In this document: piece by piece, positions 1 to 64,000 of the stretch | Position numbering within the stretch: position 1 is the first letter of the stretch | How the letters are laid out: each line of letters begins with the position of its first letter | Notes under the pieces: model-generated | What the model was told of the DNA's origin: nothing | The model's database searches: none | The model's input: only the letters and a program-made list of their open reading frames with translations | Program-made: the position numbers and the translations under genes | Assembly (NCBI RefSeq): GCF_000510265.1 | Contig: NZ_CP006745.1 | Location: 1,199,654-1,263,653 of the forward strand | From: Candidatus Endolissoclinum faulkneri L5 | GTDB lineage: Bacteria; Pseudomonadota; Alphaproteobacteria; Thalassobaculales; Thalassobaculaceae | Direction: 5' to 3' | DNA length: 64,000 nt

Positions 1-33
1 TAAACTACATAAGCGACACAAAGCCACTTAAAT

Positions 34-1101
34 TCATAAATAAGTTTGGACTATGATATATTTGTCGTCCACAGAAATAATACGTAAATTCTTCTGCTCC
101 AAAGCAATGCCCAACTGTTTTACTGTACCACGGATCCGCAAATTAATAAGCGCATTTTTTTTGCTTAATTGAACCACATCATACTTAAGCAAAACAATAA
201 TATTGTCTAGCACCTTACGAATGGCTACCCAATGCCGCATGCTATCAATCGGCACTATAGCTGTAATCTGCGATTCTAATTTACCCTGTATTAAATTTTC
301 ACTTTTCCATGACTCCTGTATCATTCCTATCGCATATTGAACTAGTGCATCATAATTATATTCACTGTCGTCTACTAATATATTTTTCTTCATTGTGTTG
401 CTAGAACCAAATAATCCAATCCTACGAATAAATAAGTCTATAGAGTTGTTGCTCGGTTTAGCAACAACAATAATAGTATCACGAGCACCGTAAGTCCGAG
501 CAAAATTAGTCAAAGCTTCCAGGTTGCCACCCATAGCATCATCAGTGCTCAAATCATTAATATCAGAAATACTGCTGCGTGGAATAATTATAGGAACTAA
601 TCCAACGTCAAGTAACGCTTTAGCCCAAGCCTTGCGAAAAACATTACTTTCCTCCCAAAGTACTGGCCCATTATCATTATCCAGCACTGGAATAATCAAC
701 ACAGGGGCACTGGAAGTTTCAGCGAATGACAAATTATTATGCACTAAAAAATTACGCAACAATACCGGATCAAAAGTAAAGCTTATGTTCGCAATATATC
801 GCATTGATGTGCTGTTCTCATTGGCAACTTCGAATCCGATAATTAAATTATCCAGCGTCTGGTCTGATTGTTCTTCTAGAGCTTTAGCTGAATTTAATGG
901 CACTAGCCGATTGATCATACGCTCAAAAGCGATGTGTCGGCCATTAGCAATTGCTTTCGCTTTAGCTGCTGAGGGATTGTCAGCAAATGCCTCAACTGGG
1001 ATGTCGCGAACAGTATAGATCTCCTCAGCTGAAGCCCAGTTAATATATAGCGTAATCAGTAAGGGCGTAAAAAAAACGATAAGAAAAGATTTATAATACA
1101 A
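34..1101 (-). CDS. DUF2066 domain-containing exported protein
   Basis: This gene encodes a 355-residue protein of the alphaproteobacterial DUF2066 family, whose biochemical role is not known. Residues 1-25 look like a Sec signal peptide: a hydrophobic stretch ending in A-S-A before E-E-I-Y, so the mature protein should be periplasmic. The conserved N-terminal pattern of the family is visible just after it (V-R-D-I-P-V-E-A, then a segment on repeated A-K-A and an R-L-V-P motif). The gene is divergent from purM, an arrangement common in Rhodospirillales, where hda often follows; only 33 bases lie downstream here, so that neighbour cannot be checked. Length is normal and no frame damage is seen. 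Family assignment rests on motif memory and gene order. Confidence 0.8.
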   Translation of the reverse strand: MYYKSFLIVFFTPLLITLYINWASAEEIYTVRDIPVEAFADNPSAAKAKAIANGRHIAFERMINRLVPLNSAKALEEQSDQTLDNLIIGFEVANENSTSMRYIANISFTFDPVLLRNFLVHNNLSFAETSSAPVLIIPVLDNDNGPVLWEESNVFRKAWAKALLDVGLVPIIIPRSSISDINDLSTDDAMGGNLEALTNFARTYGARDTIIVVAKPSNNSIDLFIRRIGLFGSSNTMKKNILVDDSEYNYDALVQYAIGMIQESWKSENLIQGKLESQITAIVPIDSMRHWVAIRKVLDNIIVLLKYDVVQLSKKNALINLRIRGTVKQLGIALEQKNLRIISVDDKYIIVQTYL

Positions 1102-1166
1102 TGCTTCTCCTCAGTTGTTAAAAAGTTATGGATATTAACTTATAGAGTCGCAATTATTCACTTGTC

Positions 1167-1202
1167 GAATAATAGATTATTATCCATAATGATCTATTAT
1201 TC
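1167..1202 (+). promoter_or_regulatory. Inverted repeat just upstream of purM
   Basis: Arms of 11 bases (1167-1177 and 1192-1202) match perfectly around a 14-base loop. The repeat ends 15 bases before the purM start. It could be an operator or a 5' leader hairpin affecting purM; no known purine riboswitch core is visible. Function is inference. Confidence 0.35.
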
Positions 1203-1217
1203 TTTGCTCTTAACTCA

Positions 1218-2324
1218 ATGGAGAAAACCATAGTAAAACTTACTAAAAACCAGGTAATCAAAAAAGATAGCACACATTTTACCTACCGCGATGCTGGTGT
1301 TAATATAAACGCTGGTAAAAGGCTAGTAAACAACCTTAAACCACTTACTGCCTCAACTTCTCGCCCGGGTGCGAGCACGTATATTGGTGGCTTTGGTGGA
1401 CTTTTTGACCCGAAGGCAGCTGGTTATTCAGATCCAATACTAGTAGCATGTACTGATGGTGTTGGTACTAAGTTAAGAATAGCATTAAATTCCGGTATAC
1501 ATAATACAATTGGAATTGATCTAGTTGCAATGTGTGTTAACGATCTATTAGTTCATGGTGCTGAACCATTAATATTTCTTGATTACTACGCAACAGGCAA
1601 ATTAGATCTAGGAGTTGCTAAAGAAGTTATAACTGGCATTGTCGACGGTTGCAAGCAAGCTGGGTGCGGACTAATCGGAGGAGAAACCGCTGAAATGCCA
1701 GGAATGTACCACGAAGGCGATTACGAACTAGTGGGTTTTGCAGTTGGAGCTGTCAAGCGATTTCAACTGCTAGAGCGCAAAAAAATTAAAGCAGGTGACA
1801 TTGTTCTGGGTCTCAAGTCATCCGGCCTACATTCCAACGGATATTCATTAGTACATCAAGTTATGGAGCGCACAGGAATTACCTGGAAGCAAAAAGCCCC
1901 ATTTGAAGATAGTAAAACAATAGCTGAATCATTGCTTGCACCAACAAAAATATATGTTAAAGCATGCCTTGCCGCTCTGGCAACTAATGCTGTGCAAGGT
2001 TTTGTACATATTACCGGTGGTGGGTTGCTAGAAAACCCACCACGAATTTTCGATAAAAATTTAGCTTTAAGGTTGGATTTAACAAGTTGGACAACTCCCA
2101 GGGTATTTACTTGGATTGCTAAGGAAGGTAAGATTGATAAACGGGAAATGCTCCGCACTTTCAACTGTGGGCTTGGAATGCTAGTCTTAGTGCGTCCTAG
2201 TGACGTAGATACTGTTCAATCGATATTAAACACACATGGAGAAAATTCACTGCGAGTTGGATTTATTGAACAACGCAGCGAAGAATCGGTAGTATTATGC
2301 GGTCTCGATTCTATATTCACTTAG
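1218..2324 (+). CDS. purM: Phosphoribosylformylglycinamidine cyclo-ligase (AIR synthetase)
   Basis: PurM converts FGAM to aminoimidazole ribonucleotide with ATP, the fifth step of purine synthesis, in the cytoplasm. The 368-residue product has the family signatures: T-Y-R-D-A-G-V at about residues 22-28, the nucleotide-binding T-D-G-V-G-T-K-L near 80, and G-G-E-T-A-E-M-P-G near 157. It carries about 20 extra N-terminal residues compared with the E. coli protein. An internal start close to T-Y-R-D-A-G is possible but no better start codon is seen. The gene is followed after one base by purN, so the two are surely cotranscribed; they catalyse nearby steps of the same pathway. An inverted repeat precedes the gene. 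Confidence 0.97.
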   Translation: MEKTIVKLTKNQVIKKDSTHFTYRDAGVNINAGKRLVNNLKPLTASTSRPGASTYIGGFGGLFDPKAAGYSDPILVACTDGVGTKLRIALNSGIHNTIGIDLVAMCVNDLLVHGAEPLIFLDYYATGKLDLGVAKEVITGIVDGCKQAGCGLIGGETAEMPGMYHEGDYELVGFAVGAVKRFQLLERKKIKAGDIVLGLKSSGLHSNGYSLVHQVMERTGITWKQKAPFEDSKTIAESLLAPTKIYVKACLAALATNAVQGFVHITGGGLLENPPRIFDKNLALRLDLTSWTTPRVFTWIAKEGKIDKREMLRTFNCGLGMLVLVRPSDVDTVQSILNTHGENSLRVGFIEQRSEESVVLCGLDSIFT

Positions 2325-2325
2325 C

Positions 2326-2976
2326 ATGAGTGTACGTAAGCGTGTTGGTGTATTAATCTCTGGAAACGGTAGCAATCTGCAAGCGCTTATTGATGCTTCT
2401 TACGAGCAAGAATATCCAGCTAAGATCGCTTTGGTAATCTCCAACAAATCAAATGCCTTTGGACTTCGACGTGCGGCTAAGGCGGCAATTCCAACGTGTA
2501 TATTTGAAAATAAAGCGTACTCTAACAGAGAAAACTTAGAGCGCGATATAAACTTAGCTCTGCACAAAGCAGATTGTGATATTGTTTGTCTTGCTGGCTT
2601 TATGCAGATTTTTTCTCAAAAGTTTGCTGAAACATGGGAGGGGAAAATATTAAATATTCACCCCTCCCTATTACCATCCTTCAAAGGTTTGCATGCGCAA
2701 CGTCAAGCGCTAGAAGCTGGAGTAAAAATTACCGGATGCACAGTCCATTTAGTCACTGCAAAAGTAGATGATGGCCCAATTATTCTACAAGCCGCTGTCC
2801 CAGTTATGGATAAAGATAATGAGGCATCTTTGTCAGCAAGAATTTTAGAACAGGAACATCAAATTTACCAAAAAGGACTTGCAATCCTAGCTACTGGGTT
2901 AATACAGATAAAAGGAAGACGTACTTTTATAGCCCAAGCCTCTAGCAATATGCAGCACCAAGCGTTTTCTTGTTAG
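2326..2976 (+). CDS. purN: Phosphoribosylglycinamide formyltransferase (GAR transformylase)
   Basis: PurN transfers a formyl group from 10-formyl-tetrahydrofolate to GAR in purine synthesis. The 216-residue protein has the phosphate-binding G-N-G-S-N-L at residues 13-18 and the catalytic triad expected for the family: Asn110, His112 (in N-I-H-P-S-L-L-P) and Asp148 (in V-D-D-G-P). Its start lies two bases after the purM stop, indicating translational coupling. The C-terminal codons H-Q-A-F-S-C form the left arm of a perfect hairpin, and the stop codon is the hairpin's loop. No frame damage is seen and length is typical. Confidence 0.97.
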   Translation: MSVRKRVGVLISGNGSNLQALIDASYEQEYPAKIALVISNKSNAFGLRRAAKAAIPTCIFENKAYSNRENLERDINLALHKADCDIVCLAGFMQIFSQKFAETWEGKILNIHPSLLPSFKGLHAQRQALEAGVKITGCTVHLVTAKVDDGPIILQAAVPVMDKDNEASLSARILEQEHQIYQKGLAILATGLIQIKGRRTFIAQASSNMQHQAFSC

Positions 2977-2992
2977 ACAAGAAAACGCTTGG
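2958..2992 (+). terminator. purN hairpin with the stop codon as its loop
   Basis: Two perfectly matched 16-base arms (2958-2973 and 2977-2992) flank a 3-base loop at 2974-2976, which is exactly the TAG stop of purN. It is followed by the AT-rich TTATTTAAT. The position and stem strength fit a transcription terminator for purM-purN, though there is no long T tract. Confidence 0.75.
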
Positions 2993-3557
2993 TTATTTAA
3001 TCTACTTCAATCTAGTCTAATGTTTAGCGTAGTAGCACAATGAATTTCATATGCCATAAGAAGAAAGCTAAATCTCACTTGCTAATTCTCATAACTTACT
3101 CGGATAATGTCGAATTTATTACAATCTAAATTTATTGCACTTGTTGCAGCAGTTGCTTTTTTGAAACAAAATAGTAATATACTTTAACAAAGTAGATATA
3201 CCATATTATCTCAAGTGATGCATGAATGTTGTTCTAGTTATAAATAAATATTAGACAGTTGTATGATTATCAAATTTATAATAATCAGTTAATCTTATCA
3301 TGGATTAACATTTAGCTTAACACCTATTAATTCTAGACAACTTATTTAAAAAATAAGTGGATAACAGTAAGAGATTGGTTTTTTACTTTAGATTAAGAAA
3401 ATTACCTTGACTGTGCTCAATTACTTAAGCAGAAAACTATAATTACCAATAAATCAATTGAAGATATTTGCAATTATTACGTTACAAAACATGCAGCTTA
3501 GGTTATCTACCCTGCATACAAAGTGCGATAATTTTTCGCCATACAATCTTTGATGCC
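2977..3557. other. Spacer purN-aspS
   Basis: Beyond the right arm of the purN hairpin I see no gene, RNA or repeat in this 580-base AT-rich spacer. The aspS promoter must lie here, but I could not single out a convincing -35/-10 pair. Confidence 0.5.
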
Positions 3558-5354
3558 ATGCACCGCTACCGCACACATGATTCTCGTAATATTCTTGAAA
3601 CTAAAATCGGCGAAACTGTGCGACTAGCTGGCTGGATTCACCGTCGACGTGATCATGGACAACTGGTATTTCTCGATCTGCGCGACCATTACGGTATTAT
3701 TCAATGCGTAACTGACGTTAAAGAATTATCATTCCAGCAAGTAGAAAAAATTAGATTAGAAAGTGTAGTTTGCATTACTGGCCGTGTGCTTAGGCGTAGC
3801 AAAGAGACCGTTAATGTAAGTTTAGCAACAGGTGAAATAGAAGTCCGTATTAATGATTTGGAAGTGCTATCCCCAGCAGAACAAATACCATTGCAGGTCA
3901 ATTCTGAAGAAAATGCCGGTGAAGAAACGAGACTACGATATCGATATCTTGATCTGCGTCGAAAAAGGATGCATGATAATATCATTTTACGTTCGAACGT
4001 AATTTCTTCTATTCGTCGTCATATGAATGCACAAGGTTTTATTGAGTTTCAAACACCGATTCTGACTGTTTCATCGCCAGAAGGTGCACGGGATTTCCTA
4101 GTGCCTTCTCGTTCGCATCTAGGTAAGTTCTACGCGCTACCTCAAGCTCCTCAACAGTTCAAGCAGCTTATTATGGCTTCTGGTTTTGACCGGTACTTTC
4201 AGATCGCTCCCTGCTTCCGTGACGAAGATAGTCGTGCTGATCGTTCCCCAGGGGAGTTTTATCAGCTTGACGTGGAAATGAGTTTTGTGGAGCAAGAAGA
4301 TGTATTTTCCGCTGTCGAACAAATTTTATCAAGCGTGTTTAAAGAATTCTCCGACTGGAACATATCAAATACCTTCCCACGAATTGCTTACCGAGAGGCA
4401 ATGCTTAAGTATGGATCTGACAAACCTGATCTACGCATCCCTATTGAGATCGCTGATGTAAGCGATATCTTTCAAAAAGCTGCTTTTGCCACATTCTCAA
4501 ACATTATACAAAGTGGCGGTGTAGTTCGTGCGATCCCAGGGCCTAAGTGTGGTAGTAGAGCATTTTGTGATCGCATTAATTCTTGGGCTAAAGATCAAGG
4601 CATGATAGGTCTTGGCTACATTATTTTCAACAAAGGCAAAGCTAATGGACCGATTGCTAATTATTTAAAAACCGATGAAATTAAACAACTACAATTAATT
4701 ACCGGTATGAAAGACGGAGATGCCATATTTTTTGCCGCAGGAGAAGAGTTAGAAACGGCTAAGATAGCTGGCCAAGCTCGTCTAAAGCTAGGTGCTGATC
4801 TTAATATCATAGACGTTAAAGTATTTAAGATGTGTTGGATTGTTGACTTTCCGATGTATAAAATCAATGAAGTTACTGGCAGTATTGATTTTTTACACAA
4901 TCCCTTCTCTATGCCGCAGGGTGGTCTAGAATCGCTAGAAAATATGAATCCGTTAGAGATACTAGCTTTCCAATATGATTTAGTGTGTAATGGTGTCGAG
5001 CTATCTTCTGGCGCTATCCGAAATCATCGACCAGAAATCATGTATAAAGCGTTTGAGATTGCTGGACACAACCAAGAATTTGTGAATGATAAATTCGCTG
5101 CTATTATCAACGCTTTTAAGTTTGGTACTCCACCACACGGTGGTATTGCTCCTGGCATTGATCGTATAGTGATGATGTTAGCTGATGAGAATAATCTGCG
5201 TGAGGTGATCCTATTCCCAATGAATCAGCAGGCCGAGGATTTGATTATGAACGCGCCAAGCAAAGTGCATACAGAACAGCTTAATGAACTACATATAAAG
5301 CTTGTAGAACCTTTCGGAGCGGCAAAGGGTTCTAGTATCAAAGAAGAAAGCTAA
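3558..5354 (+). CDS. aspS: Aspartyl-tRNA synthetase
   Basis: AspRS charges tRNA-Asp with aspartate; it is a class II synthetase of the long bacterial type. I place the start at the ATG at 3558 (598 residues, M-H-R-Y-R-T-H), because bacterial AspRS begins there; the frame stays open upstream to 3468 but the extra 30 residues have no family counterpart. Visible parts are the N-terminal OB-fold with [10 protein letters not shown] (about residues 25-34), Y-R-Y-L-D-L-R-R (128-135), class II motif 2 [10 protein letters not shown] (220-229), an inserted bacterial domain, and motif 3 G-I-A-P-G-I-D-R-I (about 529-537). Whether it also charges tRNA-Asn cannot be told from this window. No frame damage is seen. 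Confidence 0.96.
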
Positions 5355-5379
5355 CCATTAAGCGTCTTAACCTTTATGA

Positions 5380-5625
5380 GTGAAGACTAACATGCTACGG
5401 CATCCGTGCTTATGCGTACCAAGTATCACTTTACTCAAAAAAATGAATTGTATACAATTAATGATATCTCAGCTAGACAATTATCTGAGTTATTGTAACA
5501 AACTTTTTGGGGATATACCACTATCTGATATGAAAATAGTTAGTTTATACTCAGTTGGAGTACAGCGCAATTTAATAATCACAAAACAAAATGATCATCA
5601 CATCAGCTTGCATATGCTAAAATAA
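5380..5625 (+). CDS. Doubtful small ORF of 81 codons downstream of aspS
   Basis: I do not recognise this ORF. It would start at a GTG 25 bases after aspS and end at 5625, inside the left arm of a canonical terminator (5619-5651). There is no clear Shine-Dalgarno site at the GTG; an ATG in the same frame lies at 5443. The product would be 81 residues with four cysteines and no recognised domain. It may be the remnant of a longer gene once cotranscribed with aspS, or a chance frame in the aspS 3' untranslated region. The terminator shows only that transcription probably reaches here. Confidence 0.22.
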   Translation: MKTNMLRHPCLCVPSITLLKKMNCIQLMISQLDNYLSYCNKLFGDIPLSDMKIVSLYSVGVQRNLIITKQNDHHISLHMLK

Positions 5626-5651
5626 TCAGCATCTTAATGGCTGATTATTTT
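5619..5651 (+). terminator. Rho-independent terminator after aspS
   Basis: Twelve-base arms (5619-5630 and 5640-5651) match perfectly around a 9-base loop, and the right arm runs into a tract of nine or more T. This is the most canonical intrinsic terminator in the window and should end the aspS transcript on the + strand. Confidence 0.85.
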
Positions 5652-5725
5652 TTTTTGTTGAAACAGTTTTATAACAAAACCATCCGGGCGCATGAGTAAG
5701 CAGGATCATGGCATATTAAATGCTT

Positions 5726-5744
5726 AAGGAGGTTTTTTTAATTG
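5726..5744 (+). other. Strong Shine-Dalgarno sequence without a gene
   Basis: A perfect AAGGAGG at 5726-5732 lies 9 bases before a TTG at 5742, but that frame closes after 9 codons. It looks like the preserved start region of a lost gene, or a short leader ORF before lysK, whose own start lies 89 bases further on. Confidence 0.3.
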
Positions 5745-5832
5745 ATATATTTCTATCTCTGTATTACTTAAAGAATGTAGTAGTACGTAATTTCTAGAAG
5801 TTTTTTGTGCTCTCTTCTAAGAAAAAGATCTA

Positions 5833-7428
5833 ATGTCTATTAATATAAAATGTAATTTTGCGATAAATGCTAAAACTTGGCCATGTGTCGAAGCACGCAA
5901 AATAATTAAGCGTTACAACACTGAGCCACCTAAAAAGGGATATGTCTTGCTATCAACTGGTTACGGCCCATCTGGATTACCACATATCGGTACCTATGGT
6001 GAGTTTGCTCGCACTAACATGGTACGTCAAGCCTTTGAAATGATGAGTGATATACCAACTAAGCTTATCGCTTTTGCTGACGATATGGATGGAATGCGTA
6101 AGGTTCCAACTAACATCCCGAACCAACAGATGGTAGCTCAGCACTTGAACAAGCCACTCACAAAAGTTCCCGATCCTTTTGGTACACACGAAAGCTTTGG
6201 AGATCACAACAACTCTCGTCTGAGAGAATTTTTAGATAGATTTGAATTCAATTATGACTTCTACTCAGCAACTGAATGCTACACTTCAGGTATGTTTAAT
6301 GATGCCTTATTACAAATACTGCGCAAATACGACGAAATTATGAATATCGTACTTCCTACACTAGGCCATGAGAGAAGAGCAACTTATTCACCTTTTTTAC
6401 CAATCTGTTCTCGTACAGGTCATGTCCTTCAAGTGCCTATTGTCGATAGGGATGTGAGCTCTGGAACAATATCTTATCACGATCCTTTCACCCATAAGCG
6501 CATTACTATTCCAATTACCAACGGTAACTGTAAACTGCAGTGGAAGTGCGACTGGGCTATGCGTTGGTTTGCGCTAGGAGTAGATTATGAGATGTTTGGC
6601 AAGGACCTAATCGAGTCAGTAAAACTATCTTCCCAAATAGTCAAAATCCTCGGCTATCCCGCACCGGCTGGCTTCAATTACGAACTGTTTCTAGATGCTA
6701 ATGGCCAAAAAATTTCCAAATCCAAAGGCAATGGCTTATCTGTAGAGCAGTGGATAAAATATGGTCCACCAGAAAGTCTTGCTCTATTTATGTATAAACA
6801 ACCTCAACGAGCCAAACGAATACATTTTCACGTCATTCCAAAGACTATTGATGAATACTTAATTTTTCTATCCAAATTCTCAGAAGAAAGCACTGAAAAG
6901 CGCATCGAGAATCCAGTATGGCATATCCATAACGGCACGCCTCCTAATCCAGAATCCTCTGGCTTATCTTTCTCACTGCTAATAAACCTAGCAAACGCTT
7001 GCCGGGCCGATAACAAAAAAATAATTTGGAGCTATGTTAACCGATACTCTCCAAGAGCAACTCCAGAAGCAAATCCATTACTAGATAGAATGTTGACCTA
7101 TGTGATAAGATATTACCAAGACTTTGTGCGTCCATATAACAAATATCGTACTCCGAATAAATTAGAGCGTGCGGCACTAGAAGATCTGAAAATTGTATTG
7201 AAGACTCTTAATTCAGATGCTTCTGCAGATTATCTACAAGTCAAAATATACGAAATCGGAAAACGACATAAATTTGATAATTTGCGAGAATGGTTTAAAG
7301 CTCTATATGAAATTCTACTCGGTCAGTCCGACGGTCCGCGTTTAGGCTCATTTATTTTGCTTTATGGAATCAAAGACACAATTAATTTGCTCGATAAAGT
7401 TTTGACTAGCGATTCTATCACAGCATGA
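5833..7428 (+). CDS. lysK: Lysyl-tRNA synthetase, class I
   Basis: This is the class I (archaeal-type) LysRS typical of alphaproteobacteria, which charges tRNA-Lys; no class II LysRS is seen in the window. The 531-residue protein has the HIGH-type motif H-I-G-T at residues 51-54 following G-P-S-G-L-P, and the KMSKS-type motif K-I-S-K-S-K-G near residue 292. The C-terminal half forms the anticodon-binding domain. The ATG at 5833 leaves only a weak purine-rich stretch (A-A-G-A-A-A-A-A-G) as ribosome site. A tRNA-Lys(CTT) gene, a likely substrate, lies at about 58 kb. Length and frame are normal. Confidence 0.96.
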   Translation: MSINIKCNFAINAKTWPCVEARKIIKRYNTEPPKKGYVLLSTGYGPSGLPHIGTYGEFARTNMVRQAFEMMSDIPTKLIAFADDMDGMRKVPTNIPNQQMVAQHLNKPLTKVPDPFGTHESFGDHNNSRLREFLDRFEFNYDFYSATECYTSGMFNDALLQILRKYDEIMNIVLPTLGHERRATYSPFLPICSRTGHVLQVPIVDRDVSSGTISYHDPFTHKRITIPITNGNCKLQWKCDWAMRWFALGVDYEMFGKDLIESVKLSSQIVKILGYPAPAGFNYELFLDANGQKISKSKGNGLSVEQWIKYGPPESLALFMYKQPQRAKRIHFHVIPKTIDEYLIFLSKFSEESTEKRIENPVWHIHNGTPPNPESSGLSFSLLINLANACRADNKKIIWSYVNRYSPRATPEANPLLDRMLTYVIRYYQDFVRPYNKYRTPNKLERAALEDLKIVLKTLNSDASADYLQVKIYEIGKRHKFDNLREWFKALYEILLGQSDGPRLGSFILLYGIKDTINLLDKVLTSDSITA

Positions 7429-7877
7429 GGGCATTTTAATTTTACGGTATTTTCTAGTTTAAACCCTCACTTAATGGCAAAAGCATCGTTGATTTAACTT
7501 CCATTTTAAAGGTAAATACTTAAAAATATATTAATGAATTAAACCAATTGCTAAATTTTTAAAATTATTTGCATTAAAATACTAATGCGGAATTGTACAG
7601 CATAGCAAAAATGTTTTTTCAGAAAAAGTTCTCGTAAACTGACAACATTCAAAATTAACAAAGAATATACAGCATTAACCATAATAAATTAGACTAAAAT
7701 CATTATTGATGGCTATATAATTCGATGATATGACCATCTGTTAATGATGGAGTTTTACGCTACTTTAGAAAAGTAGTTAAGCTAAGCAGCTAATTTACTC
7801 TCGCAAGAGAGTAATTTGTTATTTTGGTAAATAACCAGTCTAGCACTGGGATAGCAAATTAATAAGAACATTAAATA
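7429..7877. other. Spacer between convergent lysK and rodA
   Basis: This 449-base spacer separates two convergent genes. Apart from a GCAA-loop hairpin at 7795-7814 and a weak TGAGGG/CCCTCA pairing directly after the lysK stop (7426-7431 with 7466-7471), I see no gene. Confidence 0.5.
7795..7814. terminator. Hairpin with GNRA tetraloop between lysK and rodA
   Basis: Eight-base arms (7795-7802 and 7807-7814) pair perfectly around a G-C-A-A loop, which as RNA on the + strand is a stable GNRA tetraloop. It is followed by T-T-T-G-T-T-A-T-T-T-T. It lies between convergent genes and may stop lysK transcription; for rodA on the other strand the tail is poorer. Confidence 0.5.
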
Positions 7878-8999
7878 TTAATACCAATAGGAGCTTATAC
7901 GCACACAGCGATGCACAGATACTCCAAGCAGTAATCCCAGACCAATCATTATCGTTAGCATTGCTGTACCACCATAACTAAGCATTGGTAGCGGTACGCC
8001 AACTACCGGTATTAACCCAACTGTCATAGCAATATTAATGAACAAATAGAGAAAGAGTGTTGTGGTTACGCCAAGCGCTACCAAACGACCAAACTGACTA
8101 GATGAGCGTATAGCAACAAAAAAACCATATGCTAGTATTAGTGTGTAAAGCCCAATTAAGCAAGTGCCACCAAAGATACCAAACTCTTCTGCTAGCATGG
8201 TGAAAATAAAATCTGTCTGTTTTGCGGGTAAAAAATTTAAATGGCTCTGACTACCCCTTAGAAAGCCCTTTCCGAAGATTCCGCCGGAGCCTAAAGCAAT
8301 TTTGGATTGCAGAATATGATAACCGCTGCTAGATTCATTCTTATCTGGATTTAAGAAAGTTAATATACGTTTCTGTTGGTATTCGCGCAAAAAATGCCAG
8401 CTTAACGGAAAGCTGAGCATAGCAGTTACGATCAACACAAAGAACTTCCAGATGCGTACTCCTGCAAGAAAAAAAATCGTCGCTGACTCAGCAATCATTA
8501 TTAGTGCCGTGCCAAGGTCTGGCTCTTTTAAGACGAGAAAAACTGGAATACCTACCATAAGTAACGGTATTATTAATTTCAGTTTTTTACCTATCTCCTC
8601 GTAAGTTAATCCATTGAAATACCTTGATAATGCTAATATTAAACAAATCTTCATGAATTCTGAAGGTTGAAAATGAAATAAGCTAAACTTAATCCAACGT
8701 TGTGCTCCCATAGCAATCTCACCCATGAGACTCACTACAAGAAGAAAGAATAGAATGATCATATATAGCAGATAAGCGTTTCTCATCCAAAATCTAATAT
8801 CAACTACAGCAATCGATAACATGAGAGTCATTCCGATGCTAAAGCGAATAACGTGACTATAAGCCCATGGAAACCAAGACCCGTTAGCTGCCGAGTATAA
8901 CATCAAGCAGCCAATCCCTGAAATCACTGCAACAAGAAAAACTATAAACCAATTCAGCGATAATAACTTACGGGAAATAGTTAGATTAGACTGATTCAT
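7878..8999 (-). CDS. rodA: RodA, SEDS-family peptidoglycan glycosyltransferase
   Basis: RodA polymerises glycan strands from lipid II during side-wall growth, working with the transpeptidase PBP2 encoded just upstream. The 373-residue protein is almost wholly hydrophobic with about ten membrane segments. SEDS features are visible: a large extracytoplasmic loop with E-P-D-L-G-T-A, the conserved K-Q-T-D-F-I-F-T-M-L-A-E-E-F-G segment, and P-L-P-M-L-S-Y-G-G near the C terminus. It is the last gene of the mreBCD-mrdA-rodA operon and lies 70 bases after mrdA. Frame and length are intact. Confidence 0.96.
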   Translation of the reverse strand: MNQSNLTISRKLLSLNWFIVFLVAVISGIGCLMLYSAANGSWFPWAYSHVIRFSIGMTLMLSIAVVDIRFWMRNAYLLYMIILFFLLVVSLMGEIAMGAQRWIKFSLFHFQPSEFMKICLILALSRYFNGLTYEEIGKKLKLIIPLLMVGIPVFLVLKEPDLGTALIMIAESATIFFLAGVRIWKFFVLIVTAMLSFPLSWHFLREYQQKRILTFLNPDKNESSSGYHILQSKIALGSGGIFGKGFLRGSQSHLNFLPAKQTDFIFTMLAEEFGIFGGTCLIGLYTLILAYGFFVAIRSSSQFGRLVALGVTTTLFLYLFINIAMTVGLIPVVGVPLPMLSYGGTAMLTIMIGLGLLLGVSVHRCVRISSYWY

Positions 9000-9069
9000 A
9001 ATATTAGATCAAAAAGTATGATAAGCCATATAGCTAAATCTAGTTAATCATCTCACTGTTAAACACTCT

Positions 9070-11031
9070 TTAATCCGCGCTGTCTACACAATCAACTCGC
9101 ATTACTTCGCGTAATACGTCTGCAGCAATCGGAGCTGCAACATATGAACCACCAGTACCATGTTCAACAACAACTGATATAGCATAACGCGGTGCCTTCA
9201 CAGGGACAAAACCAACAAATAAAGAATGATCTCTATAAAGCCATGGCTTATTATTTTCATGATGATGGCTCGCCGACTGCTGCTCGAGCATACTGATGCG
9301 CCGTACCTGAGCAGTACCTGTCTTGCCAGCTATCTTTATGTCGTTCTTACCTCCCTTAATTTTACGCCCAGTTCCAAGTGGACTATTTATTGACTGATAC
9401 ATAGCCATGCAAACCAGATTCAAGTGATTTTGATTTATACCCATATCTTCGATAGGTCGATTCGCAATACTAGAAATTTTTATATAAGGAACAATAGCTT
9501 TACCGCCGTTAGCCAGCCTAGCTGTCATCAAAGCAAGTTGTAGTGGTGTAGCCAGATCAAACCCTTGACCGATTCCTGATACTAACGTATCACCTATATG
9601 CCAAGGTTCCCCGGTGGTTGCGAGTTTCCAGTCGCGGGTCGGAATTAAGCCTGCGCTTTCGCCAGGAAGATCTAATCCAGTTACTTTCCCTAAACCAAAA
9701 CTTTTTGCAGTATTTGCAATACAATCAATACCAATTTTATTAGCTAAATCATAATAATAAACGTCACAACTCTGTGCAATAGATTGCTCCATGTCAATCC
9801 AGCCATGGCCATAGTGAAGCCAACAATGAAATCGATTATTGCCAAGTGATAAATAGCCTGGACAATAAAACTTTGTATCCATTGTTGCCTTACCAGATTC
9901 TAAAGCAGCTAACATAACTAGCATTTTAAAAGTAGAACCTGGAGGATACTGCCCAGACACTGCCTTATTGTTAAGCAACCCACGAGGATTATTCGATATT
10001 TTTTTCCATTCTTTATGAGACCAACCAGAATTAAAGCGATTTGGATCATATCCAGGAAGCGATGCCAGCACCAGCAATGCTCCGTTACGTACATCTATAA
10101 CTACAACCGCACCACTCTCTGCTTCTACTGCCTTGCCATTAGAGCTCACTAGAACTGTCTTCTGGTCCATATAATAATCACGAATCGTTGGCTCAGCTTG
10201 TTTCAATGCGCGTTGAGCACGAGGATCATTTATTAATAGCAATTTTGCATTACCTCGTGCCAAGCGTTCGGCTGCAAATCGCTGCAAATTGATGTCCAGT
10301 GTGAGTTTAATATCGCAACCTGCCTTACCGTCATCAACTGGTAACTTGCGAATAACTCTACCAAGCGCATTAACTTCCACTTGTCGCCGACCAGCTGTAC
10401 CACGTATCTCTGACTCATGCATCTTTTCAAGACCGCTCTTACCGATACGAAAGTTTGGCAATCCTAGTACTGGATCACCAGTCAATTCTTCTTCTGAAAC
10501 AGTGGAGACATATCCTATAATATGAACAGCAATATCTGCGAAAGGATAGTATCGTAAATAATTAACATTAATAGATACGCCTGGCAGATACGGAGCATTA
10601 ACTGCTACCCGATCAATTTCTTTACGAGTTAAATTCTTCGCGATAATTACCGGCGTAAAAGCATGATTACACTTCACATCCTCAAGGATTCGCCTAATAT
10701 CCCGTTCTGTTATATCAATAATAGAACTCAAAGCAGATAAAGTTGCAGATACGTCTTTAGTTCTTTCACGAACAATTTCAAGTTGAAAAATATGTTGATT
10801 ATCAGCAAGCGCCACGCCATGACGATCGAAAATTCGTCCGCGAACTGGCAATATAATTTCACTGTTAAACTGGTTGTTAAGTGATAGCAATTGATATCGC
10901 TCTCCTTCAACTACCTGAAGATAATAAAGACGAGCAGCTAAAGTGCTTATCAAGCCAAGCTTGCCGCAGGCTAATATAAAAGCTCGACGGGTGAATACCT
11001 TTTGAAGGTTGCGTTCATTTACCCTAAACAT
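9070..11031 (-). CDS. mrdA: Penicillin-binding protein 2, elongation-specific transpeptidase
   Basis: PBP2 crosslinks peptidoglycan in the lateral wall together with RodA and the MreBCD scaffold. The 653-residue protein has a single N-terminal membrane anchor (about residues 17-40), a class B dimerisation domain and a C-terminal transpeptidase domain. Its three active-site motifs are present: S-T-F-K with Ser366, S-C-D at about residue 420, and K-T-G-T-A near 569. It starts 6 bases after mreD stops, so the operon is tight here. The family is often targeted by beta-lactams such as mecillinam. No damage is visible. Confidence 0.96.
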   Translation of the reverse strand: MFRVNERNLQKVFTRRAFILACGKLGLISTLAARLYYLQVVEGERYQLLSLNNQFNSEIILPVRGRIFDRHGVALADNQHIFQLEIVRERTKDVSATLSALSSIIDITERDIRRILEDVKCNHAFTPVIIAKNLTRKEIDRVAVNAPYLPGVSINVNYLRYYPFADIAVHIIGYVSTVSEEELTGDPVLGLPNFRIGKSGLEKMHESEIRGTAGRRQVEVNALGRVIRKLPVDDGKAGCDIKLTLDINLQRFAAERLARGNAKLLLINDPRAQRALKQAEPTIRDYYMDQKTVLVSSNGKAVEAESGAVVVIDVRNGALLVLASLPGYDPNRFNSGWSHKEWKKISNNPRGLLNNKAVSGQYPPGSTFKMLVMLAALESGKATMDTKFYCPGYLSLGNNRFHCWLHYGHGWIDMEQSIAQSCDVYYYDLANKIGIDCIANTAKSFGLGKVTGLDLPGESAGLIPTRDWKLATTGEPWHIGDTLVSGIGQGFDLATPLQLALMTARLANGGKAIVPYIKISSIANRPIEDMGINQNHLNLVCMAMYQSINSPLGTGRKIKGGKNDIKIAGKTGTAQVRRISMLEQQSASHHHENNKPWLYRDHSLFVGFVPVKAPRYAISVVVEHGTGGSYVAAPIAADVLREVMRVDCVDSAD

Positions 11032-11037
11032 GATTGT

Positions 11038-11565
11038 TTATTCAATTACGTAACAGCGAACATAAAAAAGAAACCGCATCATAATTGGAAAGCCAAATAC
11101 AGTAATCAAATAGCGATATACTGCTGGATCTGGCAAAATTAGACAAAAATGCAATAGTGACATAATTAGCCAGCTCAAAATAGAGATAAGTAGTTGAATT
11201 AACATGAAGGCAAAACAGATAAATAGGAATGGCTTCTTAATTAAAAGCTGCTGCTGCGATAAAGTTAAACGATGAAGCAATAGTAAACTAACAACAGTTA
11301 GACCAAGAGGATTACCGCATATGATGTCTTGCAACAAACCGATTATAAACAAAAGCGAAATTGGCTGAAGATCTGGACAAAATACCGTCCAATAAAAAAC
11401 AGCCATTGAAGTATAGTCAGCAGCTATCGAAGCATAGCCAGGAATTTTGATCGAAACTACAGACAGTGCAGCTAGCATAGCAACCAAAGCTATTGGTATT
11501 GATCTTCGTATCCAGATGCTAAATGATTTAGCTAATGTAAGACGCATCATTGCTTTATTTAGCAA
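11038..11565 (-). CDS. mreD: Rod-shape-determining protein MreD
   Basis: MreD is a small integral membrane protein that links MreC and the cytoplasmic MreB filaments to the wall synthases. The 175-residue product has five to six predicted membrane segments and little sequence conservation, as usual for the family; its identity rests on hydrophobicity, size and its place between mreC and mrdA. Its start overlaps the mreC stop by 11 bases, suggesting translational coupling. The frame is open throughout. Confidence 0.9.
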   Translation of the reverse strand: MLNKAMMRLTLAKSFSIWIRRSIPIALVAMLAALSVVSIKIPGYASIAADYTSMAVFYWTVFCPDLQPISLLFIIGLLQDIICGNPLGLTVVSLLLLHRLTLSQQQLLIKKPFLFICFAFMLIQLLISILSWLIMSLLHFCLILPDPAVYRYLITVFGFPIMMRFLFYVRCYVIE

Positions 11566-12466
11566 AGCATGTTAGAGTTTTCGGTCTTTTAATCATAGAT
11601 GGCAATAACTTAGCAATATTTGAGCGTACAATGCCATCGTAACCGGTTTTCAAAACACTAACGTATTCTAGTCTTTCCCAGTCGACAAATGGCGTAACAG
11701 AAATTAATCCATCATTGATCATCGTTACAACACCTACTGCTAATCCCGATGGGAATACACCGCCTTGACCAGAAGTAATGATTCGATCGCCAAGGACTAC
11801 TTGGGAATATAAAGGAAGATAGACAACACGAGGTGCACGAGTATTATTACCAATTAGCAAACCGGGATCTCTTGTCCTATCAATCTTTATGGGGATATAT
11901 GAATTAAGATCAGTGATCAACAATACCCTACTATATGCCTCACCAACTTCGATAACACCTCCTACCAAACCATCGCCACTAACTACAGCATTGCCTAAGG
12001 TAAGCCCGTCTTTATTACCAGCGGTTATCAGAATGTTACGCACAAAAACACCGCTACTATCCCCAATGACCCGAGCACTAACAAATTCAATATCTTTAGG
12101 GGGTGTAAAATTAGTCAGAGAACGCAGTGCTAAATTTTCTGCTTCAAGTAGCTGGACTACTTGCTGCCAACGGTATAATCGCTTATTTTCTAAAATAAGC
12201 CGAGAATTTTCAGCCTGTAAATAGTGTAAATCTCGGATTTGTTGGATTAATTTGTTAAGCAAAGAAATTGGTCTAGTTGTCAATTCTATAGCCGGTGTTA
12301 GCGCATCGATTACTAAAATACGGGCATGCTCTACCAAAAACACATCCAACTTACTCAAGATTATAAGAATAGAACTACTAATTAGTAGTGTCGCAAAGAA
12401 AAAATGCCTCCGCAGCGAGCGCATTGGTTCTGCCAAGCTATTAAATGATTCTGCTCGCTTCGCCAT
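11555..12466 (-). CDS. mreC: Rod-shape-determining protein MreC
   Basis: MreC is a periplasmic scaffold that activates PBP2-RodA. The 303-residue protein has one membrane helix at about residues 20-44, then a coiled-coil segment (about 65-110, containing L-Q-A-E-N-S-R-L) and a beta-rich periplasmic domain with family motifs such as G-D-G-L-V-G-G-V and I-T-S-G-Q-G-G-V-F-P-S-G-L. It follows mreB by 59 bases and overlaps mreD by 11 bases. Length is normal. Confidence 0.95.
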   Translation of the reverse strand: MAKRAESFNSLAEPMRSLRRHFFFATLLISSSILIILSKLDVFLVEHARILVIDALTPAIELTTRPISLLNKLIQQIRDLHYLQAENSRLILENKRLYRWQQVVQLLEAENLALRSLTNFTPPKDIEFVSARVIGDSSGVFVRNILITAGNKDGLTLGNAVVSGDGLVGGVIEVGEAYSRVLLITDLNSYIPIKIDRTRDPGLLIGNNTRAPRVVYLPLYSQVVLGDRIITSGQGGVFPSGLAVGVVTMINDGLISVTPFVDWERLEYVSVLKTGYDGIVRSNIAKLLPSMIKRPKTLTCFAK

Positions 12467-12525
12467 GATTACAATTCACCTCATAAGATGAAAAGAAAGC
12501 TATAGCGTACCTGATCAGCAAAGCA

Positions 12526-15329
<2,804 letters not shown>

Positions 15330-15963
15330 ATGAAGCTTTTTGCAAAACTGTAACCGTGAATGAAAAAAAGTAACAATACTTATCTAGTAAACCTAGATAA
15401 GTTAAATCTTAGTTCACCTAAAAAAAAGATTGTTACGCTTTCCTAGTCGTAGTATAGCTAAAGCCGTAGCTAACACGAATGGGATATATACAACACAATG
15501 AAATCGACCTGCCATCTATGATTATGATGAGCTTTGCAGTTACTGTTACTAATTTGATAACGCCTCAGCGTGAATATGTAATGAGATCAGTAACTTTGCC
15601 TTCTCTGACTTAATATATTTCCCAAAAGCCACCCAAAAAAAATTAGCTGCTCGTCAATTTAGTCTATGGAGTCAGTGGCGTGAATGAGCAGAAAAACGAT
15701 TTTCTTTGAATCTATCAATTACATTTAAGTATAATGCCTATACGCCAACTGAAAACTAACTTGCAAGTCCTCAGGAATGCAGTGAAAGAAATAGAAGACT
15801 AGCATCCAGTGCCGCTGCATACAGCAACATCAATTTACAGGTTCGGTTAATACTAGCACTGGCCTTGCTTGATGCTGAGCCAAAAGCTGATGAGTTAATC
15901 AAAATATCACAGATTGACGAAATAATTCAGGCAGGTAGATGGGGGAGAACCGTTATATCTTAA
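15330..15963 (+). pseudogene. ATP12-family F1-ATPase assembly chaperone, decayed
   Basis: ATP12 chaperones the F1 alpha subunit during ATP synthase assembly in mitochondria and alphaproteobacteria. About 210 codons of such a protein can be read here only by changing frame. The start M-K-L-F leads to C-K-T-V-T-V-N-E-K-K, then N-T-Y-L-V-N-L-D, then P-S-R-S-I-A-K-A-V-A from 15441, then S-F-A-V-T-V-T-N-L-I-T-P-Q-R from 15530, then F-S-D-L-I-Y-F with A-A-R-Q-F-S-L-W from 15601, and the C-terminal L-I-L-A-L-A-L-L-D-A-E with Q-I-D-E-I-I-Q-A-G-R-W-G ending at TAA 15963. At least five frame changes, several at A or T runs, and two in-frame stops (TGA 15685, TAA 15757) break it. The order and spacing of motifs match the family from memory. 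Confidence 0.75.
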
Positions 15964-17689
15964 ATCGTTGTTTTTATATGCTAAAAAATAGAAGAAGCTG
16001 AACAATTTAACATATTATTAAATAAATAAACTCACTTACAGAGTAAAATTCTTATTGCAGACCTACAGTAATTTTACATTTAATTTTTTAATATAGTTAG
16101 ATACTCTATCGCGGATTTTAATTTTAAACTATATTAGTTTGGCTAACTTACACTAAACTACATACTGTTGTGCATCTAGTTATATAATAGATCGCAATCA
16201 ACTTGCTAACTCTGTATAAAACTAAACTAGCAATACATAATTGCCTCTATCTAAATAAGAACAAAATAGAATATGATTTTATTGGAGCTAATTTATAACT
16301 TATTCGAGTTGCCAAAACAAGTATTCATCATTCGCATTTAATCGAAAAGTAGGGAAAATCATATTCTATAATTTTTATAAACAATTTACTAATTACGGCA
16401 AGAAAAATTGTGAACATCGTAATAATAAAAAATTATCTAAAAATTTATGTTACGACAAAGAAAAGATCTACTTAACAGTTAAGTGAAGCATGAGGCCACA
16501 AGCAAAGTCAGGTGTTAAAAATCTATTAAGACAAGATAAGGCTTCTTGTTAATTGCTATCACATTAGTGATATTATAACCGGCAATATATCAACTAATAT
16601 TTTAGTTAATCCTATAAGAAATCATATTTAATAACAACTTAGTGCTGTAATCTATAGCTAAATCGCAAACTCGCTGAACTAAAAATTAGTAGTTTTCTGA
16701 TAAAAATCAGAATAATGTTAGGTTAATTACAAAAAAACACACCTAGAATTTTATTAAAAACGCTATAAAATAATTTGAATTTACTAAGTACAAACAAAGC
16801 AAATGATTAAAGCGGTAACGACAAGTATCAATCGATCGGGATATTGCTAAGTAATGCTTCATTTTTAATAAATCACTTGATATCCATCAATATATCCCAA
16901 AGATAAAAATTTGATCTAACACATCAGTCATTTATTCCATCAAGTCATACGATAAAAATAATTTTCATCTTTGTGTAAATTGTTTAAGAGTTGAAATTGA
17001 ATAATTAGTAGATCAAACCGATATTCCCTATATCGTTGGAGTGTTTATTAAATTTCTTAATTGATTTTTACGAATGGTTCTACTTAATCTAGTACATTGA
17101 GTAGAACTATCATTTTTGATTAATTACTACTTAAGTAAGTAACTATATCGCTTATCTAAGGACGAGCTTAGTTAACAAAACTATTCGATCTTTTAACATT
17201 GTTTCTCTATAAATTCAAAAGAAATACTGCTATTTATAACGACAAGTTTTTACATATTATAATGAGTTCATATACATACACAAATCATCAACTTAAAAGT
17301 ATAAAAGGTCGTTCATGCAAATACTAATCCCAGCAAATTATTATATCTCAAATTGAATCATCTAAGTAATAAAAAAAATGCAAATCCTTCAAATATAACT
17401 TTTAGCAAGTTTATATCTTTATTGTAATTAAAAATTGCTAAATATGCTACTTAGCGTGGCATCATTTATTTAAAAGCATAAAATATGATAGTCGAGTTAT
17501 CCTATAAATTATACAATAAAGCCTCTACAGTTGCCTACAGCATACACGGGATCTATCTTCTCATTTTTTATTCTGACATCAACAATAAAAAAATGCTTAA
17601 AAACAGCTAGCATTGCTAAGCTTAGCAGCAACCACAATAATAAGATTACTACGATCATGTATTTTGGTATAAACTTAACCGAGATAACG
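15964..17689. other. Non-coding spacer between the ATP12 pseudogene and folB
   Basis: This 1.7 kb AT-rich stretch holds no gene I can support. It includes a 15-base inverted repeat around a 74-base core (16266-16369). The folB frame is open back to 17531, but the family domain begins much later. Confidence 0.5.
16266..16369. repeat. 15-bp inverted repeat enclosing 74 bases
   Basis: Arms 16266-16280 and 16355-16369 are perfect reverse complements around a 74-base core that is slightly richer in G and C than its surroundings. It could be a structured RNA or a relic of a small mobile element. No promoter or terminator is clear. Confidence 0.5.
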
Positions 17690-18124
17690 ATGATAGCATC
17701 CAAAGAAACAATGACCTTTATAACTGAAAAATCGCTTACAAAGGAACAAAATAAAATAATTGAACCACTTTACACAGTACAGATCAGTGGGTTAGTAGTT
17801 AATTTTCAGATCGGCATTCATACTTATGAACAGGGGGTGCGCCAGCGTGTACGTCTGGATATTGCTGTTGATGTAAGCAAGCCTAAAGGCGGTTTTAACG
17901 ATGATTATACAAAAGTTTACTGCTACGAAAAGATTGTTAAATCAGTTCGCTCGCTTGCTGACCACGGACATATAAGGCTAGTAGAGACTTTAGCTAATCA
18001 AGTGGCTAAGATATGCTTGACTGATATACGGGCGAAAAGAGCTAAGGTTACGGCTTCCAAATTAGATGTCTCCCAAGATATTGAGAGTGTAGGAGTAGAG
18101 GTGGTACATTTTCGTAGCTTTTAA
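17690..18124 (+). CDS. folB: Dihydroneopterin aldolase
   Basis: FolB cleaves dihydroneopterin to 6-hydroxymethyl-dihydropterin in folate synthesis. From the ATG at 17690 the product has 144 residues; the family domain starts at about residue 30 (V-Q-I-S-G-L-V) and continues through I-G-I-H-T-Y-E-Q (the typical I-G-x-H-x-x-E motif), V-C/Y-C-Y-E-K-I-V, H-I-R-L-V-E-T-L-A and a C-terminal G-V-E-V. The frame is open to an ATG at 17531, but those 53 residues have no family match; 17711 is another candidate start. Neither start has a strong ribosome site. A weak GTAGCT/AGCTAC pairing spans the stop codon. Confidence 0.88.
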   Translation: MIASKETMTFITEKSLTKEQNKIIEPLYTVQISGLVVNFQIGIHTYEQGVRQRVRLDIAVDVSKPKGGFNDDYTKVYCYEKIVKSVRSLADHGHIRLVETLANQVAKICLTDIRAKRAKVTASKLDVSQDIESVGVEVVHFRSF

Positions 18125-19136
18125 AAAAAGAGCTACTGCATCTGTGGTTTGTTTATCTATGGATAACGCATTAAAGTACCATAAAATGTTATTTCTATTA
18201 GAATTTTATACTTACTATTCATTATCCTTAATAATTATGATCCTCTAACTTTGTATAACGTCAAAGTAAGATATATTAACCTAATTATATTGCAGCAAAA
18301 TTATAATGGTATAGTGCTTTATAAAAACATAAAGTATGACTTTGACACTTTAGCCAGTGATTTTCCTATATTAATAAAAATATAACAACTATCTTATTTA
18401 TACTCAAATTACCTAGTTATTATTAGCCAATAATGTTTACCGTATAGTTATTGCTTCTTCATCTCAAAAGTAAATTACTCTTACAACTATAATCGTCGTA
18501 ATCTTTCTGCTCGTATAGAATTAGCAAAAGCTATAGTCATTAATATATATGTGTATTTCTATTCATGCAGTAATAAATACAAAATATTATTTTTTATTAA
18601 GATTAAAGAAGGTAAATTACTAAGTATTTAATAAATAAACATCAATTATTGGTTAAAAATGATAAGTACCGGTTTTCAAAAAGCATTAGCAATATCATCA
18701 TTATGATCGATATATCCTTAATAAACAAACAGCGATTATTAAACAATAAACTACCTCTGCAATTATTATTACTCGACTACATCAGATTTATAATAAAATT
18801 AGCTTGAATAAAATTTATTTTAAATAGCAGATAAGATTAATAGAAGCTATAAGCTAAAATAAAGTAAGGCCGAAGCACTTTGTAGCAAGTTTTTATAAAA
18901 ATTAAAAGTAACTAATTTTTTGTCAAAAAATAGTTAAAATTTTACAACAATAAAAAGATTGAAGTTTAATGAACTTAAATTATCAAGTATTAGCATGCAA
19001 TAATACCATTGTGAATTATTTCAGCAATTCAAACAGTGAGTTAATATGTCACCCATGAATAACTGTTTACTTTTCAAGTGTATAATACAAGTAACATATA
19101 ATGTACCCTTTACCAACAAAAAATAAAATTTAAAAA
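18125..19136. other. Spacer between convergent folB and the reductase gene
   Basis: This 1 kb stretch between two convergent genes has no supported gene. A + strand frame without a start codon stays open for about 66 codons up to roughly 18631; it has no recognisable domain and may be a relic. Confidence 0.45.
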
Positions 19137-20207
<1,071 letters not shown>

Positions 20208-20264
20208 TCATCTTATTAATTAATATTATAGACAATTCGTTAATAATAAACCATGGATATAACA

Positions 20265-20289
20265 AGATCTATCTAAATTAGATAGATCT
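20265..20289. repeat. Palindrome upstream of the FNR gene
   Basis: Perfect 12-base arms (20265-20276, 20278-20289) flank a single A. It lies 61 bases before the start of the - strand reductase gene, so it could be an operator for it, or another member of the palindrome set of this genome. Confidence 0.6.
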
Positions 20290-20597
20290 AAAATTGTAAG
20301 GAAATTTAAACAAAGAAAAAAACTAAAAGTAATCAAGACATTAAATAAAAAAACATTTATTTAGAACTATTAATAATTATAATCTTTTAAAGAGGAAAAG
20401 CTTTTATCAAGCAAAAATAATTGAAGATAAACGATGATTTTTCTAAAAGAATAATAATTCTACTATTCTACCATATATAAATTGAATTCTGTAAATGCAA
20501 TAGCTTTATTCGATTCCGTTTTATACTACTGTATATTTATTTCATACTAATTTTTTACACTAATCCAAATAATAATTACACCTTAAAAAACTGTTGT

Positions 20598-20658
20598 TAC
20601 TAAGAATGCCGATAACTAATATTTGATAGTCAAATATTAGTTATCGGCATTCTTAGTA
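20598..20658. repeat. Perfect 29-bp inverted repeat with 3-base loop
   Basis: Arms 20598-20626 and 20630-20658 match without mismatch around a T-A-G loop, as in the purN hairpin. It lies about 620 bases downstream of serB (- strand) and 390 bases upstream of the reductase gene. No T tract follows on either strand. Confidence 0.95.
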
Positions 20659-21278
20659 TGGCTATATAGTACTGTTCTACTATATTATAGTAAACAATTA
20701 TCAAATTCCATCAGATAATGTAAAATTTATCTTGAATAAAAATAAATATTACTTGCGGATAAAGTGAAAAATTAAGTATTACGTAAGATTTATGCTCTTT
20801 TATGATAAAGCAAACTAGTATAGTAGCTAAAAACAATTTTATCGTGATATCTCTTAGTCTACCAAAGATCCTGCTGTAATCAATATAAAAGATCTTATTT
20901 GCTAATGATACGAATCTTTGATTATTAAATTATAATTGATAGCACTAGATAACAAGTTAACACTATTATCATTAATCTAGCCATATACAAAATATTATGG
21001 CGCTATAATTGCATTGTGCATACTATAAAAATTTTTAGTTGTTAATAATAAAACATAGAGGGCATAGAATGCAAAAGAAAGCTTTCGTTTTAGACGATAG
21101 TGTATGCGGTAAATAAACAAAGTATAGATATCTACACAATTAATGGGGTCATTCTATTCAAATAATTAACAATCTTTTGTCTATTGTTATGCCCATATAC
21201 AATAAAATATACTACAAACATGTCAAAATTTCATTTGAATGATAAAGTCCTATTTCAAATTAAATTAGCTATTAATAA

Positions 21279-22193
21279 CTACCTCACTGCTTCATCGAAG
21301 GGAAAATTAACAAAATCTGAACGCTTAAACCCTTGTAAATATAGCAAACCACGCAAATCTGCATGATTGATGATAAATCTAGACTCAGAACGCACAAATG
21401 GTTTGGCACGAAAAGCTACACCAATCCCCGCAACTTTTAGCATTGCTAAATCATTACTCCCATCGCCCACTGCTAAAGTGGCATCCATAGTCAAACCATG
21501 CTCGATGCATAGTTTTTTCATGATTTTAAGTTTAGCATTACGACCAAGTATTGGCTCATCAACTGTACCAACAATAACACTATTGGCTGTATGCAATATA
21601 TTAGAATAATCATCATCGAAGCCAACTCTTTGGCGAATCACGCTTGTGATAGGCTTAAAGCTTCCGGAAACCAATACACAATAAGCACCGATCATTTTCA
21701 TAGTTGCAACCAGCTCTTTTGCTCCAGGAGTAAGTCGAATATTTTCTAAAACTTTAGCTATTTTTATCGTCGAGACGCCTTTTAGCATACTAACGCGCTT
21801 CTTTAAAGCATGTTCAAAAGATAATTCACCGCACATAGCCGAGGAAGTAATTGCAGCAATTTCCTCAGCAAAATCAGAATATTTAGCCAGTTCGTCTAGT
21901 GACTCACCAATGACAATCGTACTATCCATATCAGCTATCAGCAACTGCTTACGCCGTCCTGCTAATAATCCACAATTAACATCAACTGAAATTTCTGCTA
22001 GATTAATACGTAGATAATCTAGCAGTTCTATTGGCCTTTCCGCATTAAACTGAATTTCTGCGGCTTCTTTTGGAGCCAACCAGAAAATATCACCGACTTG
22101 TGCACCAGCTGCAATCAATAGCTGTGTAGCCAGTACTACACAATCAGAAGTTAGCCCACCTGGCGCCGAGCACAAAGTTATAAACCACCGCAT
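21279..22193 (-). CDS. serB: Phosphoserine phosphatase
   Basis: SerB removes phosphate from L-phosphoserine, the last step of serine synthesis. The 304-residue HAD-fold protein has the nucleophile motif D-M-D-S-T with Asp88 and Asp90, motif II S-G-S-F near residue 174, and motif IV G-D-G-S-N-D-L-A-M-L near 243. The N-terminal 80 residues correspond to the regulatory domain present in proteobacterial SerB. It is divergent from miaA with only 28 bases between the start codons, a pairing common in Rhodospirillales, so each promoter must overlap the other gene. Confidence 0.95.
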   Translation of the reverse strand: MRWFITLCSAPGGLTSDCVVLATQLLIAAGAQVGDIFWLAPKEAAEIQFNAERPIELLDYLRINLAEISVDVNCGLLAGRRKQLLIADMDSTIVIGESLDELAKYSDFAEEIAAITSSAMCGELSFEHALKKRVSMLKGVSTIKIAKVLENIRLTPGAKELVATMKMIGAYCVLVSGSFKPITSVIRQRVGFDDDYSNILHTANSVIVGTVDEPILGRNAKLKIMKKLCIEHGLTMDATLAVGDGSNDLAMLKVAGIGVAFRAKPFVRSESRFIINHADLRGLLYLQGFKRSDFVNFPFDEAVR

Positions 22194-22221
22194 AATTTAT
22201 AACTATCGTATAACAAATAAT

Positions 22222-23184
22222 ATGTCTAGCTTTATCATGCCATCGAGTAAAAAATTCTTACTTATAATAGCTGGCCCTACATCTAGCGGCAAAACATCTT
22301 TATCCATAAAGCTAGCGCAATTACTCAACGGAGTAGTAATTAATGCTGATAGCGCCCAAGTATACCGGGAACTAAGAATTCTTACCAATCGACCATCGCC
22401 TCTAGAGGAAAGCCAAGTATCTCATCGGCTTTTTGGAGTATTATCAGCCGCTAAGCGCGGCTCAGTAGTCTGGTGGCGGAATAAAGCAGTTAGTGAAATT
22501 GATGCAGCGTTGAATGCTGGACAAATGCCAATACTTTGTGGAGGCAGTGGAATGTATATTAACACACTAATTCGTGGAATTGCCAGAGTACCTTCGATAA
22601 GGGATACAGTGATTGAAGAAGCAGCTCATCATTATCAGAAAATAGGATGTGAGCGCTTTAAAAATGAGCTCCTTGCCCTCGATCCTATATTAGGGTCAAA
22701 GCTAAAATCAGGAGACTCACAGCGATTACAGCGAGCATGGGCAGTCGCAGTTTCAACGGGCAAACCATTATCTTACTGGCAAGCTCAACCACCAATCGAA
22801 TTGCGGAAAGATTTGATTTTCTGCCGAGTGCTTTTATTTCCGCCTCGCGATGTATTGTTTAAATCTGTCAAAATCCGATATCAAAAAATGATTGAAAAAG
22901 GCGCTATAGATGAGGTCAAAGGTTTGATTAAGCTTGGTATTAACAATTCTTTACCAGCTATGCGAATTATTGGAGTTCCACAATTAATAAATTACATTGA
23001 AGCAAAAACTAAATTACCCGCAGCCATAGAATCATCAGTAACTGCTACCCAACAATACATAAAACGACAGCGTACGTGGTTTACTAATAAGTTTCAATAT
23101 GAAATTAAAAGTGAAAAAGAATTTTCAGCAAGTAAATGTGAACAAATATGTGAAAAAATTGTGTATTGGTTATTCACACAATAA
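22222..23184 (+). CDS. miaA: tRNA dimethylallyltransferase
   Basis: MiaA adds dimethylallyl to A37 of tRNAs that read codons starting with U. The 320-residue protein has the P-loop A-G-P-T-S-S-G-K-T-S at about residues 16-25, the D-S-A-Q-V-Y substrate motif near 43, and the basic R-Q-R-T-W-F-T/x motif near the C terminus (K-R-Q-R-T-W-F). Two ATGs (22222, 22237) could start it; the first is used. It is divergent from serB. The gene is intact and of normal length. Confidence 0.96.
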   Translation: MSSFIMPSSKKFLLIIAGPTSSGKTSLSIKLAQLLNGVVINADSAQVYRELRILTNRPSPLEESQVSHRLFGVLSAAKRGSVVWWRNKAVSEIDAALNAGQMPILCGGSGMYINTLIRGIARVPSIRDTVIEEAAHHYQKIGCERFKNELLALDPILGSKLKSGDSQRLQRAWAVAVSTGKPLSYWQAQPPIELRKDLIFCRVLLFPPRDVLFKSVKIRYQKMIEKGAIDEVKGLIKLGINNSLPAMRIIGVPQLINYIEAKTKLPAAIESSVTATQQYIKRQRTWFTNKFQYEIKSEKEFSASKCEQICEKIVYWLFTQ

Positions 23185-24536
23185 TTTCAAGCATTTCTTA
23201 AAATATTGTTTTAATCAACTAATTAACATATTTTAAACATAAAGTTATTAAAATTCGATATACCGATTACAATAAGACCTATGATAACAAAGTACTTATA
23301 TTTTTATTATTCACTTTACTTCGGAAGAGTAACATAACTAATAACAGGTGCTAATTATTTCTGAAAAATATATTTACTAATTAGCAATGCGCTCATCAAT
23401 ATTTTTATACTTCATAGTAAACTTGATTACATCTTTAGACAATATGTAAAGAAATATATAAAGAGAAAAAGAAAAAGAGATACAATTATTTGTCCATTAT
23501 GAAAAAAAAGAGTAATCAATCATCATTATCATTATTTTATAACGCACTACAAGTCTTAATAAATAAAGCCTATCTTACATAGGTAAGACGTACTTTTCAA
23601 AGAAAAAGGTTAATCATTTTATTGATATTAGCCTTATCACAGATAGTTGTTTTTCAACAAATAGTGGCTATAAATGCATAAAAATTAATAAGATACTTTG
23701 TTCTCGGGAAAAATTTATGTAATTAGTCATTACAAGACTGTATTTCTTTGTTTGTCTACAAGTTATTCAGATAAAAATCATAAACAAACGATTACTGCAC
23801 ATCCTAGAAATAATTTCGAGTCATAATTACTCGCAATAGTTAATATTATCTAAGTCAAGTATAGGCGAAGTAAATGATAATAGCTTAATGATAAATAAGC
23901 AAAATATACTTACTTACCATACTAATAGTCGTTGAAATTTCCTAAATAAGTTCTTAATCCCATAAAAATTAGGTAATAATAATCCATCTTTATGATTTAA
24001 AATTTATCAACTCTTCCACTAAAGCGCAGGAAGATCATCAGGCACTAATAAACATTTCAATAAATATTGAATGCCTCCTTTAGACGATCAGTAAGTAATG
24101 CCCATTAAAATACTATGATTTGAAAATGGTGCATTTTATCATTAGCTACGAACATTTGGTAATTTAAATACAAAACAAATGCCCTATCAATTGTTACATA
24201 AAAACAGCATTAAGCAGCTAATAAATCACTACTTATCAATGATAATCTTAAGTAAAAGAACTACATGCTGCACAATATGACAAGTATTATTTTAATAATT
24301 AACCAATAAAAAATTATTGTAATATTTCGTTTTATTAAGTATATGAAATAGTTAAGTTTGATGTAGCAAATTATATGTGCTTTTGATGCAAATTATTAAT
24401 TTATTTATCTAATAAAGTTACAGAAAATGCAACTATCTAAGACAACTGACCATCTCAAGCGCGCACATAAGCTGTCTAAGTTATTTAAAGCATACTTAAT
24501 TTTATAGTATGGGATAGAAAATTCTACAAAAATCTA
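23185..24536. other. Spacer between miaA and cysNC
   Basis: This 1.35 kb spacer between convergent genes has no intact gene. On the - strand, 24010-24185 reads as a broken frame (L-N-Y-Q-M-F-V-A-N-D-K-M-H-H-F, then W-A-L-L-T-D-R-L-K-E-A-F) with stops and a frame change; it looks coding-like but I cannot assign a family. Confidence 0.4.
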
Positions 24537-26420
24537 CTATTTATCACTCTCAATAGAAAATTTCTCTTGAATATAGCTAAGCATTTTTTCAATAGACTGG
24601 TTTATAGATTGTTTACAGGTGTTGACCTCTAATTCTGGAGAAGCAGGTATCTCGTATGGCGAAGAAATACCAGTAAATTCAATAATTTCTCCCTTATTTG
24701 CCTTTTTATACAGTCCCTTGGGGTCACGCTTCTTGCAAGTATCTAGGCTGGCATTCACATAAATCTCGTGAAATAGAGTAGGAATGAGTGCTCTAGCACG
24801 AGCGCGATCGGAACGATATGGCGAAATAAATGAGGTTATCACCAAAACGCCTGCATTAGCAAATAAACTAGCTATTTCTCCGACACGACGAATATTTTCA
24901 TATCGATCTGCAGGAGAGTATCCGAGATCAGCCGATAAACCAGAACGAATATTATCACCATCGAGTACAAAAACTTGCCAACCCTTTCTAAACAATATAT
25001 TCTCTAATGCTAACGCTAAAGTCGATTTACCTGAACCAGATAATCCGGTCAGCCAAAGTATGCCCGATTTATGGCCGTTAGCTCTCCACCGATTATCTAT
25101 GGTTACATAACTCCCTACAGTAGAAATTTGTTGCAATGACTGAGAACTAGTTAAACCTAATTCTTGCAATTTATCTGTAAAAACTAATCCACCAGCCACA
25201 ATATCATAGCCATCAAATAATACAAAACGCCCCAAGCGTGGATTAAAAGTAAATTCATCTAAGGACAAAACAGCACGCGCGTGTAATACCACCTCGCCGA
25301 TCATGTTACGCTCAATTCGACTAGTTGAGTGCTCCGATAAATCAAATACATCGATTACCTTTTCAATTTTGTACACCTCCACGATGCGCTCAATAGTAGT
25401 TAACTTGAGCTTATAGCGCCGACCGAGTTCTAAAGGAGTATCGGCAAGCCAAAAGATACGCGCACGAAAAAAATAGGTTTGCAACGCAGGGTCAGTATTA
25501 TGGCTAGCTAAGAAACCGCGTTCAAGAAAAATATGATCTTCTAAGGTAATACCAACACATTGGCCAGACGAAGCTGCTAAAACTGGCAGGTTAGTTCCCC
25601 ATGCCTCTATGGAACGAATCTTAGTAATAGCGTTACTTGGAGCAAACATTAAAGTGTCGCCAACTTTTAACTTCCCACTCTCGATACGACCGACAATAAT
25701 GCGACGTTCATCAAAAGTATAGATATCCTGAATCGGTAACCGCAAAGGTAGCTCCATTGGCATTGGCTTGGGTAAGACAGTTTCAAGAGATGACATCAAC
25801 GTATGACCAGTAAACCAAGGCATATTTTGTGACTTATGTACAAGTCCATCACCATAAAGAGCTGATACTGGCAATATATCCGTTGGAATAATTCCCATTT
25901 TTTCAAGATGTTTGTTTACCTGTATTGTTATTTCATCAAAACGATTCTTTGAATAATTAACTAAATCCATTTTGTTGATTACTACCAGTACACTATCAAA
26001 ACCAAGCCAATGTAAGATGTACCCATGAACGCGTGTCTGATCTTGTACTCCTTCTTTAGCATCAACTAGTAATATAGCAGCATCAGCTGATGCTGCTCCA
26101 GAAATCATATTATTTATAAATTCCTTGTGCCCTGGTACATCAATAATAACGTATGATTTCGTAGCAGTTCTAATGAATACCTGTGTTGTTTGAATAGTAA
26201 TGCCCTGCTCTCGCTCAGCTCGCATCGCATCCAACGCAAATGCCCACTCCAATGGCATCCCGCGACGTTTGGATATAGCTTTCAATAATGCTATCTTGTC
26301 ATCATGCAGTTTGCCAGTATCCTGCATTATACGACCAATCATAGTAGATTTTCCGTGATCTACATGTCCAGCAATAACTAATTTAATCTGTTCTATATTG
26401 CTAATTGAAATAGTTGTCAT
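24537..26420 (-). CDS. cysNC: Bifunctional sulfate adenylyltransferase subunit 1 / adenylylsulfate kinase
   Basis: This fused protein makes APS from sulfate and ATP with CysD, using GTP hydrolysis, and then phosphorylates APS to PAPS. In the 627-residue product the N-terminal 430 residues form the GTPase: G-H-V-D-H-G-K-S-T (about 17-25), D-V-P-G-H (about 94-98) and N-K-M-D (near 149). The C-terminal part is APS kinase with P-loop G-L-S-G-S-G-K-S-T near 459-467. It starts 14 bases after cysD, forming a two-gene operon. No PAPS reductase or sulfite reductase gene is in the window, so whether PAPS feeds reduction or sulfation is open. Confidence 0.95.
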   Translation of the reverse strand: MTTISISNIEQIKLVIAGHVDHGKSTMIGRIMQDTGKLHDDKIALLKAISKRRGMPLEWAFALDAMRAEREQGITIQTTQVFIRTATKSYVIIDVPGHKEFINNMISGAASADAAILLVDAKEGVQDQTRVHGYILHWLGFDSVLVVINKMDLVNYSKNRFDEITIQVNKHLEKMGIIPTDILPVSALYGDGLVHKSQNMPWFTGHTLMSSLETVLPKPMPMELPLRLPIQDIYTFDERRIIVGRIESGKLKVGDTLMFAPSNAITKIRSIEAWGTNLPVLAASSGQCVGITLEDHIFLERGFLASHNTDPALQTYFFRARIFWLADTPLELGRRYKLKLTTIERIVEVYKIEKVIDVFDLSEHSTSRIERNMIGEVVLHARAVLSLDEFTFNPRLGRFVLFDGYDIVAGGLVFTDKLQELGLTSSQSLQQISTVGSYVTIDNRWRANGHKSGILWLTGLSGSGKSTLALALENILFRKGWQVFVLDGDNIRSGLSADLGYSPADRYENIRRVGEIASLFANAGVLVITSFISPYRSDRARARALIPTLFHEIYVNASLDTCKKRDPKGLYKKANKGEIIEFTGISSPYEIPASPELEVNTCKQSINQSIEKMLSYIQEKFSIESDK

Positions 26421-26434
26421 TGGAGTAAAAATTT

Positions 26435-27229
26435 TTACATGTATCCAACTGAACGCAACATTTCAAAAGCGTCTTCAGTTTCATGATCCATCATACGCCC
26501 AGTACGTTCCGCTACTTTAGTAGTCAATAACTCAGTAATAATTTTCTCCACTGTATCAGCTTTGCTGTTCACCGGTTTAGTAATATCCATATCGCCAAGC
26601 GAACGATAGCGTTTGCCGTCGCGAGCAAAATATAAAGGTACCAGCGGAATACTTTCCCGCTGTATGTATAACCATACATCCAGCTCTGTCCAGTGAAGTA
26701 GCGGATGAATACGAATATGAGTGCCGGGTAATAACTCAGTCCTAAAATGATCCCAAAACTCTGGAGGTTGATCGCGAAAATCCCACTCAGCATTTTCTCC
26801 TCGTGGACTAAAAACGCGCTCCTTTGCACGAGTAGATTCTTCATCACGTCTAATACCTACAACAACTGCTTGTAATTCTAATTCATCAATCAATCGCTTT
26901 AGCGCTTCAGTTTTACGTGAAGCAGAACGAACAGACGGTGGCAAAGCCGGGTCAATTTCCTCAATTGGCGGACATTCTCGACGAATAAAATCTAAATCCC
27001 ATTCTCTAGTATATTTCTTTTGAAATGAATACATCTCAGGAAATTTCTTTCCTGTATCGCAAAACAAAACAGGGCAAGGTACATGGCCAAAGAAAGCTTT
27101 TTTTGCTAACCAAAGCATTACGTTAGAGTCTTTACCTAGTGACCATAACATTACCAGGCGATTAAACTTATTGAACGCTTCACGCAAAATATAAATGCTA
27201 TGCGCCTCGATGCAATCGAGATGATCCAT
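26435..27229 (-). CDS. cysD: Sulfate adenylyltransferase subunit 2
   Basis: CysD is the PP-loop ATP pyrophosphatase subunit that adenylates sulfate, with CysN as its GTP-driven partner encoded just downstream. The 264-residue protein has the PP-loop S-L-G-K-D-S at residues 30-35, then F-C-D-T-G-K-K-F-P-E near 56-65, R-R-D-E-E-S near 127 and the C-terminal R-x-G-R-M-x-D-H-E motif. It is about 35 residues shorter than the E. coli protein at the N terminus, as in other short CysD forms. A hairpin lies 114 bases upstream (27343-27374). Confidence 0.94.
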   Translation of the reverse strand: MDHLDCIEAHSIYILREAFNKFNRLVMLWSLGKDSNVMLWLAKKAFFGHVPCPVLFCDTGKKFPEMYSFQKKYTREWDLDFIRRECPPIEEIDPALPPSVRSASRKTEALKRLIDELELQAVVVGIRRDEESTRAKERVFSPRGENAEWDFRDQPPEFWDHFRTELLPGTHIRIHPLLHWTELDVWLYIQRESIPLVPLYFARDGKRYRSLGDMDITKPVNSKADTVEKIITELLTTKVAERTGRMMDHETEDAFEMLRSVGYM

Positions 27230-28666
27230 AAAAGTAATTATTTCTAGTTGTCATTTGTTATTAATCAAAAGATAACACAATTATCGAATTGATTGATAAA
27301 GGAATATAAAGCCTATTTCAATAGTTAAAAATTAGTTGCATAATGCTATACTAAACTAGGGTTTAGTATAGCATCCCATACCTTTAATGACAAATACATT
27401 ACGATTAAAATAAAACAAATAACAATAACTTGTTAGCAAATTTCTTTTTATGCGAATTAGTTATATATCGACAAAAGTGAATGCGTTGTGTTTTCTATTA
27501 GATATCCCTTTCGGGCAATTTAAGTCTAACAAAAATTATTTTGATAAATAAATAACGCTAATTAGCTGAACTATTATAATTATTTAATAATTAATTAAGT
27601 AATTTGCTATAAAAAAATTTTTGCTTGCTCTGTTGGCATTAAGTAGAATATTTCTCATTTTCCGCATCATTATATTGCTGAAATTGTTAGTTAGTATAGC
27701 TGTCGAAGCAACCTAAATAATAATAGAATAAAATAAATTATATGTACTAGTTAACTTAGTTAGAGAATAGTGAAACTTATTTATAGATAGTTAATCTTTC
27801 AAAGATTATGTAATATTACACAGTAAAACAAGGATTTTTATTATAAAAATTTTCCTGGGCCAAATTATCAAATTTAATCTGATCTATTTTACATAGATGC
27901 AAAGGTTAAATAAAATAATCAAACTTATATTAATGATTATACTAAACAAACTAAAGATAACTTTTACTTCAAAATTAACCATTTTATTAATAGATTAAAT
28001 AGTTATACTAAAATATAACTTATTATAAATAATAGCTTCGTGATCTATGATTGAAACTGCAATGCTTGTATTTTAAGCAAGAGTTTCACTTATAATATTT
28101 ATATAAATAAAATAATTTATTTATTGCTTATACTTAATATAAAATATACTAAAGAATCGTTTCTAAAATAGTATTAATTATTATGCTTTAATTAATTATA
28201 TAATATTATCTTGTTATTATGTAATTACGCCTAAACAGCAATCTTTACACAATACCCCAGATGATTGAACATATTAGATTAACTTTATATTAGAAATGGT
28301 TGCATAAAATTTTAAATACTACAAATTGCTTGCAACAAAGAAGTCGCCTCTCTAATTTAGAGGTAAGATTAAAATCGAAACAAAACATAAAACAATATTC
28401 TAAAGAGTAGAATAATCGTTATTATTCCGTAAATAACTGCTAGAAAAATTTTATTACTTGCTGATCCTTGACAGTTAGAGAAATCACATACTTTACAAAA
28501 GTAGTAGATAAAAGCACTATAGCTATCTAATAGTCTAAGCTAGATTTCCTTAATCTACAATTAAAAGATACATTTACATAACTATCGCAGTACATTACAA
28601 GTTTCAAAATAAAAAAATAAACCACATTAAAATACGAAATTAATTCCCAATAGTATTGTTCTATCT
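27230..28666. other. Spacer upstream of cysD
   Basis: This 1.4 kb very AT-rich stretch holds a 14-bp-arm hairpin at 27343-27374 and the presumed cysD promoter. I see no gene or RNA in the rest. Confidence 0.5.
27343..27374. repeat. Hairpin upstream of cysD
   Basis: Perfect 14-base arms (27343-27356, 27361-27374) flank T-A-G-G. It lies between rpe and cysD, both on the - strand, so it could terminate the rpe transcript or act in the cysD leader. Confidence 0.6.
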
Positions 28667-29332
28667 TCAATTTACAGTACGCATCGCAGCGATATTAGAT
28701 GCATAAGAATCTCTGCCACCTTTAAAGGTAGCGGTTCCAGCAACCAGCACATCAGCTCCAGCGGCTACAACGCGTCTTGATATATCAGCTGTAACTCCCC
28801 CATCAACTTCCAAGTGAATAGGATAGTTAGTAGCGTCAATCCGTTGACGTACCGCAGTAATCTTTTTGAGCTGAGAAAGAATAAAATTTTGACCACCAAA
28901 GCCAGGTTTAACTGTCATCACTACAATCAAATCTACAATATCTAGCAAGTTATTTAACGTTTTCAATGAAGTATCTAAGCTTAATGCTATTCCAGCCTTA
29001 ACTCCGAAAGAACGAATAAGCTGTAAAGTATGATGAATATGAGTGCAAGCTTCTGGATGCACAGTTATAATATCTGCGCCAGCTTCAACAAAGCCTTGAA
29101 GATATGCTTCTACTGGTGAAATCATTAAATGCACATCAAAAGTTTTGGAGGTATAAGGGCGTATCGCTCTAACAATTCCTGGGCCCATCGATATGTTTGG
29201 AACTAAATGCCCGTCCATTACATCCACATGGATCCAATCGGCACCGGCAGCATCAACGACACTAATCTCCTCGCCAAGCTTAGCGAAATCAGCGGCAAGA
29301 ATGGAAGCAGCGATCAGCGGAGCATTAGCCAT
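28667..29332 (-). CDS. rpe: Ribulose-phosphate 3-epimerase
   Basis: Rpe interconverts ribulose-5-phosphate and xylulose-5-phosphate in the pentose phosphate pathway, supplying transketolase (also in this window). I choose the ATG at 29332, giving 221 residues beginning M-A-N-A-P-L-I-A-A-S-I-L, which matches the family; the frame is open 13 codons further to 29371. TIM-barrel motifs are complete: W-I-H-V-D-V-M-D-G with metal-binding His and Asp, V-H-L-M near 66, P-G-F-G-G-Q near 142 and V-D-G-G-V near 175. The gene stands alone. Confidence 0.96.
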   Translation of the reverse strand: MANAPLIAASILAADFAKLGEEISVVDAAGADWIHVDVMDGHLVPNISMGPGIVRAIRPYTSKTFDVHLMISPVEAYLQGFVEAGADIITVHPEACTHIHHTLQLIRSFGVKAGIALSLDTSLKTLNNLLDIVDLIVVMTVKPGFGGQNFILSQLKKITAVRQRIDATNYPIHLEVDGGVTADISRRVVAAGADVLVAGTATFKGGRDSYASNIAAMRTVN

Positions 29333-30369
29333 GATGCATGAGTAGCAGGTTGCACTATTATTATCAAGCAATTGAGATAGCTTATTAGCTTAGTCTAACA
29401 TAGTAAAGCAACCTAATAAGGAATGCTAGTATGCATAAAATGCTAAAACAATAATTTTACAAATTACGAGAGTTGGTCTGTTATATATAATGATTTTTTG
29501 TTAAAAAACAAAAAGCACAATAAGGTATAATACATCAAATGTATACTGTTGAAAACAAAACATTTTAAATGGTTACAATTTAAAATTGGTTAATTTAATT
29601 TTATGATAAAGTTGTAATCATCATGAAAACAATTTCCTCACGCATTTGTTAACTTGAGATATAATCAATGAAGTATGAAGAGATTTTTTTGTCACTCCTT
29701 CTAAATTATGCAAGAATAACTAATTAATTTATTTTACAGAGATATTGCGTTTGGTTCTTTAACCGATGAGATAGTGTATTGACCCACAACATCGTCCTCA
29801 ATGGGAATTAAAAAATAATAAATAGGTAATATTGTTAAACATTATTGATTACTACACCAATTATATTAAACTATCAAAAGTAAGACTTGATGGAAATAAT
29901 TTATAAAATTAGCAAATATTTATTCCTCAATTATATCTATAAGTTAAATAATTAGTCTTTAAGAATGTATTGTCATGTTTTTGTTATACTGAAATTAAGT
30001 TAAATAAAAGTATTTACACTAGCTGTTTGTTCAATGCAACCATTAAAAATGATAATCTTTGTGGAAAAGTTTTTTTAATACATATTTAAGACATAGGGTT
30101 GATTTAAGTGATTAATAAATTTCTTCTATAACTTGATTAAAAATTCATAATCAGACACGGTGGTCATTTTCTGCTTCTTCACAAAATTACCCTTCACTTG
30201 ATTGCTTGACTAGCTTATTGATAGACAACATAACACTCTCAAGGCTATCTTTAATATCATTCGATGATTATAAAATGAAATAAATAAAAAATGTTACTTA
30301 ATGCTATGAATTATACTATATTGCACAATTCATCCGTAAATTATTTTTGATACATAATAGTAAAATGAA

Positions 30370-30396
30370 CTGTAATCCTAATTTCTAGGATTACAG
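30370..30396. repeat. Hairpin in gene-free region
   Basis: Perfect 11-base arms (30370-30380, 30386-30396) surround a 5-base loop. It sits 36 bases before the intrinsic terminator at 30433. Confidence 0.6.
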
Positions 30397-30432
30397 ACTA
30401 GACAGTCATTTACAGGTGATATTTTAAAGTAT

Positions 30433-30460
30433 ATGAGCCTAAAAACGGCTCATCTTTTTT
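30433..30460 (+). terminator. Orphan rho-independent terminator
   Basis: A 7-base GC-containing stem (ATGAGCC 30433-30439, GGCTCAT 30447-30453), a 7-base loop and a run of six T (30455-30460) form a canonical + strand terminator. No gene lies upstream on this strand for about 7 kb (miaA ends at 23184), so it implies a small RNA or a lost gene. Confidence 0.65.
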
Positions 30461-32660
30461 GAGTATATTACTTTGTAATATTTTTAGATTATCTAAAAAT
30501 CACTATCAAGCATAAATTTGTACGACCAAAGCTTTACGATTGCAGATTCAAACTGCTTGAGTTTTACCTCGAGCGAAAAGTCTTGTGGATTAAAATTAAA
30601 CCATATATTAATATGATGATTATATCAGTGATATAATCTAATAAAATAGCTAACATTCAAATGCTAGCTTAATTTATAACTTGAACGGCCATGCATATAG
30701 CACAATACACTTTATAACTTGAAAAACTATCTCTAATGATCTGGTAATATATTAACTGCTACTTAATTGAATATTAAATTATCAAAATTAATTTTTAAAT
30801 AGTCAAAAAACCATTAACTTGCTCTTTAGAAGAGTTACAAATTTATATACCTAAATCATAAAAAATCGATTTGTAATCGATCAAGAAGCTTTAATGTATT
30901 GAAGCACAAATATGCAATGACGCATATAGAAATTGATCATCAACTTGTCAGATTTTATTCCTTTGTTTTCACGACAAAGTATAATCCGACAAGATCTATC
31001 TTTAAGAAGAAGATTGTATTTGCTGAAATTAGTTATAATAAATAAATTTACTAAAAATGAATAATCTAGTTATATTTAACAAGCATATATTAGTATTAAG
31101 CTTTATTGTTAGTAACTAATATGAATAGGTAGTGCTGCGAAGAAACGCATGCTATTAAGCAAAATAACCTTATCTCATAAAATTAAATCTATCCATTATT
31201 TCATCAAATTTAATATGGCCTTGTATGATTACAGAAAAATTGATACTATTCTACTTTGAAAGTATATTAAATTACATTAGGGTAGTTAATATATTAACAA
31301 TAGTTAATTTTTATCAACAATACCTAAACCATTGGGGCAATTCCGTATATGAGTATAAATATAAAGCTACAAAAGTTAGCAGTAGAAAGAATTAATAAAA
31401 TATTAAATTTATGTAATTGTTAAAAGCCAAGCAGCTAGTATATCTTTCAGCATAAAATACAAACATTCGTTTATATTTAAAATCACTTATAGATAATTTA
31501 GGCCTTGCATCTATTCATTAGATAAAAGATACAATAATTATGGGATGCTAGCATAAATTGATAACCTTGTTAATATTAAGCCTAAAGAGCAGAGTAAATC
31601 CCGAGATTTTTGATTTTAAACTCAAATGCAAGCCTAATTGCTAAATACTCAATGTGATTAAAAATCACTTAAACTAAAAATTAATTTTAAATATTATAAC
31701 AAACATAATTTTTATGTACTGTAACTTAATTAATGCACAATGCAAATACAATTTTTTTAACTATTATTTAATAATAATTACAGTAGAGGAAATATATTTT
31801 CCTAATACTAGATTAAAAACAAAGATTATAAAAGTAATTAAATACCTGAAATATTTTTCAAGCACTTAATGATATCAACGTTTATAAAAGAAGAACAAAT
31901 ATGCTTAATAGTTACAATAAAGCATATTTTTCTAATAAATTAATATACTCGGCACTATCAAAATTAGAGTTCTATTAAAGCAGAATTCTTTACTTAACTA
32001 TGAAATTATAAATACTTATCTTAATAAGTAAAATCAAAAAAGCATTTAAAGACTATTAGTGTCATTGCAAATAATAAAATATTTCTTGTTATCAATTTCC
32101 TTACTTTAATTATAGATTACAAATCTAAAGATTATTCAACCCAAGAGAATATTATCCAATATATTTTTATGAAGAAATTACTTATTATAAAAATAAAATA
32201 CCAGATAAAAATAATATTAAAAATTAAAGCCTAGGTTCAGAGTGGACCAAAAGTAAATAAAACAATATACACAATAAAATATCAATAAATTTTTCATTAC
32301 CTTTTACAAAACATAGTATTTTTTTTAAGTTGAAACAATTAAAAAATAATAAAATTGCCAATCAATGCACCAACAGATTCCAACAAAAGCTTTTATATTA
32401 CCAAATACCAAATTTGCTTATCGCTAAAGCAAACTATTGCGATAAAACATTTACGCTTTAATGGCTGATAAAAATAACATTAAAGTGGATATACTAATTG
32501 CTCTCGAAATATTAACAAAAAGCTAATCTCAATAGGAACTTTTTATGGACACTATTATCCTTCAGTACTTCAAGTTTGCATTAAGCAAAATATCATATTC
32601 TTCTAGAGCTTATTTATTTACTCAGTAAATAAATAACTTTCCTTATCAATTTTAATATAG

Positions 32661-33410
32661 CTAACCACCAGAAGAATGAACAAGCCTGCGTACTACTTCT
32701 GTAGCCTCTTCCAGCTTTACCTGGTCAGTACCAGATAGAACTAGGCTGGTGCTTAAAATACCAGCTTCTTCCAGATGAGGATAGCTACCGATCTCGATAT
32801 CCGGGAATGTTGCCTGTATCTTCGCTAGATCATTAGCAATAACACCTTCACCAATCATACATGAAACTGTACGTGAATGTACCACAGCACCAACATTCAG
32901 CACTAGCTTTAACCCATCAAACATGGCCCGCAAAATATCTGGCATACCGGGCATAACATGCACATTCTTTACTATAAAACCTGGCGCTACAGAGACTGGA
33001 TTCTTGATTAGCGTTGCACCGACTGGTAACTCAGCCATTTTTTGGCGAGCAACGTTGAATTCAACTCCATTACTAGCATAGTAAGAAGAAAGTAATCGCA
33101 TTACTTCAATATTTTGCTTTATCGGTATACCAAAAGCCTTAGCAATACTCGCAGTAGTAATATCATCATGAGTGCTGCCAATACCACCTGAGGTAAAAAC
33201 ATAAGTATAGCGATTAGCAAGAGCAGTAACAGCTTCAATTATTGCAGATTCTTCATCCCTTACCAATCTAACCTCAAATAAACGAATACCTAACTTCATT
33301 AAAGCTTTAGCGATATACTCAACATTTTCATCTTTAGTATGTCCAGAAAGAATTTCATTACCTATAACCAACATAGCGGCTGTAATAGTCTCTGGCATTG
33401 TATCAATCAT
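32661..33410 (-). CDS. CinA-like molybdopterin-binding domain protein
   Basis: The 249-residue protein is the MoaB/MogA-like (CinA N-terminal) domain found alone in many alphaproteobacteria; in longer CinA proteins it has ADP-ribose or NMN-related pyrophosphatase activity. Visible motifs are V-I-G-N-E-I-L-S-G-H-T-x-D near residues 16-28, T-S-G-G-I-G-S-T-H-D-D near 74-84, and P-G-x-P near 153. The C-terminal NMN deamidase domain of CinA is absent, which is usual in this lineage. It is divergent from sfsA-map, a common neighbourhood. The exact substrate is not known. The start M-I-D-T-M-P could also be four codons later. Confidence 0.88.
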   Translation of the reverse strand: MIDTMPETITAAMLVIGNEILSGHTKDENVEYIAKALMKLGIRLFEVRLVRDEESAIIEAVTALANRYTYVFTSGGIGSTHDDITTASIAKAFGIPIKQNIEVMRLLSSYYASNGVEFNVARQKMAELPVGATLIKNPVSVAPGFIVKNVHVMPGMPDILRAMFDGLKLVLNVGAVVHSRTVSCMIGEGVIANDLAKIQATFPDIEIGSYPHLEEAGILSTSLVLSGTDQVKLEEATEVVRRLVHSSGG

Positions 33411-34111
33411 TTATTACTCTAAATTCTATACTCAAAAATATTATATTGTGGTTATAGCAAATAATTATGACTTTATCAAACTTATCTTTTCAGATAAATT
33501 TGGCAAAATCAACTATAGTTTGACATCAGATTATCGCTGTAAAAAAAATAACTGTTTAAAAAACTTATTACTTAATAAATTCCATGAATCATTCAGTTAA
33601 TTATATAGTAATTATTGTTATCATCAAATAGATTAACTGTTATCTACTGCGATAATAATCACTAATTACAGCTTAGTTAAAAAGTAACTGATGCTACTTT
33701 AAACACTATCTTAATTTTTTTTCTTATTGTATTCATAAGATAAAATTATAGTAAAAATGTTAGAAACATTGCATAGTTGTTGACTAGTAAATTCTAACAG
33801 CAAAAGCATAACGATATTATCGTACTTAATATAATAGCAATAGTTAAATTTTATATAAAAATTAACTAAATATTATTGACAGCGCTCCTATATAAATTGC
33901 TATTTTTTTGTTTCCTAAGTGGATTATATAATTGAAAAAGAAATACTAAAATGAAAGTATGGACTATCTGCCCTGTAACGATCATGATGAGCAATACCAA
34001 AGTTATGCTTGAAATTATCCTTTAGTTTGTTTATTGATATTGGAATTTATTTAATAATGAATACTGATACAACTGAGCAAAATTAATTTTTACTTTGACT
34101 GTCACTCTGCC
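33411..34111. other. Spacer between divergent cinA-like and sfsA genes
   Basis: This 700-base spacer must contain the promoters of both neighbours. A TTGACA at 33876-33881 is a candidate -35 box for sfsA, but no good -10 follows at 17 bases. A - strand frame of about 43 codons (about 33910-34045, with F-G-I-A-H-H-D-R-Y) has no stop but is not recognised. Confidence 0.45.
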
Positions 34112-34825
34112 GTGAAATTACCAGATCATCTGCAAGAAGGATGCTTAATTAAGCGCTACAATCGCTTTCTCGTTGATGTAGATCTAGGTAATAATAGGAT
34201 GGTTAGTGCTTATTGTCCTAACACTGGTGCTATGACTGGACTAAGCATTCCTGGAATGAGAGTTTGGCTCTCTCGCTCACACAATTTTAAGAATAAACTG
34301 GCATACATACTCGAACTTGTAGAGATTAATAGTAGTATAGTAGGCATTCATACTGGCAGGGCTAACACTATCGTGGAGGAGGCGATTACAGATGGGTTAA
34401 TTCCGGAAATAGTAGGTTATAAAACTATACGACGGGAAGTAAAATATGAGTTGCATAGCCGCATCGATATATTGTTGGAAACACCTTTTCAGCCACCGTG
34501 CTATGTGGAAGTGAAAAATGTTCATTTGATTCGCTCTACTGGCCCAAGTCCTGGTTATTATGAATTTCCTGACAGTGTAACTTCTCGTGGCGTCAAACAT
34601 CTTGACAATCTAACAGCAATGGCTGCTGCTGGTAATCGCAGCATGATAATCTTCTGTATTCAGCGATCTGATAGTAACTGCATGACAATAGCGCGCGATA
34701 TCGATCCTAAATTTGGATTAGCCTTCGATCGCGCCCGTGCCGCAGGGGTAGAAGCGATTGCGTGGGATTGTAAAGTTAATCTAACGGAGATTGTATTAAA
34801 ACGTTCTGTACCTATCGTGGCATAA
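34112..34825 (+). CDS. sfsA: Sugar fermentation stimulation protein homologue
   Basis: SfsA is a conserved nuclease-fold, DNA-binding protein of unclear function. The 237-residue product starts at a GTG (34112) and shows the family's pattern: L-I-K-R-Y-N-R-F-L-V-D-V near residues 11-22, Y-C-P-N-T-G-A-M-T-G near 37-46, and the nuclease-like I-D-I-L-L-E with Y-V-E-V-K-N-V near 115-135. It is followed after 72 bases by map, a frequent pairing in alphaproteobacteria. Length is normal. Confidence 0.94.
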   Translation: MKLPDHLQEGCLIKRYNRFLVDVDLGNNRMVSAYCPNTGAMTGLSIPGMRVWLSRSHNFKNKLAYILELVEINSSIVGIHTGRANTIVEEAITDGLIPEIVGYKTIRREVKYELHSRIDILLETPFQPPCYVEVKNVHLIRSTGPSPGYYEFPDSVTSRGVKHLDNLTAMAAAGNRSMIIFCIQRSDSNCMTIARDIDPKFGLAFDRARAAGVEAIAWDCKVNLTEIVLKRSVPIVA

Positions 34826-34897
34826 TAATTTATGAATTGCCCTTTTAGCAAAAAATAAGATACGACTATAATACTTTAAATTAACAAGGATTTTTTA

Positions 34898-35701
34898 ATG
34901 CAACTTACTAATGAATCACGCTGTATTGTATGTCATCCAGATGAAGATTTTGAAGGCATGCGTAAAGCTGGACGTTTAGCAGCGGAAATTCTTGACATGA
35001 TAACCGAGCATGTTATACCTGGCGTTAGTACTGATAGACTAGATCTGCTGTGCCATCAAATGATTCTAGACAGTGGAGGTATTCCTGCTCCGCTTGGATA
35101 TAAAGGATTTCCAAAAGCGATTTGCACTTCAATTAACCACGTGGTCTGCCACGGTATTCCTAGTAATCGTAGGCTACAGGAAGGTGACATTGTTAATATA
35201 GACGTAACCGTTATCCTCGACGGTTGGTATGGCGACACTAGTCGAATGTACTTGGTTGGTGAAAAAATATCTGTAAAAGCTAAACGCTTGGTTGAAGTAA
35301 CCTATCAGGCTATGATGCTAGGTATTCAAGCAATTAGTCCTGTAATACGTCTAGGTGCTATAGGTAATTGTATTCAAGGATTTGTAGAAGCTAACAGTTT
35401 TTCTGTAGTACGTGATTTCTGCGGCCATGGTTTAGGCCGAACATTTCACAACACACCAAGTATACTGCATTATGGCCACCCAGAACGCGGTATTTGTCTA
35501 GAACAAGGCATGTTTTTTACCGTTGAACCAATGGTCAACGCTGGTAAATCTTCAGTAAAAATCCTATCCGACGGCTGGACGGCAGTAACTCGTGATCGTT
35601 CGCTTTCAGCCCAATTTGAGCACTCAGTTGGTGTGACTGAAAACGGATTTGAAATATTCACTTTGTCTCCCAGAGGTTATACAAAGCCACCTTATCTTTA
35701 A
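34898..35701 (+). CDS. map: Methionine aminopeptidase, type I
   Basis: Map removes the initiator methionine from new proteins. The 267-residue protein has the five metal ligands of the family: two Asp (in N-I-D-V-T and Y-G-D-T-S), His in C-G-H-G-L-G-R, Glu in T-V-E-P-M and Glu in Q-F-E-H-S. A purine-rich AAGGA about 8 bases before the ATG supports the start. The N-terminal extension with C-x-x-C-like residues is not extended as in larger forms. It follows sfsA. Confidence 0.96.
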   Translation: MQLTNESRCIVCHPDEDFEGMRKAGRLAAEILDMITEHVIPGVSTDRLDLLCHQMILDSGGIPAPLGYKGFPKAICTSINHVVCHGIPSNRRLQEGDIVNIDVTVILDGWYGDTSRMYLVGEKISVKAKRLVEVTYQAMMLGIQAISPVIRLGAIGNCIQGFVEANSFSVVRDFCGHGLGRTFHNTPSILHYGHPERGICLEQGMFFTVEPMVNAGKSSVKILSDGWTAVTRDRSLSAQFEHSVGVTENGFEIFTLSPRGYTKPPYL

Positions 35702-36546
35702 ATAAAGATTTATACTCTACATTCTTTTAGATTTAGAATCTAACATAGCTTAAAAATTATTTACTAAACTGAATGTTTAAGAAGTACTGATCCAACCTCT
35801 CTTTAAGAGCATTGCTGCAAAATTACATGGTTAGTAAATAGTTTTATAAGTGCAATATAGCTATAATTACTTTTGCTTACTTTTATAAAAATAGTTAAAT
35901 CATAAAGTGGAGCAGGTCTGCAGATAATTCAACGATTATTTTGTCTCCTTAGTTCAGAGCGTAAGAGTCGATTGTGAAACTATCACAATAGCTATACTTT
36001 GTATGAAGTATCGAACATATTTCATAAATTACTAGTAAATATTAGATTAATTATTTTAACAGATAAAATTATATACGATCTTCAATCCGAGGATTGTATT
36101 ATTAAGAATAATACGAACAGTCCTACTTAAGATAACATAAAAGCAAAATAAAGGCCAGCAAAATAATCTGCATGGGAGTATTAAAATAAAGCTGCAATTA
36201 CAAACAAAGTACTTTAGCAAAAGTTAATCTGCTGTAGTTTGTAAATAAGCACTGGAGTCTTAAATATAATTTACCTTAATAAACAAAAACAAATTTAATG
36301 TCTTGGTATATATAATAGTACTCTGTTAGATAACAAATTTACAAAAAAATATACTAAAGATTAGTTAATATACTAAAGATTAGTTTTAACTAATCTTTAG
36401 TATATTTTAGGGTTAATGCTAGTAAAAACCAGCTTAAGCATAATATTTATATAATAGCATATTAAGTAATTATTAAAGATTATTTTTAATGTAAAAATTC
36501 CGATTTATATCTTTATCTCATTTAGAAAATAAATATTGATGATAAT
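35702..36546. other. Spacer between convergent map and tmk
   Basis: This 845-base spacer holds weak hairpins after map (35694-35709; 35727-35743 with a T-A-G loop) and the strong 36348-36406 repeat. radC, which often follows map in this lineage, is not recognisable. Confidence 0.5.
36348..36406. repeat. 19-bp unit: two direct copies and one inverted copy
   Basis: The same 19 bases occur in tandem at 36348-36366 and 36367-36385, and as an exact reverse complement at 36388-36406, leaving a 2-base loop. It lies between the convergent genes map and tmk, 140 bases from the tmk stop, and could act as a two-way terminator. Confidence 0.9.
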
Positions 36547-37188
36547 TTAGCTAATTAATAATCGATTTAATACTACAGAACTAATCTCCATGGCTACTTT
36601 TTTCGGTGATTTAGTTGCATCAATCAAAGTGCACCTCTCTGGCTCGGCCATTGCTAAATCAAAAAAACCATTAGCAACCCTAAAATGAAAAGCATTGTCC
36701 CTACGTTCAAACCTTGTTTTCTTACTTTCACGCGACTCAATTCGCTTTAGTGCGACAACTGGATCGATATACAAAATCAAAGTTAAGTCTGGCTGAATAC
36801 CTTCAACTGCAATATCAATTAGTGTACGTAGCACACCTATAGGTATGCCACTACCTGCCCCCTGATAAACTAGAGTACTATCACAAAATCGATCACAAAC
36901 CACCCAATCTCCGCGTATCAATGCTGGACGAATTTTACGAATTACGTGATCACGCCGGGCAGCATTAATAAGGATAGCTTCGGTGATCTCATCCCATTTA
37001 TCTAGTTCACCATAGTTCAGCAAGCTACGAATTTCCTCTGCTCCAGGTGAGCCGCCAGGCTCTCGAGTGCATATAACAGTGATGCCACGTGCAGCTAGCC
37101 AATCGCGCAAAAAAGCAATTTGTGTAGATTTACCCGCACCTTCACCCCCTTCTAAAGTGATTAAACATCCTGGGTATTTATATTGCAT
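36547..37188 (-). CDS. tmk: Thymidylate kinase
   Basis: Tmk phosphorylates dTMP to dTDP for DNA synthesis. The 213-residue protein has the P-loop E-G-G-E-G-A-G-K-S-T at about residues 13-22, the D-R-F motif (C-D-R-F-C-D-S) near 99, and the lid region with E-S-R-E-S-K-K-T-R-F-E near 151. The usual neighbours holB and dacC are not present beside it. Length is normal. Confidence 0.95.
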   Translation of the reverse strand: MQYKYPGCLITLEGGEGAGKSTQIAFLRDWLAARGITVICTREPGGSPGAEEIRSLLNYGELDKWDEITEAILINAARRDHVIRKIRPALIRGDWVVCDRFCDSTLVYQGAGSGIPIGVLRTLIDIAVEGIQPDLTLILYIDPVVALKRIESRESKKTRFERRDNAFHFRVANGFFDLAMAEPERCTLIDATKSPKKVAMEISSVVLNRLLIS

Positions 37189-37894
37189 TTAATGACTCAT
37201 AAATAGTAGTAAATCTAATTAAATATCACATTAGTATAATCTTATATTTAATTTTTAGCTGCGATGTTACTTCGCGAAGTACAATGTTAATTTATGCAAA
37301 TTTTGCTTTTATTAATAAAGCAATCATTATCTTAATTCTAAGAAAATCTTATCACAAACAAGTAAATACAACAAAGAATAATTTTTATGCAATAAGCCAT
37401 AAAAACAACAGTAAAAACAACAGTATTATAATCCAAGAGAGTTTTCAGGTGTAGAGATATATAAGATTTCTATGAATTTCTAAGGTTGCTTCAAACGCAT
37501 CTATAAGAATAAAGTACATTAATCAGCTCATTGTAAACAAAATTACTAGCGATATAAAGTTTTCGTTGTCTATTTAGTCAGTATATATTTCTTCTTTTCT
37601 TTCTCTTCTACTCCTCTTTCCTTATTGCTTGAAAAAATAAAACTACGCGTTAGCTTATATAAAATTAAGTTGAAACACTGAGCATTGTACTTAGTTACAA
37701 AATCACTTACTCTTGTTATTGTAAATTGCTAACCAGGTATTGTCAAAATTATAAATTGATCTAAGTTCTAAAATAGCCACATAAATAATAGACTAATACA
37801 ATATTTTTTAACTAATATAGAGATTTAGTCTTTACTAAACCAAAACTTATCATTATGATGATTTACGAATAGAGTAAAAATAATGTAAGATTAA
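37189..37894. other. Spacer upstream of tmk
   Basis: I see no gene here. A pyrimidine-rich tract of about 45 bases (37587-37631) stands out; on the - strand it is an almost pure A/G run. It may be the relic of a lysine- or glutamate-rich coding region. Confidence 0.45.
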
Positions 37895-38310
37895 TCACCT
37901 TTCGGTGAGGCAATCGCAGATTGATTTTACTATTACGGTAATGCGCTTGCCCAGATCTGCGTTTTTAATTGAATAATAAGCAAGCACTAATTTTAGTGTC
38001 TCACGATGAAGTATCTGGTCAATAGTATCTTTTTCTTGTCTATCATGCAGCAAGCCATTCTTCATAAGACCAGGTGAGTGTCCATAGTATTCATCAGAAA
38101 TTTCATCAAAAAAGCTAACAGACATATCAAGTATCTTGTGCAATATCCCATAAACGAGAAGAGTGGATTAGATTGCTGGCGCTTTCATACTTTTAGATCT
38201 GTTGAAAAGTTATGTTTAATTCCTCGCCTAATTCGTTCTTAGCTCATGCCCAACAGAGTACGACATAATCTGACACCACGGCCAGCATGAATGTCAATGA
38301 AAAAATTATT
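37895..38310 (-). pseudogene. XRE-family transcriptional regulator, decayed
   Basis: Alphaproteobacteria carry a conserved regulator of about 140 residues with an N-terminal XRE helix-turn-helix and a C-terminal tail. Here the tail survives as an 82-codon frame (37895-38143) with F-F-D-E-I-S-D-E-Y and R-E-T-L-K-L-V-L-A-Y-Y-S-I. Upstream the helix-turn-helix is still readable but broken: I-D-I-H-A-G-R-G-V-R-L-C-R-T-L-L-G-M-S, a stop (38239-38241), a frame change, E-L-G-E-E-L-N-I-T-F-Q-Q-I, another stop (38193-38195), K-Y-E-S-A-S-N and S-R-L-W-D-I-A, then a further frame change into the tail. The original start is uncertain (about 38310). A shortened protein from the tail could not bind DNA. 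Confidence 0.75.
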
Positions 38311-38491
38311 GTTGATTAATTTAGTTATTACGACTACAATATTTATATGATTCCTTTTTGCCCATAGAGATACCTTGAAATAGTTTAAATCTAAATGAAT
38401 CTAACAATAAACTAACAATCTATATTTAATTTTAATAATGATTTAATTGCTATAGATTAAAGTATTTTTTATAAAAAAATTGCATAATACC

Positions 38492-38518
38492 ATGAAGTTT
38501 TTTATTGTAAAACTTCAT
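38492..38518. repeat. Short hairpin beside a 50-bp palindrome
   Basis: Perfect 10-base arms (38492-38501, 38509-38518) enclose a 7-base loop, 11 bases before the 50-bp palindrome at 38530. Confidence 0.6.
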
Positions 38519-38529
38519 CTTCAATAAGA

Positions 38530-38579
38530 AAAGCATAGATTTATCTACTTTATTAATAAAGTAGATAAATCTATGCTTT
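38530..38579. repeat. Perfect 50-bp palindrome with no loop
   Basis: The whole of 38530-38579 is its own reverse complement without a mismatch. It lies 220 bases upstream of the XRE pseudogene (- strand) in a gene-free region. No T tract follows. Confidence 0.95.
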
Positions 38580-39422
38580 GATAGAAGTAAATATTTTAAT
38601 TCAATTACATTTTGATTTATATATAGTTTTAAATTAATGTGTATCTGTACTATAAGTATAGATACAATTAGAAAATACTCTGATTATTTTATGTTTTTAC
38701 TGATCTAAATCGCCTACAGATAAAGCTTCGCTGTAACTATACAATTGCTAAAATCAATATGCCAAAATAAATCAAATTAACGAACTTTTATTAAAACCTG
38801 CAAAGTATACGTGGTCATCCAACTAAAATTGCTTTTATATTTACTTACTTGTATTTGATTCAATCAATCATTATTGTAAGGTTATTTAGTAACTGCTTTT
38901 TGAATTATACCAATAGCATAACAATAAACAGTTTAATACAAGATTAGAATAATAAGCTATTTACATAAAATATAATATTTACCATAAGTAAATGCTGCAA
39001 CAGCATGAGTTCTTACTATGATATGATTAAACAAAGAACATGAGAAAAGTATCTTTAATAAGATTAAAACAGACAAAGAAACAATAATTGATCAAGAGCC
39101 ACAAAAAAATAATATTTATATTGCTGTTACCAGCAAACATATCATCAAGCGCTATCTTGCGGATTCTTGGAAAGAATTCAGCTAAAACGTGTAGTTTTCA
39201 GAAAAATGTTTTAGCATCCTATATAAATAATTATTTTTAATAAATTGAAATATTTTAGATCCCAATCTAGAGTACACCAGAATGCAATTCCATAAAATAT
39301 TTCTTATATCTATTATAATTACCTAGAAATACTTTATATCTGCAACAAAATCCATTTATTTTAACAAGACTACTGTATAATAATTACCTATTTAGTAATA
39401 ATAAAATGCAAACAATAACTCT

Positions 39423-39449
39423 ATTTATCTTATCAGAGATAAGATAAAT
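39423..39449. repeat. Hairpin with 12-bp arms
   Basis: Arms 39423-39434 and 39438-39449 are perfect around an A-G-A loop, in the gene-free region downstream of the suf operon. Confidence 0.7.
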
Positions 39450-40589
39450 TAACTTCCGTTACACTCATTAGTTTATTCCCAGAGACACTTTTAAAAGTAT
39501 ACAAACTTAAATCCTCAGCATTAGGTAATCTTTTATAGAGAATTAATAATTAATTATTGTTAATCGAAAATAATTATTCACTTATAATTAACTATAAAAT
39601 ACCTAGCCTAAACTATAATTTAAATACAACTATATATAAAATATATTTCGATCTTATCGAATATATTTATAAAATACATACTTAATTTATAAAGGATCTA
39701 ATAAAACAGAATAAGCAGCTTCAGCTATACATAAAAATACTATCTCGCGATAAATTAACATTAAATTACATTTATAAAAGTAAAAAAGTTATAGATAAAC
39801 TCACATATGCAAGATGATTTAAATTACCAAGCTTTTTGACAATAGAAAAGCTACTATATGTAATTTACCTCAAAAAAAACATAAACCTCATTACTATTAT
39901 GATTTTATAAATAACTGACTGTCATTAATATCTTTACTAAAAAACAAAGTTAAATTAAAATTTATAAACTTGATTGCTTGCCAAGATAATAAAAATATTC
40001 ACAAACAAAAGAAGAATCTAAGATTAAAATATAATTAACCACTAAGTAATGTAAAAAAACGCTACCCAGTTATAAAAAGAAAAAGCAACATTTTACCTAA
40101 GTAAAGCTTACTGTAAATTGCTAACGTTTAACGAAACTGATAAATTAAGCCAACGCCTGGCTAACATAGAAACAAGCTATGTGGATATAAAAGCTTTAAT
40201 AAAAAATATTATTAAAGAATCAAAAATACTTTAAGGTACTAAACAATCATAACACGTGTTATAGTCAAATAACTAAATACCCAATTGGTTAATAAACAAC
40301 GCTATAAAGGTTCTTTATTAATGCTTCTTTATTCAAATGTTGTTCAAATCCAGTTTTCCTTATTGCTCCCAATAAAAAGTCCAAGTCAAAAAATCGCAAT
40401 AAATTATAACAAGTTAAAAGCCCAATTGAGTAATTTATTGCTACTAGAATTTATTTTTACATGCGATTAATTTTAGATAAATTTAAAGAACGACAACTTA
40501 TTCATACGATCGTTAACAATATCCTGTTTACGTACTTAAAGTAAATCAACTAATAAAAGTAATGCTATACAAAAATAGCAATCATGCAA

Positions 40590-40997
40590 TTAAAACGTAT
40601 CAAGAAGTAATTGAGCATCCTTACTCATAAATTTCTTAGACCATGGCGGATTCCAGACTGTTAACACCTCTACCTCACCGACACAGGAAACTTTAGAAAC
40701 AGCATTAGCAACCAATTGTGGTAATTCGCCCGCTACTGGACATGCTGGAGCTGTTAGAGTCATCTCAATACTAACCGATCCAGAATCGAGTAACTTAATG
40801 CTGTATATCAAGCCAAGATCATACAAATTAATTGGAATCTCTGGGTCATACACAGTCTTTATCGCTTCAATAACAACTTCCTTTTTAACCCGGCAAGAAC
40901 CACCAGCACTATCAAGCAGAGGACGACCTGCATGCGCTATTGCGCTCTTACGGCTAGTTCCGGGCATAAAATGCTGCAAATCTTTATAGTAATTCAT
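40590..40997 (-). CDS. sufT: SUF-associated DUF59 (MIP18-like) protein, SufT type
   Basis: SufT-type proteins help Fe-S cluster maturation and transfer to target enzymes. The 135-residue product has about 40 variable N-terminal residues and then the DUF59 domain: V-Y-D-P-E-I-P-I-N-L-Y-D-L-G-L-I-Y (about residues 50-66) and the conserved cysteine segment T-A-P-A-C-P-V near 82-88. The C-terminal V-W-N-P-P-W is typical. It is the last gene of the suf operon, 26 bases after sufS. Family is clear; the exact role in this organism is inferred. Confidence 0.9.
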   Translation of the reverse strand: MNYYKDLQHFMPGTSRKSAIAHAGRPLLDSAGGSCRVKKEVVIEAIKTVYDPEIPINLYDLGLIYSIKLLDSGSVSIEMTLTAPACPVAGELPQLVANAVSKVSCVGEVEVLTVWNPPWSKKFMSKDAQLLLDTF

Positions 40998-41023
40998 AAC
41001 ATTTGTCCTATAAAATATTCATA

Positions 41024-42286
41024 TCACGCAAACATCCTTCGTACTACCTTAAGAGCGTCAACAAACATATCAATTTCCTCGAAAGTATTATACATGGCAA
41101 AACTTGCTCGAGTAGTTGCACTAACCTTATAAAGGTCCATCAAAGGCTGGGCACAATGATTGCCGGCGCGTACTGCAACACCCTGTTGATCAATAATCAT
41201 TGCTATGTCATGCGGATGAACGCAATCCAAAACAAATGTAGCAATCGGTCCTTTGTCATAAGCTCTCCCAATTATAGTCAAGCCTTCCACTAAATCAAGC
41301 ATCCGTGTAGCATAATTCAGGAGTTCCTGTTCATATTTAGCAATACTATCTAAACCAATATCATTCATATAATCAATGGCAGCAGCCAAGCCAATCGCTT
41401 GAACAATAGCCGGTGTACCAGACTCAAATTTACTTGGTAGATCGGCCCATTTGCTCATCTCAATTGACACCGAAGAGATCATATTTCCTCCGCCCTGATA
41501 GGGTGGCATAGCCTCTAACACATTTTCTTTACCGTAAAGTACTCCTATACCGGATGGACCGTACAGTTTATGACCAGTAAAGCAGTAAAAATCGCAACCA
41601 ATATTTTGAACGTCAACCGAGATATGTGGGACAGCTTGGCTGCCATCTAATAATACAAGCGCACCAACATCATGGGCTAATTTTGTCACTTCAAATACCG
41701 GCACTACAGTTCCCAATACATTAGATACGTGACAAACTGACACCAACTTAGTACGATCAGTTAACAATGTTTTAAAGCTATCCACATCGAACGTGCCATC
41801 TTTTTTGGGTTTTAGTGCTTTTAAAACAAAGCCTTTTTCATCCCTTAGCATCTGCCATGGTACAATATTAGAATGATGTTCCATATAAGTTATAAGAACT
41901 TCATCTCCTACGCGAAGGTTAGTTCGCCCCCAGCTTGAAGCAACTAAGTTGATTGCTTCAGTAGCGTTGCGAGTAAAAATTATCTCAGCATTCGAAGAAG
42001 CACCAAGAAAAGCACGCACGGAATCTCGCGCACTTTCGTAATCTTCAGTTGCTTTTTCGCTCATAAAATGCAGGCCACGGTGAACATTAGAATAGCTCAT
42101 CGTATATGCTTCAGTTATTCGGTCAATTACCTGACGAGGTTTTTGGGCAGAAGAAGCATTATCAAGGTAGACCAAATCCCGACCGTGCACCATTGTAGAT
42201 AAAATAGGGAAATCTTCCCGAATACGAGTTATTTTATAGCTACTAACCGTATCTGCAACCTTTTCTTTAGCAAAATTATGATCCAT
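41024..42286 (-). CDS. sufS: Cysteine desulfurase SufS
   Basis: SufS takes sulfur from cysteine as a persulfide for Fe-S cluster assembly, with SufE as acceptor (sufE is at 48.9 kb). The 420-residue PLP enzyme has the substrate-binding T-R-N-A-T-E-A-I-N near residue 105, the PLP lysine in T-G-H-K-L-Y-G-P-S-G near 240, and the catalytic cysteine in R-A-G-N-H-C-A-Q-P near 378. Its start overlaps sufD by 11 bases. Length is normal for group II desulfurases. Confidence 0.96.
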   Translation of the reverse strand: MDHNFAKEKVADTVSSYKITRIREDFPILSTMVHGRDLVYLDNASSAQKPRQVIDRITEAYTMSYSNVHRGLHFMSEKATEDYESARDSVRAFLGASSNAEIIFTRNATEAINLVASSWGRTNLRVGDEVLITYMEHHSNIVPWQMLRDEKGFVLKALKPKKDGTFDVDSFKTLLTDRTKLVSVCHVSNVLGTVVPVFEVTKLAHDVGALVLLDGSQAVPHISVDVQNIGCDFYCFTGHKLYGPSGIGVLYGKENVLEAMPPYQGGGNMISSVSIEMSKWADLPSKFESGTPAIVQAIGLAAAIDYMNDIGLDSIAKYEQELLNYATRMLDLVEGLTIIGRAYDKGPIATFVLDCVHPHDIAMIIDQQGVAVRAGNHCAQPLMDLYKVSATTRASFAMYNTFEEIDMFVDALKVVRRMFA

Positions 42287-43571
42287 TGATATCCTGCGTA
42301 TCAGTAATATTCTGCTGCATCCAGTTACTCGCTACCATAGTAAACAGATCGCGAATCAACAAGTTATTAATATAATTGATCGCTTCCTCAACATAGGCTG
42401 AAACCAAAATAGCTCGTGCTTGTTTCTTGGAAATACCACGTGCCATCAAATAAAAAATCTGCTCCTCATCTAACTCTCCTACCGTAGCACCGTGACTACA
42501 CATTACATCGTCAGCATAAATCTCTAACTCTGGTTTTGAGTTAATTTTTACTTCCTTAGATAACAGTAACGCGCGGTTCATTTGATATCCATTAGTTTTT
42601 TGTGCATTTTTACGAACCAAAATCTTACCCTGAAAAACTCCTTGAGCATGATTAACTAATACACCCTTATATAACTCGTGACTCACACAAGAAGGTTTAG
42701 CATGATCGATAAATGTAACAGTTTCCATATGTTGATCACTACAGCCAAGGTAGCTACCATTAATGCTATATTTAGTATGAATACCGTCTAAAGTCGCACT
42801 AATCTCGTTACGAGATAATTTTGCTCCAGTCGACAAAGCAAAATTATCATAAATGCTATTTGCGGCACAATGAGCTGCATTCATAGCAATGTGAAAAGCA
42901 TCGGTATCTTCTGTCTGTAATTTGTAATGACCAATACGAGCATTTTTACCTATTATCAACTCAGTAACGACATTATTTATATAAATGCCACTACCTGTAT
43001 GAACTTCAATTAGATCAACTACTGCGCCTTCCTCTAATACAACCAAAACACGCGGATTAGCAACAATGATCTTATCATTTGCTTGGGTATCGACTAATAG
43101 AATAATCGGTTTTTTCATTACTGCATCTTTACGAATTCGCATAGCAACACCACCAGAAAAAGCGGTAGTATTAATTGCAGCAAATGGATGCATTTCAGTA
43201 TTAATTGCAGAACCAAGAGCTTCTGTTAGCCAGCTAGGTGCAATTTTTCGATCAGCCAAATCAAATAAATCTACATACTCTGGGAAAGTATCTTTCCAAA
43301 TTAGTGCTCCATTTGATATGTGTAACTCGACGGCATCAAGCTCTGCAAAAAACTTTGGGCAGGAAACAACTGCTGTGTTAGTTGCCGCAATTGGCTCGAA
43401 GACCTTAAATGAATTTAAATCGGTAAATCTCCACGCTTCAGCAAGCATCGTACCTTGCATACCTGAGCGCTCTATGTCTTCTACCGCTTTGCGAAATAAA
43501 CTACCCAACCATTCAGCCTCAGAATTTTCCTGAATGTTATTAGGCAGTAAATGCTTTTTATTACTAGGCAT
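42276..43571 (-). CDS. sufD: Fe-S cluster scaffold component SufD
   Basis: SufD pairs with SufB and the ATPase SufC to form the Fe-S scaffold. The 431-residue protein has the variable N-terminal helical part and the beta-helix core typical of the SufB/SufD family, with the C-terminal motif D-D-V-M-C-S-H-G-A-T-V-G near 354-365 containing the conserved His, followed by Y-L-M-A-R-G-I. It lies 11 bases after sufC and overlaps sufS by 11 bases. An antisense 155-codon frame inside it is a shadow. Confidence 0.95.
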   Translation of the reverse strand: MPSNKKHLLPNNIQENSEAEWLGSLFRKAVEDIERSGMQGTMLAEAWRFTDLNSFKVFEPIAATNTAVVSCPKFFAELDAVELHISNGALIWKDTFPEYVDLFDLADRKIAPSWLTEALGSAINTEMHPFAAINTTAFSGGVAMRIRKDAVMKKPIILLVDTQANDKIIVANPRVLVVLEEGAVVDLIEVHTGSGIYINNVVTELIIGKNARIGHYKLQTEDTDAFHIAMNAAHCAANSIYDNFALSTGAKLSRNEISATLDGIHTKYSINGSYLGCSDQHMETVTFIDHAKPSCVSHELYKGVLVNHAQGVFQGKILVRKNAQKTNGYQMNRALLLSKEVKINSKPELEIYADDVMCSHGATVGELDEEQIFYLMARGISKKQARAILVSAYVEEAINYINNLLIRDLFTMVASNWMQQNITDTQDINGS

Positions 43572-43582
43572 AATTAAATCCC

Positions 43583-44338
43583 TTATGCCGCTGTCTCAAT
43601 AAAATTGATATAGCCACGTTGTTCTAACTGAAGTGCTAATTCTTTTCCACCAGTTTTTTGAATACGGCCATGAGCAAGAACATGAACTAAATCCGGTTCA
43701 ATGTAATCTAGCAAGCGTTGATAATGAGTAATAACCAACATTGATCTGTCAGAAGAACGCAGAGAATTTACCCCGTCTGAAACTACCTTTAAAGCATCAA
43801 TATCAAGACCACTATCGGTTTCATCGAGGATACAAAATCTAGGCTCTAACATTGCCATTTGCAGAATCTCGTTACGTTTTTTCTCTCCTCCGGAAAATCC
43901 AACATTTACTGAGCGCTTCAACATTTCGTCACTCACCCCTAAGGAATTTGCTTTACTCCGAACCATCTTCAGGAATTCCATAGAATCTACTAACTCTTCA
44001 CCAGCTACCTTACGCCTAGCATTTACCGCCTCTCGTAAAAACGTCAAGCCGCTAACACCTGGAAGTTCCACAGGATACTGCATAGCGAGAAACAAGCCAG
44101 CAATAGCGCGTTCATCAGGTTCCATGGACAACAAATCTCGCCCGCAAAAGCTTATCGAGCCTTGAGTAACCTTACAACTTTCTCGACCAGTTAAAACATA
44201 AGTCAGCGTGCTTTTCCCGGAGCCGTTTGGCCCCATAATTGCATGAATCCGACCAGCTTCAATTGATAAGTTTATGCCGCGAAGTATTGGTCTTCCATCA
44301 ACTTCAGCATGAATATTTTCAATTTCTAACAATGTCAT
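43583..44338 (-). CDS. sufC: Fe-S assembly ATPase SufC
   Basis: SufC is the soluble ABC-type ATPase of the SufBCD scaffold. I choose the ATG at 44338, giving 251 residues starting M-T-L-L-E-I-E-N-I; the frame stays open to 44413, but that would overlap sufB and add residues no SufC has. Motifs: Walker A G-P-N-G-S-G-K-S-T (about 33-41), signature S-G-G-E-K-K-R-N-E (about 144-152) and Walker B F-C-I-L-D-E-T-D-S-G-L-D (about 165-176). The gap to sufB is 19 bases. Confidence 0.96.
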   Translation of the reverse strand: MTLLEIENIHAEVDGRPILRGINLSIEAGRIHAIMGPNGSGKSTLTYVLTGRESCKVTQGSISFCGRDLLSMEPDERAIAGLFLAMQYPVELPGVSGLTFLREAVNARRKVAGEELVDSMEFLKMVRSKANSLGVSDEMLKRSVNVGFSGGEKKRNEILQMAMLEPRFCILDETDSGLDIDALKVVSDGVNSLRSSDRSMLVITHYQRLLDYIEPDLVHVLAHGRIQKTGGKELALQLEQRGYINFIETAA

Positions 44339-44357
44339 ATTACATTCTTCTATTAAA

Positions 44358-45815
44358 TCAACCAACACTGCCTTCCAAGCTAATAGCAACCAGCTTTTGT
44401 GCTTCGATAGCAAACTCCATTGGTAACTCTTTCATTACTTCCTTGCAAAATCCATTAACAATCAAGCCAACAGCGTTCTCCGCTGAAAGACCACGAGAAG
44501 TACAGTAAAAAAGCTGATCCTCGCTAATTTTCGAAGCTGTTGCCTCATGCTCAATCCTAGAAGATGGATTTTTGCTCTCGATATACGGGACGGTATGGGC
44601 ACCACACTTATCACCAATCAACAAACTATCACACTGAGTAAAATTACGCGCCCTATCGGCCCGTCTTCCAGCTCGCACTAGACCTCGATAAGTATTGTTA
44701 GAATTCCCAGCACTAATACCCTTAGAAACAATTGTCGACTTAGTATCTTTACCAAGATGGATCATCTTAGTACCAGTATCAGCTTGCTGGAGGTTATTAG
44801 TGATAGCAACAGAATAAAACTCTCCCACACTACCATCACCTTGCAATATGCAACTTGGATATTTCCAAGTAATTGCAGAACCAGTCTCGACTTGAGTCCA
44901 AGAAATCTTTGCATATTTACCTCGACATATACCACGCTTAGTTACAAAATTGTATATGCCGCCATTTCCATTTTCATCGCCTGGATACCAATTTTGGACG
45001 GTTGAATACTTAATCTCCGCATTATCCAAAGCTATTAGCTCAACTACTGCTGCATGAAGTTGGTTTTCATCCCGCTGCGGCGCAGTACAACCTTCCAAAT
45101 ACGAAACATAACTACCTTCATCAGCGATGATCAGAGTGCGTTCAAACTGCCCAGTATTCTGAGCATTAATACGAAAATAAGTTGATAACTCGATTGGGCA
45201 ACGCACTCCTTTAGGAATATACACAAAGCTCCCGTCAGTAAAAACTGCACTGTTTAAACAGGCAAAAAAATTATCCATAGAGGGGACAACCGAGCCAAGA
45301 TATCTCCTTGTCAATTCCGAATGATTTCTCACAGCCTCAGAGATTGAGCAAAACACAATCCCACACTTTTCCAACTCTTTCTTATAAGTTGTAGCCACAG
45401 AAACACTATCAAAAACCGCATCCACAGCAACTACGCCAGCCAAAAGCTCTTGTTCCTTTAATGGAATACCAAGTTTTTCGTAAGTTACCAACAATTCTGG
45501 AGAAACTTCTTTTAGAGAATTCAGCTTAGGCTTATCTAATGGTGCTGCATAATAATACAAACCGTTATAATCAATCGGTGGATGAGTAATTTTAGCCCAA
45601 TTCGGTTCTTTCATTAAACGCCAATAATTCAGGGCCTGTAAACGTTTCTCTAGCAGCCAATCTGGTTCTTCCTTCTTATTGGAAATAAAGCGAACAGTGC
45701 TTTCGTCAAGCCCTTTAGGCGCCATATCCATACAAATTTCTGTTACGAAACCATGTTTGTAAGCACGGCTAGTAAACTCTTCGACATGACGAAGGGTATC
45801 AGCTGTAGCAGACAT
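44358..45815 (-). CDS. sufB: Fe-S cluster scaffold protein SufB
   Basis: SufB is the main scaffold on which the SUF system builds clusters. The 485-residue protein has the N-terminal region with [11 protein letters not shown] near 47-57, [11 protein letters not shown] near 205, the cluster-related C-T-A-P segment near 243, and the C-terminal [12 protein letters not shown]. It heads the operon sufB-C-D-S-T. The regulator iscR and the desulfurase often found upstream in alphaproteobacteria are missing here, so transcription may be unregulated by cluster status. Confidence 0.96.
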
Positions 45816-46997
45816 AATCTATATATCTCCCAAGTAGTTAAATCATCAAGTATGAAGACTGCTTATTTTAAGATCTATCTAATAAAATAAAGATTTAAGT
45901 TAAAGTGATTTAATCCTAATCTAGTATGAATGAAGCACACTAATTCTTGCTTTAGATATTCAATAGTCTAGGATAAAATAAAATCAGCTAGAACAAAACG
46001 AAAGTTCGTGTATGTGTATTTAAGTATCAATTTCTGATTGGCATACTTAATCGCATCATAACAGCAGCACGATGATTCTTGGCGATACATCCAAATACAA
46101 TGTAGATTATCAAAATAATGTAATATTGTACGAAATATATTAACATTAATTTGCAGTAATTTGTAAGCATATCAATCAAGAGGTTGATTTTTTAACTTAA
46201 TGTAAAATTACAATCCATTATTTCCTAATTTATCTACCAAAAAAGTTTAGCATAAGCAAAATCAATACAATTAGTTACACAACAGTACTATATCTTATTT
46301 CTGAGTATTATTAACGTTTTATAGACCAGCCTGTCTATCTCTAAAGCTGATATTTTATCAATTTTAGATAATTTTATAGAGGATAATTTGCAGGAATCAA
46401 TCTAAAACTTAAGACCTTTATACAGGATTATGATTTTTTTTAATCAATGCTTGCTTTCCACTTAAATTATATTCTGTTTAATTGTTAATTAGCTTAAATT
46501 CATTAATTTTTAATGGAATTAAATGTAGCTATTTTATTTAGCTGAGATCGTATTTGATAATAAGATTGTATAATGGACTGTTTGTTTCTGCTTTTATGTT
46601 AAATTCAATGAATTATAGCTTATTTTCTCACCTAAAGAAACAAATATACAATCTTACAGAAAAACAGTTATGAGTTACTAATAGATGAGCTAGTTTGATT
46701 CAATGACTGCATTGCAAATGTTTAGCATACAAGTATAGATTAAAATTTTGCTGCTTATTCATTAATGGTAATGATATTAGATGTGTGCAAAACTAAAAGA
46801 ATTAATTTTTAGCAATTACAATAAATTAAATGAATTATTGAAGATCTCCCGCTGAATTTCAGAATTATATCGAGAGCAAAATTACTTAAACAGCCGTATT
46901 CTGTAGAATAAGCCAATCAATAAATTAAATAGAAAATTCTATGATTATGTATATAAAAATTTTAAGGCTTTATTAAATTTAATGACGGAGAAATGCT
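45816..46997. other. Spacer between divergent sufB and nadK
   Basis: This 1.18 kb spacer must contain the promoters of the suf operon and nadK. It shows an 8-base-arm inverted repeat at 46020-46050. A - strand patch near 46025-46100 (K-N-H-R-A-A-V-M-M-R-L) reads open but short. No iscR is recognisable. Confidence 0.45.
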
Positions 46998-47777
46998 GTG
47001 GTAAATGAAATGCATAATATGGCGCTTGCCTTCGTAGCTGGCAATAACGAAGAAGCGCGCTTTGCACAAAAGTTGTTAAGTCAAAAGTATGGCAATGTAG
47101 TACCAAGCAGAGCTGATTTAATTGTTGCATTGGGTGGTGACGGCTATATGCTAGAAACTATCCGTGCTACAATCAGCACATGTAAACCAATTTACGGTAT
47201 GAATTGCGGTACCGTTGGTTTTTTGATGAACAAATTTCAGGATAACAACTTAATAGAGAGATTACATAGGGCAAAGCCAGTTATACTACATCCACTGCGG
47301 ATGCATGCTACTTGCCGCAATGGCACAAGAGTAGAAATGCTAGCGATTAATGAAGTATCCATATTTCGAGCCTCAGCTCAAGCAGCCAGCATTCGTATAT
47401 TAATTGACGGTCAGGAAAGGCTCGCGGAATTAATCTGCGATGGTGTTCTAGTAGCTACCCCTGCCGGCTCAACCGCTTACAATCTATCAGCCCATGGACC
47501 AATTATCCCGCTCGGAGCAAATGTGCTCGCCCTAACACCAATCAGCGCATTTCGCCCTCGTCACTTGCGAAGCGCTCTGCTATCACGTGAAGCCACCATT
47601 CGCTTCGAAACTACCTCATCGAAAAAGCGACCTATCAATGCTGTAGCTGACGTTATAGAAGTGGATGACGTGATTGAAGTCGAAATTCGTGAAGATAGCA
47701 ACGTAAAACTTACCGTGCTTTACGATCCGGAACATAACCTGGAAGAACGTGTTTTAATGGAACAATTTAATTCATAA
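46998..47777 (+). CDS. nadK: NAD kinase
   Basis: NadK phosphorylates NAD to NADP. The 259-residue protein has the G-G-D-G motif at residues 46-49 (A-L-G-G-D-G-Y-M-L) and the N-E-V-S and T-P-A-G-S-T-A-Y-N motifs (about 116 and 152). I use the GTG at 46998 because a GGAG lies 7 bases upstream; an ATG at 47019 (M-A-L-A-F-V-A-G) is a possible alternative. The protein is a short form lacking an extended N terminus, as usual in alphaproteobacteria. Confidence 0.94.
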   Translation: MVNEMHNMALAFVAGNNEEARFAQKLLSQKYGNVVPSRADLIVALGGDGYMLETIRATISTCKPIYGMNCGTVGFLMNKFQDNNLIERLHRAKPVILHPLRMHATCRNGTRVEMLAINEVSIFRASAQAASIRILIDGQERLAELICDGVLVATPAGSTAYNLSAHGPIIPLGANVLALTPISAFRPRHLRSALLSREATIRFETTSSKKRPINAVADVIEVDDVIEVEIREDSNVKLTVLYDPEHNLEERVLMEQFNS

Positions 47778-48941
47778 ATTTGTGCAACTAGCGTTTATGT
47801 TATTATCTATTACCAAATACTTAATTGTTTTCTATAGCCATTAACTTGAACAGGTTAGATATCTCAACAAAGAGATTACCAATTACATCTCTATTGGGAG
47901 GCTCTAAAGTTAGATCAATACCTTATCACCTGTAATATTACTTATAGGATTTCTATGCATCTATGGCTAGGCTACAATTAATGGAGTGAATGTTATAGTG
48001 GTTTATAAAATACATTCACAATTCATTCCTAAAATGTTTCTAGTATAGAAACACCATGAATTCAATAAGAGATAAATTTTACTTAAAGAACATAATCAAG
48101 ATGCTACAACTTTACTTAAAGAACATAATCAAGATGCTACAACTGCATAATTTGATCAAAATCAGAATTTTAGCAAAGATTAAAATAGATACTTTTAAGT
48201 AGACTTAAAAAAACTTTTTCAGTATGACTAAAGAAATTGCAAAACTCCAATGATTCAAAATTAAATCGCAATATTAAGTATCTTAACATAAATCAAACTA
48301 ATCATTTTTAATCATTGAAACCCAAAGCTATATTCATCAAGCAACCTTAGTTCAATAGGTATTTAAACAAAACAAGCACTTAATTTAGCGAAAAGATTAA
48401 AAATGCTTGCCTAGGGTATAAAATACGTTATAGAAATAACATAACTAATCTTAAAAAGAAGCCGTTTTTCTCTCTTCACATCAATATTAACTCAATAACT
48501 ATAGCAATTTGCTTTAGTGGAGTGTAAAAAATCATAAAGTCATTATGGAAAATATAGTTTTGATTTGCAATACATAAATCAACTATCGTCAGATAGAAGT
48601 ATTGTTAGATCATTGTACAATGATATCGTTAATAGCTAATAATAATGCAATATCAAATTGATATAGTATAGTCTATTTTTTTACTGTAAAATCATTGATA
48701 AAACCAAAATTTTAAACTATCTAGTAAAGTAATAATTATGATAAAATGCAACATTTACTTATGATCTTTTTAAATAAGAGCTGGTTAATATTTACATTAT
48801 GGTCTAAAATGGAAAGCGTTAGTTTACAAAAAAAACAACCCTGACTAAATCAATGAACTTTTAATTGCTGCATATAACAACGCGAATAATAAGCACAAAG
48901 CTTACAAAAACTAAAATAAAAGGTTAACTCTCCAAATTACT
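47778..48941. other. Spacer between convergent nadK and sufE
   Basis: This 1.16 kb spacer has no supported gene. It contains an exact 33-bp tandem duplication at 48078-48143. Confidence 0.5.
48078..48143. repeat. Exact 33-bp tandem duplication
   Basis: The 33-base unit at 48078-48110 is repeated without change at 48111-48143. Since 33 is a multiple of three, one + strand frame reads L-L-K-E-H-N-Q-D-A-T-T twice before a TAA at about 48147; the frame has no start codon. It may be a chance product of replication slippage or part of a gene relic. Confidence 0.9.
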
Positions 48942-49397
48942 TTAATCTAGCTCAGATTGCGCTCGACCTTTAATAGCCTTAAGCATAGCACTAAGGCCAT
49001 TGTTACGAATAGCAGATAGATGTGAGTCAAGACCAATAGCATGAATAAAATCAGGTTCAGTGTCTATAATATCTTGCGGGGTTCGATTGGAATAAACCCG
49101 TAAAAGCAAAGCAATAATTCCAGAAACTATAACCGCATCACTCATAGCTTGGAATAACAGTCGATCTCCAACTCTTTCACCAACTAACCAAACTTGACTT
49201 TGACAGCCACTAAGCTTAAATTCATCGCGTTTATAAACTTCTTCTAACGGAGGATGTTTACGACCAAGATCAATCAAGTATTCATAACGCTCTGTCCAGT
49301 TATCAAAAAAAGCAAACTCCTCGATAAGCTTAGTTTTTTCTTCTTCTATAGGGGTTCTTAAGGTATTTTCAAAAAATTCTTGGTTCATGCTATTCAC
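48942..49397 (-). CDS. sufE: Cysteine desulfuration protein SufE
   Basis: SufE accepts persulfide sulfur from SufS and passes it to SufB. The 151-residue protein has the active cysteine in K-L-S-G-C-Q-S-Q-V-W (Cys65) and the P-Q-D-I near 113. It starts at M-N-S-M-N; a second ATG three codons later is equally possible. It is separated from the suf operon by nadK and two spacers, as in many alphaproteobacteria where sufE stands alone. Confidence 0.94.
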   Translation of the reverse strand: MNSMNQEFFENTLRTPIEEEKTKLIEEFAFFDNWTERYEYLIDLGRKHPPLEEVYKRDEFKLSGCQSQVWLVGERVGDRLLFQAMSDAVIVSGIIALLLRVYSNRTPQDIIDTEPDFIHAIGLDSHLSAIRNNGLSAMLKAIKGRAQSELD

Positions 49398-50339
49398 ATC
49401 TATAATTTTTACGCGTTGTAAAAATTTTTATTACAAATGAACGAATCAACAGAATAGACTCCACCAGGCAGTGTAATTTAACTCATTGTAGCTCATAATT
49501 ACATAGATTATTCTCATCGCTCAAAAACATCACGATAACAATTATAAATTCTACCGTAGATTTAAGTCCACCACTCATCAGTTAATAACTGCCTAAATTA
49601 AAAATTCTTATTTACAATTAAAAGTTAAGCAATTAAATTTTTGCTAAAAACTAAGTATATCAGCAGAAATCCACAAAAATACAGTAAATTCAAGTCAAAC
49701 ATAGATTGTTTGATTTAAACTCACAAGAACCTTCTTTCAAACAAAATTAAAATATTAGAGCACTTCCTAATCTTCTTAATAGTCGGCATAAATAGTTACG
49801 CTCATTACTTGCTTAACTTTTTTTGTTGTTCTCTAATCAATAAAATTTTTTACAGTAACTTACTGGTCAAGTAAGTAAATTAAAAATAGTTACAGTAATA
49901 GTAGACTATTATGATATTAGCCATTTTTGTTACTGACATAATATTAACAAACAAGCAACACACAAAGTAAAATATACCGTTTTAACAATTGGCTATTTAA
50001 CACAACATGAGGATTATAAATGTTTAGCTAAGAGTACAAAAAGCTATAATTCATGCGATTACTATAACGTATTGAAAAATACGAGATGAAATTTTATATA
50101 AAAATCGTCCAATTAGTAAGAATAATTCAATAAAATTCGAGGCGATTGTGATTCTAATTGTCTTAGAGCGTAATTCTATCTTCTACTAATTTACTGCAAA
50201 AATTCCTATAAATATAATGAATTTAAGTTGCGCGATGAATTATAGATAAAACATATCTGCCAATTCATTATTTCAATTCATTATTTTATCGCTTCAAAAA
50301 AACATAAGTCTATTGATTGCGCTTCACTTAACAAGTGAA

Positions 50340-50385
50340 TCCTAAGAACATTAAGTAGACTGTTTACTACTTAATGTTCTTAGGA
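50340..50385. repeat. 19-bp inverted repeat with 8-base loop
   Basis: Perfect 19-base arms (50340-50358, 50367-50385) enclose eight bases. It is directly preceded by a smaller hairpin (TTCACTT/AAGTGAA, 50323-50339). It lies 575 bases downstream of tktA and 940 bases upstream of sufE. Confidence 0.85.
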
Positions 50386-50793
50386 AGATAAGATTAGTTG
50401 TCAAAAAAAATTATCTTATTCATAAATCTTAAACCCAATTTCCTTTTTAAATATTTCTAAAAATAAGAGTATTATAAACAATATATCAAATTCATAAATT
50501 CAAATGTAGTCCTCCTAAAGCAAAAGTAGAACAATAGTTATAACAGTTTAAAACTTATAAAAAGGTCATTGGCTAAATCTGTATTATAACAAACCGGCGC
50601 AATCTCTGCTGCGCAGAACAATTACATTTTAGTTAATTAAATTGTGTTAAATCAAACTAATCTAAAACAACGCTAACGCTATTGTTTTAAAGAAAAATCT
50701 ATATCAATTCACTTTAGCTAAAAAATACGTTTTAAATATAAAAATTGCAGTACTTTAGTAAAAAAGAACCCCAATTAATAAGCATATTGCCGA

Positions 50794-50836
50794 GCATCTG
50801 CTGGTAACAGATGCAAAGCTTGCATATAGAGCAAGC
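50794..50836 (-). terminator. Two stacked hairpins downstream of tktA
   Basis: GCATCTG/CAGATGC (50794-50800, 50808-50814) and GCTTGC/GCAAGC (about 50818-50823, 50831-50836) form two adjacent hairpins 125-165 bases after the tktA stop. They may end the tktA transcript; no T tract is present, so confidence is modest. Confidence 0.4.
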
Positions 50837-50959
50837 TATAACAAGACAATAACAAAAAATAAAATATTAAAACAATACCCAATATAGTTCGATACAACCC
50901 CATTGATTTCAATGAAAAGAAAATGCATTGAAAAGTACTTAATTTTTTTCAAAAACTTT

Positions 50960-52960
50960 CTAAATACGCTCCTTTACAGCATTGACGATATTGCTAACCG
51001 TGATTTTAAAATGCCTATATAATTCCTGACATGAACCTGAAGCTCCAAACCCAGACATTCCAATAAAAGCGTCATTGTCTCCGAGGAATCTATCCCAGCA
51101 TTGACGTACGCCAGCTTCCACTACCACACGTACGCTAGACCCAAATACATGATTAATATAAAATGGCTCTTGAGCCATAAACAAATCAAGCGATGGAACA
51201 GAAACTACCGCTGTATGTATACCTTCAAGATCAAGCTGAGCTTTAGCAGCAATTGCAATCTCTATCTCGCTACCGCTTGCTATTATGCTAGCCCTTCGCT
51301 CTCCTTTCGCGTTTGCCAATACATAACCACCTTTGGACGAGAGGTTAAATTCTGAATGTCTAACACGAACAGTTGGTACATTCTGCCTGGTCAAAGCTAA
51401 GATACTTGGTCCTGATCGCCTTTGCAAAGCAAGTTGCCAAGCCTCAGCGGTTTCTACAGCGTCGGCAGGCCGAAACACAACTAAATTTGGGATCGCACGT
51501 AAAGAAGACAAATGTTCAACTGGCTGATGAGTTGGGCCATCCTCTCCAAGGCCAATGCTGTCGTGTGTCATGATAAAAATGCAACGAATACCCATTAGAG
51601 CGGCTAGACGAATTGAGGGGCGGCAATAATCGGTAAAAACAAGAAAAGTACCACCGTATGGAATAACCCCCTTATGCAGCGCCATGCCATTTATTGCGGC
51701 AACCATAGCATGTTCACGCACACCATAATGTATATACCGCCCTCCGTAATTATTACGGTTTAATAGCTCCTGGGAATCAACCTTAGTATTATTAGAACTA
51801 GAAAGATCAGCAGAACCACCAAGCAATTCGACCAGAATAGGAACGATAACTTCAAGAATCTTTTGAGAAGATACACGAGTAGCAATTCTAGGCTGATTAA
51901 TGCTCATACTTTTTTTGTGTGCATTAACAGCCTCCGTAAGGCTTGCCGGTAGAACACCAGAGATGGATCGATTAAAATTTTCCTTCTTACTAGAATTCAA
52001 TAGTCTTTCGGTCCAGCAATCAAATTCCTTCGCACCACGATTACCTAGAGATAAGCCAAGTTTGCTAATGTCTTCCGGAATTACGAAGGGAGGGTGTGAC
52101 CAATTGATAGCAGCACGGACAGCAGCAACTTCCTCTTTTCCTAAAGGAGCTCCATGCGAAATTGACTTGCCAGCTTTTGTTGGAGCACCACAACCAATAA
52201 TAGTACGACAGTCTATTAGAGAAGGACGTTGTTCAGAAGCGGCTTCTCTAATAGCGCAGGCGATATGTTTAGGATCATGCCCATCGCATTCCACTACATG
52301 CCAACCGTAAGATAAAAACCTTTCTTGTACATCATCAGATGAGGTCAAGTCAGTCGAGCCATCTATAGAGATTTTGTTGTCATCCCAGAGAACATTCATT
52401 CGACCTAGGCCAAGATGACCAGCTAGAGAAGCAGCTTCATGACTAAGGCCCTCCATTAAGCATCCGTCACTAGCAACAACCCAAACTCGATGATCAATTA
52501 AATCGTCACCGAAACGAACATTAAGATGTCGTTCTGCGATTGCCATCCCTACAGCATTTGCAAAACCTTGCCCCAATGGGCCGGTAGTAGTCTCAACGCC
52601 CTGCAATGCACCATATTCTGGATGACCCGCAGTTTTGTAACCAAGACGACGAAAATTCTTTAATTCTTCTAGAGAAAGATCTTTGTAACCGGTCAAGTAT
52701 AACAGTGAATATAATAGCATCGATCCATGGCCCGCGGACAAAATAAACCGATCACGATCGGCCCAATCGGGATGACGTGGATCAAAACGAAGAAACTGCG
52801 AAAATAAGACAACAGCCACGTCAGACATACCCATCGGCATGCCTGGATGACCTGATTGGGCTTTTTCCACAGCATCCATAGAAAGAACGCTAATTGCATT
52901 TGATAGACTGAGGTGCTCTTCTTCAGAAAGAGCAACACCAAAATTTGAAGAAGTAGTCAT
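50960..52960 (-). CDS. tktA: Transketolase
   Basis: Transketolase moves two-carbon units between sugar phosphates with thiamine diphosphate, linking pentose phosphates to glycolysis. The 666-residue protein has the N-terminal S-G-H-P-G-M-P-M-G (about 38-46), the ThDP motif region S-D-G-C-L-M-E-G-L (about 163; most relatives read G-D-G-C) with D-D-N-K-I-S-I-D-G, the catalytic E in V-R-E-H-A-M near 418, and T-H-D-S-I-G-L-G-E-D-G near 478. It acts with Rpe, also in this window. Length is typical and the frame intact. Confidence 0.95.
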   Translation of the reverse strand: MTTSSNFGVALSEEEHLSLSNAISVLSMDAVEKAQSGHPGMPMGMSDVAVVLFSQFLRFDPRHPDWADRDRFILSAGHGSMLLYSLLYLTGYKDLSLEELKNFRRLGYKTAGHPEYGALQGVETTTGPLGQGFANAVGMAIAERHLNVRFGDDLIDHRVWVVASDGCLMEGLSHEAASLAGHLGLGRMNVLWDDNKISIDGSTDLTSSDDVQERFLSYGWHVVECDGHDPKHIACAIREAASEQRPSLIDCRTIIGCGAPTKAGKSISHGAPLGKEEVAAVRAAINWSHPPFVIPEDISKLGLSLGNRGAKEFDCWTERLLNSSKKENFNRSISGVLPASLTEAVNAHKKSMSINQPRIATRVSSQKILEVIVPILVELLGGSADLSSSNNTKVDSQELLNRNNYGGRYIHYGVREHAMVAAINGMALHKGVIPYGGTFLVFTDYCRPSIRLAALMGIRCIFIMTHDSIGLGEDGPTHQPVEHLSSLRAIPNLVVFRPADAVETAEAWQLALQRRSGPSILALTRQNVPTVRVRHSEFNLSSKGGYVLANAKGERRASIIASGSEIEIAIAAKAQLDLEGIHTAVVSVPSLDLFMAQEPFYINHVFGSSVRVVVEAGVRQCWDRFLGDNDAFIGMSGFGASGSCQELYRHFKITVSNIVNAVKERI

Positions 52961-53736
52961 AAATTAATCAAATAACCTTAAATTAGAGCAAGGTAAACAA
53001 GAAAGCGCTGAAACGTGTCAAAATAAATCATTTCATACAAAACAGTATGGCTACACTATAGAATATAAATTACTTTCGGTAAAGTAAGTTTGAATGTATT
53101 TTCATAAAAGGCTACTAATACGGATTAGTATCATAATATTCACAATATTTTTAAGCTACAATGATATACTCATGCGGAGTATTATAGTCAATTTTATCTT
53201 ACAAGATAAGTAGAAAATAATTATGAATATTCTTTCTATAAAACTGTAATTAAAAATATAAAGAACTCTAAAATAAATTGCGTAATTTTTATATTACGCA
53301 AAAAATTTAGCTATTACTGTTACAACGATACCATAATCAACTTATAATGGTTGTAAATATAAAGTCTAAGCAAAACTCAGCCAATGCGCTTAGCGCAAAC
53401 ATAAATAATAAATGCAGCTAAAAATCATCCAGTCAGCCGACTTGCTTATAGCGAATTTTCTTATGATTAACTGTTCATCAATCGATCATAAACATATTAA
53501 TTTAAATTAATAAAATGTACTTGCCACGAATGATGCAAAAAATTAACTTTTGATTCAAAAATTTGCTAATTTAATGATAGTCTAGACTAATTTAAAATGA
53601 TAAAAGTTTATTATAGAGGAGAAGTTTTGCCCTTCAGACAATACATCAGTTAAAAGGTAAATGGATTATAAAGGAACTATTTTGGGCAAAGTGCTATTTT
53701 AACTTTTAACAATTTAGACGAATCTAGCAAAAATAT

Positions 53737-53811
53737 TTGACAATGATTAATTATCGCGTAAAGATGTTTTCTCAGCATAAGTCTATTTTCTTGTGGAACA
53801 CAATAGACTTA
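53737..53811 (+). ncRNA. Possible small RNA: TTGACA box and hairpin
   Basis: A perfect TTGACA at 53737-53742 is followed at about 16-17 bases by TAAAGA/AAAGAT, a weak -10. Just downstream a hairpin has perfect 10-base arms (53778-53787, 53802-53811) and a 14-base loop rich in G and C (TTCTTGTGGAACAC), and the T-rich TTTTCTTTTC follows at about 53827. No known RNA family is recognised. This is inference from signals only. Confidence 0.25.
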
Positions 53812-53844
53812 ATCGTTGAATGATATTTTCTTTTCTTTATTTAT

Positions 53845-53882
53845 ATCGTACAAAGAGATATTGATCGTACAAAGAGATATTG
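53845..53882. repeat. 19-bp tandem duplication
   Basis: The 19 bases at 53845-53863 are repeated exactly at 53864-53882, 135 bases upstream of the tRNA-Arg gene. Confidence 0.85.
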
Positions 53883-54016
53883 CATTATTTTAATGTTTGT
53901 GCTAGATATCCTTTTCAATTATCCATGGATTAAAAATTTTTGCATCCTTCCTCTTGATGTATTATATTATTTGGTAAACAATAATCCAGTTATTGGGATA
54001 AATTCATTAGGTGATA

Positions 54017-54093
54017 GCGCCCGTAGCTTAACTGGACAGAGCACATGACTACGGATCATGAGGTTGGGAGTTCGAATCTTCCCGGGCGCGCCA
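54017..54093 (+). tRNA. tRNA-Arg, anticodon ACG
   Basis: The 77-base gene folds as a cloverleaf. The acceptor GCGCCCG pairs with CGGGCGC (54083-54089), the anticodon stem CATGA/TCATG encloses the loop C-T-A-C-G-G-A with anticodon ACG, and the T arm reads GGGAG-TTCGAAT-CTTCC. The discriminator is G and the CCA end is encoded (54091-54093). The anticodon is expected to be modified to ICG and read CGU, CGC and CGA. Confidence 0.96.
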
Positions 54094-54192
54094 GCCATTT
54101 TCACTCTATTAAATTTTAAACTCAGATTAATTGATAGCTCCGGAGAATCAAAGATCTAAATGATTATTACTTTGGCTGCGAACTATTTATTA

Positions 54193-54222
54193 ATTATTAA
54201 GAGTATGATTATTAAGAGTATG
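54193..54222. repeat. 15-bp tandem duplication
   Basis: The 15 bases at 54193-54207 are repeated exactly at 54208-54222 in the spacer after tRNA-Arg. Confidence 0.8.
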
Positions 54223-54941
54223 ATTGCTTTTTTGATAAGCTGTTAGTTTTAACTTAGCTACAGTTAGCTAACACTTTAAAAATTGCCTACTGGCAAGAAA
54301 TTTTTATGATCAAGTAATAAGATATAAATTACGTTGTTAAAAAAAATTAGTCAATAAACTACATAATAATTTTGTTATTTAATGCACTTGCAGAGTGCAA
54401 GCTTGCATAAAAGATTATAATACTAGCATTGATAGTCAGAGTAATATGGATAGCTATTAATCTGATTATGTTAGCAGATAAAATAAATTTATAAAAAATT
54501 ACTATTTTAAAAACCAGTTTATAAAATATTTAACATTGTTAAATGGAATAACAGCAGTTAATTAATATAAATTAAATATATCATATATATATTAGGTCTA
54601 TTCGATAGAATGCATTTTTATTAATTATAATTTCAGTTATCATCCACAATTTAGAAAAAATTTTTTATTAATTTTAAGATCAAAAATATTACCTTGTATA
54701 ATCATTTTTAAATAAAATATTAAAAACAATTTCGTAAATATTAAATAATTATTAGATAGCAATCTATCCCCCGTTTAATCAAAAGCAAAAATCAAATAAA
54801 TACCATCTGAGTAATAAAAATGAAATGCTAAAATCTAACTAAATATTCCATATATTTATCAACAATAAATACTGATAATTGTCGATTGATTAATATGTCC
54901 GAATTAAATACAATTAGAATTGTATAATTTTCATACCAAGA

Positions 54942-54987
54942 AAAACAAGTCGGTGCTTAAAAGATTTTCATAGCGCCGACTTGTTTT
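54942..54987 (-). terminator. Rho-independent terminator of sodB
   Basis: On the - strand a 12-base perfect stem (54976-54987 with 54942-54953), extended by three pairs including one G-U, encloses a loop of about 16-18 bases; the right side runs into T-T-T-T-T-C. It contains the GC core CAAGTCGG/CCGACTTG. It lies 88 bases after the sodB stop and fits an intrinsic terminator for that gene. Confidence 0.8.
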
Positions 54988-55074
54988 GAATCCTTGATCA
55001 ATCTTTCACCGATCAAACACTTTTTTTGTGAGTCATATACAAAAGATGATTTCTAAATCAACGTTAAAAATATC

Positions 55075-55683
55075 CTAATAAGATTGATCAAAAATATCTG
55101 CAACACGTTCCCAGTTCACCAAATCACGTACAAAAGCTCTAATATAGTCAACACGAGCGTTACGATAATCAATATAATACGAGTGCTCCCAAACGTCACA
55201 ACCAAGTAAGGCAATGCCATTACCCATTGCAAGCGGATTTATACCATTAGAAGTGTTAGTTATATAAAGCTTGCCTTCTTCACCCAAAACCAACCAAACC
55301 CAGCCAGAACCAAACTGTCCTATACCAAACTCAACAAATTTTTCCTTCATTGCTTCAACGCTGCCAAAGTCAGAAATAATCTTCTTTTCCAAAGTACCGG
55401 GAATAGCCCCACCTCCATTTGGTTTCATCCATTTCCAAAATTCTATATGGTTCCAGTGCTGAGCTATGTTATTAAACAAACTACCGGCTTCAGCAGTTAG
55501 ATAGGCAGTTTTAATGGCATCCTCTAATGACTTGTGCGCCAAACCACTACCGTTCATTAGCCTATTAGCGTTCACAACATAAGCGTTGTGATGTTTGTCA
55601 TGATGATATTCTAGAGTCTCCTTAGACATAACAGGTTCCAATGCATTATACTCATAAGGTAGACTGGGCAGTTCAAAAACCAT
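55075..55683 (-). CDS. sodB: Superoxide dismutase, iron type
   Basis: SodB turns superoxide into oxygen and hydrogen peroxide. The 202-residue protein has all metal ligands of the Fe/Mn family: His27 (in Y-H-H-D-K-H-H), the His of H-W-N-H near 78, and Asp and His in D-V-W-E-H-S-Y-Y-I-D-Y. The Gln in F-N-N-I-A-Q-H-W-N-H sits where Fe-dependent enzymes carry it, so iron is the likely metal. A GGATCTCC-like purine-rich region just before the ATG (AAGGAG on the - strand) is a strong ribosome site. It is a lone gene with its own terminator. Confidence 0.95.
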   Translation of the reverse strand: MVFELPSLPYEYNALEPVMSKETLEYHHDKHHNAYVVNANRLMNGSGLAHKSLEDAIKTAYLTAEAGSLFNNIAQHWNHIEFWKWMKPNGGGAIPGTLEKKIISDFGSVEAMKEKFVEFGIGQFGSGWVWLVLGEEGKLYITNTSNGINPLAMGNGIALLGCDVWEHSYYIDYRNARVDYIRAFVRDLVNWERVADIFDQSY

Positions 55684-55804
55684 TGGTTGGATCTCCTTTT
55701 GATTACATTATTGATAACTTAATTTCTTTAACTTTAAAGCAATACTTTAGATCACTGTGATATACAAAATAGCTCGTTTAGCAATGCTCGTGAAAAATCA
55801 TTAA

Positions 55805-55864
55805 CTAGTAATACATAATATTAATCTAAATATTAACAGTTAGATTAATATTATGTATTACTAG
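55805..55864. repeat. 25-bp perfect inverted repeat upstream of sodB
   Basis: Arms 55805-55829 and 55840-55864 match exactly around ten bases. It ends 122 bases upstream of the sodB start, close enough to affect its promoter, though it may simply be another of the palindromes common in this window. Confidence 0.9.
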
Positions 55865-56543
55865 AATCATAGCAATTTACAGCTGTATATTTGTTCATAA
55901 TTTAATATTCGCAAGAACTGCTAATATTAAATTAATCCTAACCTATAAATTCGTTAAAGACCTCCTTTGTTAATCATGCCTCATAACAGTAAGTAGTTTT
56001 AGGAAAGTATAGAACAATAATTTATTGTTATGTATTAGATTCTTTAATTCCGCATACTACAATTAAAAATTAATTAATCTTATCTGGAAAGTTTGATTTC
56101 ATAATTTAAATATTTTATCACTTGCATTGGAGAATAAAAAAACCAAGCACAAAGGCTGATTTTAATTTTTAACTATAGTACTTAAAAAATATTATTTAAG
56201 CTATACAATAAGATTACTGCGATTAATATTTATCTTTCTAGAGCTAGAATATCAGCATATAATGTAGTACTATTCTTTAAACCATTTACGTGTCAGCTAT
56301 CGATAAATGCAGTTATTGACACTAGTCTTCTTTGATAAGGTATACTATTACATTATTGTAAATAATTCATTATAGATTTAGTCCTAATTAATACCTTTAA
56401 AAAATTATAAAACCTTTGGAAAATTTAAAATTTTATTCAAAATCAAAAAATCCTCAAAATAATTTACCTAACCGAAAATAGATCGGTAAGCCATACACTT
56501 AAATTTTATTACATATCAGCATATTTTTTTAATAAATATATAA

Positions 56544-56717
56544 ATGCCTGTTGATCTAATTATTAACTGCCATTCCTTGCCTAATGTTACCATCAATGAT
56601 GATGTAGCTTTTAAATACTATCAAGATTTTCTTACGCGTAAGGCAAACCTGAAAAATAAATTTCCTTGGAAAAGTTGTCTTAAACGGCGGTACAGCAGCA
56701 CTAAAATTTTTAAGTAA
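56544..56717 (+). CDS. Doubtful small ORF, 57 codons
   Basis: This + strand ORF starts at an ATG and encodes 57 residues (M-P-V-D-L-I-I-N-C-H at the start and a lysine/arginine-rich C-terminal half). It stands out because it is less AT-rich than its surroundings, but no ribosome site precedes it and I recognise no family. It may be the surviving fragment of a gene, or chance. Confidence 0.2.
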   Translation: MPVDLIINCHSLPNVTINDDVAFKYYQDFLTRKANLKNKFPWKSCLKRRYSSTKIFK

Positions 56718-56900
56718 TAATGTTATATTTTGTTAAACTGAAGGCTTGTTTTATCACCAAAGATAATATTAATTAATGAAGAGCATTTTTTAAATGCGAA
56801 GAATTTAATTTTTGTATGTTACAAATGCCAGTTGTATATTGATACTTTAAAACAGACAGTGTTACCAATCAGTACTCGCATGACAATTATCAGTTAATAA

Positions 56901-56944
56901 TTAATAATTCAAGCCTAATTAATTAATAATTCAAGCCTAATTAA
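56901..56944. repeat. 22-bp tandem duplication
   Basis: The 22 bases at 56901-56922 are repeated exactly at 56923-56944. Confidence 0.85.
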
Positions 56945-57955
56945 ATTACGATGAAACAAGCAAATGACCTGCAGTAAGCAAAGAAAGCCTTACTGCAATA
57001 AGGTTAAGTTAAATTCTTACTACTATAAATAAGAAGGATTATTGTTAGCACAAATAAATTTTTGCATTTTTGGACAAGACGTTTGATTTACCTAAACACA
57101 TTTATTATCTATATTTGATGATAGAAAAGTAATGAACAAGTAATATATACGATTAATTTTAAACAATTATGAGCAAATATAAAAAAACTAAATGATAAAT
57201 AATTAACCTTTATCTTCAACCATAAATAATAATGAAAATTTCAAGCGTAAGTAAGATTTTTATTATTATTTATCATGTTATTTTACTTTTGAATAAATCG
57301 TGATGCAATAAAAATACAGCTTAGCTGATCATATTAAAAATCTTCAATTTAAATTATACTTAAACATTAAAATCAATATACTTTTAATTAGTTATTATAA
57401 TAATAGCTAATTAATTAATTGTTTGTATTTCGCTAAACATTACCAGGAAAGAATCAAAAAACGTGAAGATATCAATGTCATAATTAACCATAATTTTATG
57501 TATCACTGAATTTTTGCTCTATATTAGATTGTTCCAAATTAAGTTGCAATTGATTTCTGATTAATATCCTATCACATCAGTATATAACAGCAAAATTCAA
57601 TTTATGTCGTCCAAATAATGGATATTTTAAACTTAAAACAAAATCTGTTAAAACTGGCCTCATTATAGACCAATGCGCCAAATTTACAGTCAATGACTTA
57701 CTATTGTTCTTTAGAGCATTAATGCTTAATCATTACTCATTTGTAAAACTCATTTTCGCCTTAGAATTAAGTACTAGAACAATCTCTATATGATCCAAGA
57801 AGAGTCGTTAAAAAAAATTACCAATCATATTATTTATATATTTTATTAAATGCCTTGTACGCTTCTTTAAATAATACCAAAAACCCTAAGAGGAGTTTAA
57901 TTTTAAACAAAAATTGCATTACATAAATTAATATAATTTAATAACAAAAATTCTA

Positions 57956-58031
<76 letters not shown>

Positions 58032-58210
58032 ACAATTACAAGCTAATTAACAAAAGTTGTTTCTATACAAGAGAGGTATTAAAGTACTATTAGATGCTAA
58101 ATCTTATAATCTATATTATTTTCTCGACAATTTGCTATCGACGTGATTAATAACATCGGTTCTCTCTCGCATTAATTATATAAAGCATCATTACCTTAGA
58201 AAAACTTTCA

Positions 58211-58238
58211 CAAAAGTATTTCATCTGAAATACTTTTG
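58211..58238. repeat. Hairpin with 13-bp arms and 2-base loop
   Basis: Arms 58211-58223 and 58226-58238 are perfect reverse complements. It lies 180 bases upstream of the tRNA-Lys gene. Confidence 0.8.
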
Positions 58239-58727
58239 CAAGTGATATGGTTTGGGAATAAATAATTCAGCAATCAATAGTCTGCGACAGTATTTTTAAT
58301 CTGTTTATTTCCCATGAAATCCCAATTATTAAGTAACATTACTGATGAGTAAACAAAATAATTAATGATTCGTTAATAGAAAAGATATTTGATGCTATTT
58401 GCTAAATAGGGCACAACATACTTAATTTACGCTAACCGATTGTGATTAAAAAAAAGCATAGTTAAAATCCGAATACTGAAGTGTCTCGTTACTTAAACAA
58501 CATCAATTAATCTTTGGCAGTACAGAAGCAAAGCCTTTAGTTGTATATAGTATAAACTTCATTTAAAATATTTCATGTTATAATGAAAAATTTGCTAAAT
58601 AAGCTCTCCAAACTAGAAAAATATACGTATCATACGCTAATATAATATCATAAGTTCTATAAAACAAAACTAATCTATTTTATATGCTATAAAAATTAAA
58701 TTTATTTACTTTTTCAAAGTATTGATG

Positions 58728-58780
58728 CTTCCTGCCAATATTACTTATCTTGGGGATAAGTAATATATTTCCTTCCTGCC
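58728..58780. repeat. Hairpin flanked by 9-bp direct repeats
   Basis: A 12-bp-arm hairpin (58738-58749, 58755-58766) is bracketed by the same nine bases, CTTCCTGCC, at 58728-58736 and 58772-58780. The layout recalls a tiny insertion with target-site duplication. At 35 bases between the repeats it is much shorter than known miniature elements, so chance or slippage is also possible. Confidence 0.55.
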
Positions 58781-59628
58781 TTAAGTGGCTATCTAAAAGC
58801 CAAATTTAATAAAGCAACCGAATATAATCGACAGCAATAGTTTTTTTTATTAACGTTACCTTACTTAGTACGTGGACAGAATGTTTCTACTTAAATTTTA
58901 ATAGGATTAACAAAATTGCTTTACTTGGATTTTTTAATCACCAATCAATAAGTCAAGATATTTGTTTTTGTGAAAAAATAAATAGCAACAAGTTATCTAA
59001 AAATGTATTCACTTTAGCTTTTTATAATAAGCAAAAGCATGTTTTAAGATCACAGTTAAGTTATTTAAAATAACTAAAGAAATACTTATATCTGAAATAT
59101 TTTTATTAATTTTTAACTATACCTCAATAGGGTTAAAAATTTTAATAACCTCAAGAAAACTTTTCAAGAGATTTTATAATCAAAGATAATTTCCATAGAA
59201 ATTTTAAAAGATAAACAGCTTAATCTTTAATTAAAGATTGTATAATAGGTGATTATTGCAAGTGAGTGCATATAATGCGGTCATTATGATAATAATATTC
59301 TTGACCTCCCCCTGCATCTAGCTAAAAATACCTTTATTAAAAATTGTTACCATTGATTAGATTAATCGCTTCAAATCAAGCAAAGGAAGGGTAAGATACA
59401 AAATGTACTTAGTTAAGATTATAAACAATGATTACCTTTTTATGCATACAACGACTTAATAATACTAGAAAATTTTAGCTAGTGAACCATTTGAAAAATA
59501 AAAAAAATTCAATCATCAATTGACCAACCAAAGATCAGTGCTGAAGCACTTAGAAGATGGGTTCACATAAAAAAATTAGATGCGTAATAGCAAATTAACT
59601 ATTAGTAATTGTTTACTATATAAGTATA

Positions 59629-59676
59629 GTATTGTTACTATTTACTCCAAAATTTTGGAGTAAATAGTAACAATAC
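59629..59676 (-). terminator. Perfect 48-bp palindrome over the trkH stop codon
   Basis: Bases 59629-59652 are the exact reverse complement of 59653-59676, with no loop. The palindrome covers the last 12 codons of trkH and its stop (59638-59640). The coding half encodes the usual TrkH ending L-F-T-P-x-F-W, so the non-coding half looks like a copy of it. Its place suggests a terminator. Confidence 0.7.
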
Positions 59677-61089
59677 AGTAAATATTTCCAGTCTTCCAAG
59701 TAGCATAGCGAAACAAAGTAACCACTTCGCAGCTTCTGGTAATTTGTCAAAATTTTCTGCTGGCCCGATTATAGGTCCTAGTCCAGGACCAACATTGCTA
59801 ATCGTAGTAGCCGCACCAGATAAAGCTGTAATGGGATCAAGCCCCATAGCTGCCAATCCGATAGCCACTATGCCAAAGAACAGTATGTACAAAAAAACAA
59901 ACCCTATTACAGACTCCAAGACAGATTGCGGAATAGGTTTCCGATTATAGTATGGAATAAATACTCCATGAGGCTGCAACAAACGAGCAAATCTTACTTT
60001 AGCTATAGCATACAGTATCTGGAAACGGAATATCTTAATGCCACAAGTAGTAGATCCTGAACAACCACCTACAAACATCAAAAGAAGTATTAGTGTAATC
60101 GCAAAACCACCCCAGTTACTAAAATCCGCCGTGAGGTAACCAGTACCGGTAATTATCGAAACTACGTTAAAAGCTGCAAGACGTATTGCATCATAAGAAT
60201 TAAGATCGATATAGTGCTTGATCCAAATGGCAATCAGCGCAACAGAAATCAGCACTAGCGTTAAAAACCACTGCACTTGGCGATCGCGCAAAATGCTGCG
60301 AATGTCTCCACGAGCAATCCCTACATAATGAATAAAAGGCAAACTACCAGCGATCATGCCAAAAGTAACGATCCAGTCAATGGCTGGAACCTTAAAATAG
60401 CCAATGGAATCATCTTTGGTAGAATAACCACCAGTAGAAATAGTGCTCATAGCATGAGCAACAGCATCAAACATATCCATACCAGCGGCGAATAAAGCAA
60501 GGGCGCAAACAAACGTTACAATAAAATACATAATGCCAAGACCAGCAGCCAGATCACTAGCGCGCGGAAGGGCCTTATGAGCAAGCTCGAAAGCTTCAGC
60601 TGCAAAAAGCTGCATACCACCAACTCTTACTGTTGGAAGGACAGCTAAAGCGATAACAATTATTCCCAAACCTCCCAGCCACTGCAGTAGAGCGCGCCAC
60701 ATTAGGAGACCGGGAGAAGCACGACCCAAATCAGATATTACTGTAGCCCCAGTAGTTGTTACACCTGACATAGATTCAAAAAAAGAATCAGCCAAAGTCA
60801 TATCCAAATCAGAGAATACAAAAGGTAACGCACCAACACTAGCGGTAGCTAGCCAACTTAACGTTGTTAACAAAAAGGCTTGATGCAAATTAAGTTTAGA
60901 TTGGCGCAATTTGCGCGTTACAAGTATTACTATCACACCAACAAAAAGTGTCATACCTGCTGCATCTAAGAAAACCTGCCAATCTGAATAGTCATTGACC
61001 AAATCAATCGCGGCAGGCACAGACATAGATAATGCTAAAGATGTTAGCAATATTCCTAAATTAAATAATACAGGTCCGAAGTATATCAC
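59638..61089 (-). CDS. trkH: Trk-type potassium uptake transporter, membrane subunit
   Basis: TrkH forms the K+ channel of the Trk system, normally gated by the NAD-binding protein TrkA. The 483-residue protein has about ten membrane segments arranged in four pore repeats; selectivity-filter glycines are visible in G-V-T-T-T-G-A-T (near 109), S-T-I-S-T-G-G-Y (near 216), I-T-G-T-G-Y-L-T (near 312) and T-I-S-N-V-G-P-G-L (near 430). No trkA gene is in the window. The 3' end lies in a perfect palindrome. Length and frame are normal. Confidence 0.95.
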   Translation of the reverse strand: MIYFGPVLFNLGILLTSLALSMSVPAAIDLVNDYSDWQVFLDAAGMTLFVGVIVILVTRKLRQSKLNLHQAFLLTTLSWLATASVGALPFVFSDLDMTLADSFFESMSGVTTTGATVISDLGRASPGLLMWRALLQWLGGLGIIVIALAVLPTVRVGGMQLFAAEAFELAHKALPRASDLAAGLGIMYFIVTFVCALALFAAGMDMFDAVAHAMSTISTGGYSTKDDSIGYFKVPAIDWIVTFGMIAGSLPFIHYVGIARGDIRSILRDRQVQWFLTLVLISVALIAIWIKHYIDLNSYDAIRLAAFNVVSIITGTGYLTADFSNWGGFAITLILLLMFVGGCSGSTTCGIKIFRFQILYAIAKVRFARLLQPHGVFIPYYNRKPIPQSVLESVIGFVFLYILFFGIVAIGLAAMGLDPITALSGAATTISNVGPGLGPIIGPAENFDKLPEAAKWLLCFAMLLGRLEIFTVLLLFTPKFWSK

Positions 61090-62839
<1,750 letters not shown>

Positions 62840-64000
62840 TTATTTGAATTTATGTAAAATATCACCAGCAGAAATAAAAATTAATTTTTCATCACAAGCA
62901 TCTTTATTGATAATAAAGATGTAATTTAACCTTTTTTGTTGGATAATTTTTAATTCATAATTTAAAATAGCTTTTACTGTTTACCATCAGAAGGTTAATA
63001 ATTTAAATAATTATTTGCTATAACTATGCGGATAGTAAAATTCATTGTTGTTATTATTGGATAACGTAATTAAATTAATTCTATAAGTGTTGCCTTTAAT
63101 ACTAACAATTGTTATTGCACTTATTTTTGCATTTCTTTTAGTTAAAATATTCTATAACTACACATTGGTATATTAAAAATAATCTGTAAAGTCTAGATTG
63201 AAAAAATTAAAAGTCGTAGTTATCCAAGAAAAACTCTAGCGTCAGATATTAGCAATTTTTAGATTGATCAAATAATATCACAATAGAACAATTAAAAATT
63301 GTAAATTGCTAATTTTACAGCCATATTAACCAATAAATTTAATGATATTGCTTATGCGTTATTGTGATTTTATTAGAAATAATAATATATGCTTGATATG
63401 TTATAAATATTATAAAAAGATAGTATTATTAATACAATTTATTAAATAAATATTTATCTATAGGTAATAATAATTTTTTAAGTATCTTTTTATTGCTTGA
63501 ACTCTTTCAAATATTACCTTGATAAGTATACAGCAAGACAGTCTGTTAAGTAAATTAAGTAGATAAAATAATAAATGTTTATATCCAAACCCTCTCTGTG
63601 GTACATTTACTGATTAACTGACAACTAGCTGTAATAGTCCTTAAAAAATAATAATCTATTTTTATATTAATTTTTATTTGCCATTAAAAAGATCATCGTT
63701 ATAATATTTGTTTTATTTTACTGCCCTAAGATGCAGATAAAAGGGTTAGTTCTTTACTCAAGCGAGGAATAGTTCTAGTATTCTGGAATAGTACTATAAA
63801 AATAGTTTTATATCTCTTTATAGCATATAGTGAAATACGTTATATTTTATTATTTTTAATACAAAGAATTTTAAATTTATCTTTAAATTATTTTCTTAAT
63901 AATCATAATATTGATTATTGTTAGCTGTAATTTAATTTTAAAATTATCGATTAGAGTAAGCACGAGTATAATTACTGTAGATTTCATTCACATAACAAAT
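62840..64000. other. Spacer downstream of aspC to the window end
   Basis: After the aspC hairpin this 1.16 kb AT-rich stretch shows no gene, RNA or repeat that I can support. Confidence 0.5.
62899..62921 (+). terminator. Likely aspC terminator
   Basis: Ten-base perfect arms (62899-62908, 62912-62921) flank a G-A-T loop 60 bases after the aspC stop; T-rich sequence (CTTTTTTG at about 62931) follows ten bases later. A terminator is plausible though the tail is displaced. Confidence 0.5.

Follow-up and report, generated by a model that had tools for sequence, protein, structure and literature searches.

Candidatus Endolissoclinum faulkneri is an obligate intracellular symbiont of tunicates. Strain L5 very probably carries a pseudogene of the ATP12 family, on which constraint probably lapsed at about the time when strains L2 and L5 separated, leaving a lineage that would assemble its F1-ATPase without a dedicated chaperone. 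The window analysed here is a stretch of 64,000 nucleotides (bases 1199654-1263653 of the L5 genome, accession CP006745). Its assignment to L5 rests on the primer ef33_1327_Rout, for which Table 7 of PMC3851785 gives the L5 coordinate 1,262,269; the primer site is found at window position 62616, which corresponds to precisely this coordinate. The main body of the relic lies at positions 15330-15948 of this window, on the forward strand; along it the reading frame changes nine times and is interrupted by two in-frame stops. It is followed on the same strand by a weak C-terminal continuation at 15949-16023, with two more frame changes, which is reached with lenient gap costs only. In genome coordinates, the relic corresponds to 1214983-1215676. 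It is located in a non-coding gap between mreB and folB (about 13570-17560), the length and neighbours of which are kept in strain L2.

For the frameshift-aware search we used purpose-written dynamic programming together with a profile of 23 ATP12 sequences (L016 and its duplicate L026 were left out). On the forward strand of the mreB-folB gap the alignment scores 167.2 bits and covers profile positions 3-211 (209 of 239), at approximately 15310-15945 of the window, compared with 15.8 bits on the opposite strand. All null maxima are near 20 bits or lower: 20.1 bits for 60 dinucleotide shuffles of the gap, 19.6 bits for the remainder of the window, 20.8 bits for the reversed window and 18.2 bits for five column-shuffled ATP12 profiles. 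The match is thus significant, and the decayed ATP12 gene that the original prediction had placed at 15330-15963 by reading across frames is confirmed in its position. Its proposed end is slightly short: with lenient costs the alignment reaches 16023, that is, residue 231 of 234, so that homology to the ATP12 family is found along the full length. The Pfam model PF07542 alone gives 19.6 bits on the relic in the genome search and 14.8 bits when a single frame is read with X at the stops. Both values are below the curated cut-off of 27 because the relic is broken across frames, and the open frame at the PF07542 match is only 61 aa long. Where at least five frame changes had been proposed, nine are counted in the main body. 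The two in-frame stops, a TGA at 15685-15687 and a TAG at 15800-15802 (both on the forward strand), lie outside homopolymer runs, as had been stated. These lesions are scattered along the whole gene and leave no open reading frame able to make an ATP12 protein.

Across the complete L5 genome (1,518,636 bp), PF07542 gives no second match besides the sub-threshold relic. A full-length ATP12 profile of 17 rows (17 of the 23 profile rows) finds the relic alone in L5 (E=4e-17, the match being interrupted by stops) and has no match in L2; the predicted loss of ATP12 therefore holds. The congeners with large genomes (4.7-5.6 Mb, G001-G004) have an intact ATP12 gene in four of four cases. Their PF07542 sequences are similar to the relic, the read-through of which aligns with G001 ATP12 over 201 of 234 residues at 50% identity, but they are encoded in one open frame, which the relic lacks. 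In the congeners, the gene is followed by what appears from its sequence to be pccB, and is preceded by what are presumably an AsmA-like gene, a HAD phosphatase gene and, probably, rluC. Eleven queries representing these neighbours, several of them with overlapping or uncertain frames, gave no score clearly above the null in the gap of either strain; since they stayed near the null, no old neighbour is recognizable beside the relic. A six-frame Pfam search of the mreB-folB gap with X at the stops returned nothing at E < 0.1 beyond ATP12. Applied to four large gaps of the window, the same search found only the ATP12 relic; the method is weak, as it missed a published HTH relic at 37901-38243.

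The window also contains long palindromes that are mostly non-coding (14854-14915, 20598-20658, 38530-38579, 55805-55864 and 59629-59676). The longest, with perfect 31-base arms and no loop, precedes the ATP12 relic by about 415 bases. Palindromes with perfect arms of at least 18 bases number seven in the 64-kb window and zero in 28.5 kb of free-living congeners (L022 and L024), while the L2 stretch (L033) contains one, elsewhere in the gap. They may have originated from template-switch mutation in the absence of recA, or may be an assembly artefact.

The genome that we treat as strain L2 (G005, 1,481,191 bp, same genus; a name that we infer) possesses its own relic at the syntenic site, between the same two flanking genes, with a score of 38 bits compared with a null maximum of 20.8 bits. 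The two relics show DNA similarity throughout their length. That of L2 is more decayed, with large deletions and with frame changes and stops of its own. The block from mreB to miaA (about 7.5-24 kb of the window, compared with L033) is inverted between L5 and L2, with the orientation of the relic relative to mreB unchanged; PMC3851785 describes two inversions, of which this is probably one.

Table 2 of PMC3851785 gives nine pseudogene loci, of which only 1237554-1237896 (37901-38243 here) falls within the window. The ATP12 relic is not one of them, and no mention of ATP12 was seen in the available portions of PMC3851785 and PMC5698493. Compared with the published relics of this table (dnaA, ftsK, amidase, M48 peptidase, HTH and others), it is alike in its many frameshifts and stops, its syntenic counterpart, its intermediate GC content and its lesion density, and it differs in being unlisted, in being broken in both strains and in concerning ATP-synthase assembly. 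It has 5.0 lesions per 100 codons; for the published relics with an intact partner, we obtain 8.7 for ftsK, 7.0 for amidase, 4.7 for M48, 5.5 for dnaA and 2.3 for HTH. PMC3851785 recognizes recent pseudogenes by several features, among them a BLASTX match (E < 1e-3) to a non-hypothetical bacterial gene in NR; of the others, several pieces within the length of the gene, a syntenic place and a GC content between those of coding and other intergenic DNA are found here. The relic has 37.0% GC and the remainder of the gap 26.8%, and the coding and non-coding DNA of L5 is reported to have 41.2% and 25.9%, respectively (PMC3851785).

The lesions of the two strains can be compared to date the loss. 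Matched by eye, eight of the 11 L5 lesions are absent from L2, two are in a stretch that L2 has lost and one is possibly common, namely that at 15723, for which L2 has a +1 change three codons off. The differences between the two relics are spread over codon positions 1, 2 and 3 at 0.28, 0.28 and 0.32 (p=0.73), whereas in all five intact neighbours the differences are in excess at the third position (0.04, 0.01 and 0.24 for mreB). Because the lesions are mostly strain-specific and the divergence is even over the codon positions, the simplest reading is probably that constraint on ATP12 was lost near the L2/L5 split, which has been placed at 6-31 million years ago (PMC3851785). This dating is soft. 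The amidase relic is likewise even (0.30, 0.30 and 0.31) though it is open in L2, so evenness alone is no proof that both ATP12 copies have been free of constraint since the split; moreover, scores of 167 and 38 bits are not what equal time and rate would predict.

Two other histories have to be weighed against a loss near the split. ATP12 could have died well before it, as PMC3851785 infers for most lost genes, with most degraded genes decaying before the divergence. The even divergence of the codon positions and the lack of an intact copy in either strain would both fit such an early death, but we regard it as rather unlikely, since at most one of the 11 L5 lesions can be common to L2 and the L5 read-through is still 50% identical to the protein of a free-living congener. 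Alternatively, the gene could have been lost twice, wholly independently, after the split. The predominance of strain-specific lesions, the unequal decay (167 compared with 38 bits) and a lesion density resembling that of the post-split relics all agree with this scenario. However, the third-position excess that is expected from constraint persisting after the split is absent, and one +1 change is possibly common to both strains, so that two separate losses also seem somewhat improbable to us.

The original prediction had called for a search for intact atp operons elsewhere in the genome, and the F1 and Fo genes are indeed open in both L5 and L2 (atpH, A, G, D and C, and atpB, E, F' and F); atpA and atpB were identified by family-model matches and the other names come from sequence reading and gene order. 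AtpC (epsilon) has 95 and 96 aa in L5 and L2, respectively (L037 7670-7957 and L038 7540-7830), compared with about 135 in G001 and G003, and its C-terminal part is missing; atpC is absent from the list of shortened genes in Table 4 of PMC3851785. The zeta inhibitor (PF07345) was found in neither the L5 nor the L2 genome and is present in four of four large congeners. Loss of this inhibitor has been described in Rickettsiales, Holosporaceae and Acetobacteraceae (PMC9317440). The two cases are alike in that host-bound alphaproteobacteria drop an accessory F1 factor while the core enzyme stays. They differ in that ATP12 is an assembly chaperone and that its dead gene is still visible in E. faulkneri.

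Of 193 genomes sampled evenly across the Alphaproteobacteria, 150 exceed the cut-off for ATP12, and in 42 no match is seen at E 0.01; among the matchless genomes that are listed (20 of the 42), 19 are at most 1.9 Mb in size. A set of 23 ATP12-less genomes, 15 from this survey and eight from another genome search, likewise yielded no match when searched with the full-length profile at E 0.1, although a very divergent ATP12 could escape both profiles. G015 and G029, which lack a match and are 84% and 68% complete, respectively, were kept out of this set as their absence of ATP12 is uncertain. The atpA gene is above the cut-off in 20 of the 23 genomes (13 of the 15 and seven of the eight), and loss of ATP12 with retention of F1 alpha is therefore recurrent. 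The E. faulkneri relic is a true pseudogene and part of a recurrent pattern in shrunken alphaproteobacterial genomes. The original prediction had taken the loss as informative on F1 assembly, a claim that stands in a weaker form: since L2 and other small alphaproteobacterial genomes are also without ATP12, the loss says less about this one cell. A joint loss of ATP12 and zeta as a rule was considered and found no support, as zeta is present in five of the 23 ATP12-less genomes and in four of 17 small ATP12-bearing ones. A second dying ATP12 was also considered in G173 (1.6 Mb), which has a divergent ATP12 with stops in the Pfam-matched stretch (C21:15550-15843, L108). The case is not plain, as the C-terminal 150 residues are open; partial decay of this gene is possible.

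The alpha subunit of mitochondria contains a nine-residue peptide in its Atp12-binding part that is missing from chloroplast alpha (PMC7607909, citing Pickova et al. 2005). In the bacterial AtpA sequences, the segment from GDR (P-loop region) to GQK comprises 38-45 residues in main copies compared with 33 in three second copies, and the resulting insert of roughly eight residues may correspond to this Atp12-linked peptide. The long form is present in all 13 of the sampled ATP12-bearing genomes and in both E. faulkneri strains. It is equally present in 20 of 20 ATP12-less genomes with atpA recovered (18 at 41-45 residues and two at 38; the AtpA of G015 is outside this count). The idea that the insert is lost together with ATP12 can thus be rejected and, because all 20 genomes have kept it, the insert outlives ATP12 and needs none by itself.

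Atp12 of yeast, human and plants binds the alpha subunit (PMC7607909), and by analogy with that work ATP12 would be expected to aid F1 assembly in bacteria. For the bacterium Acetobacterium woodii, in vitro assembly of F1 proceeds with no chaperone present (PMC8904574). In the L5/L2 lineage, F1 alpha would join beta without a dedicated chaperone: a cell bound to its host would have little demand for ATP synthase, and general chaperones or plain self-assembly would be enough to meet it. ATP12 would then have ceased to be under selection at about the time of the L2/L5 separation, each lineage afterwards collecting its own frameshifts, stops and deletions.

It is very improbable that a fragment of ATP12 is still made and useful, for example through recoding or an internal start. 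The similarity that has been retained is the sole point in its favour; lesions occur along the whole length, the comparison between strains carries no codon-position signature of constraint and the frame at the Pfam match is short. That the symbiont receives ATPAF2, the mitochondrial ATP12 of its host, appears just as remote, and intracellular life is the one argument for it. Such a replacement would be needless, as ATP12-less alphaproteobacteria with atpA are common, and we know of no import route. Finally, the chance that a good ATP12 gene only seems broken through sequencing or assembly errors in A/T runs, a caution already attached to the original prediction, is negligible, for although two L5 frame changes (15364 and 15419) do sit in A runs, about 620 bases hold nine frame changes as well as two stops that do not depend on runs, the published assembly has 96 variant sites in 1.5 Mb (PMC3851785) and the independently sequenced L2, which has no intact copy and carries its own relic with its own lesions, refutes this explanation.

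The loss of ATP12, probably near the L2/L5 split, adds an unlisted gene loss to the record of a well-studied defensive symbiont, through a frameshift-aware profile that finds a relic missing from the published list. We tentatively suggest that ATP12 in alphaproteobacteria may help F1 assembly under some conditions without being required for it, even where AtpA carries a mitochondria-like insert, and that E. faulkneri, in which zeta and the C-terminal part of epsilon are missing too, might serve as a natural knock-out series for the accessory parts of F1. With the long form of AtpA in 20 of 20 ATP12-less genomes, we may ask, as a testable question, whether the AtpA insert needs ATP12 at all.
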